Assembly (NCBI GenBank): GCA_015956445.1
Contig: WIUZ02000011.1
Coordinates: forward strand, 1,327,501-1,391,500
Direction: 5' to 3'
DNA length: 64,000 bases
Source of the DNA: Thelephora terrestris
Lineage: Eukaryota; Basidiomycota; Agaricomycetes; Thelephorales; Thelephoraceae
Shown here: positions 1-64,000 of the stretch, one piece after another
Position numbering within the stretch: the stretch's first letter is position 1
How the letters are laid out: the number at the start of each line of letters is the position of its first letter
Program-made: the position numbers and the translations under genes
The notes under the pieces: model-generated
Databases searched by the model: none
What the model was told of the DNA's origin: nothing
The model's input: only the letters and a program-made list of their open reading frames with translations

Positions 1-292
1 AGGGGGGTTCCGCGCTTACCCGAATGATCAAGTCCGGGCCGAAAGTCTAGACGAGAGCCAGGAGCGCCGAGTTTTTTGTGCGATAAGCCAGAATTTCCTA
101 TATAATCTAGAAGGGCCATCAGTACTCGAGTTAATAATCACCAACAAATTACGCAAACCTCTCAAGACTTCAATCGTGGATTCAACGATCAGTCTTGTGA
201 GTTTTTTTTGCTCATCATTCTCGGGTCTGGTTTGACTAATTCACCAGAGCCTTCTGACCCTCAAACAAAGGCTGCATAGCTGCACAGCGAAC

Positions 293-510
293 ATGCACCC
301 TTTAATTCCCACCAAGGGCGGGGAAGACCGGAAAACACGTAAGTAGCCACGGATCCTATGAGCGGCGAGCTTCCACTGACTGCGGAAACAGACTCGACGG
401 ATGAAAACGAGACGGCCTCCCCTGTGAAAGCGGTTCGAAATTCAAAGAAGACTCGATGGTCACAAACAGACGAGGAGTTACTCTTCCTCTGCGACAGGGG
501 ACTCTTCTGA
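293..510 (+). CDS. Small two-exon ORF with Myb/SANT-like start
   Basis: Exons 293..338 and 392..510 join across a 53-nt GT-AG intron (donor GTAAGT) and give a 54-residue protein that ends at TGA. The first half is polar and acidic. The last 20 residues (KKTRWSQTDEELL followed by FLCDRG) look like the first helix of a Myb/SANT repeat, where the invariant Trp and an acidic EE pair open the domain, but the remaining helices are absent. It could be a truncated Myb-like gene, a 5' fragment whose downstream exons I did not find, or a chance ORF. The intron length matches the other introns of the window, which is the main support. Function unknown. Confidence 0.3.
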
Positions 511-1032
511 CCCCATTATCCATGCGCGAAGCGCATGTCCTACACATCCCGGGCAGTTAGCCAGCTTGGGAAATGATACGCCTGCATGCTTCTGTGTTGT
601 AATATATGATAATGCATAATTAAAGAAAGACTCGTTCAATGCTGCATACCTCGCACTTGTCGTTCAGATGAAGGCTGGTGATGAGAGAACGTCACCGTGA
701 CGGTTCTGTGCTAGGGATTGCCAACTTCGGTGGTCGCCCAGAGCCTCCATGCCAATGCGACATTGATCCCGCCGTTGGCACTCGGTTAGAACTGCCGCCG
801 TTTCTTGTCGTGGCAGTCGCCTGCTGCGAGGAATGGTGCGGATGGCAAAAGGTGGCCCACACTTGCTAAGTGTGACAGTCGAGGTGGGCGCGAGTGTCAC
901 AGGTTCCCACCGCCAATCGGAGAGGCCCGACATCCAGGATTCGGCGGTGGCCTAATTCCGCTTCCTTTCGACTTTGCAGATAGTCCAGTTTGGAAGGTTT
1001 TATTGCGCATTTCCGCAATATTTATCCGAACT
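511..1032. other. Spacer upstream of the BTB gene
   Basis: No convincing gene. Overlapping short frames on both strands show no recognisable domain. It probably contains the 5' leader and promoter of the BTB gene starting at 1033. Confidence 0.5.
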
Positions 1033-3432
1033 ATGTCGAGCCCCCAAAGGCCCGAAATCATGATGACGCGCCCTGAATGGCCGTGGTCCTATCAGCACCG
1101 CGCTTCCCATCCTCCGACATCCACTCCATCAGCTCCGGGCTCTTCCTCTGGTACACATACCTGGGACCCACAAGCCTCTTCAGCCACATCAAGCCCAGCA
1201 ACTGTTTTTGTTTCCTCGACCGCGCCGCCAAGGCAAGCGAACAGCCTGCCATTCATGTCAACGCCAATCACCCAGCAGCATGGTATAAGGAACTGGACGT
1301 TCGCGGTGGGTGTCACTGCGTCGAACGAGTTTCCCCGAGTCAATAAAACTTCGAACAGGCTCTGGAATGGGTGGTCCCTGACGTTGAGCGGCTGTCACGT
1401 TCCATCGAGTCCGACACGGACTTGAATGGAGACGACGACCATCTGAGCGTCAAAGATGACGATCAAAGCTTTGAGATACTGAGCCAATCTCCCCTGCTAG
1501 GCGATGGCAAGTTCAAGCTTGAGATAGGTATGCGACCTGCTCTTCGCGAGAAAGCAGTACCTGGCTTAACGTCCATTCGAGCCCGTACAGCTGGCGCTCA
1601 GACACTCTCCCTCTATGTCACTTCATTAGTCGTCGGCTACTCACGCAACGATTATGAGGTATCCGCGACTGTTCTTGCTGCAATCAAAACCAACAACAGC
1701 AAAGCTGGGGAACGGGGTGCGCGCACTGAATGGGTCTGGAAAGAGTGGCAGAATGATTGGACGTTCCGACAGGAAAGTGAAGTTTGGGGTGAGGTCTGGT
1801 CAACGTGCGCGGGCCATCTTCATCTCACCCCCTAATCACAGGGTGCCCACTCCCCCCGCTCTCTGAATTATTGAAGAATTCAAAGATAAGGGAGACGGAC
1901 TCCTTTGTAATCTGTGTTCAAATACATAGCCCTGTCGGACCTTTTTACCCACAACAGCCTTCGGTCGCCTACGTCCCTCGTAATCTCTTAGATGGGCTGG
2001 AAGCATCTCTGGACAATTCGAGTGAGGACCAACTGATTCATGTTCATCATCCTTCTATTCTGATAAAGCGTGCAGATACGGGAGATGTTCAATTCATCTG
2101 TCTAGAAAGGGCGGATCCAAACGTAGCTGCACATCAACCTCCAGACCAGGACCCGGCAAGTTCACCAACGACGACTTCCTCGTCCGGGCTTGAGCCTTCT
2201 TTCTTCTCGTCTCACGCTTTTGCGAGAAAACGAGTGATCTACGCCCACTCTGACATTCTCAAACGACGGTCCGAATACTTTGCTACCATGCTTTCCTCGT
2301 CGTTCTCGGAGAATGGGGGTTCTATCCGACCCGGAGAAAGGAAGGTGTACACTGTCGTCTTGGAGGAAGCGGACTTCGTGACCGTGTATTGGTTGTTGAA
2401 ATGGATATACGCCAACTGGCTAAGCTTCAGAAGTGAAGATGATCCGAGGCTCGCAATCGAAGGTACTGGAGCTGGATGGAGTGCGAAATGGCTCAACACG
2501 AGCGGGAAGGGGGAGTGGGAGTGGAAGAGATTCACCAGGGTACAGCCTGGCGAGGACATGAGCGTTTCTAGAAGCGATGCACGAAGTGTTGCAAGCGCCA
2601 CAGAGAGCGCAGGGTCTGGCGATATCAAGGGTAAGACGAAGGGGGTTACCGAACCTCTGGTAGCCTTCTCCAACACAATCAGCTCCAGTACGACTCCCCG
2701 TACGGGCAGCACACCAAGCAGGAACGCAGGCCCTTCCTCGGGACCCTTGCCAACGAAATCACAGTCGCGACAACAGCTGACAACCAATCTCTCGCTCTCG
2801 AGACGATCGAACACCTCCACTGACGGATCAGCGAAGCCGGCGTCGGAGGTCTCCAATTCTCCCCTGCCTTCCCCTACACCTGTCAGCGCGCACCAACCAA
2901 CGACGTCTACAGGGTTCACGAACCCGCAGAGGTACAGCGCCGTCCGCCAAACTTCGGTTCCTGACCCCCACCCCCACCCCACGCCTGAACCTCTGCCTGC
3001 TTCTGCTCTGTCAGTCTACCGACTTGCGCATCGATACGATCTAGATGGACTGGCTTCTTTGGCGTTGGAGCACATGATGACGACAATCACACCAGAGTAC
3101 TGCTTCAGCCTGCTTTTGGCAAGCAGGGCCTGGGACGAACTTCATGGACTCGTTCAGGCAAGTGCTTCCCTGTCGCATGTCGTAATGGCCTAGAAGATGA
3201 CATCCTCGAGTAGGACTATGTGGTGGACAAATGGGAGGAAGTATCCATGAGTGCAGAATTTGAAAGGTGTTGCGACGAAGTTGCAGCCGGAGAGTGAGTT
3301 TTGGCGCACGTTCCATCGTTCCCAGGGACTGACATAATCGCGAATAGTTGGGGTACGGAAGGGGGGAAAACGCTGATGGCCCTGTTCAGGAGGCTGAGAT
3401 CTCCCAATGCGGTTACGTTTCCTCGAACCTAG
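1033..3432 (+). CDS. BTB/POZ domain protein with Ser-rich insert
   Basis: Five exons: 1033..1305, 1359..1788, 1842..3157, 3214..3293, 3348..3432; phases agree and give about 727 residues. BTB proteins usually dimerise and serve as substrate adaptors or chromatin factors; the partner here is unknown. Residues from about 90 to 240 form a beta-rich N-terminal region that may be MATH-like. The BTB core begins near residue 363 (YAHSDILKRRSEYFATML) and continues to LLKWIYANWLSF. About 200 Ser/Thr/Pro-rich residues then separate it from the C-terminal BTB helices (YRLAHRYDLDGLASLALEHM). Intron 3 (3158..3213) has a GC donor in the context CAG|GCAAGT, the known GC-AG class; splicing there continues the protein as DYVVDKWEEV. 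The start is the ATG in frame with the N-terminal region, so an upstream exon is possible. Confidence 0.75.
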
Positions 3433-4294
3433 GCTGAGGATTTGGGCGCATTTTGGATGGATAATAGTGTCTATGTCTGTTTGGAAGCGAATCTGTACTT
3501 TCCGGGATATACATTTGTGGATACGTCTGTGGATTGAGCAAAGTTCATGTGGTTAGTTGGAGTGCCTGAGGGGCCCCACAGTTTCACTCACTCCCGAAAT
3601 TAGCTCCTCCAAACCTGGGATCCCCTTTGTACAGTAGCACGGCATTGTCACCAGGGAGTGATGCGACCACTCATCACGTTTGCAGGATATTGAAGTAACA
3701 TACTGGCGTTATCCAATCGAGGTCACTCCCGCTGATCCCTCGTTGAAATTCTGGGGCCAGGCTTGTCAACAGTGCGGTACGGAACGAAGCCCTCGCGAAG
3801 CATCCTGTTTCAAATGCACACGATTTTTGGTAGGCTCACCTCGGATAGACCGCACAACGTGACGATAAATCCAATTACTCACGCTGTGACAGGACCCAGA
3901 CGGTGAACGCGTAGGAGGGATCCTCGCCGATAGGTGCCGGATTAAGGGTTAAACGTAAATATTTGCCAATGACTTACGAAGCGCGCCTTCGCCGGTGACC
4001 ATCCCGGCGGGCTGGGTCGATTCTCGCGGTGTCAGTGGGGCGTACTGTGGCGGAAGTACTTACTCCAAAGTGGCTGCAGGGTGTCGACATACTCAACCTT
4101 CTCTTCGAACTTAATCACCGAGAGGTGGAAGGTGACCCTACAAACCCCGACAGCGAACACCCCCACCTGGCCCCCGGGCGGAATGGTGCTCCGAGCCTGC
4201 CAGGGGCGCCGGAAAACGCTCTGATGGAGCTGATCGATCATGCGGCGCTTATTAGACACACATTTCTCTCCCTCGACCTCCGTCGTCGGACAGA
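3433..4294. other. Intergenic region between BTB gene and RRP14
   Basis: No gene recognised. A 60-codon frame at 3680..3862 carries two CxxC pairs (CQQC and CFKC) 11 residues apart, which could be a stray zinc-ribbon-like exon or chance. The rest probably holds the RRP14 promoter. Confidence 0.4.
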
Positions 4295-5496
4295 ATGATC
4301 TCGTCCACCGAACTGCTGGAATCTCTTGAACAGTACAACACCACCTTCGAGACTCTTCTGGGCCTGATTCCTGCCAAATATTATGTTCCCCGTGATGAGG
4401 AGAACGTCTCCGGGTCCAAATATCATAAGCATGTGAAAGTCTCGAAAGAGGTTACGAAAAACGCGAGACGAGCAAAGGTACGCCGAAACCGGCACTCGTT
4501 TTCGCGAGCCTTTATCCATGCTCTTCGTTCACCCCTTTCATTGCACCGAAGCTAGATCCCGACACCCACAAGCCGAAACCGCAAGAGGAAGACGCCGATG
4601 GTGAAACTATGGACGTTGATCGAGCAGACACTGAAATCACACCGATGTCGTCGGTGCAGGGGATCCAAGCTCTGAGGAGCAAGCTTCATGCCAGAATGGA
4701 TCAGCTACGACGAAACAGGGTGGGGAGCCAGCCCGAGACCAAGGATGAACTACTAGAAGAACGGCGAAAGCAAAGGGGTCTGATGCGAGATAGGCGCAGG
4801 AAAGAGACCAAAGAGAAGATACGACTGGAAAAGGAGGCGAAGGAGAAGAAGGATGGCAAGGGTGACAAAAAGGGTACCCAGCACAAGGTTTCGGCCCCTC
4901 CGAAGGTCGGTAAATTTTTCCATCTACCGAGGAGGAGGACTTATCACCGACTTGGTGCAGAACCAACTCCTTGTGCCTGAACCTGTGACAGCTGTCACAA
5001 ACGTCTCATTTTCTGCTGTCGCTGGTCCATCATCAAGCAAAAAGTCGAAGAATCTCGCGACAGCATCAAATCCATCACTGGCACTAGGCCAGCTCGCGGC
5101 CCACAAGGAGAAATTGGCGGCTCTGCCTGATGAGAAGCGGAAAGCTGCCGAAGAACACGAGAAATGGGAAAAGGCAGAGGCTCGCATGGAGGGTGTGAAG
5201 GTCAAGGACGATGAAGCGCGGCTCAAGAAGGCAGCAAAGAAGAAGGAAAAGGAGAAACAGAAGAGTCAGAAGAGATGGTGCGTGAATTCCTTGTGGACTC
5301 CAGACGTTGCCTCCCTAAATCACTTCGCTGAAGGCACGAGAGAAAAGAGCAGACGGCTGCGTCGCTGGCAGCACGCCAGAAAAAACGCACCGATAACATC
5401 GCTATGAAAGCAGAACGTCGAAAGGGTAAGAGTCGTCCAGGATTCGAGGGCAAGTCGTTCGGTGGGAAAGGAAAATCAAAGCCCAAAAATAAGTAA
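4295..5496 (+). CDS. RRP14: Ribosomal RNA processing protein Rrp14 / SURF6 family
   Basis: Exons 4295..4477, 4552..4909, 4992..5277, 5334..5496 encode 329 residues. SURF6/Rrp14 is a nucleolar, nucleic-acid-binding factor needed for pre-rRNA processing of both ribosomal subunits. Family signatures occur in order: LLGLIPAKYY near the N-terminus, the conserved block KLHARMDQLRRNR followed by LLEERRKQRG, the Lys/Glu-rich helix around LAALPDEKRKAAEEHEKW, then EGVKVKDDEARLKKA, and the closing RPGFEGKSF. The second half is almost entirely charged helix. The final splice restores KRWHERKE, matching the family W-x-E-R motif, and supports the 56-nt intron 5278..5333. Length is normal for fungal members. 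The ATG lies 15 codons before the first conserved block. Confidence 0.93.
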
Positions 5497-6148
5497 TCGT
5501 GAGATCTCGAATGAATTCTTTTCCTTCCATTTCCAAGATCGCGCCCCAGAATTCGATCATCCATGATAACACCCCCTAGTCAAAGACTTTCTTTGATCCA
5601 AGATGTTACGTGTTTTCAAGCACGGCGAGGGTTTTGCATGTGTCGGCGGAGCATCATACTACAATCGCGCCGAACACCGCCGATCTGACTCGCGACAGCG
5701 AACCCCTCGGCTGCAACAGTGCCGACCCCGCTTACGCACTCGCGGAGATGGACAATCTACGCCGCGACGCGGGCTACATTGTCAGCGAATCGCTTTAACA
5801 TCCCTCATTGACCCAGAGCTTGGTGCGGTGTTGCGCTCTTACGCATCTTCTCGGCGCTTCAGGAACGCTAGAGGCTCAAACTAAAACCTGGCGCGTGGGA
5901 TTTGGTGATGAAATGACTCAAAATGAAAGAACGCAACTAAGGCTGCTGATGGAAAATATCTGATTGAACACGCCGAAAACTCATGGGAGATAACGCCGCT
6001 TCTTTGGATACCAAATGTTCACAATCTATTTCAAACATCAGTCAAGATTCAATCTCTAGTGGTCATCTAAAAAGGTAACAACACAGCGTCTAAACTGAAA
6101 TCACAACTTGCTCATCCCGACTCTTACGTAGGACACCATGTTGCAAAC
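5497..6148. other. Convergent 3' intergenic region
   Basis: This lies between the 3' ends of RRP14 (+) and the transcription factor (-). Two overlapping short frames near 5603..5884 have no family resemblance. No terminator-like structure is evident. Confidence 0.4.
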
Positions 6149-8237
6149 CTAAATTCTGCGCGTGAGACTGACCGAACAATTTCGAGCGGGGCCAAGGAAC
6201 TCACTGAATATCGGGGCCTTCGTGCCGACCGTGACCATTATGAGCTCCAACCTGTCCAGTAAATTCACTACCTCCTCCTTCCTCGCCGCAATCGGCAATA
6301 TATCGGACGACTGTGCGGTCATGGGGTCCAGGCGTGCTATCTCTTGGATCAAGACTCGACCGGCCGTCAAAAGGGCGTTCTACCGAGAATCAAGTAAGCT
6401 ATTCCGTTAAAGGATCATCTGCACTCACAGCGATAATAGGTGGCAATATCTCCAGCCGAACCAAGTCGATGTCGTCGAACAACTTTATCATTGAGGTTGC
6501 GGCTTCCACACAGCGCACATTGGCCGCGATGTCACTGGTGGTGAAGTTGATGTTCAGATGAATGAACGCCTTATGAACTAGGGTGTGGGCTAAGATCTGG
6601 TTGCGCAGAACGTGCATGTCGATGTCTCCGGATGGAACAAGGGCCGGGAGGGTCGCGGCAAACGTTTCGGTGACTTGGGTTAACTTCTGGAGTGCCTGAT
6701 TAAAGGTTGCAAGGGCTTCTTCCTTCATGTCTATGTCTGGGAGTTAAAGGGGTTCCGAACACACGCTTTGTGACATTACCTGGTTTGAAAGACGGAACCA
6801 GGCGGAAAGCCTTCTCCATGACGGCTGCACCTTTACATATCTTCGCGAAGAGAGATGCTTCCTCAGCAGAAGTGGCCGGTGCGGGGTTGTTCAAAAATGA
6901 TTCCATGGTATTGAACCCTCGAATGTCTGAGGTGAGGAGACCCTGGAATGCTGCATTAGGTGCGAATCTGGGAGTAGGCGGTAAGATGATTCAAACCCTC
7001 TCGTATTGTGCCATATCCAATGGCCACGGCGCGTCGATGCGTGCATTTGGCACCTTTTGATCCGGCATGCCAGACGGAACGTTCATGGCAACCCCCCAAC
7101 AAGCATCGTTCACGTAAACGGACCAGAACGCGTTGATACATTCTCCTTCTTCGACCTGATCAGTGGTCGGGTTCGGGTTGGGAAGCTGGCTGCTTCGAGT
7201 CCGATGCGACCCAATGCTGATAGCGATGGAAACAGCAGCGCCACAATGATACCTCCCTTCCAAAAACCTGCCGGTCCAGAAGAAATAATTGCTCAGAAGT
7301 AATTCCGCTTGCAACGCGTGCTTGGCTTTGTGGGGATGGGTTGTGCCGAGGGCGCCCGCCACGCTCTGTATGGCACGCGATAAGAACGTCGATTCGTATG
7401 CCGCAAGTGAGTCGACTGAGGCCAGCTTGAGGCCCCAGAGATAGATCGTGTTCAACAAAGCCGGGGATGGTCGGGAGTTCGGCGCCGGTTCATAGAAGGA
7501 ATTCACGAAGCGGGGCACGGACAGAAAGAATCCGATAACGGACACATAGGGCAAGAAACTGTTGAGACTTTCCACGAGGTCCAGTAACTCCCGAATTGAG
7601 CAGAATTGGAACTCACAAGATCGGTCTAAGCTGGACAGGTGGTTCCTCGTTCTCCCACCATCTGTCCGGAAGTGCAAGCAAATCGATAGCCGGAACGGTG
7701 TGAGCCATGATAAGGGATGTGTCTAAGCGAGTTTAGCTGAAGTTGTGAGACTCAGGAGGCTGGTCCTCTTACCCCTATTATACGCGGGTTGAGGCTGCGG
7801 TTGTGCAGCGTATGGATCTGCTAGAAATACGGACGAAGACGATTCAGAGGGGTTTTCCAAGTCGCGGATGCGGTTTTCGAGGAAGGTGATGTGTTCTTCG
7901 AGGACCTGTGTCTTTGTCGGACCTGGGCGGTCGGTGTATTCGCATTCATCGTTTCTCCGACCGCATGGGCCGCAGACGGGCTTTTCACCATCACACCTCT
8001 AAGGATTGTAAGCGCCAGTCGACTACCGAAATCCTCCTGTGCAAACCATTTTCCGTTTACTGGTCGCGGGTGGCTGAGTTGCCTGTGTCTGAGACGAGTG
8101 GAAGACTTACCGGCAGTTCAAACATGCTTTTCCACGCTGCAAAGAGGGAGGGGGGGAAGTAGACTCAGAGTTATCCAAGTTCATTTTCGAGATGCTCGTA
8201 CGAAGATGCGAGTTGGCTCTGAAGAGCTGGAAGCCAT
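6149..8237 (-). CDS. Zn2Cys6 fungal-specific transcription factor
   Basis: Nine exons on the minus strand: 8202..8237, 8111..8136, 8047..8059, 7773..7998, 7617..7722, 6997..7558, 6780..6942, 6429..6736, 6149..6379; about 556 residues. The N-terminus carries a Gal4-type binuclear zinc cluster, CLNCRKRKMRCDGEKPVC, completed by CGPCGRRNDEC, followed by a short coiled-coil linker (LEEHITFLENRIRDLE). The middle part (YLWGLKLASVDSLAAYES, LSNYFFWTGRFLEGRYHCG) is the fungal-specific transcription-factor middle homology region. The basic residues RKRKM of the cluster come from a 13-nt exon; without it the Cys spacing and the frame both fail. Such factors bind CGG-containing sites. The target pathway cannot be inferred, because no metabolic cluster adjoins it. 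Confidence 0.85.
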
Positions 8238-8497
8238 GGCCACACTGAACTTATACGGTTTGCGTGAGAGAAACAGCGAACTTTCTGGAGAAGAGGTCGG
8301 GGTGGTGAGAGAACCAAAACCCAGAACCAGCAGCTTTATAAAGGTTTCTCATGATATCTCGACGCTGATTAAGGAGCGGAGGGCAGGCCTATTGCGAACA
8401 TCGGCCCTTTATTGGAAACGCAGCAAGCGTGAGACCTTGATCGGCATCAGGCCTACAATCATCTCACGTAACCCGTGACGCAGGCGTTTTCTTCCCA
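8238..8497. promoter_or_regulatory. Divergent promoter, transcription factor / SF3B6
   Basis: 260 bp separate the two divergent start codons. No TATA box or known operator was recognised. The inference rests on gene orientation only. Confidence 0.5.
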
Positions 8498-8975
8498 ATG
8501 TCCCTCGCAAGACCAACGGTGAGTGCTCAGGTCCGACCCGAGCCTCCATCTGGACTAAATGAGCGCAGACGAAGTTACCACCAGGCGCAAATAGGATCCT
8601 GTTCGTAAAAAATCTCAACTATCAGATCACCGGCGACGATCTCTACGAGCTTTTCGGGCGGTACGGCAGTATTCGTCAGATACGTCTGGGAAATGAACAG
8701 AAAACTAAGGGTACTGCCTTTGTCGTCTTTGACGATGTAATGGACGTGCGTAATATTTACCTTCACAGCGTTACTTCTTCGTCAGCTTACCAATCCCCAA
8801 GGCCAAGAACGCGTTAGACCACCTCAACGGCTTCCATATGCAGGAACGATACATCGTCGTACTCTATCACATGCCGGCGAAGCAAGACGCGGCTGCTGCA
8901 AAGGCCGAGCTTGCGCGTCGCGAAGAAGAGTTGGCAGCTCTGAAGCAGAAACACGACATCAAGGACGACGACTGA
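8498..8975 (+). CDS. SF3B6: Splicing factor 3b subunit 6 (SF3B6, p14)
   Basis: Exons 8498..8518, 8569..8745, 8802..8975 encode 123 residues, the usual length for p14. SF3B6 is the U2 snRNP/SF3b subunit that sits near the branch-point adenosine and binds SF3B1. Its single RRM is clear: RNP2-like ILFVKNLNY, then ITGDDLYELFGRYGSIRQI, RNP1-like KGTAFVVF and the C-terminal HLNGFHMQERYIVVLYH, followed by a charged helix ending in KDDD. Both introns are GT-AG (50 and 56 nt) and phase-consistent. The first exon codes for only seven residues. The start is the only ATG giving the family N-terminus. Confidence 0.93.
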
Positions 8976-11900
8976 TCCTAGAGTATGACCCATGGTCGTA
9001 TCCGCGCGTCGGACTAATCAATACACTCTCATTTGTCTTCTTGCTTCGCCCAGCAAAGCCCATTGGTAATAGCCGCCGACAGACCCCATGATCCATCCGG
9101 TATCCGGAACGCAAGACAATAGCCTAGATAACCTGTCCACCATTAAAGTCGACCCTGCCGGGTCGGAGATCTTGCCTTATCGAGGCCCCAGGCCTCGTTG
9201 AAACGGGTACCGGGCTTGTTACGTATCCCGATCAACTAACAGATGTACCCCCTCGTGGTGTCTTTCCACAATGCTCTATTCCGCAGGTTGCTGTCACTCC
9301 TCAATTATCTTCGGTTCGCGTTGACCGCGATTGCGATCACTCATTCGATGTATCAGACGGCGCAAATTTTCCAGGAAAGGGACTTGATATATGGTGATAC
9401 ACGAGACAGGACATCACAGAGAGGTCAATCGAACCAGAGAGCAGCTTGGAACGCTGACACCTTCCTCGCCTCATTGGTTATCGGGGCGACCGGCTGCCTC
9501 GCAGCGCGGGCACGGCCTGGCGATATGCGGGCCTGAAAAGCAACTCGTCAGCCACCTGTTGGGTGTTTCATAAGATAACCCCACTCACAGTATTGCTGGG
9601 GAAAGACGTGACTAAATACGCCATATCGGTGGGTGAGCACTGTCAGCCTCTATCGGCCTTAACAACGAAGTTAAGCTCACTATTGAAAACAGGTTTGACG
9701 GCATCTCGGTGGCTGACAGTCCGTCGGATGCGCAGGACTGAACCTGCAAAGATGACTATCGCACTTTATCTGTGCGTTTCATCAGTCTCATTTTGGAGCC
9801 TTGTATTCATGGAATCAGGCTCACCTCTTCCTCCGGCTTATCGATCACCGATCCCGAGACAGGTTAGCCTCTTCCAACACCGTTTGAACAAATGCACATA
9901 CCAAATTGACTGCATGTCCGCATCTAACAGGCAGAAACTGATTAGGGAACGATAAATGCGGAGCAAAGAGGAGTTGCATACGTGTAGATGTTTCTGACAC
10001 TATTTACAGAAGGTCTCAGCCGCCGAGCAACGATGGGTGTGGAACGCATCCTTCTACTCACTGACGCCAGCGACACATATCTCGAGATTGTGAATAAGTC
10101 GAAGCAAGAGAGTTGCAAGGGGCGTATTCGAGGTGGGTGGGCTGATCTTGGGGCTTGTTGAGGTTCTGTCTCTCTCATTGAGGTGGCCTTTATACGGATC
10201 TGAGGCAGCCACGAAGGCATACTGTGACGAACAGCAAAAGGCAAAACATTATGGGTGAGGTATCACCTTGCTGCTGTCAAGACTTTTCCGTGCCAGTGAT
10301 TAACTTGGGCTTCGCTTTCCTAGAATGGTATCACCTTGCGGTTATCTCGCCGCTCAATAATCTCATGGGCGGGAAGGCGGTTTTCGAAAATACCCCTTCT
10401 TATTCATTATCCCCTCCACTGCAGGACAGTCTTGAGCACCGAAGAGCGCACTCTTGAATTTGAAATCTGACGGAAGTAAAATCTCCTCATGCGCCGGCCC
10501 TGCTCAGGCGTCCCCTATGAAGTTTCTCGGCTGCGGGCTACCTTAACGCGAATGGGGATATCAATCCTTTGTCGGTTAGATTTCCAACAAGCCCGGCAAA
10601 TAACACGGATATATCGCTAGGCGCATGGCGACGATAGTGAATTGATTCCGTCGAGCGGTAGGTCGTAGATGGATCTCAATTGAGTTTGGCCATCTGAGCG
10701 TTTTTTTCTATCCTAAGCAGTAAGTTTCAGACGTCGATGAAACCGCCCGCAGAAGGTTCAGAAGGCCCCGGGGGCAGAGCGGTGAGGCCCAAAATGGTTT
10801 GGATCTCGAAAGTCGTTACCTGGGCCTCCCGTTTGAAATCATTCCTCGGCTAGCGGTCAAACCGCTGATCTTACACGAAGAATCCACAGGATTTCCTCGA
10901 GAAAAGCCTATGCAGCGGCTAACGCAATGGTTTCACCAGAGGTGAGCCCGGAACGATCATGAATGAGATACCAGGGGCGCCTACAGGCCTCGATGTCCGG
11001 CGCCTGACCTATGAATATTTATGTGACCAATGGGGTCGATATCAAGGTCATGTAAAACACCCCTCTGTGATCGATCGTGACTCAACAACGCATATGATGC
11101 CTAGGCCATTTCAGCGGGAGAAAGGGAAAGTTCAGGATTTTTCCGGAGAATCTACTCGCCGACCACGAAACGCGATCCATTGCGTCGGGAAACACCCTGA
11201 TTTTTTTGAAGCAACCTGGTCAGACATCGACTTTCCTTCATTTCTCCTTTGATTTACATTATCAGGAGAATCAATCGGTCACAGTGTGTCTGGTGTGCAG
11301 GATATCGGCGAGGAGTAACGCGCGATTGATCATCGAGGTCCTATCTACGCTTCACATCCTGCCATCAGAACCATTGATCCGTTCCCTCGGGGGTCGCAAT
11401 TGTCTCCTTAGCTGGCATAGAAAGAAGTGAGGAAGAGAGTAATCGCTCATGCGACAATCCCTCCGACGGTCTGGTCCGTGTGGGGTAGATCAACTGTAGA
11501 CCGTTTCATTTCGCACCTCCGAACGCGTATCAACAAGCGTCAAACCAAGTTCTGTAATTTAGAAGCCATCAGAATCGTCAATTGCAAGGCAGTCAGTTCA
11601 ACAATGGTCTTCCTCAAGGCAGTGAGATATGTACCATTGGGGGCTTGGTGCCTTGTGGCCAAGCTGAGGACGATAACGGCCGGGACATGTTATTCGAGGG
11701 TGACATGATGCAGGGGCTGCGATAATCCTCGGGGCATCAGCCCGGGGGTTCATTCCGTTTGTACGAACGTGAGGAGCGTGTGTCGGGCTTCTGAGGCCGT
11801 TCCCGTTCCGAAGGAAACCTGCCTGTCAGATCGCCAGTCCACTTGGCGCTAACGGTGTCATAGGCGGACCCCGTTGACACTAAGGTTGGTTTGTTGGCTT

Positions 11901-13161
11901 GCATCTTCTGGCGTTTATCGTGACGCATACCCGAGGAGGTGGGAGGAATTTGCAACTGGGCTCCAGAGTGCCAACAAAGTGAACCCTGTTAATTTCAGCA
12001 CTTACTTTCCCATGCTATCTATGACAGTCCGATAGCTCCCTTCTCGGCGGGGAGCTTGCTGGAACCACTACGGAGGCTAGCCTTCAGTGATTCACCCGGT
12101 GGTGGGGACTAAGATCTCAGGCATGACCGGGTTGCCGAAACAAAGGAGCGAGGCCGATCGGGGACAGCGCCAGCCTCGCGGAAAAAACACGTTACACGCC
12201 ACAAACTTGCCCATGTCATATCCCAATGTCCAAACACCGCTAGCGCGCGCGTCATCCCGAGACCGGTAAAAAAAGGCACGCCGAAACGACGACGAAGGCG
12301 CGTTGTGCGAGGGAACGCACCTTGTAGATAAACGGGTGGGAGTGTGAGAAAGAAAGGACCCCGTGTTTCATCGTCTCGAACCCGCATACTGCTCGTGGCA
12401 GTAGAAGGCCGGACGTTTGATATGCCTCGCTACCAAACAGGTGCGAGGTTAACGGAGAGGATGGCGGGCTTTTCCACGAAAACAAAAAGAATTTCGGTTA
12501 GTACCCCTGTGCGCAGCAAAAATCCAAAACGAGGTGCAAAATTGGATCACAAGATAAAACAACGGAAGGGAACCAGAACGCGGACATAGCAGTGGATCGT
12601 CATGACAGGCAATATAGCTGCCTTCTAGATTCTACCGTTCATGAAGATGACGTCGTGGAACAAGATCCATGTGCAGGGGAAGATGGGTTGCACGTAAAGT
12701 ACTCACGAGAAGGATATCTCGATTGGACACTGTTGATAATATGAAGTGAGGGACAGGCCTTGTGACTGGCATCTATTCTGACCATTTCGAACAATGTAAT
12801 GTGACCGCGGCGTGTTGGCACACCGAAGCCACGAGTGGGCGCCCGATGGGAGGCCGAGCGGGCTGTCGATCCTTTTGCCTCTGTATGCCCATTCCGAGCT
12901 TGACGGCGTTCAATGAAGCTTTCTGAGTGTGATGTGGACGTCATCGTTCGTCGTTTCTTCACAGAGCGGTAAACCTACGCGAGTCTGTCATTGAAGTAGG
13001 GGCGGAAGGCATGAGGAAGCATACAGGCACAGTAAAATAACACTACACATCTGTATAACTCAAGGGTGTAAAGGCGGACGACGCCGTAGGTCTCGATGCG
13101 TAACCGACGTGTCCGGAACAACAAAGAATAACAGAAACGCAGCACGGGAGACGCGAGCAAG
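8976..13161. other. 4.2-kb region without a recognisable gene
   Basis: No frame over about 130 codons on either strand and no recognised domain. Between about 9240 and 10460 (+) several short stretches bounded by plausible splice sites have coding-like composition (for example VAVTPQLSSVRVDRDCDHSF near 9290 and EWYHLAVISPLNNLMGG near 10323), so an unrecognised or decayed multi-exon gene is possible. I could not assemble a consistent model. 10480..13161 shows nothing beyond short random frames. No repeats or transposon ends were seen. Confidence 0.4.
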
Positions 13162-15015
<1,854 letters not shown>

Positions 15016-15092
15016 GGTGGTGGGTGAGGGAAGAGAGCAGAAGACGCGGAATTTGATGGGAAAACCTTCGACTTCGACCATCGCATCCGGTC
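15016..15092. promoter_or_regulatory. 77-bp bidirectional promoter, FAL1 / SF3A3
   Basis: The two start codons lie 77 bp apart and point away from each other, so both 5' leaders and the core promoter must fit here or overlap the genes. The FAL1-proximal part is purine-rich on the plus strand. No TATA box was seen. Confidence 0.6.
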
Positions 15093-16867
15093 ATGGATTC
15101 AATCATCGAGGTCCAACGCCAAACACACGAGGAAATTGAACATTTTGAACGCGCTCTCTACCAGATTCTCTCAAAGCCCATTTCGTTACACCAACAAAAA
15201 GTCCAGACCGAACACAAAGCGGCGCAAATCCTCGACCGGGTCTCTGCTCGCGTCAACACCCTCAATAACCTGTACCAGAGCGACGACACCCGAAGGCAGG
15301 AAATTGCAGCCATCTCTAGCTCTTCCAAAGCCGAAGACCTCTCAGAATTTTATTCGAGGTTAGGAAAGATCCAGGAGCACCACGCCAAATACCCGGATGG
15401 GATCATTGACGGCTTTGAGCTTGAACTCCTGGCTCTCACAGAGGATCCCGAAGACGTTGATGAGGGTTATGTGGAAGACGACCGTTCGTTTAACGTGCAT
15501 CTGTTTTCCATTCTATCGGCCTCACACGTTTCTAGCAATCGGGAACCTGTTTTCTGGGGAGGAGTCGTACGGAAAATACCTTGACCTGTACACCAACCAC
15601 ACGGCATACAACAACCTCCGGCACGTCCCCAAACGTGTCGCGTACCTGCAATACCTAGACGTTCTAATCTCTGCTCACGACGACACGGTGCACAACGAGC
15701 TACCTAGGGAATGCAGAATCACGAAAGATTACGAGAAGTGCGTCACATAATTCTCTCTTTTTCATGTGGGATCGTCACTTACGGATATGCAATAGTTATA
15801 TCACCGCACTGTATGGATATCTTACGTCGTTTCTGCGGCGGTCGCAGCCGCTCGTAGACTATGAGACGCAACGCGCTGAACAGGAGGCAGACTTTGAAAA
15901 GCAATGGGAGGCTGGTGGGATTGTTGGATGGGAAGCCCAATCTGCTCTTAAGACCGAGTCGAACGAGGGCCAAGAAGGCATTTGGTGTTCAGCTTGTGAG
16001 CAGCTTCCGCGCCAACTTCGCGGAGTCGGACGTCACCCTTACTCATTTACTAGGTCAAAAGATGTATTCAAAACAAACCGTCTACGAAGCTCACCTCACG
16101 TCCAAGAAGCACATCAAAGCGACCCAAAAACAAGCCGCCTCATCTGAACCTCCCAAGAACCCCAACGGAACTGGCGCAACATCCAATAACTCGATGCCTC
16201 CCCCTTCCTCCCTCCCAACGGACAAATACAAATCCGTAGCTCTCTACACACACCTCGTGACAGCCTTGTTAAATGCGCTCTCCTCCGTTTTGGCTGATAC
16301 CAAGTCCAACGTCGAGCGACGATTCTCGCTCACCGCCCGAGAGCGTGAGCAAGAGCTGCTCGAACAGTCCAAAGCTCCACCTGCTACGCTCTCAACTACG
16401 ACGAAGGAGGGAGAGGAAGAGGAGGAAGAGGAACGCATTTACAATCCCCTCAAATTACCGCTCGGATGGGACGGGAAACCGATTCCATATTGGCTGTATA
16501 AACTCCACGGGTTGGGCGTCGAGTATCGGTGCGAGATCTGTTCGGACCACGTATACATGGGCAGAAAGAACTTTGAGAGGCATTTCCAGGAGAGCAGACA
16601 TGCCTTTGGGATGCGTGCCCTGGGGTTACCGAACACCAAACACTTCCACGAGATCACCAAAATCGAGGACGCCCTCACTCGTGAGTCTCTCTTGCGACCG
16701 TATGCTGTTCACTATCTAACATATCTTTCTTAGTCGCGGAGAAGCTGAAGAGGGAAGGCAAGGACGAAATTTTCGAGCAAGAGACGATGGAGGAGCTCGA
16801 AGACGAAGAAGGAAACGTCTACAACCGCAAGACATATGAGGACCTGAAGAAGCAGGGTCTAATCTAG
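15093..16867 (+). CDS. SF3A3: Splicing factor 3a subunit 3 (SF3a60, Prp9)
   Basis: Exons 15093..15483, 15536..15737, 15796..15995, 16054..16680, 16734..16867 encode 517 residues. SF3a60 is part of the U2 snRNP and is required for prespliceosome formation. Visible family parts: N-terminal helical region (LYQILSKPISLHQQKVQTEHKAA), the segment FSGEESYGKYLDLY, a first C2H2-like motif reconstructed exactly by the splice at 15995/16054 (WCSACQKMYSKQTVYEAHL, followed by KKH), and the C-terminal matrin-type zinc finger (YRCEICSDHVYMGRKNFERH followed by FQESRH), then GMRALGLPNTKHFHEIT. All introns are 52-58 nt and phase-consistent. An acidic run of Glu lies near residue 370. It ends convergently with the PTC7-like gene. 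Confidence 0.94.
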
Positions 16868-17555
16868 TCATCAACTTGCTATCTCTACTCCTGCACCGCT
16901 GCTTGTTAGTTACTACCTTTGCATTGTCATCCCTTGTTTCGCTGTAGATTATTTAAGTCTTGGCGGTATATATAACCATCGGACTCTTCCGTGCTCACCA
17001 TCGCCCCCTCCCACCTGCGATAGAGAATCCTCGCTCGCTTGGGGCACGACAGCACTTGCGTACACGCAGTTCTGATGATAACAGATATCGAGACTTTCCA
17101 TAAATACGGTAAAAGCACGGCACACGTGAATTCATGCACCTGTCTCGGGGGAACCATGATGTAAAACAGATAGAAGGGAAAACGCATGCCATCACAACTC
17201 GCCGGAGCGCATGTGAGTGGAATCTACCAGCGTAGGGTAAAAGGGACCATGTAGAGAGAAACAAGTTAGCATACATACAGCAAAGGCGAACCAAAAACAA
17301 GATACAAAACATGACGAGATGATGCAGAGGAAATGGAGGCGGATGATGTGTATGTATCGAAGTGAATGAGACGTCGGATAACCGAACTTGTCGGGAAGAG
17401 ATCTTAATAAGACATCGTCCGTGAGAAATAAAAACGCGATTACTATAAGAGAGGGTAACGCAGAGGATTAAGGTGTCAGAGTGGGTGCTGGAGAGGAGAA
17501 ATCGGGGGTAGGGAAACCGCAAACGAGGTGGGGGTCGAGTACGAGCGAGGGAGGG
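16868..17555. other. Convergent 3' intergenic region
   Basis: Between SF3A3 (+) and the phosphatase gene (-). A 175-codon open frame on the minus strand (16995..17522) has an aromatic and Ser-rich composition without any family signature and lies where the 3' UTRs should be; I treat it as chance. Confidence 0.5.
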
Positions 17556-19475
17556 CTATGAAATACGAGCACTCAAAGGGTCTGTGGATGACGAGACTAC
17601 AGCAACCAACACGCTGATGTCTGGAACGAATTCGTCAGCACGATCCGACGCACAAACGAAGCACGCGCGAAGGAACTCACCGTCGACTTTGCCGCCTTTA
17701 AATCTCCTGCCTTCCTCTCTTGCCCTCCTTGCAAATGGAACCTCGTCAATCTCCTCCCCAACAACTTCTAACGCTCCACGCCTTCCGGATCCTGATGGTC
17801 CCCTCTCGGCCACCCTTCTAGCCCTCGAACACAACGCCTCCGAAAGCAGGGCCGGAAGCGACCTTCTAGCGAGAAGCTGTCCCAATGAAGCACCATCCAG
17901 GGTGGAATGTTTTAGTAGCACATCTTTCACCCTCACAACCTCCTCCAGCACCTCCTCATCCCATAGGTTGTCGCTTAAACCATCGCTCGCCAGGATGAGG
18001 ATATCGTTCGCCACGACTGGTATTTCGAATACCTGGGCATCGGTTGGCTTGGATGGACTCACTGGGCCCAACTGAACAGGGGTGTTGAACGACCACCACA
18101 TCTCCTCACTCCTCCACACAATGTCTCTCCCACGGACGAGCATCGCCATGCTATCTCCGAGGTTCGCAATCTTGATCACTGCATCTCTTTGGGTTGTTGA
18201 GGCCCGAGACGAACCCGCGGAGGAAGATTGCACGGATCCGAACCCGGCGGTGATCGGGGCATGGTCCTCGACGGCCGGTTCCGGTCGACAGCGGGAGGCC
18301 GACCGAGATCGGTGGTTGGGTGGGGAGGAGGAGGAACGCTTGGCTCTCGTGCCTACGTTTCGTGCTGTGGGCTGTTCTAATACAGCCAGGAGTGCAGTCG
18401 ACGATCCGGCCTTGAGAGGCCTGGAGCTGGCCCTCGACGATGATTGGGTGTTGGCTCCATTGGATATAGCAGGAGTGGTGGTGACGGATTGTTCTGGGAC
18501 AGGGTTTACGACATGTGCCTTGATGGCACGGTCGTAAGCATTTTCCAAAATCATCAACACGTCAATGCCTTCTTCCAGGTCCGAGAGCGAGTCCTCGAGC
18601 TCCGAATAGAGGTCCTCAGATTCCATTCCGTCGAAGATGAGATCTTCCATCTCCGAGGTAGGCGAGGACGTCGCTGGGGAGTGATGATAATTTGACACTT
18701 CGTCGGAACAATAATGCATCAGTCGACTCGCAAATAGAGCTGAAGGCGTTTTGTTAGGTCTTGTTACGGCACCTAGATTACAAAGAACGACATGGTTAGT
18801 CCACACATAGTGAACCGCAAGCGAGTCACACCGGCACATACCCGAGCGATTCTTCCAACCGCCGACACCATCAGCAACCCCCATTGCATTCTCAGTAACG
18901 AAGTACGCGTCTTCTCCTACTTGAGTGGCTAGCGTAGCGTCTTCGCAGACCGAGGGGCCAGACCTTCTGTGGAGGAAGTCCCTACTTGAAGTGCTTGACT
19001 TGTGATTTTTTGGGATACCGTAAGCACCAACATCGAGTTGGTATCTTGGGCGGTTGACGTCAAACGGGACTTCAGCAAGTTGGGCGTCTGTGGCGGCGGC
19101 CGGTGCAAGATGTGTGGGCTGAGGATAAGGCAAGTACGGGAAAACTTGGGGATAATTGCCGATGTTCTGGGAATGTGAGTGGGGAGAAGAAGAAAGGACT
19201 GCAGAGAACAGCGGGGGAGCATAGCCATGGGAGTGGTTGTGGGATTGTTGTGATGTTTCTGCCTCTGGTTTGGGCTGCACGAGTCTAAGACTAGATCCGA
19301 TCGTTGTAGGGCGCGAACCAGGAGACGGAGTGTGGGCAACCGGAGGTGCGTCGAAGAAAGCTAGGGGAGAACCGGTAGGTTGGGTGTAGAAGGAGCGGGA
19401 ATTTGCAGAGTTTGAACGGGGCCGTGCTGTGGAGAAGGAGTATGGCAACCGCTTGGGAACCTGCATTGGCTTCAT
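17556..19475 (-). CDS. PTC7: PTC7-like PP2C-type protein phosphatase
   Basis: Exons (minus) 18842..19475, 17681..18772, 17556..17620; about 596 residues. PTC7-family enzymes are metal-dependent Ser/Thr phosphatases, mitochondrial in yeast, linked there to coenzyme Q synthesis. Catalytic and metal-binding motifs: GEDAYFV, VADGVGGW, GSSTALLAVL, IKIANLGDS, ILASDGLSDNLWDEEV, and a final DDISVLVAVV created by the last splice. The N-terminus is Ser/Pro-rich, with basic residues in its first 20 positions, compatible with a mitochondrial presequence. An acidic plus Ser-rich insert of roughly 150 residues separates VADGVGGW from IKIANLGDS. Both introns (69 nt at 18773..18841 and 60 nt at 17621..17680) are multiples of three and free of stops, so retention would keep the frame. 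Confidence 0.85.
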   Translation of the reverse strand: MKPMQVPKRLPYSFSTARPRSNSANSRSFYTQPTGSPLAFFDAPPVAHTPSPGSRPTTIGSSLRLVQPKPEAETSQQSHNHSHGYAPPLFSAVLSSSPHSHSQNIGNYPQVFPYLPYPQPTHLAPAAATDAQLAEVPFDVNRPRYQLDVGAYGIPKNHKSSTSSRDFLHRRSGPSVCEDATLATQVGEDAYFVTENAMGVADGVGGWKNRSGMCRCDSLAVHYVWTNHVVLCNLGAVTRPNKTPSALFASRLMHYCSDEVSNYHHSPATSSPTSEMEDLIFDGMESEDLYSELEDSLSDLEEGIDVLMILENAYDRAIKAHVVNPVPEQSVTTTPAISNGANTQSSSRASSRPLKAGSSTALLAVLEQPTARNVGTRAKRSSSSPPNHRSRSASRCRPEPAVEDHAPITAGFGSVQSSSAGSSRASTTQRDAVIKIANLGDSMAMLVRGRDIVWRSEEMWWSFNTPVQLGPVSPSKPTDAQVFEIPVVANDILILASDGLSDNLWDEEVLEEVVRVKDVLLKHSTLDGASLGQLLARRSLPALLSEALCSRARRVAERGPSGSGRRGALEVVGEEIDEVPFARRAREEGRRFKGGKVDGEFLRACFVCASDRADEFVPDISVLVAVVSSSTDPLSARIS

Positions 19476-22400
19476 GGCGGAGGGTGACTACAACGCAGTC
19501 AGAAGAAGAGTTCGGGGTGAGCCGTCGTCGGCGCCGACGGCGAGAGGAGGTTAACCAGCGATGGCGGGTGTAGAGGGAGAGTGCGGAGGAACTGGTGAGA
19601 AAGATAACCTTGCAGAGGTTAAGGGTGTGGGGTCCTGGGAAAAAAATTGATGCCGTGATTCCGTCTGCTCCCGGCCACGGCAAGCCAATCACCTCTTGTC
19701 TATCACAAAATCCTCACTTATTTCTTTGAAGGGCACAGAGCCCATATTGCGTGCAACCGCTGCGCTGGCTCGTGTATAAACCTCTGCGTACTCTGAGAGA
19801 GGAGGAGCATCCGGTTTCCGCGAATGTGGTGTATTTACGGTCTGTCTTACTTAGGGCCGCACCACCCATTTTTACTGTGTTGCCTATGACTACCCTTTTC
19901 TGATACAACAATACACAAGGCCTAGGATCCTACTGAACGATTGCATCCGCGGTCGGCTTGTGTCTTCATGAACGTAAGTAATCACAGATCCATCTAAATC
20001 CGTCCACTCTCATGTGGCCTTTATGTCGGATTTCCCCGCACCCTACGAGGCTTGGCTCCCCTCTGCCCGGATCTTTCCCTTCGGGATGGACGTTTGACCC
20101 TGATTACGAGTTGCATCCGCCGTATCTTTCAAGTCTCGCCGTGTCGCCAGTATTGCTCAACTAAAAGACTTCGCCACGAGGCCTGCGCTAATTGTGCTAC
20201 ACCACAGATCCTCACCAGTGCTCCCTTATTGGAATGAGCTATATTGACGTAATAGAGGGCGAAAACCTCACCTCAATGCCCGACCTTGCAATTTGCGCAC
20301 CGTTTCGCTCGCGGCCCGGGGGTTGCAATTGATCTCAGCTCTGAACAGGCTCTATCTAGACTACCGTCGGCGTTCACTTCCATATCCTCGAACTCCACCC
20401 AGCTCTGATTTAAAGTTGCCCAATTCCCAACCTCCCAGAATGTTCCAGATACGCAAGCGTCTGCTTTCGGCAACGCCTCGGCGTTGCCGATGGACAGTCG
20501 AGGTTTGAAATTCGACCAGCGAACGACCCTTGCCCCCGGTCTTTGCGGGATAGCTTGCTTATTGAAATACCCATAACCCAACTGATTGGGCGGCTTCGTG
20601 GCGGTAGACTGAGCCCAAACCTGTCCTGCCGGGTGCTGGGGACCTTATCTTATGTGGCTAGACGTCCCTAGAGTTATATACGGAACTCTGGTAGCACGCA
20701 TTGCATTCCCATTAAAACTCGTGCACATAATTTCCGTATCTTTGTCGGCCAATACGGATTCATCTACGTCATGCTCCCACTGGGAATGGAGGACTTTCAG
20801 GGCCTCATCGTTCATCATCTCGACTCTGATCAGCGCAACAGAGATATGGGAGAACGGACTATCAATATGAATCCCACCGTAAACCTTCCCAATACAGTTC
20901 GTCTCCCTGCTGGAGTATTGGGGTCCACCGGACCTCGGCCTTCGTCTGATGAATCGGTAAGCCACGAAGCACGTAGGGCACGTTCACCTCTACTTCTCGG
21001 GGCGACCCTCCATACAAAAGCCTGTTGTGTTACTAACAATGATCTCATGCGAGTCCAAAGTCAAAGCAGGCCTTGCAACACCTCCACCGTCCTTCTTTTG
21101 AATCTCGTTTAGCGTGCTTGCGATCTCCGTTCCGGTTCTTGATTACTGCTGTGGACGGCATAACCCGGGTCTTTCCAAACACGGAAGCCTTGTTCTCCAT
21201 CCCTCAACACGCTCTGCATCTGGGAACTTGGCAGGCTGGTGAGGTGCGACTTACAACTTGGGCTCTGAGTGCCAAATTGAGTCCTCACTGACCAGCGGCT
21301 TCAAGGCGGACCAAACCGTTCCTCAAGGCGTTAAATCTTGTATGGTACCGCGCAGTCGTACGGAGAGTACGTTGTGCAGTATGTACCAGCTAGTGTCAAT
21401 CAAGTTTGCATAATCATAAACCCGGTAGGACTGGGATACGCGTTTTACAGCAGCCGCCTCGGGCCGCTGGATCCAAGGGAACGAAGGGAACAAGCCACGG
21501 TGAGTGTAAATTGTCTGAGGTACCCGAAGGTAGAAGTTCCTTGCCGGAAATCAAGTGCGATGCCACGGGTACGTGCAGCGATCCGCCCCATGGAAATAAT
21601 CCGCACAGGAGAACGTCATATCTATCGTAAGGGAGGCCATCACGAATATTCAGGGCGGCTTGCACGTGGACAATCGATGAGCATAAGGCAGAGAGTGCGA
21701 ACGAGGGAGCGGCGTACCATCCAGACCGACTGGTCGAAGCGAAAACGAATCTATGTGACGTCCATTTTGGGGATCGGAAGGAATCAAGGTGCTAGATCCT
21801 GGTGGGAGATCGCAATCCAAAGTCTAGGTCGGTTCGCCCGGGGTCGGAAGATTCTCCACTTCAACATCGCTGCATCACTCCACTATCGCCCCTTCAACCG
21901 GCCAGAGTATTTGTGTTGGATGTGGAGCAGGGTACAAAGCAGTGGCGAATCAGGCGAGCGTCGTCCCAGGGAAGACTCGGACGCTGCCAAGCGCGCCTTT
22001 ACAGATAACCTGCGCATTCTCTTCTGCGTTGCTCTTACCAGCACAGAAACCACGTTTGCACTCCCCGGATGCGCAAGACGGTGAACGCTAGCCGTATGTC
22101 GCATCGCGCATCAGGCTCCGTTGCCGACTCGCGGGCCGCCACGAAGCGACAACGTTCCGACCTGGGCCGCCGGGCGTGCAACCAGTCGCCTATGACTAAC
22201 AGCGGGGACTTTTCCCACCGACAACGGGCCGCGCGGCGACGAAACAAGTGAAGCTACAAGTTCCTCCATTGGTCTAGGCCGCTCGCAGCGTCAAGGCGGA
22301 GTGAATACTTTCGTAGTTGAATTGAATTCTAGCGTCCTAAGGTACGGATACTACGTCGTACGGCGCATTGAAATCGCTTTGACTCTTCACGACGTTGTAG

Positions 22401-24437
22401 CCCGGAATACCCAAGCTCGATGCACCATGTACTTATACTCGCTGCGAATAAGTCGGCCGGGATTCCCGTGGCCATAGAGCGATCGCATACGTATGGCTGC
22501 CAGCGAAACAGCCGATGCGCTCCATCAGCTGTGTATTTCCGACGCCTTTGGAGTAAACCCCATTTTCGGCGAGGGTTTGTTGGAATGCCCTCGGAGTGGT
22601 CCTTGGGCCCCCATTCATCCTAAGGAATCTGCGCAAACTAGTGAGCGTTGGGGGTTTTGGCTTCTGCGCGTCTTCGAGGGGGCTGCCGGCCTTTTACGCT
22701 GCGGCAGACAACTAGCTTGTCACCCCGTGATCCACTTGGTTTTCCTACGTGTCCTGCCTGAACCCCGGGGAGGGCTTTTCTCCTTTCCTGTGTCTGGCTC
22801 GCAGAGTCGATCAGGAGCCCAAGTGATTACGCAAGAGTGTCCGCGAGAGATTCACGGCTTTGGGGAGTGTCCGCTGGCCGGTCCATAGACGCAATCACCT
22901 GAGGGTGCATATCTTCGTCGACCTGGTATAAAAGCCTGGTGGGTTCACCTTTAGAACCCAGCCTTATTCGGTCTCTCCCCTTCTCCTGTGAGTTTCACCC
23001 CACTACGGAACACGACAGCTCTAATCATCTATTGGCTCCCTTGTTCTGCTACCAGGATACACCGCCTACACCCCCACCCAGCCTATTTTACCTGACACTT
23101 GAAAAAAATGGGACACACGCTCGCTCCGATGCAGAAGAGATCTGACCCTCGTGGATAGCGACTCTGCTAGGGACGTCAGAGAGACGTTGGCCGCCTCGCA
23201 GACATGGCCCAGGATCGCATCGAGCTATCCTGCGACAAGATTTGGTACACATCGTCTCTGCCACGACATGCCCTATTTTGCACCCCACGGTCAAGATTAT
23301 CATGCTAAGCACCCCACCGAAGTCAAAAAGGTGCTCAACGAGTAGGTGTCACAGTGGATGAATGTGACGGTTGGCACCAAGAAGCGAGAGAGGCCGTCAA
23401 GGAGTTCTCCGCCGGCCCACCGCGATGGCCTTTCCTCCGTCGCTACCACCATTCCCAAGATTCTCGGTTCGAGTGTCGGCAGGTGTCAGACCATGCAGAA
23501 ACCATGCAGAAACCATAAGTAATTCAACCCGATTTGTACCTACCTTGCGCTCACCTTTGCTGTGAAATCAGTCCCGAGCTGGCGAGGAAGAGGGCCAGCC
23601 TTGTCGCTTGCTGTGTAGTCGAGTCACCCGCTGACGTCGGGGACCTCGACTTCAATATTCTCCGTGCGCTTCCAGGGGCGGGCACATACCGCGATCCTCC
23701 CCCAGTCGATGGTTACGGTCCATGAACCCGCGCACAATCTCACGTTGACCCACAAGGAGGAAATGAGGTTGGTGGGTTGGTATGAGTCAGCCAGTGCTAC
23801 CAACAACGATGGTGATAGCGCTGCCAACGGAGACGTTCGAGACAGGGAACGCTGAGGACGCTTCCTAACCTGCGGTTGAAGCCGAGGCTCCAGCAGAATG
23901 TTTGCTTCTGGTATCGTACAAACGGTATATATGTAATATAATCATGTTTTTTTTTCGCCTCTGTTCTGTTTTCCCTCAGGCTTGTTTCCGGCCGTTTCGA
24001 GCGTCTTCCGGGTAAACGGAAGAATTATGCTTCCGCTCTAAGGAACGCAATCCCTGAAATCGGGCCCTCAATGCTTCAGCGGCCGTCGGATCAACGGTAA
24101 TGCCGTCGGAGGACTCCCCACAAGCTTCCATGTGATAAGCGTAAGCCAAAGCGGTGTCAAGCTCCGCGCCATTTCGAGGGACAAACATGCGTTTATTGTA
24201 CACCAGAGGTAGTGAAGATAAGGTCATGAGGGTTATCTACCGCCTGTTCTTGTGGCGAAGTACGTACTCCGGAGAAACGATAGCAGTTCAACAGCTTTGG
24301 TAAAAAGTACGTGGTATAACTTTTACAACAACCAGAAATGTAGTACAACAACATCTAGAAGTCGTACACGTGAGTGGAAAAAATGGGAAAGGAATGTGGA
24401 AAAGGTCATCATGTGTTCGTGCGGTCGTGCGAGTGAA
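19476..24437. other. 5-kb gene-poor region
   Basis: No gene recognised. The first 250 bp form the phosphatase promoter; a CCAAT box lies at about 19684. On the minus strand, 20273..20965 holds two adjacent open stretches with coding-like composition (HPAGQVWAQSTATKPPNQLG near 20640 and GKVYGGIHIDSPFSH near 20885) but no known domain; they may be gene remnants. 22927..23860 has a TATA-like box followed by short frames such as WHQEAREAVKEFSAGPPRWP (near 23400). An 83-codon minus frame at 23976..24227 lies just downstream of the P450. None of these is supported well enough to be called a gene. Confidence 0.4.
22927..22933 (+). promoter_or_regulatory. Possible TATA box (TATAAAA)
   Basis: A perfect TATAAAA is followed about 45-70 bp downstream by pyrimidine-rich sequence and a GTGAGT...CCAG pair that could be a leader intron. 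No recognised gene follows, so its use is uncertain. Confidence 0.25.
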
Positions 24438-26774
24438 TCAACAGTTAACGAGTGGTTTCAGGCGGATGGGCATTTGAACGCCTTTCTCGCGTTCGCCCTC
24501 GACCATGCAAGTCATGGCAATGGCGGGAACTCTCAAGATCGTTTTCCCTTCGGGGAACGACAGCTCGAAGTTTTCGAGTAATTCGACAACCAGGGAATGC
24601 AATTCGATCACTCTGCAAACCGGTGAAATCAGTCTCCGAACATCCTTCACCTTGAATCTGAAACACCGGACTCACGAGAATTTCCAACCAATACATGCGC
24701 GCGCACCGGCAGCTAAGAAACGGCGCGAGTGTGTAAGCGTTTATACAGCGATAAATTGAGGAGGCAAAACGTACCAAAGGTCAGAACGTCGCCATAAACA
24801 CCAACGGTAGGAACGCCTTCTTTCTTTTCGCGGTTGAGGTACCTCCTTGGATTGAAGACATGGGCATCGTCTCCCCATACCTCTGCGCAACTGCAGAAAG
24901 AACCACCGCAATTAATAGATGGAGCATTGGAACAACAGAGAGGAACCCACCGGTTGTACGCGCAAACGGAAGCAATGACGCTCTGGCCCTTGCTAACCGG
25001 AATTTCCGTCACGAATTGGCCTGACTTCGTCCGTATCGGGGTCAAGAGGGGAATAACATCGTCATGGCCAGCCTTCCTGACGAGGTGATAGGCGATAGGA
25101 TGGAATCTGAACGTTTCCTGCGTAAGAGATTAGTCATTAGCCCAGACGAGTCTAGTGTCGTTTTTTGCGTAAAAAACACACCTTTACGATGGCAGTCACG
25201 TACGGCATGTTTTCCAGGTCCGTCATGGAGAGGTCATCGTCGCCTCGGGCGATTGCTTGAGAACGGATGTTTGCTATTTCCTCACGACATAGTGCCTGAT
25301 ACTCGAGATCCTTGGACAACTCCCACAACAACCAGTTCATGGACGACGCGGTGGTTTCGTGCCCAGCGAGCATCAGAGTCCTGAATGAAACATTAGGGTA
25401 AGAGAGGTATGGAGGACCAGGTGAGACTCACGTCATCTGGGACACCAGTTCATCGTTAGTCATTCCTTGTTTGGGGCCCTGGGTGGAATTTGCTCGGACT
25501 GGCATCTTGTGAGACATTGTGGAACACCGTAGAAAAGACGTAATACGCACCCATCAAACTCATGACGTCCCGCCTGTTGTTTTGGCCTGAGACCATTTCT
25601 CTGCAGACGTCATCCAGTAGCTGTGATGCGACCCTGCGGGCAACTCCCATGTACCTCCGGAATACTCGAAGCTGCTTAGCCGGGAGGTATGCCATCCATG
25701 GCAGGATCCATTCAGGGAGATAGCACCACAACCCTTTGAATATGAGAGCACCTGCGGGAGGGAAAGTGACGGCATCGATGCTAAGGGTTCGGTCAGAGGA
25801 TAAATCTATCTTGATGCCATGTCCAGGGCACCCACAAGAGGTTTTCGTAAACACTCGTTAGCTCGTCCTGGTGATTGTCAAGGGTATTAAAAGGATAGTT
25901 TAACGCAGCTAGGGAGAATCCCCATCAGCGGCCCATACCGAGATAGGTGAAATTAAACTCTCACTTTCTCCAATAATGTCCAGAGTAGTGTGAGCCAACC
26001 AGGGCGCGATGTTAATAATCTTATCCTCAGATTTTGTCAAGGCTTCGCGCAACTTAGTCGAAAGCTATGCCAGGGATTAAGACCGGCCTCGTGCGCGATA
26101 AGGAATGATGGCTCACCTTTGCGGCTTTGCTTCGGAAGATTGGATAGAATTGTCGAAGTTGGCCTGGTCCAAATCCTGGGTCAATAACCCGTTTCTGTCG
26201 ATGATGATCCGCCCCTGGACGCTCTCATCAGTTGATCGCCAGAAAAAAAACCAGCTTCTCTGCTGCCTGATGGATGAGGAGAATATTTCATACCGTCAGC
26301 GTACAAGAGGCCCGTTCCCGTCAAGAACCGAATGGTCTGCCTAAAGTCCGCACGTTTAGGGTAGTTGTACCCCCGGAAGATGTGCTGTAGTGCTTTCGGA
26401 TCCGCTAGCACAAGTACGTCCTCCTAGCGACACAATTGATCCAGATAATCAGCAACGGCGACGATAGAAACGGGGGCAAATTGGAGGATTTCGTACCCCG
26501 AAGCATCCCCCTACGCGCCAGGCGTTCCCGTACTGAGCCATCCATTTGAAATCAGTCTCGCCTAGCTGCTCTTGCCACCAAATGTCCAGTTCGTTGCCTT
26601 AGACCTTTATGAGTATGACAGGTCACTGCACACAGTGATAGCAAGCTGACCCAGTAACCAAGTTGAAGGCGGTCCTTGAATGTCCTTGATAGATCTGTGG
26701 TTGCGTCGCTGGTACCATTGTACAGCAACGCATACGGCAGCAACGACCAAGGCACAGTTTTGGAATAGACCCAT
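24438..26774 (-). CDS. Cytochrome P450 monooxygenase
   Basis: Thirteen exons (minus): 26651..26774, 26497..26597, 26294..26423, 26117..26214, 25965..26064, 25836..25908, 25551..25780, 25432..25498, 25182..25380, 24951..25117, 24775..24890, 24676..24712, 24438..24612. All phases agree and give 538 residues. The N-terminus is a hydrophobic anchor (CALVVAAVCVAVQW) followed by the hinge GPPSTWLL, as in ER-bound class II enzymes. Then come the C-helix region HHRQKRVIDPGF, I-helix MLAGHETTASSMNWL, the ExxR motif (ETFR), an AEVWGDDAHVFNPRRYL segment and the heme loop FGAGARACIGW with its Cys ligand. The many-intron structure resembles basidiomycete CYP63/CYP5144-like genes, but I cannot assign the family. 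The substrate is unknown, and no biosynthetic neighbours are present. Confidence 0.9.
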
Positions 26775-27895
26775 CGAGTGTCAAAGGGGGGAGGAGAATA
26801 TACAGGAAGGATATACAGGGAGGAAACGCCAGGGACGGGTGGGGAGACAAAAACGAACTTCAACTCTGGAGTCCTATATACGATCCGAGGCACCAATAAG
26901 CGCTGTCCGTCATTTCCGAGATGACAAGTGAGACAAAAATCGCGAAAATTTGAAGGCGCCATTGTAGTGAACAGGGCATGAGTTGAGACGCGGCCAGAGG
27001 TCGTCAAATTCCAAGATTCGAAGGAACCAGTTACCCCTTCGAGAATGGTGTGCTGGGTCAAGTTCGTACCCGATGATCGATCTTTTCCTGCTACACCTCG
27101 AAGCGCCGACCTGCGAGACCTGCAGGCGTCACTTTGCCCAATTCACTCTCCAATGCATGTGCTGAACGCTGAACGCTGTCGAATTGTCCGTCCCGAGAAT
27201 CCTACGGCATCTCGGAAAACAAAAGAAGTCTCAGGTGAACTGAGACAAACAGCCCGCGCAAAAATACATTGCTTGCTGACGCTGCTCGGGGCCTCATGTT
27301 CGGGACTCGTGCATCAGTTGACCCCTCAAATTCATTGATACGCCAAGAACCCATCGGCATTGCCGAACGTTCCCCGTCGGAGAAATGCGGGGCTGGATTC
27401 CCCAATGTTTTCCTATTCGTACTCGTTTTGTAAAATTACGCGAAACTTTGAGCATCCAGGAACACCCCGTTTTCTGTTTTCATAGCCGGAAATGGTCGGT
27501 GTTCCTAATCGAGGCTCTGGGTGGGGTGGTTGGTCAGCTCGGTGGATTTCAGGATCTCTTACATCTTGCTTTATCTGTGGGGAAAACGTGTCTGCGTAGG
27601 CCACTAGCTTTGAACTAGAAGCCTTGGGAGTGAACTAGGATTTCTCAGTCGAGTCGAGTGCGAATCGAAACCGAGTGACAGATTCTCCCAGGCACCCACC
27701 GGGTGACCCCAGGCGGCCAGCAGTACTCGGCTCACAAATAGACGTAAGCAAGGATCAATGATGAGCAAATAGTTCCAAAAAGGGAACAAACTAATCATGG
27801 GCCCACCTTTGCATCCGCGCGCTCGGCTTTCCCTCCGCTGCACAGCCTCAGGAGAGGGAGAGATCTTCAAGCCTGAGTCGTTCGCTCAATCGTGA
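26775..27895. other. Spacer between P450 and transposon
   Basis: No gene recognised. The P450 promoter should lie at the left end. Only short frames of fewer than 100 codons occur. Confidence 0.5.
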
Positions 27896-27903
27896 ACTCC
27901 AGT
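27896..27903. repeat. Left target-site duplication ACTCCAGT
   Basis: The 8-bp word ACTCCAGT lies directly outside the left terminal repeat and recurs exactly at 34210..34217 outside the right one. Eight-bp duplications are typical of hAT, P and Zisupton-type elements. Confidence 0.92.
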
Positions 27904-27910
27904 AGGACCC
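27904..27910 (+). repeat. Left terminal inverted repeat (AGGACCC)
   Basis: AGGACCC here is the exact inverse of GGGTCCT at 34203..34209. The perfect match is only 7 bp; beyond it the ends share motifs rather than continuous identity. Confidence 0.85.
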
Positions 27911-27941
27911 GGGAAAGTTAGTAGAGAGCCCGGATCCAAAA

Positions 27942-28091
27942 TCCGGACGATTTGACCGATTTTTGCCGTTGAGGCCGGATCTTTTTACCACGCAAATCCG
28001 GACGGATGGACTGACAAAGTGCCATGACGCCGGAGTGGGGATCCGGACGGGGTGGGATTTTTAGACGAGTGGCCAGATCCAGCGTCCGGAC
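27942..28091. repeat. Left subterminal TCCGGAC array
   Basis: TCCGGAC occurs at 27942, 27997, 28042 and 28085. GGCCGGATC lies at 27973 and GGCCAGATC at 28071. The core TCCGGA is a palindrome. These words recur at the other end and probably bind the transposase (inference). Confidence 0.8.
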
Positions 28092-28257
28092 ACGATAATC
28101 CTCACTCAATATAATATTGGTCGATGTACAACCGGTCTCATGGTGGCCTGCGCGGGTCGACTTGACGATGCTAGATACTTTTGCCACTAAGTTTAAACAC
28201 CGCACGATTTTTCCTTTTTTTTTTTCCTTCTTTTTTTGGATATCGCATTCCTTCCCT

Positions 28258-31200
28258 ATGGATCCTATCGACCTCACCGCTAGCTCTCCATTCAATCCCT
28301 CTGCCTGGATCGGCGTTGGAAAAACCTTCTCAAATTCAATACCACCAGAAGTACTCAATGCAAAACAAGGTATCCTCGAAATCCCGAGAACCTTTCAAAA
28401 CCATCTCCCACCTCCAACTACCCGCGTTTCCGAGTTTATTCACTGGGATCTTCCCTTCCAGTCTGGCGGCCCCAGCCTCTATGACACTACGAAATGGTTC
28501 AGCAACGACATTCCTCATACAGACCCGAGTATTCTCTTTGCACGACCCATCCCACCGGTAACCGTCCTCAAAGCCCTTGATGCAGCCACAGGCCAGATAT
28601 GGATGGACGGCGGTTGTTCAATTGTTGACCCTCGTTTCAATGACGGGGCGGAGCGGTTCCCGTTTTGGGTACTGTCTCTGTGGAACGAAGTGCAGAGCTT
28701 AGTTCAGTGTCAAGAGCAATGGAGAAAATCTGTTCATTGGTTGGATTCGCTGACTCACCCGGTGGAGATTGTCGCACAGGCGAGGATCATAGTCAGCAGG
28801 CTTTCATGGAATACGCCTCTGCGTTTAAGAGGAGCTACCTCGCTTGCCCTTGCTGGGTTTCTGGGTGCATCTTGGCTCTCGGACATTCAGATTGATATGA
28901 TGATCGACTCACTACACGAGCGGGCGAAGGCCAAGGAATGCGCCAAAGAGACTATCATCGAGTCTGCCGTGTTTTCTCGGGAAATTGGGCAGATTGGAAG
29001 AGACGCAAAGAAGCCGATTTCAAGATTCCTTTTGAAGGTTGCAGACCGGGTCCAAGGTATGCGTGCAAAGGCTGTTTGGTTCCCCATCTATGTGGACGAT
29101 TGCCACTGGATCGCTGGGCGAGTTGATTTCGAGCGGCGTACCTTCGCATTCGGTAAGCTACACCCACATGCATGGCCAATGACATAAATAAAGCCCTCCT
29201 TACAACAGGTGATTCGATGATCTTGCATGGGAATGTACCCCCGCCCCAGGAAGTATTGAATGGACTCAGAAGGTGGCTCGAAGAGACGCTTGGTTGGAAA
29301 CCTGCCAATGAAGGGAACGTTCTGGCAAGGCCGTACCAAACCGACACTGTTAGTTGTTCGGTCTGTGCGTTGAACACGATCGCTCACAATGTCTTCGGAG
29401 ATCAACTTTGGGAACAATCTGGTGCTTCAGCGCATCGGATTTCCTGGCTCCTAGAATTGTACAAATACAAATGCTTGGGTGCTTCTGTAAACCCTGTAAG
29501 TGTGCTCAAGTTCCGGTCAATTGTGATCATTGTACTAATATGATCTCGTTGCAGATAGACGAACCAACCTTTCATAACACAGAACACGATGGCGGTGAAA
29601 AACGTGACGATGCGAAATGCAACGACGGTGCAGGACGTGGTGACGAGGGGATACGTGATGATGTGGCGGCACACGATGATGGGGACGCCGAATGGTTCGA
29701 TGATGGTGACGGCGAGGGGCCCCCGACAAGTGACACTGACGATCTGCTATCTACCATGTCGTCTGTGGTTTCGGCTGAGGAGGAAGAAGATGTTGGACCG
29801 GTTCGTCGCAAGCACAAGCGAAACCTGACAATCGACCCAGCGGATGAAAGGAGCACCACTCGCAAGCCATTCAGGACCAACACGGAAATCCATGAACACC
29901 GAGGTCAATCAGAGTACGTGGAAGGGTCTTGGCTGGAAACTACCTCGAACAACCCGGATACCGACGCTCTTGCTGCGGGTGCCAACGCGAACGCGAACGC
30001 TAACTCGGTGGCTCGTTGGAAGACTGGAACAAGCCGGTCAGCCGAGGCATCACGGAAGCTCCGGGACGAGGTGAGCAGTGGGACATATGTCGTTCAGGTG
30101 AAGAAGCTTGAAAAGTGGAAATCAAAAATCCGTGGAATCGACCCTGATGTTTCTTTTGACGAGAATGGCAACCCTCGGAGAGTGTTCCACCAAGTGTGCG
30201 GGCGATGGATAGTCGTCAAGGAGCCTGGCGACACGACCAGGTTTAAAGAGCACCTCCGGACTTGTGCAGCGAGGCGGGTTCCGGTTGCAGGCACGCTGGT
30301 GGGGATGGGGTGGTTCAAGAAGGTGGAGAAGGATGGAGGAAGGAAGGGAAGAGTTGACCGCGAACCAATGATGCCATGTCGTGGTGTGACAGAGTTGGAT
30401 GACCCATTGGTTGACCAATACCTGAACCGAACGGGGGCTGGTGGTGGTGGTGCTCGAAGCATCCATCTGATTTCGAACGAACGGTTTGGGAAAGATTACA
30501 AATACCTCACCAAGGGCCAAAAGGATGAAGTTGACGTCACACAAAGAGCGGAATGGGCCTGGCGAAATGATCACCTCAACCTTCGAGTTCACGCAACGAA
30601 CTGCGACGGGTTCACGTCAAGCCGTTCTCTTGCCACGTCGCTCTGCCCCAAATGCAGCTTGTTGCTCGATCTCAAAGCATTCAAAGTTGCGATTCGTAAG
30701 AAGACACCCCTGGATGAGAATGCGAAATTTGTCAACACCCGGTATATCAATCCTGTTTTGGCTCGTCTTTATGGCAAGGTGCACGGCCTGCAGAATATCA
30801 TTGGACAACAGGTGAGCGATACACTCTACCACTATGTCTGCCTCATTCACAATGATTTTTAGGGCGCAAAATCTACCCCCTGCATAAGATACACAGAAGC
30901 TGTGTTGAGTGGCAAGGCCACCAACGAAGTTTTCAACGGCTTACTGGAAGCAATGTGCACGGAACTCGATAAGGCAGATCGTGCTGTCGGGTTACAAAAT
31001 TTCAAGTATGCACCCGCATGGGATGAATTGTGCCATATCATCTACATTGTGAGCCCACGAGCGTACCGGATCCTCCGTGATTACTTCCCTGCACGCACAC
31101 AGCGGAGCTTTCGGTAACATGTTATATTTGATTGATTGCTAACACCATTACTTACATCCCTCATTTCAGCCAAAAAGAGGCCCGAGAGCCTGGTTTTCCG

Positions 31201-33984
31201 ATGGGGATATGTGACCGTACCTTCGAACTTGCTAAAACCCATCTCGTTGAGTTGAACTATCATGGACCAGTCGCTCTTGCTTGTGATGACACAAAACTCT
31301 TTGCCGCACTTCGGTTGCTCTGGAATAAAGAAGAAAAGTGCTATTTCCTTGTCGGTGCATGTAGTGGACCACTGCGGGTGCCTGATGTGGATACGGCCCA
31401 AGAAATGTTAGAAGACACTGAGATTAAGAAGGCTACCAAGGTGCGTCACCTTTTTCGGACGACTTAACATACTCACGAACAAATTTGTTCAGATCCGCCT
31501 ATGGTGTATGACAATCCCTGTTGATGGGATTGCACCAATCATCCTCGCCATGTTGCCGATTTCTGACAGCGAAAAAGCGGTCGAACTTCAACCGCACCTC
31601 ACAAAAATCCTACTCGGCTTGATCGCCAAGGAAATCCAGGTGGTCTCCTATTCCTGTGATGGTACAGAAGTTGAGCGGAAGCTACAACGGTTGATTCTGG
31701 GTGAGGCCAGTGAGCGCCTCCAGTATATAATCAAGAGTCCCCGAAAGGGGATCCCGGACACGACAGTCACTATTCCAGTGATCAACGGTCAGCCCCTGTG
31801 CCTTCTTCAAGACTCGAAACATGCTTTGAAGACCCTGCGAAATAACCTTTTCTCAGGTGCACGGTTGTTGACTCTTGGAAACCACACGATGCTCTACGCA
31901 ACGATTCGTGATCTCGCGTTTTCCAACGGGTCCCCACTCTACCGCAGAGACGTCGAGAAACTTGATCGTCAGGACGACAACGCCGCCTCACGTCTTTTTT
32001 CTGCAGACACCCTCTCATACCTCACAAACCACTACCCGGATCGTGTGGGGGAGATTGTGTATCTCTTCGTGTTTGGAGATTTGGTTGACACTTACCAGAA
32101 TCGGTCACTACCGCACCGCGAGAGGGTGAAGATGCTCCTCAGGGCAAAATACTTTCTCGATTATTGGAAACAGTTCATCTCGCATGTTGGGTATAAGAAA
32201 GCCCTTCACTTCCTATCTCGCGAGGCCACGGATATTCTACGACAAATCATCGAAGGGCTGTTGGCCTTGATCTATGTCTACCGAGATCACCTCACCAACC
32301 CTGATGACATCAACCCACTCCTCCCTTGGCTTCATTCTACAGAGCAGTGCGAACACATTTTCGGCGAAGCCCGACGAATCGTAACGGACTTTTGCTTTCT
32401 GGATTTCATCTACATGCTTCCCAAGCTACGTGTCACCATTCGCGAGGCAATATTACGTGCGCGATCGAATCCTAGGGCAACAGCGAGCGGATACAGCCAT
32501 ACACATTTTGACACGAGGGGACTTGACATCCCCACACTTGCCATGTTCCCTGATGACAGCGAGATCGACGCTGTAGCAAAAGAGGCTGCCGATGAAGCTG
32601 AGAGCTTGTTGGTGCTTCTCGGTTTGACACCGAAACAGCTGCAACGCAATCCAACAACCGTACTCCCACCAATCAATTCCCTTTTGGCGGACGAAGGAGA
32701 TGGCTGGGGTGAGGGGAACGATCGAGGTGACGAGGATGAGGATAGTGAGGGTAGAGACGATGTCATCACGTCTGAAGCCGGAGAGCTCCAGGACCTTGTT
32801 CGCAAAGCTGAGAGAAGTGAAGAACCAGGCCTTTCACACTTTGCAGGAGCAGCGGCGATGGTCACTGTCGATGAATTCATGAGGATGTGGGTTCCTCATA
32901 TGTGCTTTGGTGTTTGATTAATCACGAAACTGATTTGACGCCTAGCCAACAACTTCCCGAGCTAGATCCTGAAGAGGAGACAGAAGCCATGGCCGAAGAA
33001 TTCCTGCGGCTATCTTCGTTTGTCAAAAAACGGGTCTCCCTGCCTGCACTTGTCCTCAAGGACGATGTTCCTCAGTCATCGCTCAGTACCAGCAACCTCG
33101 AGCTCTCGATGTTGGTGGGACTGCGACGATTGCATCAAACTCGGTATGCTGCTGAAGGCGTCCGAACCCGCGACGTGGCCGAAGCCGATGGACCCGAGGA
33201 GTCTCTTCGGCATAAATTGACGCGAGAATTGAACGCACTTCTTCGAAAAGAAGAAAGCCGTGCAACAGGAACTGGCCAGAACCGCAAGCTACGCTGGCTC
33301 GAACCTGTTCAAGGCGGGACTGGTTCCGCGCCTGAAGGTGATTCCATACCGGCCCCTGCTGGAAACTCAGCAAATGCCGCAGTTGTTGCTCAGTTGCGAG
33401 CACAGAAGGTAGACTCGTTGTTACATATGTTCCATTCTTATACTAACAAGCACTCAGGCACTTGAATATCGACGTGAAAGGCTAAGTCTTGCACGAGCCC
33501 CGCTTGTCAACCTGTTGGCAACGGCGCGAGTCTCTTCTCTCTCTCCCATCACCGCCGGCGGATTTGCGTGGGTTTTCATTGAAAAACAGGTCGTCCTCGC
33601 ACAAGGCAAGTATTCCTGATCCCTACCCCCAAACCAACTCAGACACCCCCACCAGTCATCTGTTTGTACTCAAAATCGGGCGGTCAGAACAGTAAACATA
33701 GCGCAGTGACCAACTCATCGAGCGTTGTCACGGTCTCACACATTGGCGTGCAGGTTTTCGGCCATAGTCACGGCCGGTGGTTCACACACATCCCTGACGA
33801 AACTGCAAAGTTACAGACAAAGTATTTTGCCATATTACCCCCACAGAACTTCCTCCTTCTCCTACATTTGCCCGTCAAGACGAACCGAACCCAGCTCCTC
33901 GAAGTCTCGCGCGAGGATATTGAAGAGTTCGATGCAATGACGGCACAGAGTCAGAAATTAGAGACGGTCCTCTCAAAGTACTAG
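28258..33984 (+). CDS. Ulp1 protease-zinc finger-transposase protein of the transposon
   Basis: Nine exons: 28258..29152, 29209..29495, 29555..30811, 30863..31113, 31170..31440, 31493..32886, 32946..33408, 33458..33605, 33656..33984; 1764 residues. Residues ~270-380 are an Ulp1/C48-like cysteine protease with His283 (DDCHWIAG), Asp300 (FGDSM), Gln342 and Cys348 (DTVSCSVCALN). An acidic Asp/Glu/His linker follows (~395-470). A zinc-finger-like segment (VCGRWIVVKEP, then TTRFKEHLRTC) lies near 605-635 and a CPKC pair near 757. Residues ~890-1340 resemble an RNase H-fold transposase: candidate acids Asp936/937 (VALACDDTKL), Asp1043 (SYSCDGTEVE) and Glu1271/1274 (STEQCEHIFGEAR), with a helical insert between. 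Intron 8 (33606..33655) has a GC donor (AAG|GCAAGT). The start is the ATG after a T-rich leader; in-frame codons continue upstream. Transposition activity is inferred, not shown. Confidence 0.8.
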
Positions 33985-34063
33985 CGCACATAGCAAAATT
34001 ACGATGTCCTTTAGAGTTGAAAATATATACCCTGGGTCGACGTCCACCGCGGGATGGTATAAT

Positions 34064-34185
34064 GGCCGGATCCTTATCCGGACGGAAACATGGTTGCTGG
34101 TCGGAAGGCCAGATCTCAATCCGGACGAGTCGTCAGCTCGTTGATGCACCGGTCCGGACGAAATTGGCCATTTTGAGATCTGGCC
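34064..34185. repeat. Right subterminal TCCGGAC array
   Basis: TCCGGAC occurs at 34077, 34120 and 34153. GGCCGGATC lies at 34064, GGCCAGATC at 34107, and the inverse GATCTGGCC at 34177. This mirrors the left end. Confidence 0.8.
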
Positions 34186-34202
34186 TTGATCCTGGATGTC
34201 AG

Positions 34203-34209
34203 GGGTCCT
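34203..34209 (-). repeat. Right terminal inverted repeat (GGGTCCT)
   Basis: Exact inverse of the left terminal AGGACCC, directly followed by the ACTCCAGT duplication. Confidence 0.85.
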
Positions 34210-34217
34210 ACTCCAGT
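34210..34217. repeat. Right target-site duplication ACTCCAGT
   Basis: Exact copy of the 8-bp word at 27896..27903. Confidence 0.92.
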
Positions 34218-36312
34218 CCCCACTCCCCAGCCGAAACCCCCGATATTTCCCCTGGATCTTTCTTGCCAGTCACATATCGCCCTTAACACATTCCGTGCAC
34301 CGGGAAGATAGTTCTAGGCCTCAATTGCCCGGCACGTGCTTGCACGAGGCGGAAGGGAACTCATAAACGAATCTTCATACGGTGTGTCTGAGTCCGCTAA
34401 ACTGACCAGCGGAAGCACCCCAAACGTCGTGATCCCCGACCTGAATATCGGCATTCGTAACACCGGACTTATCTCACGCTGCAGCGTGGGACGTCCGGCA
34501 GGTTACATGACAATGAAATTATTCATTTGAGTGGCATCCGGCAAACGAAAATCAGCGCTTACCGTCAAGGAACCAATCAAGTGACCAATGGGGGGCGAGC
34601 GGGAAGATAACGGTTTTCCCGCCTCCGGTGAATCCTGAGTCCTGACATCCACGAGGCAAAAGAAAAACTCGGTAGACCGCTCTGACCCCGATTCAGGACA
34701 TCGCATTGTGATCGGGGTGGCATCATGCATCAGGCGTGAGTGAGTGGGCGTGGTGGGGAAACCTTCTAGACCACAGACAACCACAGACAACGGAAGCTTT
34801 TAGCTTGGCGTACAATTCAGTGATTCTCGAAGTCCCCGAGAACTGCGCGCTCTTTCAATATCCTAAATTTGCTATAGTCCTCCGAGCTTCGGAGATTCGC
34901 TCGAGCACGCCGGCTAGTATCATCATCGTCGAACGTCTTCTACTTTCTTCCCCGCATCATCCGCCTTGTATGAAAGCTCAAAGCGCAAGTCGAGTGCGAG
35001 ACAAAATAACGATCGTCATCGCGGGATTTGCTCCAGCAGCGTCGCATGCCTATCCCGTCCCAAGGAGCATGATGTCAGGCATTGGACCTGAATGGCTCGG
35101 TACCGGTCTTTCGGGACACTCTTGACGGAAGGACATCTTCGGGGTCGAGGTTGATTGGGCCCACAAAGCTGTCGCGGGACAGGAACCCTCGGTGATTACT
35201 GTATCGATCAAAGTTGATGATTGAGATAACTCACATGTCCGTTACGTTTGGCTGTGAGGATATCGTCAACGCCAGCAACCTGGAAGGGAAGAAACTGGTA
35301 AAGATTTGCTCAGGTTGCGGCTCAAATCAGGTTGCGCCCCAGTAAACCATGTGGCGGTCCCACAATGGCGGTCTGGATTGTGGAGAGGAGCTGTCTACTC
35401 ATCACAATCACCCAGTCTCCAGGCTAGAACTCGGCCATGCTTTATGATGACAATATTGCATCACCTGAGCGACGTAAACAGGTGCTTCTGGGGACTATCG
35501 AATGGAGTTATGGAGAGCGTGTGCGACGAATTGAACAGAGAATGAATCCCCATCGATCAGCAGGAAGGTTGATGACCTGGCAAGAAAGACCGTCAGCGAT
35601 TCGCCTTTCATGCAACCGCGCCAGATAACAGATATGAAAGGAAAGGGTCAGGTCGTGGCGCCGGAATCAACTTCGTAAGCTAGATCAACCGCCCTCGCGT
35701 ACATCAGTCTAGGGAGATGGTCTGCGCCACTGGGAGGTAGAGGACCCACCGCGAAGTTCGTGCCAACGGTTTTCGGTCCGGTCGTTCTTCTTTGTGGCCT
35801 GGCGATTATTCGCCCCCGCTCTAGTGGACCCTGATCCATACCTCGATGAGAAGCGTCTGCAGATAATATGGTTCTTAGGTCGGAAAAAGTCAATGACTCG
35901 TGAGACGCGCGACTCGGGGTACTTGGTGGCGCGCAAGTTACCCATCGAACGTTCTGAGCGGCCGAAGGGGTCACCGGTCAAATCCCCAAACTGACAACGT
36001 CTGCCCTTGCGCGCCACCACTAGCTGCAGCTGACCCTCAGGCGCCTCAATCTATCTAATCGTGATCACTTCCATATCCGCGCTAGCATTGAGAGTGGACA
36101 AACCTGTACAAACCACTCAAAAGAAACGTTTGTTGACAGGGACTGCTCTTAAATCTTAAAATGTGAACGTTGAACGACTAGCTGGTCTGGACCAGCTCCT
36201 CGCGCTGTCTCTTTGAAATGTGCTTCCGAAGTAGATGGCAAAGACGATCGGTGATCAGTTTGTCCTTGTTTGTTTGACCTCACTCTCCAGCCACTCCCGA
36301 CTCGTGACAGCA
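34218..36312. other. 2.1-kb gene-poor region
   Basis: No gene recognised. Only short frames up to about 130 codons, without domains. A short tandem repeat (CCACAGACAA twice) lies near 34771. The last few hundred bases should contain the uL13m promoter. Confidence 0.45.
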
Positions 36313-36994
36313 ATGTCTCAGAGGATAGGAAATGTACGCGTCTGATGCTTCTGTTTTGCGGTTCTCGTCGCTGTATTTTACAGTATGTTTTGTAGACTGC
36401 GTTGGCCTATGCCCGGGTATGGCACCACGCCGACGCGTCGGACAGAATTCTCGGGAAGCTCGCTGAGCGAATCGCACTCGTCCTGATGGGAAAACACAAG
36501 CCTATATACGACGCCGCAGGTCGGTCTACACATTTATGGGGCAGGTTGACATGTTTTGTTTATTCTCGTCTCAAGCCGACTGTGGTGATTATGTGGTTGT
36601 GACCAACGCCAAGAAGGTCAAGGTCTCTGGTCGCAAGGAGGACCAGGTGCTGTACCGCAAGCACTCTATGTATCCTGGAGGCTTGAAAGAAATCAAGTAC
36701 AAGGACATGATGAAGCGGAAGCCTGACGAGGTGCGCAACACCATCCCATGGGAGACTCAAGTTGCGGGAGCTCAATTTTCGCTTGCATCCGTTTCATAGA
36801 TAATTCGCCAGGCGGTGTCCGGAATGTTGCCCAAAAACAAACTACGGGAGAGGAGATTAGAGAGACTCCGTATTTTCCCTGACGGCGATATGGGCATATT
36901 CCAACACAATATTGTGAAGCGATGGGAAGACGGCACGCTTACACCCATACCCCAAAATGTCTCCAAGGTTTCTGCCACAGGCTCCATTCAGTGA
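36313..36994 (+). CDS. MRPL23: Mitochondrial ribosomal protein uL13m (Mrpl23)
   Basis: Exons 36313..36333, 36396..36519, 36576..36730, 36800..36994 encode 164 residues. It is the mitochondrial large-subunit protein of the L13 family. The match is close over the whole length: MSQRIGN then TALAYARVWHHADASDRILG, ALVLMGKHKPIYDAA, DCGDYVVVTNAKKVKVSGRK, YRKHSMYPGGLKEI, the DMMKRKPDE then IIRQAVSGMLPKNKLRERRL core, and RIFPDGDM. Length equals that of fungal orthologues. The first exon holds seven codons, and its splice (AAT|GTACGC...GTAG|ACT) yields the expected N-terminus. Introns are 56-69 nt. It is isolated, with gene-poor DNA on both sides, but appears fully functional. Confidence 0.94.
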
Positions 36995-39040
36995 TCATAC
37001 GCTTCGCGGCCCCCTTTAGTAATGTATCTGCGATCCGTAACCCCGGAATAATACTCGTGCCTTTCACCCACGCAAGAATGAACTCTCGGCTTACCTGGAG
37101 CGATCGTTACTGGCTTCCGCTAGGATAAAGCACTCTGAGTACCCTCGGGGCGACCGGAACCGCACAACCGTGTCATCAACTTTTGTGAAATGTCCCTAAC
37201 TGGTTCGAGACTTCGTGTCCTGCACCCCATTTCTTCCTTACATCGTCGCTGAACGCGTGGCGGGGTTGCGATGCCGTCGGAAACTCCCGGCCTAATTTGC
37301 AAATGTCACCAATCTGCGGGAACCAGTACACCTCAGATGCGACACTTGTGTATTGACTTGTTGGTCTTCATCGGTGTACCGTGGCATTCTCATCGCTCTC
37401 CGGGAACCTTCATCTCCCTCACAAGCGTTCTACGGGGCTGAGACCCCGAAACCGCATAGGTGACTCCGTGAACACGATTCAACACATTCTCACCTTCGGG
37501 AGAGCGGGCTACCATCTCACTTTATGCGAGCCGGTGCAGCCCTTTCAAGTCTTTCCAGGGTCGAATCTTCACCGCTCTACCTTCATCACCGGAGAGTCAT
37601 CCGGATCTCGTGGCGCGACTGTGTCAACTAACTCGCGCTCTCAGATTCACCCCCAGAGCAACAAGAATCGGACGATTCTCCCTCCGTCGGCGGAAATAAC
37701 GCGCGACGCGATGTGGATCTCTTTAACTTCAGCTTCGTGAATCTGGATGGGCCGAGGCGTCTCTTTCAATAGACTTGGTTGTTGACCGGGACCTCCCCGG
37801 CTCCCGGACTACATACTCACAACGTCCCTCAGATCTGACGGCCTTGCTCGCGCCCTACACGCGATGCTTCAACGAATCCCTCTGCTCCACATCCGGGAAC
37901 AGAAGTCGACTTGTCATGTGCGCGTCATGAAACGTCTCCGTGGTGATTGGGGCTATGTGCATATCTTGACCCCGGTCGCACATTCCGCGGACTTGACAAT
38001 CGTACGAGGTTGTCATTCACCTGCTGGTGGTCAAGCAATCTCCCAGAGTGGATTGCCTATCTAGCTATCAGGGCCTTGGGCTGTCACAGGTCCTCCGGGT
38101 GCTGTTTCACGACCGATTTCGCCAGTTATCTTTCCCTCTGTGGGCCTCTCCGGGATTCAATGGGCGATGCAGTCGGAAAGGGCTAGGTGATGACCTTTAC
38201 GGCAGTGAAACCGGCAGCAGAAAGCCAAGACACGGCTGACTACCCCGTAATTGTCTGCTTGGGTGTTATGTAATGCGCTTTGTACAAGGTAAATGCCTGT
38301 GCGTCCGCCGTTCTGGTGACCGCTTCAGCTTCAGCATTCATTCGTTTACATCACCTCAGGGTCCACTGACCTGGGAACGTTTTCGCGGGACTTGAATCGC
38401 GCACGACTTCGCAGCATTCGCGCTCCGAATGCAGTATATCGACGTCCCAAAGAACGGCCCGGTCTTCTGCATCGTGTCCGGCGCGATCGGTTGCACAACA
38501 ATTGTTCGCAGATCACCCTCGGCTCCCCGGTTCAGGCAAACTCCTTGCTCGAATCTGCGTCCCCTGTACTAACGCATCGCCTTTGTTCTTGATGAACGCT
38601 GCTGGGAAGGTGAACCGAGATTGGTTCTCGTTCACAACGTAAACCGACCTGTTAATTCAATTTTGCTACGGAAGCTTCGACCCTGACACTGAGGGGAACG
38701 ACGTACAACAGGTACGTTCTATAGGTGGCAAGTCGCGCTCATGTGTGGCCCATCTTTGTCCCCTGATTGTCACGCCATAGCTTGCATGAAACCAACAACG
38801 CCGTGTACAAAAACGGCATACAACACACTTGGAGACCCCGGGTTGTGGGAGCGCTTCGCTGTGACGGCGCGTTCGTTTTTACATCCCTGGCGCAGGTGAT
38901 ATGTTCAGAACCCCCCACCGGCATGACTAACCGCGCCGAGAAGGCATGAAGGCACCTCAACTCAACAGCCGCCTTGGTTTAAAGAGGTAAAGCGGCGAGA
39001 AGAACTTTAGCTTTCTACTCCCCCTCAATAACTACCGAGA
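36995..39040. other. 2-kb gene-poor region
   Basis: No gene recognised on either strand; frames are short and overlap in all phases. The last part is presumably the promoter of the zinc-finger gene at 39041. Confidence 0.45.
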
Positions 39041-39837
39041 ATGGACCTGAAACTGGTACGTCTACCCGTTATTTCACATCGTCCCATGTCTAAGTGACAG
39101 CGTCTTCCAGATCGTCAACCAGCCTTGGGAGGTTCTGCCTTCCGCCACACCACATGCTAGCCCCACCGCAAGTACCAGCACTGCAACTAGCACGGGAAAT
39201 CCCGACTTCCGTGATACGGATTTCAGGAAGCCTGTCCTCGTATGGAGCCCTTCAATTTACCTCCCCACGTTCCCAGCTGAGTTGTCGCTCTTTAGGTGCC
39301 CGTGAAGAAACTGTATCTCGACTCGGAGCAAAAGGAAGCCATCCAATCGCTTTACATAGATGGCCGCGAATATCGGGCACGATTCAACGCGACCACTTCC
39401 AGCCAAGCTTCTGCCGAACAAGTTCTCCGTACGAACGGGTTATCGCAAGCAAACCAAACGCAAAATAAGCTCCAAAGCTGTTGGTTGACAGCGTGGAGCA
39501 GCACTTGGGGTTCCAAGAAAGGTTCCAAGAAGCGCAGTTTGTTTCAGTGGTACGACTTCCTGCCCTCGTGTCGGCTCCATAAATTGAACACGAAAGCGCT
39601 ACGAACAGTTCTTCGGGGTATAACACAGCGGCACGGCAAGCCAGAGACAAGCGTGGGTCGCAAAACCCGATTGAGTGGTCAAGGCAGGCTGACTACGAAT
39701 TCACCGGATGCCTCGCTCACGCAGACGTAACCTGGAACCGCACTTCGGGACAAGTTGAGCGGATAATCGGATACTTCGAACACAGCGAGAAGTGCGAAGC
39801 AGCTGCGGTGATTCGTTCGGTGTTGAGAGAGACGTGA
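39041..39837 (+). CDS. Transposon-type zinc-finger protein, stand-alone
   Basis: Exons 39041..39055, 39111..39239, 39296..39549, 39609..39837; all phases agree, 208 residues. I recognise no named domain. The C-terminal half has a C2HC-like arrangement, Cys133-x33-Cys167-x23-His191-x3-Cys195, within SLFQCSSGYNTAARQARDK and FTGCLAHADVTW, then IIGYFEHSEKC. From memory, similar segments precede transposase- or protease-like regions in fungal transposon proteins; a BED, FLYWCH or WRKY-GCM1 type of DNA-binding finger is the closest idea. Here the protein stops 13 residues after the last Cys. A Lys/Ser stretch (GSKKGSKKRS) lies just before the finger. It may be a domesticated DNA-binding protein or the surviving 5' part of an element. 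No terminal repeats were seen around it. Confidence 0.6.
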
Positions 39838-39954
39838 TTTCAGTGGATCTTGTATGCGGAAGGCGGGGGTCGTGGAGCGGCCCGCGCACGACTTTCAGGG
39901 TACTCGGAAACCAACTGTATTACCAATCGTGTATAACGCGGAGCGAAATGTGAG

Positions 39955-41232
39955 CTAGGCTGTGAGAACATCGTAACCGTCCTCGGTAATCAAGACCATG
40001 TGTTCTGCTTGCGCTCCTCTGGAGCAGTTCTAGAGGGGGGCGAGGGGGGCGATGAGTTACGTGTGGGCGAAAGTACAACATGAAACGCACTTCTGTAGAG
40101 GCAGCCCACCCATCGGGGAAAGTCCAGTCGGTTGGGTCCGGGCCTTCGATAACAATTGGCTAGCATACTGCGGTTAGTAACGTACGAGTATTTGGGTTAG
40201 TGCTTGGAGTCAGAAACACGTACTTCTATTGTAAAGCAGTGTCCGGGGAGCATCACGCCTGGTTCATCGTTCAGATGGTGTAGTATCCACGGCGGTCTGT
40301 GGAAAGCACTGCCAATCCCATGTCCTGTGAAGCGTTGCGATACGCAGTAGTTGCCGGACCGACGGATGTGGTCATGAATGACCTTCCCAATCCCTTTGAA
40401 TGGTTTCCCAGGGCCACAGTACTGAATTGCTAGGTCCAGCGCGTTATTCGTGATGTCGACCAAGCGCCTTCCTGGCTCGTCCTGGCCGGAAGTCGAAAGA
40501 GAAGCGGAATTTGGGTGAAGAATTGAAGCTCACAACATCTCCCACCAGAAATGTTCTTGAGGTATCTCCGTGATTCCTGTCGACGTACACAGTTACGTCG
40601 ATATTCACGATGTCACCGTCTTCGAGTGGCCGGCTTTTTCGAAGGTGAGAATACCTTCGGAGATCATTTTAGGTGGGGTCCACTCACCCATCTGGGACCC
40701 CGTGACACAGTATATTGTTGACGCTCGTACAACATGATTTCGGGAAGCCAGAATAGAGTAATGGAGAAGGATACGCCTCGTGGGCGGTTATCCAATCGTG
40801 TAATGCTGTGTCGATTGTTTCTGTGGTAACGCCTACCTAGAGGTTGTCAGCACCAAACACGCTGCAGCGACGATAAATGAAGGTGACCTTCACAAGTGTC
40901 GAAGCGTAGCTCAAAGCGTCTCTGGCCAAGAGCGCTGCTTTACGCAACGACATTTCTTCGGAGGAGCCGAGAGCTATTCGGCCATCGCCTTCATAGACTT
41001 CCCTGTGATTCAGACCATTGATTGTCGGGCTGTCCCCTTTGACGTATGGGGGACGTGGAATGTGTATAGGCACAGGTCGTGGAATGATGTGTGATACCCC
41101 CCAAACAAAGGGTTCCTTGGGAAGTACAACAGAATAGTCTCCGGGTAGCTGTTGGACGGAATACTTCCTCCACTTGGAGTTTTGTTGCCTGAAAGCGCGA
41201 CACAGCGACCGCGGCCCCAGTCGGAAGGCCAT
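39955..41232 (-). CDS. MAP1: Methionine aminopeptidase type I, mitochondrial-like
   Basis: Exons (minus) 40888..41232, 40688..40836, 40534..40633, 40481..40224, 40091..40159, 39955..40029; 331 residues. The enzyme removes the initiator methionine from nascent proteins. The full set of metal ligands is present: the two Asp of [19 protein letters not shown], His of GHGIG, Glu of FTIEPIV and Glu of [14 protein letters not shown]. The N-terminal 45 residues are Arg/Ser/Gln-rich with no acidic residue ([17 protein letters not shown]), typical of a mitochondrial presequence, and the cytosolic-type zinc-finger extension is absent. This points to the MAP1D-like mitochondrial form. Five introns of 51-64 nt. 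A 15-residue C-terminal exon-intron boundary was confirmed by the [10 protein letters not shown] motif. It is transcribed away from RRP43. Confidence 0.92.
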
Positions 41233-41343
41233 CGGGATTGGGAAACGGAAAGCAGAGCCAGCGGGAGTTGCCGAACTCGGCTTGGCCACGACGATCGAAC
41301 GGGTTCTCATTTGCGGCTTTGGAAGCAACCTGCGGCCCAAGGG
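41233..41343. promoter_or_regulatory. 111-bp bidirectional promoter, MAP1 / RRP43
   Basis: Start codons of two divergent genes lie 111 bp apart. No TATA box. The inference is from orientation and distance. Confidence 0.55.
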
Positions 41344-42463
41344 ATGGCCGCCACTTCAGTCCCTTCGGAGGAGATCAGAGCCGCGACATTCCAACGTCTG
41401 TATCCGAAAACGTACCTGGAACGCTTCCTGCAGGAGAATGTGAGACCGGATGGAAGAGATTTCCTCGAGTTCAGGGACTGTTCGATCAACGTTGGTAAAT
41501 GCCCTCAAAATATCAATCCGCCTCCGTGGCTGACCAGTCATGGCCGTTAGGTTCGATATCTACGGCGGATGGCTCATCGCTTGTACGTTTAGGAGACACC
41601 ACGGTGGTCTGCGGTGTCAAAGCCGAGATTGCAGAACCTGACTTGGACGCTCCAGAGGACGGGTTCCTAGGTATCGCGCCGATTAGGGTCGGGCCCCTAG
41701 AGGTTTGCTAACGCGATTCTCAGTCCCCAACCTCGACCTTCCACCACTCTGCTCGCCAAAATACAAACCCGGCCCGCCGTCCGATGATGCCCAAGTAATC
41801 TCGAGCCGACTGAATGAAGCTCTCATCCTGTGCGGTGTATTTCCGCCCATGCCACACAGAGCTCGTGTTCACTCCTATTGCCTAGCTCGGGCATGCTTCC
41901 CACGAAATCGCTGTGCATACAACCTGGGAAGTTCGTGTGGGTATTGTATGTTGATGCCACGTGTATCAACTACAACGGTAATGTGTTCGATGCCACTTTG
42001 TTGGCCATGGTTGCTGCTTTGAAAAATGGTCAGTGTTTACGTGTACGGAACCATTGATTCAAGATATTAAAAAGCGTTTCCCAGCTCGCCTACCGAAGGC
42101 TGTTTATCATGAAGAGACGAACCACGTTACGTGCTCCAGAAAGCTACGGGAACCCTTGTCGTTATCAGGAACCCCCCTCGCTTCGACATTCGGGGTATTT
42201 GATTCGTGTGTATTAATCACTGGGAGGTTAGACGCTAGTATTGAACGTCTATTCATAGCTCGCACCTTTTGGCTGATCCAACTGCATTTGAGGAGCCGTT
42301 GCTCGAGACGACAGTGACAATTATCACGGACAACGGGGGTCGTCTGCTGTCTACTAGTCAACTCGGACAGTACCTTCCGCCAGAGATGGACGTTCTCTCG
42401 GAATGTATAACCAACGCTAAAAGTCGCACGACCGAGATAATGAAACATATCCTTGCCATCTGA
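41344..42463 (+). CDS. RRP43: Exosome complex subunit Rrp43 (EXOSC8)
   Basis: Exons 41344..41494, 41551..41670, 41724..41829, 41886..42028, 42085..42205, 42259..42463; 281 residues. Rrp43 is one of six RNase PH-like subunits of the barrel of the eukaryotic RNA exosome and is catalytically inactive there. Visible features: [14 protein letters not shown] then [19 protein letters not shown], the RNase PH beta-core [20 protein letters not shown], the second-domain block [20 protein letters not shown] then [19 protein letters not shown], and [16 protein letters not shown]. Introns 53-56 nt, all phase-consistent. The last exon encodes a C-terminal helix ending in ILAI. It converges on HAM1, with 86 bp between the stop codons. 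Confidence 0.9.
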
Positions 42464-42549
42464 TCTACGGGTATTATCTCGGACTCGGGCCTACAGAGAA
42501 AAATTATGCGACCATTCTGATACTTTCTAAAATCGTAGTGGTTGGTGAG

Positions 42550-43349
42550 CTACTGGTTGGCGCTTGCGAGGTATTCCTTCAACTTCGCCAGAGCCCTGTA
42601 TCTATGTGAGAGCCCATTCTTGTCTTCAGGGGTCATCTCCGCATAACTAGATGTGCGCGTGAACGCTCTTTCCGAGGATGAAGACAGAAAAATCCATACG
42701 TTCTCCCGGTGCCCTCTGCCTCGAACACTGCATCCCACCCAAAGTTTGCGGTTCCACGGGCAGGTACAATCCGTCCATCAGTGCGGCCTTCAAATAGGAC
42801 TGGCTCCGTTCCAGGGCCGGCACTGTATGCGAAGGTGCACAACGCCCAAGCGTCCTTAGTATCGAACCCAGCCAGCATTTTATTCAAACCTAACCGTCTT
42901 AGCCCTCAGAGAGTAGGTGCGTCAGGTTAAGATGTATTTGTTACCATCATGGCCGAGTTCCGTGAGAAAGTACTTGATGTAAGGACCTGGGAGTCCGTTG
43001 AGAGCCTTGAAGCACAAAGCAGTGTCTTCTGTTATACAAGGACCACCGATCTGGAACATATCAACGTTGGACAAGGATCGACACGTCGTGAAGGTAGAAG
43101 ACTGCACCAAGTCAGCCGCTCGACGACATTTCTCCCGGGCAACTTCCTGAGTTGACCCTTGAACTTCTGGGACTGGTAAAATGGTCTTGAGGCATGGATA
43201 ACCATTGCGACAAGATAAAAGGGCTGGTACCCACTGTCGAGAGCCTGTGAGGTGATCTCAATGGGTGTACCCTGCAGTAGGATCGCCTTCACTTCTCGCA
43301 GTTTGCCTGCGTTTCCCGTTACAAATACTACGCAAAGGGGTTCATCCAT
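42550..43349 (-). CDS. HAM1: Inosine triphosphate pyrophosphatase (Ham1/ITPase)
   Basis: Exons (minus) 43235..43349, 43108..43172, 42945..43050, 42700..42889, 42550..42646; 190 residues, the family norm. The enzyme hydrolyses ITP, dITP and XTP to monophosphates, keeping deaminated purines out of nucleic acids. Motifs: [17 protein letters not shown] at the nucleotide-binding N-terminus, [40 protein letters not shown] then [23 protein letters not shown] and [19 protein letters not shown]. All introns are 55-62 nt. A longer in-frame N-terminal extension exists upstream, but the ATG at 43349 gives the family start. Confidence 0.94.
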
Positions 43350-43634
43350 GTTTGCTTGGGCGATGCGGATCTCATACCTAGTCTTTGCATTTCCACGAGG
43401 GTGAGGGGGAGTTGCGGCCGGCAATTGCCGGAGATGGAGCACTCGGAGGCCGCTTGAAGACGGCGTTGGATTTTCCTCACGCACATCGTTCCACTGGTCC
43501 AGGTCGCAGCGTACGTGCGCACTTCGTCACTCTCGCTTATCTATCTGCCGCGATTCTCGACGGTGCCGTTCCGCTAGGCTTTTCCGCCGCTCACGTCGAG
43601 TACCACGGAGATTGACCCCGTTTTGGTGCAAGAT
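43350..43634. promoter_or_regulatory. Divergent promoter, HAM1 / BOI-like gene
   Basis: 285 bp between divergent start codons. No specific element recognised. Confidence 0.45.
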
Positions 43635-46600
43635 ATGCCGGAATACGTCTATGCGTTGTTCGAGTTCTTTCCAGAAAATCCCGACGAGATTAATTTCAAG
43701 CCCGGTGACCGCATAGAGATTATTGAGAAGGATGATGTCTACGGCGACGGTTGGTGGCAGGTGAGTCCTCTTCGATCGGCTGGACTTTCCCATTCGATAC
43801 GGAGACCTTCTTGGTCGGGCTTGGTTTTGGCGGACAACAATGCACGGGGTGAACGCGTGTTGTGAATACCAGAAGGGTGTTGCGTGTTCTTTCTCCCCGT
43901 CTCCTTTCGGAACGTTCATGACTTGCCGCCTGCCCTCTTCTCGCCGTCTCATTTACCCGTGTCTGTGGTAATACATGTGATACTTACGTTCTTCTCTTAA
44001 CAAGGGCCGGACAGAGACCGGTAGCGTTGGTCTCTTTCCAAAGACTTTTACCACACCAAACCCCCCGGTGGTAACTCCAACACCCCCAGCTGTTGAGGTT
44101 CATGGCCCAGAACCCGAGCCACATCCTCCTACCACCTTGCAAACCCTGCGGGAAGAACCCGAGAGTTTGGCGGCCTCTACAAATCCCGATTCCAGCTCCA
44201 CTCCCCCTACGACCGACGGAGAAGTGATGCACGCCACAATGACAGACGTACAGAAAGCCATAGAGCAACTTGGGAGGCATGATGCTGATGGATCCAGGAG
44301 CTTTAGTTTTGCGAGTTCGCGCGGAGAAGGCGAGGGCGACTGGACCGATCGTGATTCGGCTACGGATACCGATGAAGAGGTCGATGGCTGGCGTCTGAGC
44401 GCTAGGCAGAGACTTGCTGAGAATTCTAGGATGGTCAACGAGGGATCAGCGGAACCTTCGACCCCGATGCGCGTCTCGGCTCCGCCAATTGAGGTCGAAC
44501 TCAGTGACGAAAGTGAGGCCGAGGATGACAAACCCAGCCCCCAGTTGTATGCTGAATCGCCCTACCTCCGACACCACCCCCACATTCCCGAGGAAGAGGA
44601 GGACGACACCCAGCCTTCGACCAAAGCCAACTTAACAAACCAATCTGTTGAGCCCGACCTTGGTACTCCGGTGGTAGCCTCCGACGTATACCTTGTCCCT
44701 TCTCCTGAGCCGGGAGTGGATGATTTACCCACCGCCACCCTCCCTAAAATGTCCTTCCTCAAGGAACAAGACAAAGGCCTAAGGGTGGCTTCTCCAGAGC
44801 CCGATCCAATGCCTGCGCGAGAACCGGAGCCGGAGGTCAAGCTCGGCCCACAGCCCGAGGAGGTAGCCCATGCGCAGATTCCACTTCCAACATCTCCCGC
44901 ACCAATGAACGGCATCTCCCTCTCCTCTCCTCCCTCCACCCCTCCTCCTGTTGTTTCTCCAGTACCACTTTCTTCAGTTTTCCTGACCGACACACTGCTT
45001 GAACGAGCCCGTACTCCCACATTTCAACCGCCTGGCACTCCTTCCTCCTCTACGATTACTTCGATCGGGATTCAACAGGCCCTCGGGACACCGACCAAGT
45101 CGCAATCCCCGTTCCGACCTCGATCGAGCGAAACCCCTCCCCTTGAGAACCCCGCTTCGCCATCCCTATCACCATCTAACCCCCCAGCAGAGTGGACTGT
45201 TGAAGAGGTTGTGGATTGGCTCAAGGTTAAAGGAATCGATCAGGGTACTTGTGAGAAGTTCATTGGTAGTGGTGGTTCATTTGTGGTGCAAATTCGTGGC
45301 GCTTACCCTCCGCTCTGCAGAACAAGATATTACGGGGGATGTTCTTCTCGAGTTAGATCTAGACCTGCTCAAGACCGAGATTGGCATCACTGCTTTCGGC
45401 AAACGGAAGCGTATCGCGAATGCCATCGCGGAGTTGAAAACACCAATGACACCAGCGCCAAACGCCCACCCAGAAAGTTTCTTCTCCCACTCGAGAAGCA
45501 TGAGTTCGGCCCAGGCATCTTCGTTCCACAGTCCATCATTGTTCTCATCGACAGCCCCTCCAATTTCTGCCATGGGCTCACAGACCCTTATCGGGTTCTA
45601 CCAGGGCGACAGTCCGATGATTACCGAGGACACCAGCAGTTCATTACCAGATACACCAAGAAGCGCCAGACCCAGGAGGGAGTCCGACTCTGGATCCAAC
45701 CCGGAAACATTGAACAGGGCCAGTTCGAGGAGCTCAATCATTGGCCTCGGAATTCAGTTGACCAGCAAGTTCCAGGTAAGCGTTGTACAATGTGGAGTCA
45801 ATGGCGAGACTCTGATGCCAATCGAATTTTACAGAAAAGCCGGCCAACACAACTGAATTTGTCGCCTAGTGAGAGGAATTTTGGTGGGAAAAGCGTTGCT
45901 ATATCTGAAAATGTCGTCACCATCAACGATGATAAAAGGGCCATGAGCGAGGTGGGTGACGCTCTCATCTTCAAACCGATGAGTAAGGTTAATTTGAAGT
46001 TGGTACAGGGCGAGATTACCAATGCCGGTAGCAGCAGGGATGGAAAAGATACTATTTCTACCCCCATCTCTCTCACCTCAACTAAACGTGACTCCGTTGA
46101 CGAGCCGGCGGCGCTCCCTAATACTCACAGGAGGGCCAAAAAGAGCACCGACAACACCAGGCCGAGTGATCGTCTTAGTTTATTCGGGAGTATCAGCGGC
46201 ACCATAGGGAAGTCAAGGAAACCTCCCCCGAGGTACTCAGCTGGGTATGTTCTATTGAAAACGTAGACTACAACTGCTCGGCACTGACGGGCTCGTTCTG
46301 GATAGGTCTACAGATAGAGAGGATGACGGGGCATCTGCAAAGGGAGATAAAGACAAACCCCCGTCTACATTCTCCAGGCTCTACCACATGGGAGACAGGA
46401 AACAGTCGATCTCGAAGCACAATGTCGGGGAACTCAACGCGAAACAGGTTGCTCTGGACAAAGTAAAAGCCTTAGCGGATGCCTCTCCGAAACCGTCCAA
46501 GGAAGACAAGGACAGGACCACCTTGCGAAAACGAGGTTCTGGTGGGTCACCAGTCCCCCCAACTCTAATCAAGGGGCCTGGACTCGTCCAGGGCCGTAGC

Positions 46601-47875
46601 GTCCTCGAGCAGATCGGGACCCCCGACTTCAATGGCTGGTTGATGAAGAAGGGGGAGCACTACAACACGTGGAAAAGCAGGTACTGTGTGCTGAAGGGGC
46701 ATAATCTCTACTGGATGCGAAGTAACAACGCGATGGTTCGGGCCAGCTATCTTTTACCAGGGTGTAAGCTAATCTTTGACTCTAGGAGACCAAGATTAAA
46801 GGGTATATCAACGTTGCTGGCTATAGGATCACTCCCGACGAGGATGTCAAACCTGGAAGCTATGGTTTCAAAATGGAACACCCGAACGACAAGACTCATA
46901 TGTTCCATTCTGACACCCATTCCGTCGTCCGGGAATGGATGAAAGCGTTGATTAAATCGACCATTGAACGTGACTACAGCAGTAAGTACAGGCAGTACAC
47001 CGCAAAGCATTAATCGCTGAAGCCGTCTTGCAGAACCTGTCAGTTCTACTGCCACTGTTCCGACTATCCCATTGGATGTTGCTCAAGCCATGAACCCCCC
47101 TCCGCGGCCTCCGTCACCGAGCTCTCGTGCTGCTACCCAGAGAGCGATGAGGAGACCAAACCCCAATCAACTTTCCAGTCGGGATGCTCAAGTGTTGTTG
47201 CTCGGCGCAGAGAAGGTAAAGGGTGATGCCAAGGAAAACGGCAGCCGGGTCGAGTCTTTCTTCCCTGGTGACCACATCCCAAGCCCTATCGAGATCCCGA
47301 AGAGTGACTCGTATGACACAACGTCAACCCAATCGATCGCGCCCCCACGCCCGAGCAGGAATAGGTTGAGCTCCGTTATCGATTCCGGGTCCGTGAGTTC
47401 GTTTCCTATCCCTAGCTGTCTTAGACTCTCAAATTTCGTCCAGAATTTTGTCGTTGACGAGGGCCTGATCGATTGGGCTAATGGGCATTTGCCCTCAAAC
47501 CTTCGGTTTAAGGATATTGCCGATTGTGGTGGCCTAAATCTCATGAGGATAGCTGAATCGATCAAGGGAAAGCCCGCTTCACCGCCCGTCCTTGACTCCT
47601 GTTTCCCGTCCGGACCAAAAGACGACAGACTGGATGGTCTCTTCAGTCTGTTTGACTTCCTCTTGAATAACGACGTCCACTTGGGAACGGTGAGTATCAA
47701 CGATGTTAGGCAGGGCAAGAAGGACAAGGTCGTCCAGGTGTTGAAGGCGCTGAAGTCGTGGGAAGATAAAAAGACTGAGATCTCCCAATTCCTCAATGCC
47801 GGTCCTGGGTTGGTGTACAACTCCAAGCCATTTCTATCGACCGCCGGGGGTTCAGTGTGGACCCCTGTGATGTAA
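43635..47875 (+). CDS. Boi1/Pob1-like SH3-SAM-PH polarity protein
   Basis: Exons 43635..43760, 44005..45265, 45321..45775, 45835..46244, 46306..46735, 46786..46981, 47034..47875; 1239 residues. Boi1/Boi2 and fission-yeast Pob1 link Cdc42 signalling and formins to exocytosis at growth sites. Order of domains: N-terminal SH3 (YVYALFEFFPENPDEINF, GDGWWQ, TGSVGLFPKTF), a long Pro/Glu-rich linker, SAM near residues 435-500 (EWTVEEVVDWLKVKGID; GDVLLELDLDLLKTEIGI), a second linker, PH near 860-960 (FNGWLMKKGEHYNTWKSRYC; YGFKMEHPNDKTHMFHSDT), and a C-terminal globular part (LIDWANGHLPSNLRFKDIAD; VSINDVRQGKKDKVVQVLKA) that resembles a calponin-homology domain. The first intron, inside the SH3, is long (244 nt); the other five are 50-61 nt. 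Confidence 0.88.
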
Positions 47876-48225
47876 ATATATACTTTGCTTTCTACATTTT
47901 TTGTTACCACTGACCGTAGGGTCCTCCACTCTTTACATCTTTTCCTTCCCCTCTTCACTTCCTGCTCGTTGTCACCAATTGCTAGTTGCTCCGATTTTCA
48001 CCGTTTTGTATCATTCTCTGTCCAATTGCCGACCGCACGGACGATCATCTTGAGTTTCACTCTGTTGTACATGCGTCATTAACCGATCGTTCACCCACTC
48101 CTTGATCATGAATTTTTCGCCCTTCTTGTTTTATCTTATCTGACAGTACCCATACCCTCCTTGTTTTTCGTATTTTCTTTCCACACGCACCACTGCTGCA
48201 CCTCTTCCTTCCTCTGTGATCACGA
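47876..48225. other. Spacer BOI-like gene to TTC27
   Basis: A 350-bp same-strand spacer, T/C-rich, which probably includes the 3' end of the BOI-like transcript and the TTC27 promoter. No gene seen. Confidence 0.5.
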
Positions 48226-51028
48226 ATGACATCGAGTAGCGAGGCTATCGAGCGAGCTTTGTTTGTCGGCAGATGGGACGCTGGGATACCCACGGAAGGT
48301 TCAGCGGATTCGACGATCGCGAAACTAGCCAAAGATGTCATCGATGGGTCCTTCCGTTCAGTGCTGACCAGCAACCACGCTCAACGGCTGCTCAGAATCA
48401 AAACGACACTCGAGAACCTGGATGGCCCGATACCGTCTTGGTTTGACTTTGATTCGATTTCTGAAGAGGACCGGAATAGCCTCTTGCCGCTCATCGTGGG
48501 GATCGCATGTCTGCACTCGTACATTCAACCAAATTATACAGGGCCTGACCTCGATGTGAAACCGCTCGAGGTGCTCAAGCTTTCGCCGAATTTGGACCTG
48601 ACGGAGGAGCTTCTGCACCAGAGAGCTACGGCGGAATTGGCTTACGGAGGTGAACCTGCGTACCATCTCGCTCAGGTCTCGATTTTTCTCGCTGTTGCAG
48701 AAGCCTTGTGGAGTGTTGCTAAGAGCGCGAAGACTGTTGCCTGGTGGAGGTTGAGGACGTGGTTATTGAGGGAACAACTCTTGGACGAGCCGGTTGGGCT
48801 ACCTCAAGCCATTTGGGACATGTACGCGTCTTTCTTTGCTCATCGTTCTATCTGTTTATCTTTCGTAGGATTGTCGCGGACGCAGATGCTTTGAAAGACC
48901 CGGAGTTCCCCCCTGACTTGCGAGAGATCCAAGGACGGATATTGCTTGAACAGGGCGTTCTGCACCACACCATTCACAACGACAAGCAGGCGGCGGAGTA
49001 TTTCGTTCGAGCGGCTAAGTCAAGCGGCCTTCAATACGAGCTTACTGGTGCACCAGGGAAAAGGACGAAGTTTCAGCAATTCGACGTTACGCAGCTGGTT
49101 CTCCTGGCTCAGAGCCGTAAAACGCCGGAGGAAAAGAACCAAATTGGAGAGAAAGTAATAGAATCCCACGAAACCAATCCAACACCAGAGGTGGTGCGGG
49201 ACGGGGCACCGACAGGCGGGCCCGCTATCCCGGAAACATTGCCGCTCAATGACGACACCCTCCTCGAAAAAACCGAATTTACATCCTCTACACCATCTCC
49301 ATCGTCCACCATTTCTCACCTCGATCCAAATTCGCAACCTCCCCTCGACCCCTTGGACCAATGCATCCTCCTTGGCCTCTGTCTCAACGTCAAGAACACT
49401 TCCCCTTCACATGGTCTGACGGCCGAACAGATGTCTCCCTATGTCGCACGGGTAATCTCCCACCCACTCAACTGGTCGGTTCACACCATGGCACTTCTTC
49501 TCCGCTCCCGACTTGAGTCAAATCGGACCCGAACCGTCGAGAGGTCGACCCTCCAGCTCCAGGCTCTTGTCGATCAGATGCCGACGACCGATTCCACCGT
49601 TCAAGAACGATTGGAGTACCTCCATGGTATTCCTCTGCCTAGTAAATGGGAGATGCAAAAGGAACTTGCGACCAGATTCCTCTCGATCGGAGTCGTTAAA
49701 TCCGCCCTCGAAGTGTTCGAAAAGTTGGAAATGTGGGAACATGTTGTTCAATGTTGGAAATCTATGGAACGGCCGGACAAGGGCATTGCAATCGTCAAGG
49801 ACCTGTTAGAAGGCCGGAAAGCTGAAGCTGATATCGTCCTTTCACGCGGACGCACCCGGGGAACCGCAAAGCTGGACAATATTCGAGAGGCCAAGCTTTG
49901 GTGTCTACTCGGGGACATGGAACCCGCCAACGCCGTCCGCCACTACACGCACGCCTGGGAAATCTCGAATCATACTTCCGCCCGCGCTGTACGCTCCTTA
50001 GGGGGTTACCACTTTGCCCGGGGGGAGTACGTAGAGACAAAGGATTGCCTCAAAAAGGCGGTAGGGATCAACCCGCTCTTGAGCAGGAGCTGGTTTGTCC
50101 TCGGGTGCGCGTGCCTGAAGACCGAGGATTGGGAAGAGGCAAGGCAGGCGTTCTTCAGATGCGTAGCGATAGACGATGAGGACGCGGAGAGTTGGAACAA
50201 CTTGGCGAGCGTGTATTTGCGGATGGCCGAAGCGGACCAGGAGCAGCCTGAGGGCGGAGTACGTGTTTCTACTTGTTTCCATGCGGCCCACTACTGAACG
50301 CCGAGTATTGGTCAAAGCCACAGAGCGATCACGGAGGACAGGCGGTACCATTCACGCATAGAATGCTCGCCTGGCGCGCTCTCAAACAAGGGGTGAAGCA
50401 CGGGTACGACAACTGGCGAATGTGGATGAACTATATGATCGTTTCGATGGATGTCGGAGAGCTCACCGAGGCGTGCCGCGCCCTCGCCCGAATCGTGGAG
50501 AGCCGCGCGGATAAAGACGGATCCTCCTCCGTGGACGAGGACGTTTTGGACAAACTCGTTGATGCGGCCACTCGTTCAGTCTCTCAGGCTGAGACGGGGT
50601 CACCCGATGTTCAGCAGCAGAGGTCGTGGACTCCCAAGGAACTTTTGAAGAGAGTCACGGAGTTGTTGGATAACACAATTCTCCCAAAGGTTGCAACGAC
50701 GAGAGTTTTCCGCGCGAGAGCAAGGTTGTACACTTTTCATGCTGATTACGAGTCGGCGATCCGGTTGTACATGGACGCATACCGACTCAGTGTCGCAGGG
50801 TCTACGGAAAGAGGGGAGATGGAGGTGGACAATTGGAGGGTCGCCGTGACGGAGGTCGAGGAGATTGTTGATGTCCTGCGGAACTTCGGGTCAAAAATCG
50901 AAGGATACAAATGGGGATTGCAGGCACGAAGCATCGTCAGGAGTTTCATGGGCAAAACGAAGGAGGATTTCGGGGACGAGCCGGAGTGGCAGCGGCTGGT
51001 AGATCTGACGGAAGAATTGAAATTGTGA
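48226..51028 (+). CDS. TTC27: TTC27 / Emw1 tetratricopeptide-repeat protein
   Basis: Exons 48226..48821, 48869..50258, 50318..51028; 898 residues. Yeast Emw1 is essential and affects cell-wall integrity; human TTC27 has been linked to protein-complex assembly, but the molecular role is not settled. The N-terminus carries family blocks (GIACLHSYIQPNYTGPDLD, AYHLAQVSIFLAVAEALW, RILLEQGVLHHTIHNDKQAA). The C-terminal half contains tandem TPRs: AKLWCLLGDMEPANAVRHY, GYHFARGEYVETKDCLKKAV, SRSWFVLGCACLKTEDWEEA then AESWNNLASVYLRM, and RMLAWRALKQGVKHGYDNWR. Introns of 47 and 59 nt; the second splice restores the TPR helix pattern. An insert near residues 300-370 is Thr/Pro/Ser-rich and likely disordered. 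Confidence 0.9.
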
Positions 51029-51394
51029 GGATTGCTCAGCCGAGCTTTGTGAAAGGCATCTCTCGCCAAGGTATTCAGCGGTAGTTTTTCAATGGCCTTT
51101 GTTACCTCCTTGCCACCATGGTTCGAAAAGGGGAACGTGTGAATGGGACTAAACCTTGCTCCGCGTGTCGTACTATGGTTTAGGAGGTGCAGCGTGGAGA
51201 TATAAATTATGTTTTATGATACAACCGGGAGCGAGTAGACGAATGGTATGGAAAGGGGGGAAAACGAAGACGAAGTATGAAGATGTAATGTAATGTTGGC
51301 TACAGTTTCGTTGATGCTCAGGGAGCACGGCTTCCCCAAACACAGGAGGGCGTATCAGGACATGCAAGAGCCAGGTAATTCCAAGTAGGGGCGT
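51029..51394. other. Convergent 3' intergenic region
   Basis: Between the stops of TTC27 (+) and the DUF6593-like gene (-). AT-rich patches, no gene seen. Confidence 0.5.
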
Positions 51395-52160
51395 CTATGA
51401 GCTGTCCGGCCACCCGAAAGCCATCGCCATTCGGTTCAGCAAGAGTGCAGTGACGATTTCGGTACAGATGGGAAGTCCGGGTTGTTTGATGGTCAACCTT
51501 GCGGTTGCCCTTTTTTCGGCAGACATGACAGGCTCGTAAATCGCGATGAGGGTACGCCCGTTATAACACTGTAAAACACGAAGATGACGTTAGCACGCGG
51601 TCATCAGAAGCCTCTGAGAGACAAAGGCGACGAGAGAGGAAAGCCCGGACCTCCATACGACCGTCAGCGATTTTCCACTTGAGTTCCTTGCCGTTCTGAG
51701 CGGTGAAATACCTTGTACTAGGAAGGACAATGGAGCGCGGCGTTAGTAAGAGGGATCAGCTTGGGATGATGAGTGGAGGAGCGTACTTTGCTACCCCTTT
51801 TTTCTGCCGAACAGAACTGTTCATAGGCTGATTTGGACCGTTTCCATAAATCAGATACCCAGAAGATTTTTCAGGTCCGAAGTACATGAAGGAGGTATTC
51901 GGCCCCATGATTTCAGGATGTTGTTGAGACCATTGCGGTTCCCGCATGAGGCGGACGAGCAGGTTAGGTTTTTGCTCTACGTCATTTCTGTGATTAAAAG
52001 TCGAGGTCAGCTCTGGAAGTCTCCATCTTGCAGCCACAAGGAAGCAAGTTGTGGGGCATCGTACTAACATTGAGAACGCGAGCCGTCCGTCGAGGTCCTG
52101 GAAGGTGGTGAAGTACGGCTGGCTGCCGACTTCCAATAAAACGTAGGAATCGTTCATCAT
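51395..52160 (-). CDS. DUF6593-like small basidiomycete protein
   Basis: Exons (minus) 52069..52160, 51787..51987, 51651..51711, 51395..51568; 175 residues with consistent phases. Size and pattern fit the DUF6593 family that is widespread and expanded in mushrooms: an N-terminal beta segment (SYVLLEVGSQPYFTTFQDL), a central LKWKI strand, a CYNGRTLIAIYEP strand and a C-terminal helix (ICTEIVTALLLNRMAMAFG). The function is unknown and no catalytic motif is visible. Introns are 75-82 nt, longer than the window norm. Two consecutive Met codons open the frame, and the upstream one is used here. The family assignment rests on pattern memory, not alignment. Confidence 0.6.
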
Positions 52161-54049
52161 CTCTGGGACCTGAGCAGTGAAAAAAGGGAGGAGGGGATGT
52201 ATGAGAGGCGAGCAGATCCATGGTTTCTTAAATACGGCGTGTGCTTTTTGTTGAGGTGCCGCCTTTGAACCAGATATGGTCCCCAACTCGCAGGTTTCGG
52301 CTTGTCAATTTGAGATCAAAGGCAGACGCCAAAGCGCCCGTTGGAACAACAACCTCGAAGATTCCCACGGATATAAAGTCTATTCGAAAACGTAAGGCCA
52401 CGGAACCAAGAGGATGCACCACGGCTGACATTGAAGGGACACACGGCACTGAATTCGCCCAGGTACATATCCTGTGGATCGGTCCAGTCGACAAAATTCA
52501 GCGTTCAGGCTGGACGTGCGGCGGCAACCTAACCGTTGGCATTCTGCGAAACCATAGCCGTAGGCGAATACATGATGCTGATGCCTCGTGGAGCTACGTT
52601 TACGCGTTCTGCTCGGAACTTAGCGAGCCGTGCACGAAACGGGGTGCGTTTACACATCTGAATGGTCTCTTGCCTTGAATCGTGGCTGCTGCTGTAAGTG
52701 GGTCATGAGAACCACGGTGAACTCTGTACATTATGTTCATATCCAGGGAACCATTGTCCCGAGGAGGTGGCGCCTTGGCATTTCAGTGTATCCAGTTTCG
52801 TGAAGCTAGAATCCCAAACTAGCACATCCGAACCTGCGCCCACGTTGTCTACGCCACATTTCCCATCATCTTCTCCAAGCCGCATCTTGAAAACGAGGGA
52901 GTTGAACAATGGCCTACCCACGGAAACCGTATCAGAAATCCACTGATGCTACGGGAGGTTCTGCAACCGCTGAAGTTAACGTCAGCATTCCCTTAGCTCG
53001 GAAATGCATCTCCTTAAGCCGTTTGGAAGATTTGCTGGCACGTTTTTGGGGTGGCTCACTACCCTACAAAGCCAGATAGAGCGGTCGACACTGCGGTTTT
53101 GGTTGATAGCTTGGGTTCGGTAGAGTAGGATACCCGATCAATTGAGCTGGATGGGGGAGTGAGCTATACTTGTCCGCTATACGCCCTCGCGTGCCCAGGG
53201 AACCGACCTCGTCTCACTCGCCCGCCAATCTCATCAGCCTGGGGGAAAGGGTGTCTTCCGGATGCTGCCCTGCGGAACTCTCGACGGATACCTTCAGCGC
53301 AATTCCGGTGCGATGGCACCCGTGTGACCCAGATGACGCTGATGATAATCCTGCCTCCAGCAAGAACATAGGGCACAGGCGTCTCGCCGGCAGTGGCGAG
53401 AGGCATGCCCCGGGTATCGTTCTCCAGGGTGGTAGGAACCTGGAGTCACCACCGGTGACCATGGATCTGTATCTCGAACGATTATCGACCTCTTCAAGCC
53501 TAGCAAACCTCTGAAGACGTAAAGATTAGTGCGGAATCACTTGTGAAGCCTTTCGTCGACATGTAGGACGCCACAGTCTACAATTCACCGGCGCCGTGCA
53601 TCGCGATGTGACGTGGGATTATGGCACGGCGAAAGGGTCGTGACACCGGGGGAAGGCACCAGATCGGGGATGGATAAACACGGACCGGGGTGGCAAATGA
53701 TTCAGGGTCGTCGTAGAGATGTTGCAGTAGGTAATCTGCGGGTTGACGGGCCAGGCCTAGGAGGGGATGCCTGATACATCAAAGTTGCCATTGGCGACTG
53801 ATATTCCGCCGGCAACAAGCTCGAGCTCGACGGCAAAGAACTGAGAGTAGCGTGTAGCGCGCAGAAAACCCAGGAGATAAAACCAGTAGCTGCTGGAAAA
53901 CATCGAGAGCCGCGCAAAAGGCCGCAGATGTCGGTGGGGAATGGGATGCCCAGGTCAATCAAAGTTACACTGACCGCACATGCCAGAGACCCACATCACG
54001 GAGCGTTTGCAATTTTCTCACGACCACTTCCTCCGCCCCCACCTCTGGA
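52161..54049. other. 1.9-kb gene-poor region
   Basis: Overlapping short frames on both strands, none with a known domain. The ends must hold the promoters of the DUF6593-like gene and of SAP18. Confidence 0.45.
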
Positions 54050-55144
54050 ATGACGACGCTAATCGACCGAGAGAAGGTAAGGTACACGCCTCCCGGGGGT
54101 TTACTTCACACGCTGATTGAGCCCATAGACAACCCCATTCTTGATACGTGCTTTTATCAAAATTGGCGGTTTTCACCGTCTGTCGCAATTCGACGACGGT
54201 ACGCTGATCTCGTCCCCAAACTCCCCTCCAAATACGACATTCCCAAGTCCCGATGAACAACATCTGTTTACTTGGTGCGGACTTCTATCATCCTCATCCC
54301 CCGTGCCTTCTCTCGGTCGCAACGCGAGGAACTAACGCCAGACTACGCTTGTTTCCACAGGAAGGACGCGACACTCCGGGAAATCTTGACTACCCTCCGG
54401 TCTACCGCTCCCCAAACATCCGAATACCGTCATCCGCTAGCTCGCTACTCCTTCCGCTCGATTTATTTTGACGCTCATTCTGCCTCTCGGCAAAACCGCG
54501 ACTCGCGTCCTGTCGGTTCATATTCAAGTAAAGACCTCGGCATCGTCTATTCTCGTGACATCCTCGGGGATCCCGGCTCCGTTAACGGTATTGCCCCCCG
54601 ACTATTGGAAGACGAGGAACCACAAGGCAACTCGGATGGTCAGAAAACGCTCGAGGACTTGAAGTTCGTTCCCGGGGACTTCCTGAGCGTTGCGGTATTA
54701 CTACCGAAAAACGCGCCCGTGACGGTCGGTTCTGCGGGAGATGTTGCGGTGAAGAGTGCTCCTGCCGACCCTATAGCATCCGGCCCGGCGAATGGGTGGA
54801 AGAGTGGCGGAGTGTCGGGGAGGGACAGGGAACGGGAACGGGACGCCGGATGGAGTGGTCCTGCTGGGAGGGGTTCTGGCGGCCATTGGCGGGGGGAATC
54901 AAACGGCCCTTCGCCAGCATTTGGCGGTAGGGGACGAGGCGGAGGTATCGGACGGGGAAGGGACCGAGACAGAGATCGCGACCGTGACGATGATTACCGG
55001 AGGGTGCCGCCGCCTCGAAGGGATCGTGATTCTCCGCCTCCCCGGCGCGGTGTTCGTGGGGGTGGGGACCGTGGGGGAGGTAGAAGAAGGTCGAGGGAGT
55101 CAAGATCTCGTAGCCCACCCCGCAGGAACCCCAGATATGATTAA
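54050..55144 (+). CDS. SAP18: SAP18-like protein with RS/RG-rich tail
   Basis: Exons 54050..54076, 54129..54274, 54361..55144; 318 residues. SAP18 has a ubiquitin-like fold and belongs to the Sin3-HDAC complex and to the ASAP/PSAP complex bound to the exon junction complex. The fold is clear: TTPFLIRAFIKIGGFHRLSQ, FDDGTL, EQHLFTWKDATLREILTTLR, then RHPLARYSFRSIYFD, SKDLGIVYSRDILG, and FVPGDFLSVAVLLP. Animal SAP18 is about 153 residues; here about 125 more follow, rich in Gly-Arg, Arg-Asp and Arg-Ser (ending SRESRSRSPPRRNPRYD), like the tails of splicing factors. Introns of 52 and 86 nt; the second completes the FTWKDATL motif exactly. Confidence 0.93.
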
Positions 55145-55312
55145 ACGAGCAGTTAATTCAGATTGGCACGCGAGCGGGGGTATCATATGATTCACTGAGG
55201 TAGATTTTACAGAAATATTTGACTTGTTAATCTCCTTGAGCGTATGATTATTTAACTCTAAATCGGGCCCATGGGGCACTAAACGTCCAAGACGCTAATA
55301 TGGTGGCAAAAG

Positions 55313-56623
55313 TCATGTGGATACGTATCCTTTCAACAGAGCGAACTCTGCATTAATGATGCTGCTAGTGGCCGCGCCGATGCAAACGTTGTTCGCAAGA
55401 ACCACGAACTTGATGTCCAACACCATGCATTGACGAACCCTGCCAACGGATACCCCCGCTCCACGCTGGTAGTCTCTATCCAACCTCGGTTGCGGTCGAT
55501 CCGCCTCCTCATGAACGAATATCGCGTGTCGTGGAGCGGAGGGACAGCCGAGAGTCCTCGCTTCGGGGGTGTAGGAAAGCAAAGCTTCCCGGACCTGCTG
55601 AGGGCTAGGTGGAGGTCGCCTAGAGAACCTGACCGACACACACTCCATATGACCGTCTACGACAGGGACCCGATTACACGAAGCAGAGATCCTTAAAGGA
55701 TGCGCCTGGTGCATATCGAAAGATAAAGTCTTGTCGGTCGCCCCGTCAGCACCAGCCTTCTCCGTCTCATCGATTCCGCCAAGGATTTTTAAAGTTTCCC
55801 ATTCGATCTTCTCCTCTTCTCCAGAGATATACGGAACGACGTTGTCGATGATATCCAAGCTGGAGATACCGGGGTACCCTGCGCCGGAGATAGCTTGCAT
55901 CGTGGTGACCATACATGACTCGATTGGCCCGAAAGCTTTCTCGAGGGCAGCGAGCGGAATGATGAAAGCGGTGGTAGAACAATTGGCGTTCGTGACGATG
56001 AAGCCTTTCTTAAGAGGGGGAGATTGGAGGGATCGTTGTTGTGGGATCATCGAGTAGTGAGACGTGTTTACGAGCGGGACGACCAACGGGACCTGAGGAT
56101 CCTTGCGATAGTTCTTTGCGTTCGAGAACACAGCAAACTCTGCTTTCCTAAATGCGGCCTCTGAAGTTGGTAATAGAACAATCCAAACACCATAGAGCGG
56201 CAAAAATCGTTATCGTACAGTCAGATCCTCGAATATTCGAGAGATGAAAAAACGCGTGATCTCACCAATGTCTCCTGCAACATCGGCGTCTAGCCCAGAG
56301 AAGATGACGGCGCAATCGGCAAACTTCTCTGGGATACATTCCTGCACGACGAGGGTGCGCACGACAGCAGGGATCGGCGAGGTTTGCTTCCACTTCACCG
56401 CCTGGGGGTAAGGTTTTCCGGCTGATCTGGAGGAGGCTCCGAGGGCGTGGATGATAAACCACGGGTGGTCAGCCAGCAAGGAGATAAATCGCTGGCCAAC
56501 GGTGCCCGTGGCTCCGAGAATGCCAACCTTGACGGTCTGGGTACTGACCGATGGGTCGTCAGAGGGGGGTACGGACATTTTCGGGGGAGAGAAGTGAGGG
56601 GACGATGACTTTGACTTTGCCAT
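55313..56623 (-). CDS. HOM2: Aspartate-semialdehyde dehydrogenase
   Basis: Exons (minus) 56266..56623 and 55313..56160; 401 residues. The enzyme reduces aspartyl phosphate to aspartate semialdehyde with NADPH, the branch point to threonine, methionine and homoserine. Seen: the nucleotide-binding loop VGILGATGTVGQRF, AVIFSGLDADVAGDIGEAAF across the splice, VFSNAKNYR, the active-site Cys in NANCSTTAF, GISSLDIIDNVVPYI, and RISASCNRVPV followed by GHMECVSVRF with the substrate Arg and His. The N-terminus has about 25 extra Ser/Pro-rich residues before the fold. The intron is 105 nt. An upstream in-frame ATG at 56638 would add five residues. Confidence 0.93.
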
Positions 56624-56733
56624 GGTCGCGCAATACAAATCCCGGTCCGCGCCAAACGGATGTCGTCACCTGACTTTTAAAGCAACCTAACCGTCTGGCG
56701 CCCATCGCCAACACCAGCGGCAGCGACGACGAC
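56624..56733. promoter_or_regulatory. 110-bp bidirectional promoter, HOM2 / EMC6
   Basis: Divergent start codons 110 bp apart. The spacer contains TTTTAAAG, a weak TATA-like word. Confidence 0.55.
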
Positions 56734-57180
56734 ATGGATCCAAACGCACAGGACAGCGAGCAGCAACAACAACTCTACTATCCACCCCACATCGTGGCAA
56801 ACCAGTCAAGGATCTACTCCACCAAATTCTTGACTTCGTGCTTTGCTGGTGCCGCTGCAGGAATCCTCGGGTTGGAGAATTTTCGAGGATTCGCCTTGTT
56901 TGTCTTCGCGACGCTGCTTTCCTCCGCCTTGTTGTGGTCGCGGTGCAAGGGCTTGCCCAAAAATCACCTTCCAGGCGGTTGGGTAGAGTTGGTAAACCCA
57001 GGGCAGGAGAACCTGTCCTCGTTCTTACTTGCGTGGACGTTGTTTTATGGTTCGTCGTCCTCTTCAACTTTCAGCATCTCCCGGAGACTCACCTGTCGCT
57101 CAGGTATTGTACATGGTGAGACTATACAACCTATTTCTCCGCTCCAAGCTGACGGTGATGCCAACCAAGTGTACGACTAG
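56734..57180 (+). CDS. EMC6: ER membrane protein complex subunit 6
   Basis: Exons 56734..57049, 57104..57115 and 57170..57180; 112 residues, the family size. EMC6 is a core subunit of the ER membrane insertase. It shows the conserved segment NQSRIYSTKFLTSCFAGAAA then GILGLENFRGF, a second hydrophobic helix (ALFVFATLLSSALLW), and the terminal segment LSSFLLAWTLFYGIVHVYD. The last nine residues depend on a 12-nt exon followed by an 11-nt final exon; both flanking introns are 54 nt. Reading straight through the second intron is also open and would add about 17 residues, so the alternative form cannot be excluded, but the spliced end matches the family. Confidence 0.88.
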   Translation: MDPNAQDSEQQQQLYYPPHIVANQSRIYSTKFLTSCFAGAAAGILGLENFRGFALFVFATLLSSALLWSRCKGLPKNHLPGGWVELVNPGQENLSSFLLAWTLFYGSSSSSTFSISRRLTCRSGIVHGETIQPISPLQADGDANQVYD

Positions 57181-57521
57181 TTTGAATACGCTGTTCATTT
57201 GTTCTTCTCCTAACTTTGATCCAACCTTTTTATACGGGTCGTCTTCGCCTATGTGATTCTCCGTAAGTTGTGGGCCTCCAGGGCACGGGAGGGTGAAATC
57301 CAGCAGATGCGCGGCGCAAAACTTGATGTACGCGCGATGAAAATCAATTTTCATCCCGCTCGTGGTTGTGATCGCTGTCGTAATGTATCGCACGACAAAG
57401 GCCGCTTTTTGCAACGCCAATTTGTTGGGACAGGTTCTCCGCATTTTGTGCACCAGTTTGAGGGGCGTCAATGAGCGTCAATGCCGTGATCGATGAGGAT
57501 AAACCGCTTATGTTGGTGTAG
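57181..57521. other. Spacer EMC6 to DUF4139 gene
   Basis: 341 bp, same-strand neighbours. No gene seen. A short direct repeat (GAGCGTCAATG-like, twice) lies near 57466. Confidence 0.45.
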
Positions 57522-59533
57522 ATGGCTGACCGTGATGTAGGCTCCGCTTCACAGAACGTCTCCTTTTCCATCATGGTCGCGTCTCAGGAAACCACGAAAT
57601 GGTCATTCAAAGGATCCAATCTCCCAATCGACACCGTAACCGTCTACTGCCCATACGGGGCTCAAATCATCCGTAAACTTGACCTAGATCTCGAGGTGCG
57701 CAACGGGTTTCATATCGCATGCTGTTCCATGGAACTCAGGTTGTTGGGTGCTGTTAGGCAGGGTACAACGAGATAGAGGTCACCAACCTGAGCGACGACA
57801 TTGACCACGAGTCATTCCGCGTTTCTGGACTGGGTTCCGCCCGTCTGCTCGTCGCAACATGCTCACTCGACAGCTACCCGGAAATACCGATATCTGATCC
57901 TGTCCGACTTCTACGGTCTCAGTTTCGTACTCTCGAGGACGAAAAAGACGCACTGGAGAAGGAGTTGGACATATTGAACGGGTTCGGGAAAAATATGGTC
58001 AATCTGCAGAATCTCACCCCAGAAAATGCCACTTCGTTCTCCGATACGCTGTTTAAGAAGACACTATCCAATTTGGCCGCTATCCGAGAGATAGACGAAA
58101 AGATTACGGTACTTGGCCAGCAGATCAGCAGGCTGGATGACGCAAGGGTCGGGACAGCCGACGGAAAGGCAACTGTTACAATTGTCGCTGACGAAGCTGG
58201 CCCCGCGCAGCTGAGGTTCATGTATCGTAAGTCCTGAGCCCGGTAGTTCTGAGTTGCTCTTTCAACCGTGTTCTTCCTTAGGCGTGAACCGCGATGCCAA
58301 ATGGTCTCCGCTTTACGACCTATATGCGTATTCGCAGGATGGGAAACCATCCACGTCCGTTTCTTTGGACTATCGGGTGAATCTTGTTCAGTGCACGGGA
58401 GAGAACTGGAACGATGCGAAGCTGGTTCTCAGCACGTCCGACACGAATATCCTCAACGCTGGCATCCCGGAATCCGTTACCCTCGTCGTTGAGCCTAAGC
58501 CTAAGCCTCCTCCTCCTCCTCCGCCTCCGCCTAAGCCTCCCCTGCGGCTAGGGGGCGCTCGAGAAATGAGAAGGGGTCCTCCTCTTCTCAATCTTCTAGC
58601 CAAAAAGAAGCAGAAGGAAAATCTTGATTTCGACAACGACGAGGAGGAGCTGATCGACTACGGGGATGAGTTTCAATACTCGGATCTACTTACGGGCGCG
58701 GGGGCCGCTGTTCTACCAGAGATGTCAGAAGATGGCGCCGTCATCTCAAAGAGCCCTATGGCGGTGAACTACACCGTTGCCAACCTCACGACCATCCCAA
58801 GTGATGACGAATCTCACAAAGTCCTGGTTGCGACCATCCCCTTAGGAGCGACCATCTCTCACATCACTACTCCACGGAGATCCCCACTCGCTTATCTTCA
58901 GGTGTGCGCCGTTCCATCCCTGGTCTATCATCTTTCTGATCGCGCTGCTGTGGGTTCTAGTGCTCCGTCAAAAATACGAGCGAGTATTTCCTTCTTCCTG
59001 GAATCCTCAACATATTCCTCGACGATTCGTACGTCTCCGAAACGAAGATACCTGGGATTGGGACAGGAGACGCATTCCGGTGCACTCTCGGGGTGGACAC
59101 ATCGATCCAGGTTTTGAATTCCCTCACGGAAACATCCACGACGTCAGCCCCGTCTTCCTTCGCCGAGCAGTATACGACCACCACGTACATATCTACGACC
59201 ACTCTTCGTAATCGACACACGGGAGACTACCCCGTCAATATCGTGGAAAGGTCCAGCATTCCCGTTGCGTCAGATGACGATCCGAGGATCAAGGTGTTCC
59301 TGAAAAGACCGGAGGGGCTTGCTACTGCCGAGGACGGCGTCGAGGTGGATCTAGGGAGGACGGACTGGTTTAAAGTCAAGTGGGGCAGTGACCTGGAGGA
59401 GACGAGGAACGGGAAGAAAGAAGGGAAGTTCATCTGGTACGGGACGATCTCTCCCGGTGAGGAGGTTGTTTTGGTGAGCGAGTGGGATGTGAGGGCCCCG
59501 GTTGACGCGGAGTGGAGGATCAAGTCTCAGTGA
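57522..59533 (+). CDS. DUF4139/DUF4140 domain protein
   Basis: Exons 57522..57695, 57758..58226, 58282..58901, 58961..59533; 611 residues. Proteins of this family (annotated mucoidy inhibitor A-like) have an N-terminal DUF4140 and a C-terminal DUF4139 domain; their biochemical role is not known. Here DUF4140 spans about residues 10-100 (LDLEAGYNEIEVTNLSDDID, ESFRVSGLGSARLL). A coiled-coil hairpin follows (LEDEKDALEKELDILNGFG). DUF4139 begins near RFMYRVNRDAKWSPLYDLYA and continues through VSLDYRVNLVQCTGENWNDA to WFKVKWGSDLEE and VSEWDVRAPVDAEWRI. A loop with nine consecutive Pro (58507..58533) interrupts the domain. Introns 55-62 nt. The second Met (57573) is an alternative start. Confidence 0.87.
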
Positions 59534-59539
59534 ACCATT

Positions 59540-60520
59540 TTAGTACTTAGTGTATGAAAATCCGGGGTACAAGAATGAAGCTACTCGAATGCGCAAAGAA
59601 GCTACAGACCAAGAGGGCCTACTCTTTACATGAACCGTCATCCATTGTCCGTCACACTTATCCTGAAGCTTCCTGATCTCCCACTCCAACCTCCTCTCGC
59701 TCAGCCCGGACATATTAGACACCTCTTGGAGTCGCCAATTGAGATTCGCTGTCTGTCTATTATACTTGGCCTCGCCTCGCAATCTCTCCCTCTTCGCTTC
59801 TGGTTCCATCACTCTCAACTTGGTTTCCATCCTCCAATTTTCCGCTACGTATTTGGAGGCCATTCCCTCTGAATCCTGCCTGATCTTATCGACTTTCTCC
59901 TTACTTTCTCCAGCTTCGATCTTGCCTCCTCGAATACTTGTTTCATCTCCTCTTGAACCGCCCTCAACTCTGCCTGGTGCCGATTGATTTGTTCATTGAG
60001 TTCTTTATTGGCCGCCTCGTCTGCTGCAGTGTCGGCGATATCCTTGTGCTCGTCCACCAACTCCCGTTAGATCTACAACGCGATTGGGCGGTTCCTCATC
60101 ATCATCCGAATGATATCATGAGCCGGTTGTGACGTCGAACCCTCTTCGCCCCGTTGTCGATGGCTGGTCTGCAGAATCACTTGGAGAGACCTCGCCCCAC
60201 ATGTGGGAGACGAGGACGGCGTTCTCCAGGTTTTTGCCGCCGCAAATTTCACGGAAAATCTTGGAATTTCGCCCGGCGATCCCAGTGAACCGTTTTTCAG
60301 AGATTCGATGGACGTAGTAGGCGACCCCGGCAAGCTTAGCCCACTTTCTCGTGCCTGATCGAGAGGTTCGGTACGGAAAATTGGTGATTTGACGGATGAC
60401 TGTGGGTGTATTTACGTGGTGGCCAAGAAAGCTGCAATCATTTTCGAAACCTCGGTTACCTGGTATCGCTCCTCGAAGTGTCGTCGAATCGATGAGGGTG
60501 ACCCTTCTCCCATACTAATT
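59540..60520 (-). pseudogene. Relic of a G-domain coiled-coil GTPase
   Basis: On the minus strand, pieces in different frames match the G-domain/coiled-coil GTPase family common in Agaricomycetes. Upstream pieces read VTLID, DDTSRSDT and SKMIAAFLATT; next come KLAGVAYYVHRISEKRF and NLENAVLVSHMWGEVSPS, then AHDIIRMMMRNRPIAL, then a coiled coil (ANKELNEQINRHQAELRAVQ; DSEGMASKYVAENWRMETK). The order equals that of intact relatives, so this was once one gene. The P-loop (GxxxxGKS) that should precede it is missing, the TPG of the switch region after VTLID is lost, and stop codons separate the G-domain part from the coiled coil. A functional GTPase is therefore not expected, although the coiled-coil frames remain open. 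Confidence 0.65.
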
Positions 60521-60794
60521 TACGCGTACGAGCGAAACAACTGGATGGGCAGACACCCATCTGACCCTCTGCTCTGAACTTGAAGCTTGAAATTTGAAAG
60601 TTGAGTCCCACGTCCAACTTCATGATCGCGGTTCGCGATCACAAACGTGCGACTAAAGGCCAGCATCATTCGGCCCGCAAGGCCCGAGGGGCCGACCCGG
60701 CACCAGGGGCGCTGCGCATATAACCACCGTCGGTGACCTCATATCAGATATCATAATCGAGGGGAACCTTTTATCCAGGTCTCACAATCTCGCG

Positions 60795-62588
60795 ATGTCG
60801 AGTACTCTACGAAAACTCAAGAGCCTCGTTCTCTCCCAAACGACCGACACAGATCAACTCGCGAGCTTACTCGAGACGGTCTCAGTCCCGCTTCACATCG
60901 GGGACTGTAGGAGTTGTTCCGATCCGTGCACTGAAGGTAAACGAACGTCATCCTGCGTTCTTTCTTCCTCCCCCGCCCGCCCTCTCCACGGCCCATCTAG
61001 ATCTCAAGATCGGCTTACCCACGTTAACGGTCGATCTAACTCTCTGGACGGTTTGTTAGGTCATGAAGATTTGAATTTCGACAGGGATATGGAAACTCAG
61101 ATGCCCGGGACCGTAAAGCCCTACATCCGTCAGGTATATAAAAAATTGCTTCTTCATCCCTCGCACCGTCTACGGCTCAGCCTGATGTCAAATAACGTTG
61201 CACATAGATCGTGATATCTACCGGTCAAACCGACTGGGAAAAAGAAGTCACAGAGGTGGAAGGCACCCTCGCCGCGATGGTCGACGGCCTCTTCAAGTCC
61301 TCCAAACCATCTCTGGCGAGAGCTACGGACGCGGCGGCCGGAAAACTCCAGTATTCCGTCCCGGGAGTGTTCACTCAGCAGGACAGCACTCGCGTCAGCA
61401 TCCTCAACGGAAGCCACACGACGGCCTCCGAGCATCCCGACCGAGAGACCGTCCTCGTCTTCCCGGAGTACCGGGTCGTGTTTGGGGTCGAGAGTGCGCC
61501 TAAAGCCGCAGAACTCTTGTACGAGAAGGTCGTCAGTCCCAGTACGACTTACATCCCGACCATACCGGAGGAAAACGAGGCCGGGGAGCTGCCATTTGGA
61601 ATCCTCCCGATACCCTACTCCTGCGTTATATTGCTTTGTGAGTTATCGGTCCTCTAAATTTGACCGTCACTTATCCATCCTCACCCTCAAGGCTCTCACA
61701 AGCGACGAGACAAACGATGCTCCATCGCCGCCCCTCTTCTCGAACACGGTACGTTCTATATCGCGAACCCGACCCGCAGCGCGCTCTTCCTAAACCGATC
61801 CGCGTATCCAGAATTCATTCACTCTCTCCAAAAGCGTAGCTGGAAAGTCGACACGAACGTCGATCACGATCACCTCCACGACGTTATCCCCCCTTCGAGA
61901 CCGCCCACCGCGGAACCACCCGAACAAACGTCCGAGTCGGATAACGGAGAGGAGGATGAGGAGGAGGATGAAGGCAGCGGCGTTTCCAAAGCCAAGGGAC
62001 CCGCCCCATTCCCCGGCGGCCTCTCCCCTCGCACCCTATGGAACCTCAAACGTGTTCTGATAACCAAGACTTCCCACGTCGGAGGCCACAAATTCTCCGG
62101 GAATGTCATCGTGAGTCGAAGTTTCAAATACTTTTTTTTATATACCTCCGCCTGTACTAGCTCAGGGCGATGGGCGCCACCTTTTTCCCTTTCCCCCTTT
62201 GCAACCACCGTGGGGGGGAGGGGGAAAGAAAGCCCGGTTTTCCACCGTCACAGGTCGTCGGTCCGACTCCCCCGTGTTCTATCTGGTATTCGCCGTCGAG
62301 CGGACCCGAACTCGTCTTATCTCCTAGACTTCCTCTTTTCTCTCTCTCTTGCCCCTTTTTCATCTTATCTACTGTCTCTCCCCAATTCAAATCTCCACCA
62401 GCGTCTAACTCACCACACCTTAGATCTGTACTCCGGCAGGTCAGTCGATCTGGTACGGACGTGTAACTCCCCACGAGGTGGACGCCATCGTGGAACAGAC
62501 GATCGTACAAGGGAAGATCATACCCTCCCTCTTCAGAGCCGGCTTGAACGTTTCCAGGCCGGGCTGCCTTTCCTTACACGATTGGTAG
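60795..62588 (+). CDS. AIM32: AIM32-like thioredoxin-fold ferredoxin
   Basis: Exons 60795..60936, 61060..61133, 61208..61637, 61692..61748, 61812..62110, 62424..62588; 388 residues. Aim32 in yeast is a mitochondrial [2Fe-2S] thioredoxin-like ferredoxin (sucrase/ferredoxin-like family) involved in redox control of protein import. Seen: an N-terminal CRSCSDPC cluster (Cys38, Cys41, Cys45), EYRVVFGV, the CSHKRRDKRCSIAAP block completed across the 54-nt intron at 61638..61691, an acidic low-complexity insert (DNGEEDEEEDEGSG), SHVGGHKFSGNVII, and IWYGRVTPHEVDAIV. Three introns are longer than usual: 123, 74 and 313 nt. The last, at 62111..62423, contains T/C-rich tracts. The protein ends GCLSLHDW. 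Confidence 0.88.
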
Positions 62589-63543
62589 CAGGCTTAACGC
62601 TGGCGAAAAGCCTCCTCCTCGCCACCTCTCTCTCCCCTGGTCTCGTGCAACGCGGTCCGTCGTCCGCACGGGGATTCCGATTCCAGCTCCCCCCCATCGC
62701 CCGAATTAACGCCCCCCACCCACCTAACACTAGGTTAAACCGTTTGGTTAGATCTAATTGAGTGACTATCTTTCAGGGTAGTGTAGAAGTCATCCGCCAT
62801 CAACCCTAGGAACGTGCTAGTGCTAGTAACTGCGGTTCCTCGTTTTCCCCCTTCACCAGCCTTCTCACCCCAATATAACGGGAGAAGCGCTCCTTTGTCC
62901 TCGAGTCCATATAAACATCGCTTTTAACGGTAGACACCGCGTCGAAGCTTATACAAATTCACAGAGAAAACCAATGTCTGCTGTATATTCAAACGGGATC
63001 GTGATCAGATGCTCTTCTGAGCCACGCCTTAGTATGCAATGCAAAAGAATTCTGGAAGGAGGGAGAATGAACGAGTTTTGCATGTGTACCCCAGGTGGGA
63101 TACAAAACAGGTAAGAAGCAGAGTGAAAAATTAGTTGCAGTTGGATACAAAGACAATGTTGCAATAATTGACGGAAGAAAAAAAATAAAGGGCAGACGTC
63201 TAGGTGAAAAAAAAACGGAGGAAAAACTTGAGCGTAACACCGTCATGATGGAGAACTCCGCCGACATAAGGCGAAGGTCAGTTGTAATGACACACGAGGG
63301 AGAGGGGGGAGGGGAAAGGACCGGAAGGAAAGCATATCAAGGTGCTGAAAACGAGCGACGAATGTTGCGTGAGTCCGAGGATAGAACGACGATGACATAG
63401 GCCGATGGGAAGGAATGCAATGTTCATGGCGTTGTTACAAAGGGGATGATCTCTTTCGTATCCGTTGAGCCAGAGAGTAAAATAAAGAGAGAGAGAGAGG
63501 GGCGACATAGAACCGGGGCAAGAACCAGAGGAGTGCAACGAAC
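62589..63543. other. Convergent 3' intergenic region
   Basis: Between AIM32 (+) and the right-edge gene (-). It has purine-rich and T-rich patches and a short GA microsatellite near 63485. No gene recognised. Confidence 0.5.
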
Positions 63544-64000
63544 TCAGAAATCGTCGATTTGCCCTCTTCTCCGTTGATTCGCGTATCGTCCAGCGGGACT
63601 CGAGTCGTCCTCCACCTCGTCCTCCGTAGTCGGCTCCTGCAACTCTTCCTCGTCAACGGCTTCGTCCGATTCAACTTCTCCCCTCAGTTTGCCGATCGCG
63701 GCCGATATCAGATCACCCGCGTCCTCCCCGTGATAGGTGAACCCTCGGAAGTTCTCCTGCACGCTGCTCGTCAGCGGCGGACTGTCTCTCCTCCCCCTTG
63801 ATCCCTTGCTGCCTCCGCTTCCCCTGTTGATCGTCACGCCCTTCTTCGGGCCGCTCTTCGAAATCTCAATCACCTTCGGCTTTGGTATGGATGTCATCCC
63901 AAGCCCTCCGAGTCCGGCGCCCCCACTTGGCCTACGTGTACCGGGATCCGATCCCAGTGGCCCATTCGGCAGATGCGTCTGGCTCGAGCTACGGCTGATG
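63544..64000 (-). CDS. C-terminal part of an unrecognised protein (cut by window edge)
   Basis: The minus-strand frame is open from the window edge to the stop at 63544, at least 151 residues, with no ATG needed inside. Composition is disordered: Gly/Ser/Pro-rich start (GAGLGGLGMTS), a basic stretch (KVIEISKSGPKKGVTINRG), one hydrophobic conserved-looking segment (VQENFRGFTYHGEDAGDLIS), an acidic run (EVESDEAVDEEELQEP) and an end QRRRGQIDDF. I recognise no family. The short ordered motif followed by an acidic tail suggests a regulatory C-terminus of a larger protein lying to the right. Confidence 0.65.
   Translation of the reverse strand, partial: ISRSSSQTHLPNGPLGSDPGTRRPSGGAGLGGLGMTSIPKPKVIEISKSGPKKGVTINRGSGGSKGSRGRRDSPPLTSSVQENFRGFTYHGEDAGDLISAAIGKLRGEVESDEAVDEEELQEPTTEDEVEDDSSPAGRYANQRRRGQIDDF

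Follow-up and report, generated by a model that had tools for sequence, protein, structure and literature searches.

The window, i.e., the whole 64,000-nucleotide stretch of Thelephora terrestris DNA that was analyzed, holds a complete DNA transposon at 27904-34209 with one gene inside. Its left terminal inverted repeat, AGGACCC (27904..27910, + strand), is mirrored by GGGTCCT at the right end (34203..34209, - strand), and directly outside them stand two copies of the target-site duplication (TSD) ACTCCAGT (27896..27903 and 34210..34217, no strand assigned). The inverted ends are identical over these 7 bp and at 13 of 20 positions overall. When 25900-28300 was scanned against 33900-36300 for 7-9-bp duplications adjoining inverted ends, the pair belonging to this element was the sole one returned. 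An initial annotation of the same DNA had described 7-bp inverted repeats with a perfect 8-bp duplication and had called the transposon intact; both descriptions hold, as the ends, the two ACTCCAGT copies and a complete gene have all been located.

The gene extends from 28258 to 33984 on the + strand, stop included, and encodes a protein of 1764 amino acids in nine exons: namely, 28258-29152, 29209-29495, 29555-30811, 30863-31113, 31170-31440, 31493-32886, 32946-33408, 33458-33605, and 33656-33984. The last intron begins with GC, and one alternative donor in intron 6 would lead to 1769 amino acids. The reading frame closes across all junctions as initially annotated, and an independent spliced alignment by dynamic programming placed the same eight introns in the window.

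Copies of the element and evidence of mobility

In the genome searched (40.6 Mb in 60 contigs), the transposase core of this protein was found at 10 loci (12 matches), so that a second copy, on whose existence the initial annotation had made its reading depend, is at hand. The loci form two subfamilies. Subfamily A comprises six (the window, C7:137k, C5:880k, C12, C59, and the fragment C5:90k) with 70-89% core identity to the window; subfamily B comprises four (C25, C58, C11:480k, and the fragment C7:444k), for which this identity is 46-49%. By spliced alignment, the C7 copy of subfamily A encodes 1770 amino acids, 77% identical to the window protein, with neither stop nor frameshift, and its eight introns have the order and phase of those in the window. 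One frameshift is present in C5 and one stop in C12; the C59 protein is 99.4% identical to that of C5, and C59 carries a 2.9-kb insert. The five A copies that were read have similar starts (MDPIDLT, MATIDLT, MNPIDLT) and similar ends (..KY). The B25, B58, and B11 proteins can be aligned with the window protein over almost the whole length at 34-35%, with gene models that are provisional: their aligner-placed introns are unlike those of the window (as are some in C5, C12, and C59), and B11 deviates most with 12 introns, two of them about 510 bp long.

Shorter relics also occur. Two derivatives in C11 retain the left end and the 3' part of the coding region; in one (L056, C11:65070), which is internally deleted, both ends are preserved together with an 8-bp TSD, and the other (L057, C11:701731) is truncated at its right end. 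The C7 copy has lost its left end, the first bases of which are replaced by a run of A, and C11:480k and C7:444k were searched for ends of this type with none found. End remnants at C13:635929, C12:2442931, and C59:220890 were examined on one side only. Beyond this genome, no relatives were found in IMG/VR or GTDB genome contigs, each searched with the core and with the family profile A1, or in plasmids with a piece of the core.

Eight sequences were taken into the test for paired ends, which C7 failed. The seven others have both ends and a perfect 8-bp TSD, for which chance would account at about 1.5e-5 each, and all seven duplications differ in sequence: ACTCCAGT in the window, CATACGGT in C5, GTTCTTCA in C12, ATTCTGAC in C59, GCTAAGCC in C11:65070, AATCAGGC in B25, and TCATCACC in B58. 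Since seven of the eight sequences thus have paired ends with perfect and different TSDs, the insertions are real beyond chance. AGGACCC forms the first 7 bp of all seven, subfamily B included. As a side observation, the inverted ends of B25 and B58 are identical over the 20 bp tested and, by eye, over about 30 bp.

The flanks of these seven copies were joined and searched against the genome, and a counterpart spanning the join was found for three insertions: that of C59 at C45 (200/200, with a single ATTCTGAC), that of B25 at C1 (98%, with a single AATCAGGC), and that of B58 at C58:1433394 (84%, with two of its eight bases different). Both B sites are part of repeated sequence, and more such matches exist. 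The same search gave no counterpart spanning the sites of the window, C5, C12, or C11:65070; the empty sites that the initial annotation proposed to look for are therefore present in this genome for three other insertions, but not for the window's own. Furthermore, C5 and C59 occupy different sites but hardly differ in sequence (dS 0.011), which points to recent movement.

Inside the ends, the heptamer TCCGGAC is iterated, with four copies at the left (27942, 27997, 28042, and 28085, spanning 27942..28091; element positions 39, 94, 139, and 182) and three at the right (34077, 34120, and 34153, spanning 34077..34159; element positions 6174, 6217, and 6250). The window element has eight in total, and these seven are confined to the outermost 190 bp on the left and 135 bp on the right. 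At nearly unchanged positions, C5, C12, and the C11:65070 derivative have seven, eight, and seven, respectively. In subfamily B, GTCCGAAC, a motif chosen by eye, occurs in the left end at 37 and 81 (in B58 also at 125) and three times in the right end at nearly the same distances as in A. We infer that the heptamers are candidate binding sites of the transposase, with a one-base change between the subfamilies (TCCGGAC in A, TCCGAAC in B).

The N-terminal protease domain and its fusion to the core

Residues 269-353 (29062..29372, + strand, with the intron 29153-29208 inside) correspond to a Ulp1/C48-type cysteine protease domain. The Pfam model PF02902 matched the whole window protein with E=0.0029, which falls short of the cut-off, and a piece of 262 residues with 0.00011, which passes it; six of seven members were matched at E<=10, the best at 8e-11. 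When the family profile of this domain was compared with known structures, yeast Ulp1 (1euv) came first with E=1.4e-8, ahead of chlamydial ChlaDub2 (1.3e-5) and SENP1 (about 0.001). These comparisons show the N-terminal domain to be a predicted protease of the C48 type. The tag that it removes may be SUMO or, with ChlaDub2 as the second-best profile match, another ubiquitin-like one.

The triad His283/Asp300/Cys348 suggested at the outset is correctly positioned (H283 at 29104-29106, D300 at 29211-29213, and C348 at 29355-29357, + strand). H283, Q342, and C348, and D344 as well, are invariant in all eight family proteins compared, among which C59 is nearly identical to C5; D300 is Asp in six of the eight, Glu in B25, and Asn in B58. 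A search of the genome with the protease domain returned 13 matches at eight loci, all of which are core loci, and no protease match at the core fragments C5:90k and C7:444k. PF02902 itself has 12 matches in the genome, eight of them away from these transposon loci.

The protease and the transposase could be two adjacent genes that only appear to be fused. Indeed, residues 400-560, which link the two, are the least conserved part of the protein (dN 0.35 between the window and C7), and the differently placed or added introns in C5, C12, C59, and the B copies make the join less certain there. Nonetheless, in the C7 copy, at 77% identity to the window, the stretch that connects protease and core has retained its reading frame and its introns exactly, and the order of protease and then core is found at all eight loci where the protease was located. 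We hence regard two separate genes as very improbable. Between the window and C7, furthermore, dN/dS is 0.16 overall, 0.20 in residues 130-400 (for which dS is saturated in the comparison with C12), and 0.08 in the core. These results show that the element encodes one fusion protein under purifying selection.

Between the protease and the core, H606-x2-C609 ... H627-x3-C631 (30188..30265, + strand) is conserved as a putative zinc finger, with a Trp following C609-x2, and C744, C758, and C761 (30602-30655, + strand) are invariant. The HCHC motif and the three Cys residues suggest zinc binding, and the former is BED-like in our own reading; a Pfam search of this region gave no match. Farther on, the last 270 residues of the protein show partial conservation.

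The transposase core and its placement

The putative DDE/RNase H-like transposase region covers residues 890-1340 (31091..32551, + strand), with the introns 31114-31169 and 31441-31492 inside. Its candidate acids are D936 (31285-31287), D1043 (31658-31660), the first residue of D1094SKH1097 (from 31811), D1186 (32087-32089), and E1274 (32351-32353), all on the + strand. Across the eight proteins, 289 positions of the window protein are invariant, and D936, D937, D1043, D1094-x2-H1097, E1271, and E1274 are among the residues conserved in 8/8; the acids Asp936/937, Asp1043, and Glu1271/1274 picked out in the initial annotation are thus at the positions given and invariant.

In P transposase, the catalytic triad is described as D230/D303/E531, with D(2)H at D339 and a GTP-contacting D444 (PMC8230255, PMC7776569), and the signature of the P superfamily is given as D ... 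D ... D(2)H ... E (PMC8230255). A block alignment pairs D936, D1043, D1094-x2-H1097, D1186, and E1274 with D230, D303, D339-x2-H342, D444, and E531 of P, respectively. The D-D-D(2)H-E signature is present in the core of all eight proteins, and its pairing with P depends on the block alignment. The string D-x2-H-x2-K-x2-R-N is identical in P transposase (6p5a) and 8/8 family proteins, and DxxHxxKxxRN occurred at none of 246,130 control six-frame positions. P and all eight proteins likewise have E-H-x-F-x3-R in common, a likeness given without a control count. The motif blocks were picked after the alignment had been viewed, and we take them as support but not as a test of significance. In P and the window protein, the spacing is 73 and 107 residues from the first to the second Asp, 36 and 51 from there to D(2)H, 105 and 92 from D(2)H to the residue paired with D444, and 87 and 88 from that residue to the last Glu.

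E1274 is a better catalytic candidate than E1271; the latter falls on D528 of P, which contacts GTP. The residues of the GTP-binding insertion in P are listed as K385, K400, V401, S409, F443, D444, N447, and D528 (PMC7776569). In the block alignment, which leaves K385 outside, D444 is kept in the family and S409 is kept in 7/8; the other contacts are changed, D528 to Glu, N447 to Gln, K400 and V401 to Asp, and F443 to Val or Ile. The RNase H fold of the P superfamily carries a helical insertion between beta5 and alpha4. A structure model of the window protein from the single sequence has a pLDDT of 37.8; the succession of secondary-structure elements in it might be that of an RNase H core interrupted by helices, but a model of such low confidence is no proof of the fold.

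No credible Pfam match to the core was found with the protein or seven core members, and no credible PDB chain was found by profile. A lone match of profile A1 to PDB had E=1.5 and was taken as chance; a tRNA-methyltransferase Pfam match in two of seven core members (best E=0.0028) was also dismissed as chance, since it misfits the DDE motifs and the window member lacks it. The three Pfam models of P transposase (TNP-like_RNaseH_N, GBD, and RNaseH_C) gave none at E<=10 with the protein and seven core members, whereas P transposase itself matches all three. A search of the genome with PF21788 and PF21787 gave none at E<=1, and its controls gave nothing either. In the protein, furthermore, no THAP domain was matched, and the protease and the HCHC motif are found there instead.

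With hhalign, A1 aligned colinearly with P at a score of 28.6 (E=0.0053, probability 6.8%), to be compared with 24.9 as the best of 200 shuffles, 25.4 for reversed P, and 22.1 as the best of 35 control ORFs (those without an alignment being dropped). The hAT transposase Hermes scored 20.5 against this 28.6 for P; the corresponding scores of Hermes and P were 22.4 and 21.0 with a profile built on another master sequence, 20.2 and 18.6 with A alone, and 24.8 and 20.3 with B alone. Hermes thus exceeds P in three of four family profiles, and reversed P exceeds P in two of four. The profile statistics show a faint relation at best and give P no preference over hAT; it is the motifs that choose P.

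A deep hAT branch, with the DDE residues, a helical insertion domain, 8-bp TSDs, and an acquired protease, would accordingly share the length of the TSD and accommodate the better scores of Hermes. The hAT motif is C(2)H, and Hermes has it in RINCSSHLLSN; the element, by contrast, shares D(2)H and the KxxRN behind it with P. No hAT Pfam model matched the protein or its core, and nTnnnnAn, the TSD preference of hAT elements, fits only one of the seven TSDs. We consider a hAT origin unlikely, with the Hermes scores having raised its probability and lowered that of the main reading, and the fit of 1/7 TSDs to the hAT preference having also been taken into account.

A KDZ element (Zisupton/Dileera/Kyakuja) has the least chance of all. 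The genome is rich in KDZ, with 125 PF18758 matches, and Zisupton makes 8-bp TSDs (PMC12730594); PF18758 nevertheless had no match to the protein at E<=10, in line with the remark in the initial annotation that no KDZ motif was recognizable. With the family profile, moreover, single ORFs of KDZ loci reached scores no higher than 17.8, and the ends are unlike the CA..TG described for Kyakuja (PMC12730594).

The element might also represent a transposon superfamily of its own, RNase H-like and no closer to P or hAT than these two are to each other. Such a reading would be consistent with the lack of any credible Pfam or PDB match to the core even by profile, with the unmatched THAP domain, and with AGGACCC termini common to two subfamilies at 46-49% core identity. 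It is at odds with the full P signature string and with spacing that is close to that of P over the 3' half, and we hold it to be possible but doubtful. At the level of motifs we place the core nearest to P, and we describe it as P-like but stop short of assigning it to the P superfamily. In the initial annotation, the core was thought to be nearer to P/THAP9 or hAT; the P signature bears this out at the motif level, but the profiles do not favor P over hAT. Taken together, we favor, with a probability of roughly two in three, an autonomous cut-and-paste DNA transposon that was active until recently and that combines a P-like core with a fused SUMO-type protease.

Proposed mechanism and known systems

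In the mechanism that we propose from these features, a single protein would do all the work of transposition. The zinc-binding region (HCHC and three Cys) would bind the TCCGGAC copies that are repeated 40-190 bp inward of the termini, and the DDE RNase H core (D936, D1043, and E1274), split by a long insertion in a build like that of P element/THAP9, would cut at AGGACCC...GGGTCCT and insert the ends with an 8-bp stagger between the target strands. At the element, the Ulp1-like domain of the N-terminus may free the transposase itself, or silencing or repair factors of the host, from SUMO or a different ubiquitin-like tag. We tentatively extend this proposal to a separate superfamily that is sister to P, has its own deSUMOylase, and carries heptamer arrays that changed together with the protein (TCCGGAC to TCCGAAC), an extension that we would not yet call probable. 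If true, the transposon would edit the SUMO state of its host at its own ends so as to move.

For the Ulp1 and OTU domains that occur in unrelated transposons (Ginger1, Mutator), a role in transposition has been suggested but not demonstrated (PMC2836005). Because the protease and the transposase form one conserved protein here, a deSUMOylation role would be testable by changing one Cys, and the test could build on a gene that appears complete, on copies of recent date, on empty counterparts, and on compact ends. With this element, the P elements of rusts would be joined by a further, P-like lineage, and the D(2)H/KxxRN/EHxF pattern may serve as a handle for elements that current family libraries overlook.

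Among known systems, P element/THAP9 (6p5a, PF21787-PF21789) shares with this element the 8-bp TSD, the repeated subterminal sites, D-D-D(2)H-D-E, KxxRN, and EHxFxxxR at the last Glu. The differences are the unmatched P and THAP models, the longer first spacing, and the changes in some GTP contacts, and the length of 1764 amino acids, the N-terminal protease, and the AGGACCC ends are the element's own. An 8-bp TSD is also made by hAT and Zisupton and is not specific to P. Hermes (8edg/2bw3) resembles the element in its DDE residues with an insertion domain, in weak scores like those of P, and in the 8-bp TSD of hAT (PMC12730594), and differs from it in C(2)H versus D(2)H and in the unmatched hAT models. 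KDZ elements resemble it in being common in this genome and, for Zisupton, in TSD length, but differ in PF18758 and in the Kyakuja termini (PMC12730594).

Ulp1 and OTU domains are documented in transposons, and Ginger1 and the Ulp1-bearing Mutator have, as here, an Ulp1 domain in a transposon protein; that of Ginger1 is C-terminal beside a Gypsy-type integrase core, whereas the present one is N-terminal beside a P-like core (PMC2836005). Fungal transposons bearing TET were reported with KDZ, hAT, IS3EU, Harbinger, EnSpm, ESTA, Plavaka, and Helitron cores (Kojima 2025, PMC12730594), and the available part of that account contains no description of this element.

In rust fungi, the P elements P-1_PSt, P-1_MLP, and P-2_MLP were reported in 2011 with 8-bp TSDs and as then unknown in other Dikarya (PMC3164196). 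Compared by description only, they share with the present element the Basidiomycota, the TSD length, and, according to their authors, the P superfamily, and the available part of their description mentions no protease (PMC3164196). The suggestion in the initial annotation of an undescribed fungal family may hold in part: neither Pfam nor PDB gave a credible match to the core, and no description of the element was among the open-licence papers listed, but P elements had been noted in rust fungi before (PMC3164196). Among the matches listed from the open-licence literature, none was a P-like transposase fused to Ulp1. While fungal P elements are already known from rusts (PMC3164196), the fusion of a P-like core with an Ulp1-type protease appears to be the new part of this transposon.

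Insertions and losses in individual copies

In the subfamily A copy on contig C7, a run of nearly 30 A occupies the place of the left end (C7:141937 region), and the reading frame of this copy is otherwise open. The copy on contig C59, also of subfamily A, carries a 2.9-kb insert at element positions about 4084-7018, the junctions of which read GTCAGCG...CCCTGAC; this insert is perhaps another TIR element nested within a transposase exon. As for the C59 copy itself, an identical 200-bp site was found without the element at C45:2297929-2298128 and with it at C59:1709953-1719420, and the assembly may therefore contain some regions as both haplotypes or as a duplication.

Deleted derivatives and a possibly captured fragment

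Two derivatives with an internal deletion were noticed on contig C11, namely, L056 (C11:64900-66700), with both ends present, and L057 (C11:701550-703450), with the left end alone intact. In both, the coding exons at the 3' end, for about residues 1460-1764, are still present and may encode a short protein. Also, at about 1637-7537 of stretch L039 (C7:439100-449000), a B-type core fragment with 98.6% identity to the subfamily B copy on contig C58 lies between inverted repeats that are several hundred bases long. The repeats have the ends CTGTACT and share the flank AACAGGT, and the fragment looks as if captured by another long-TIR or satellite-like structure.

KDZ transposases

In the whole genome, the KDZ transposase family (PF18758) gave 125 matches.
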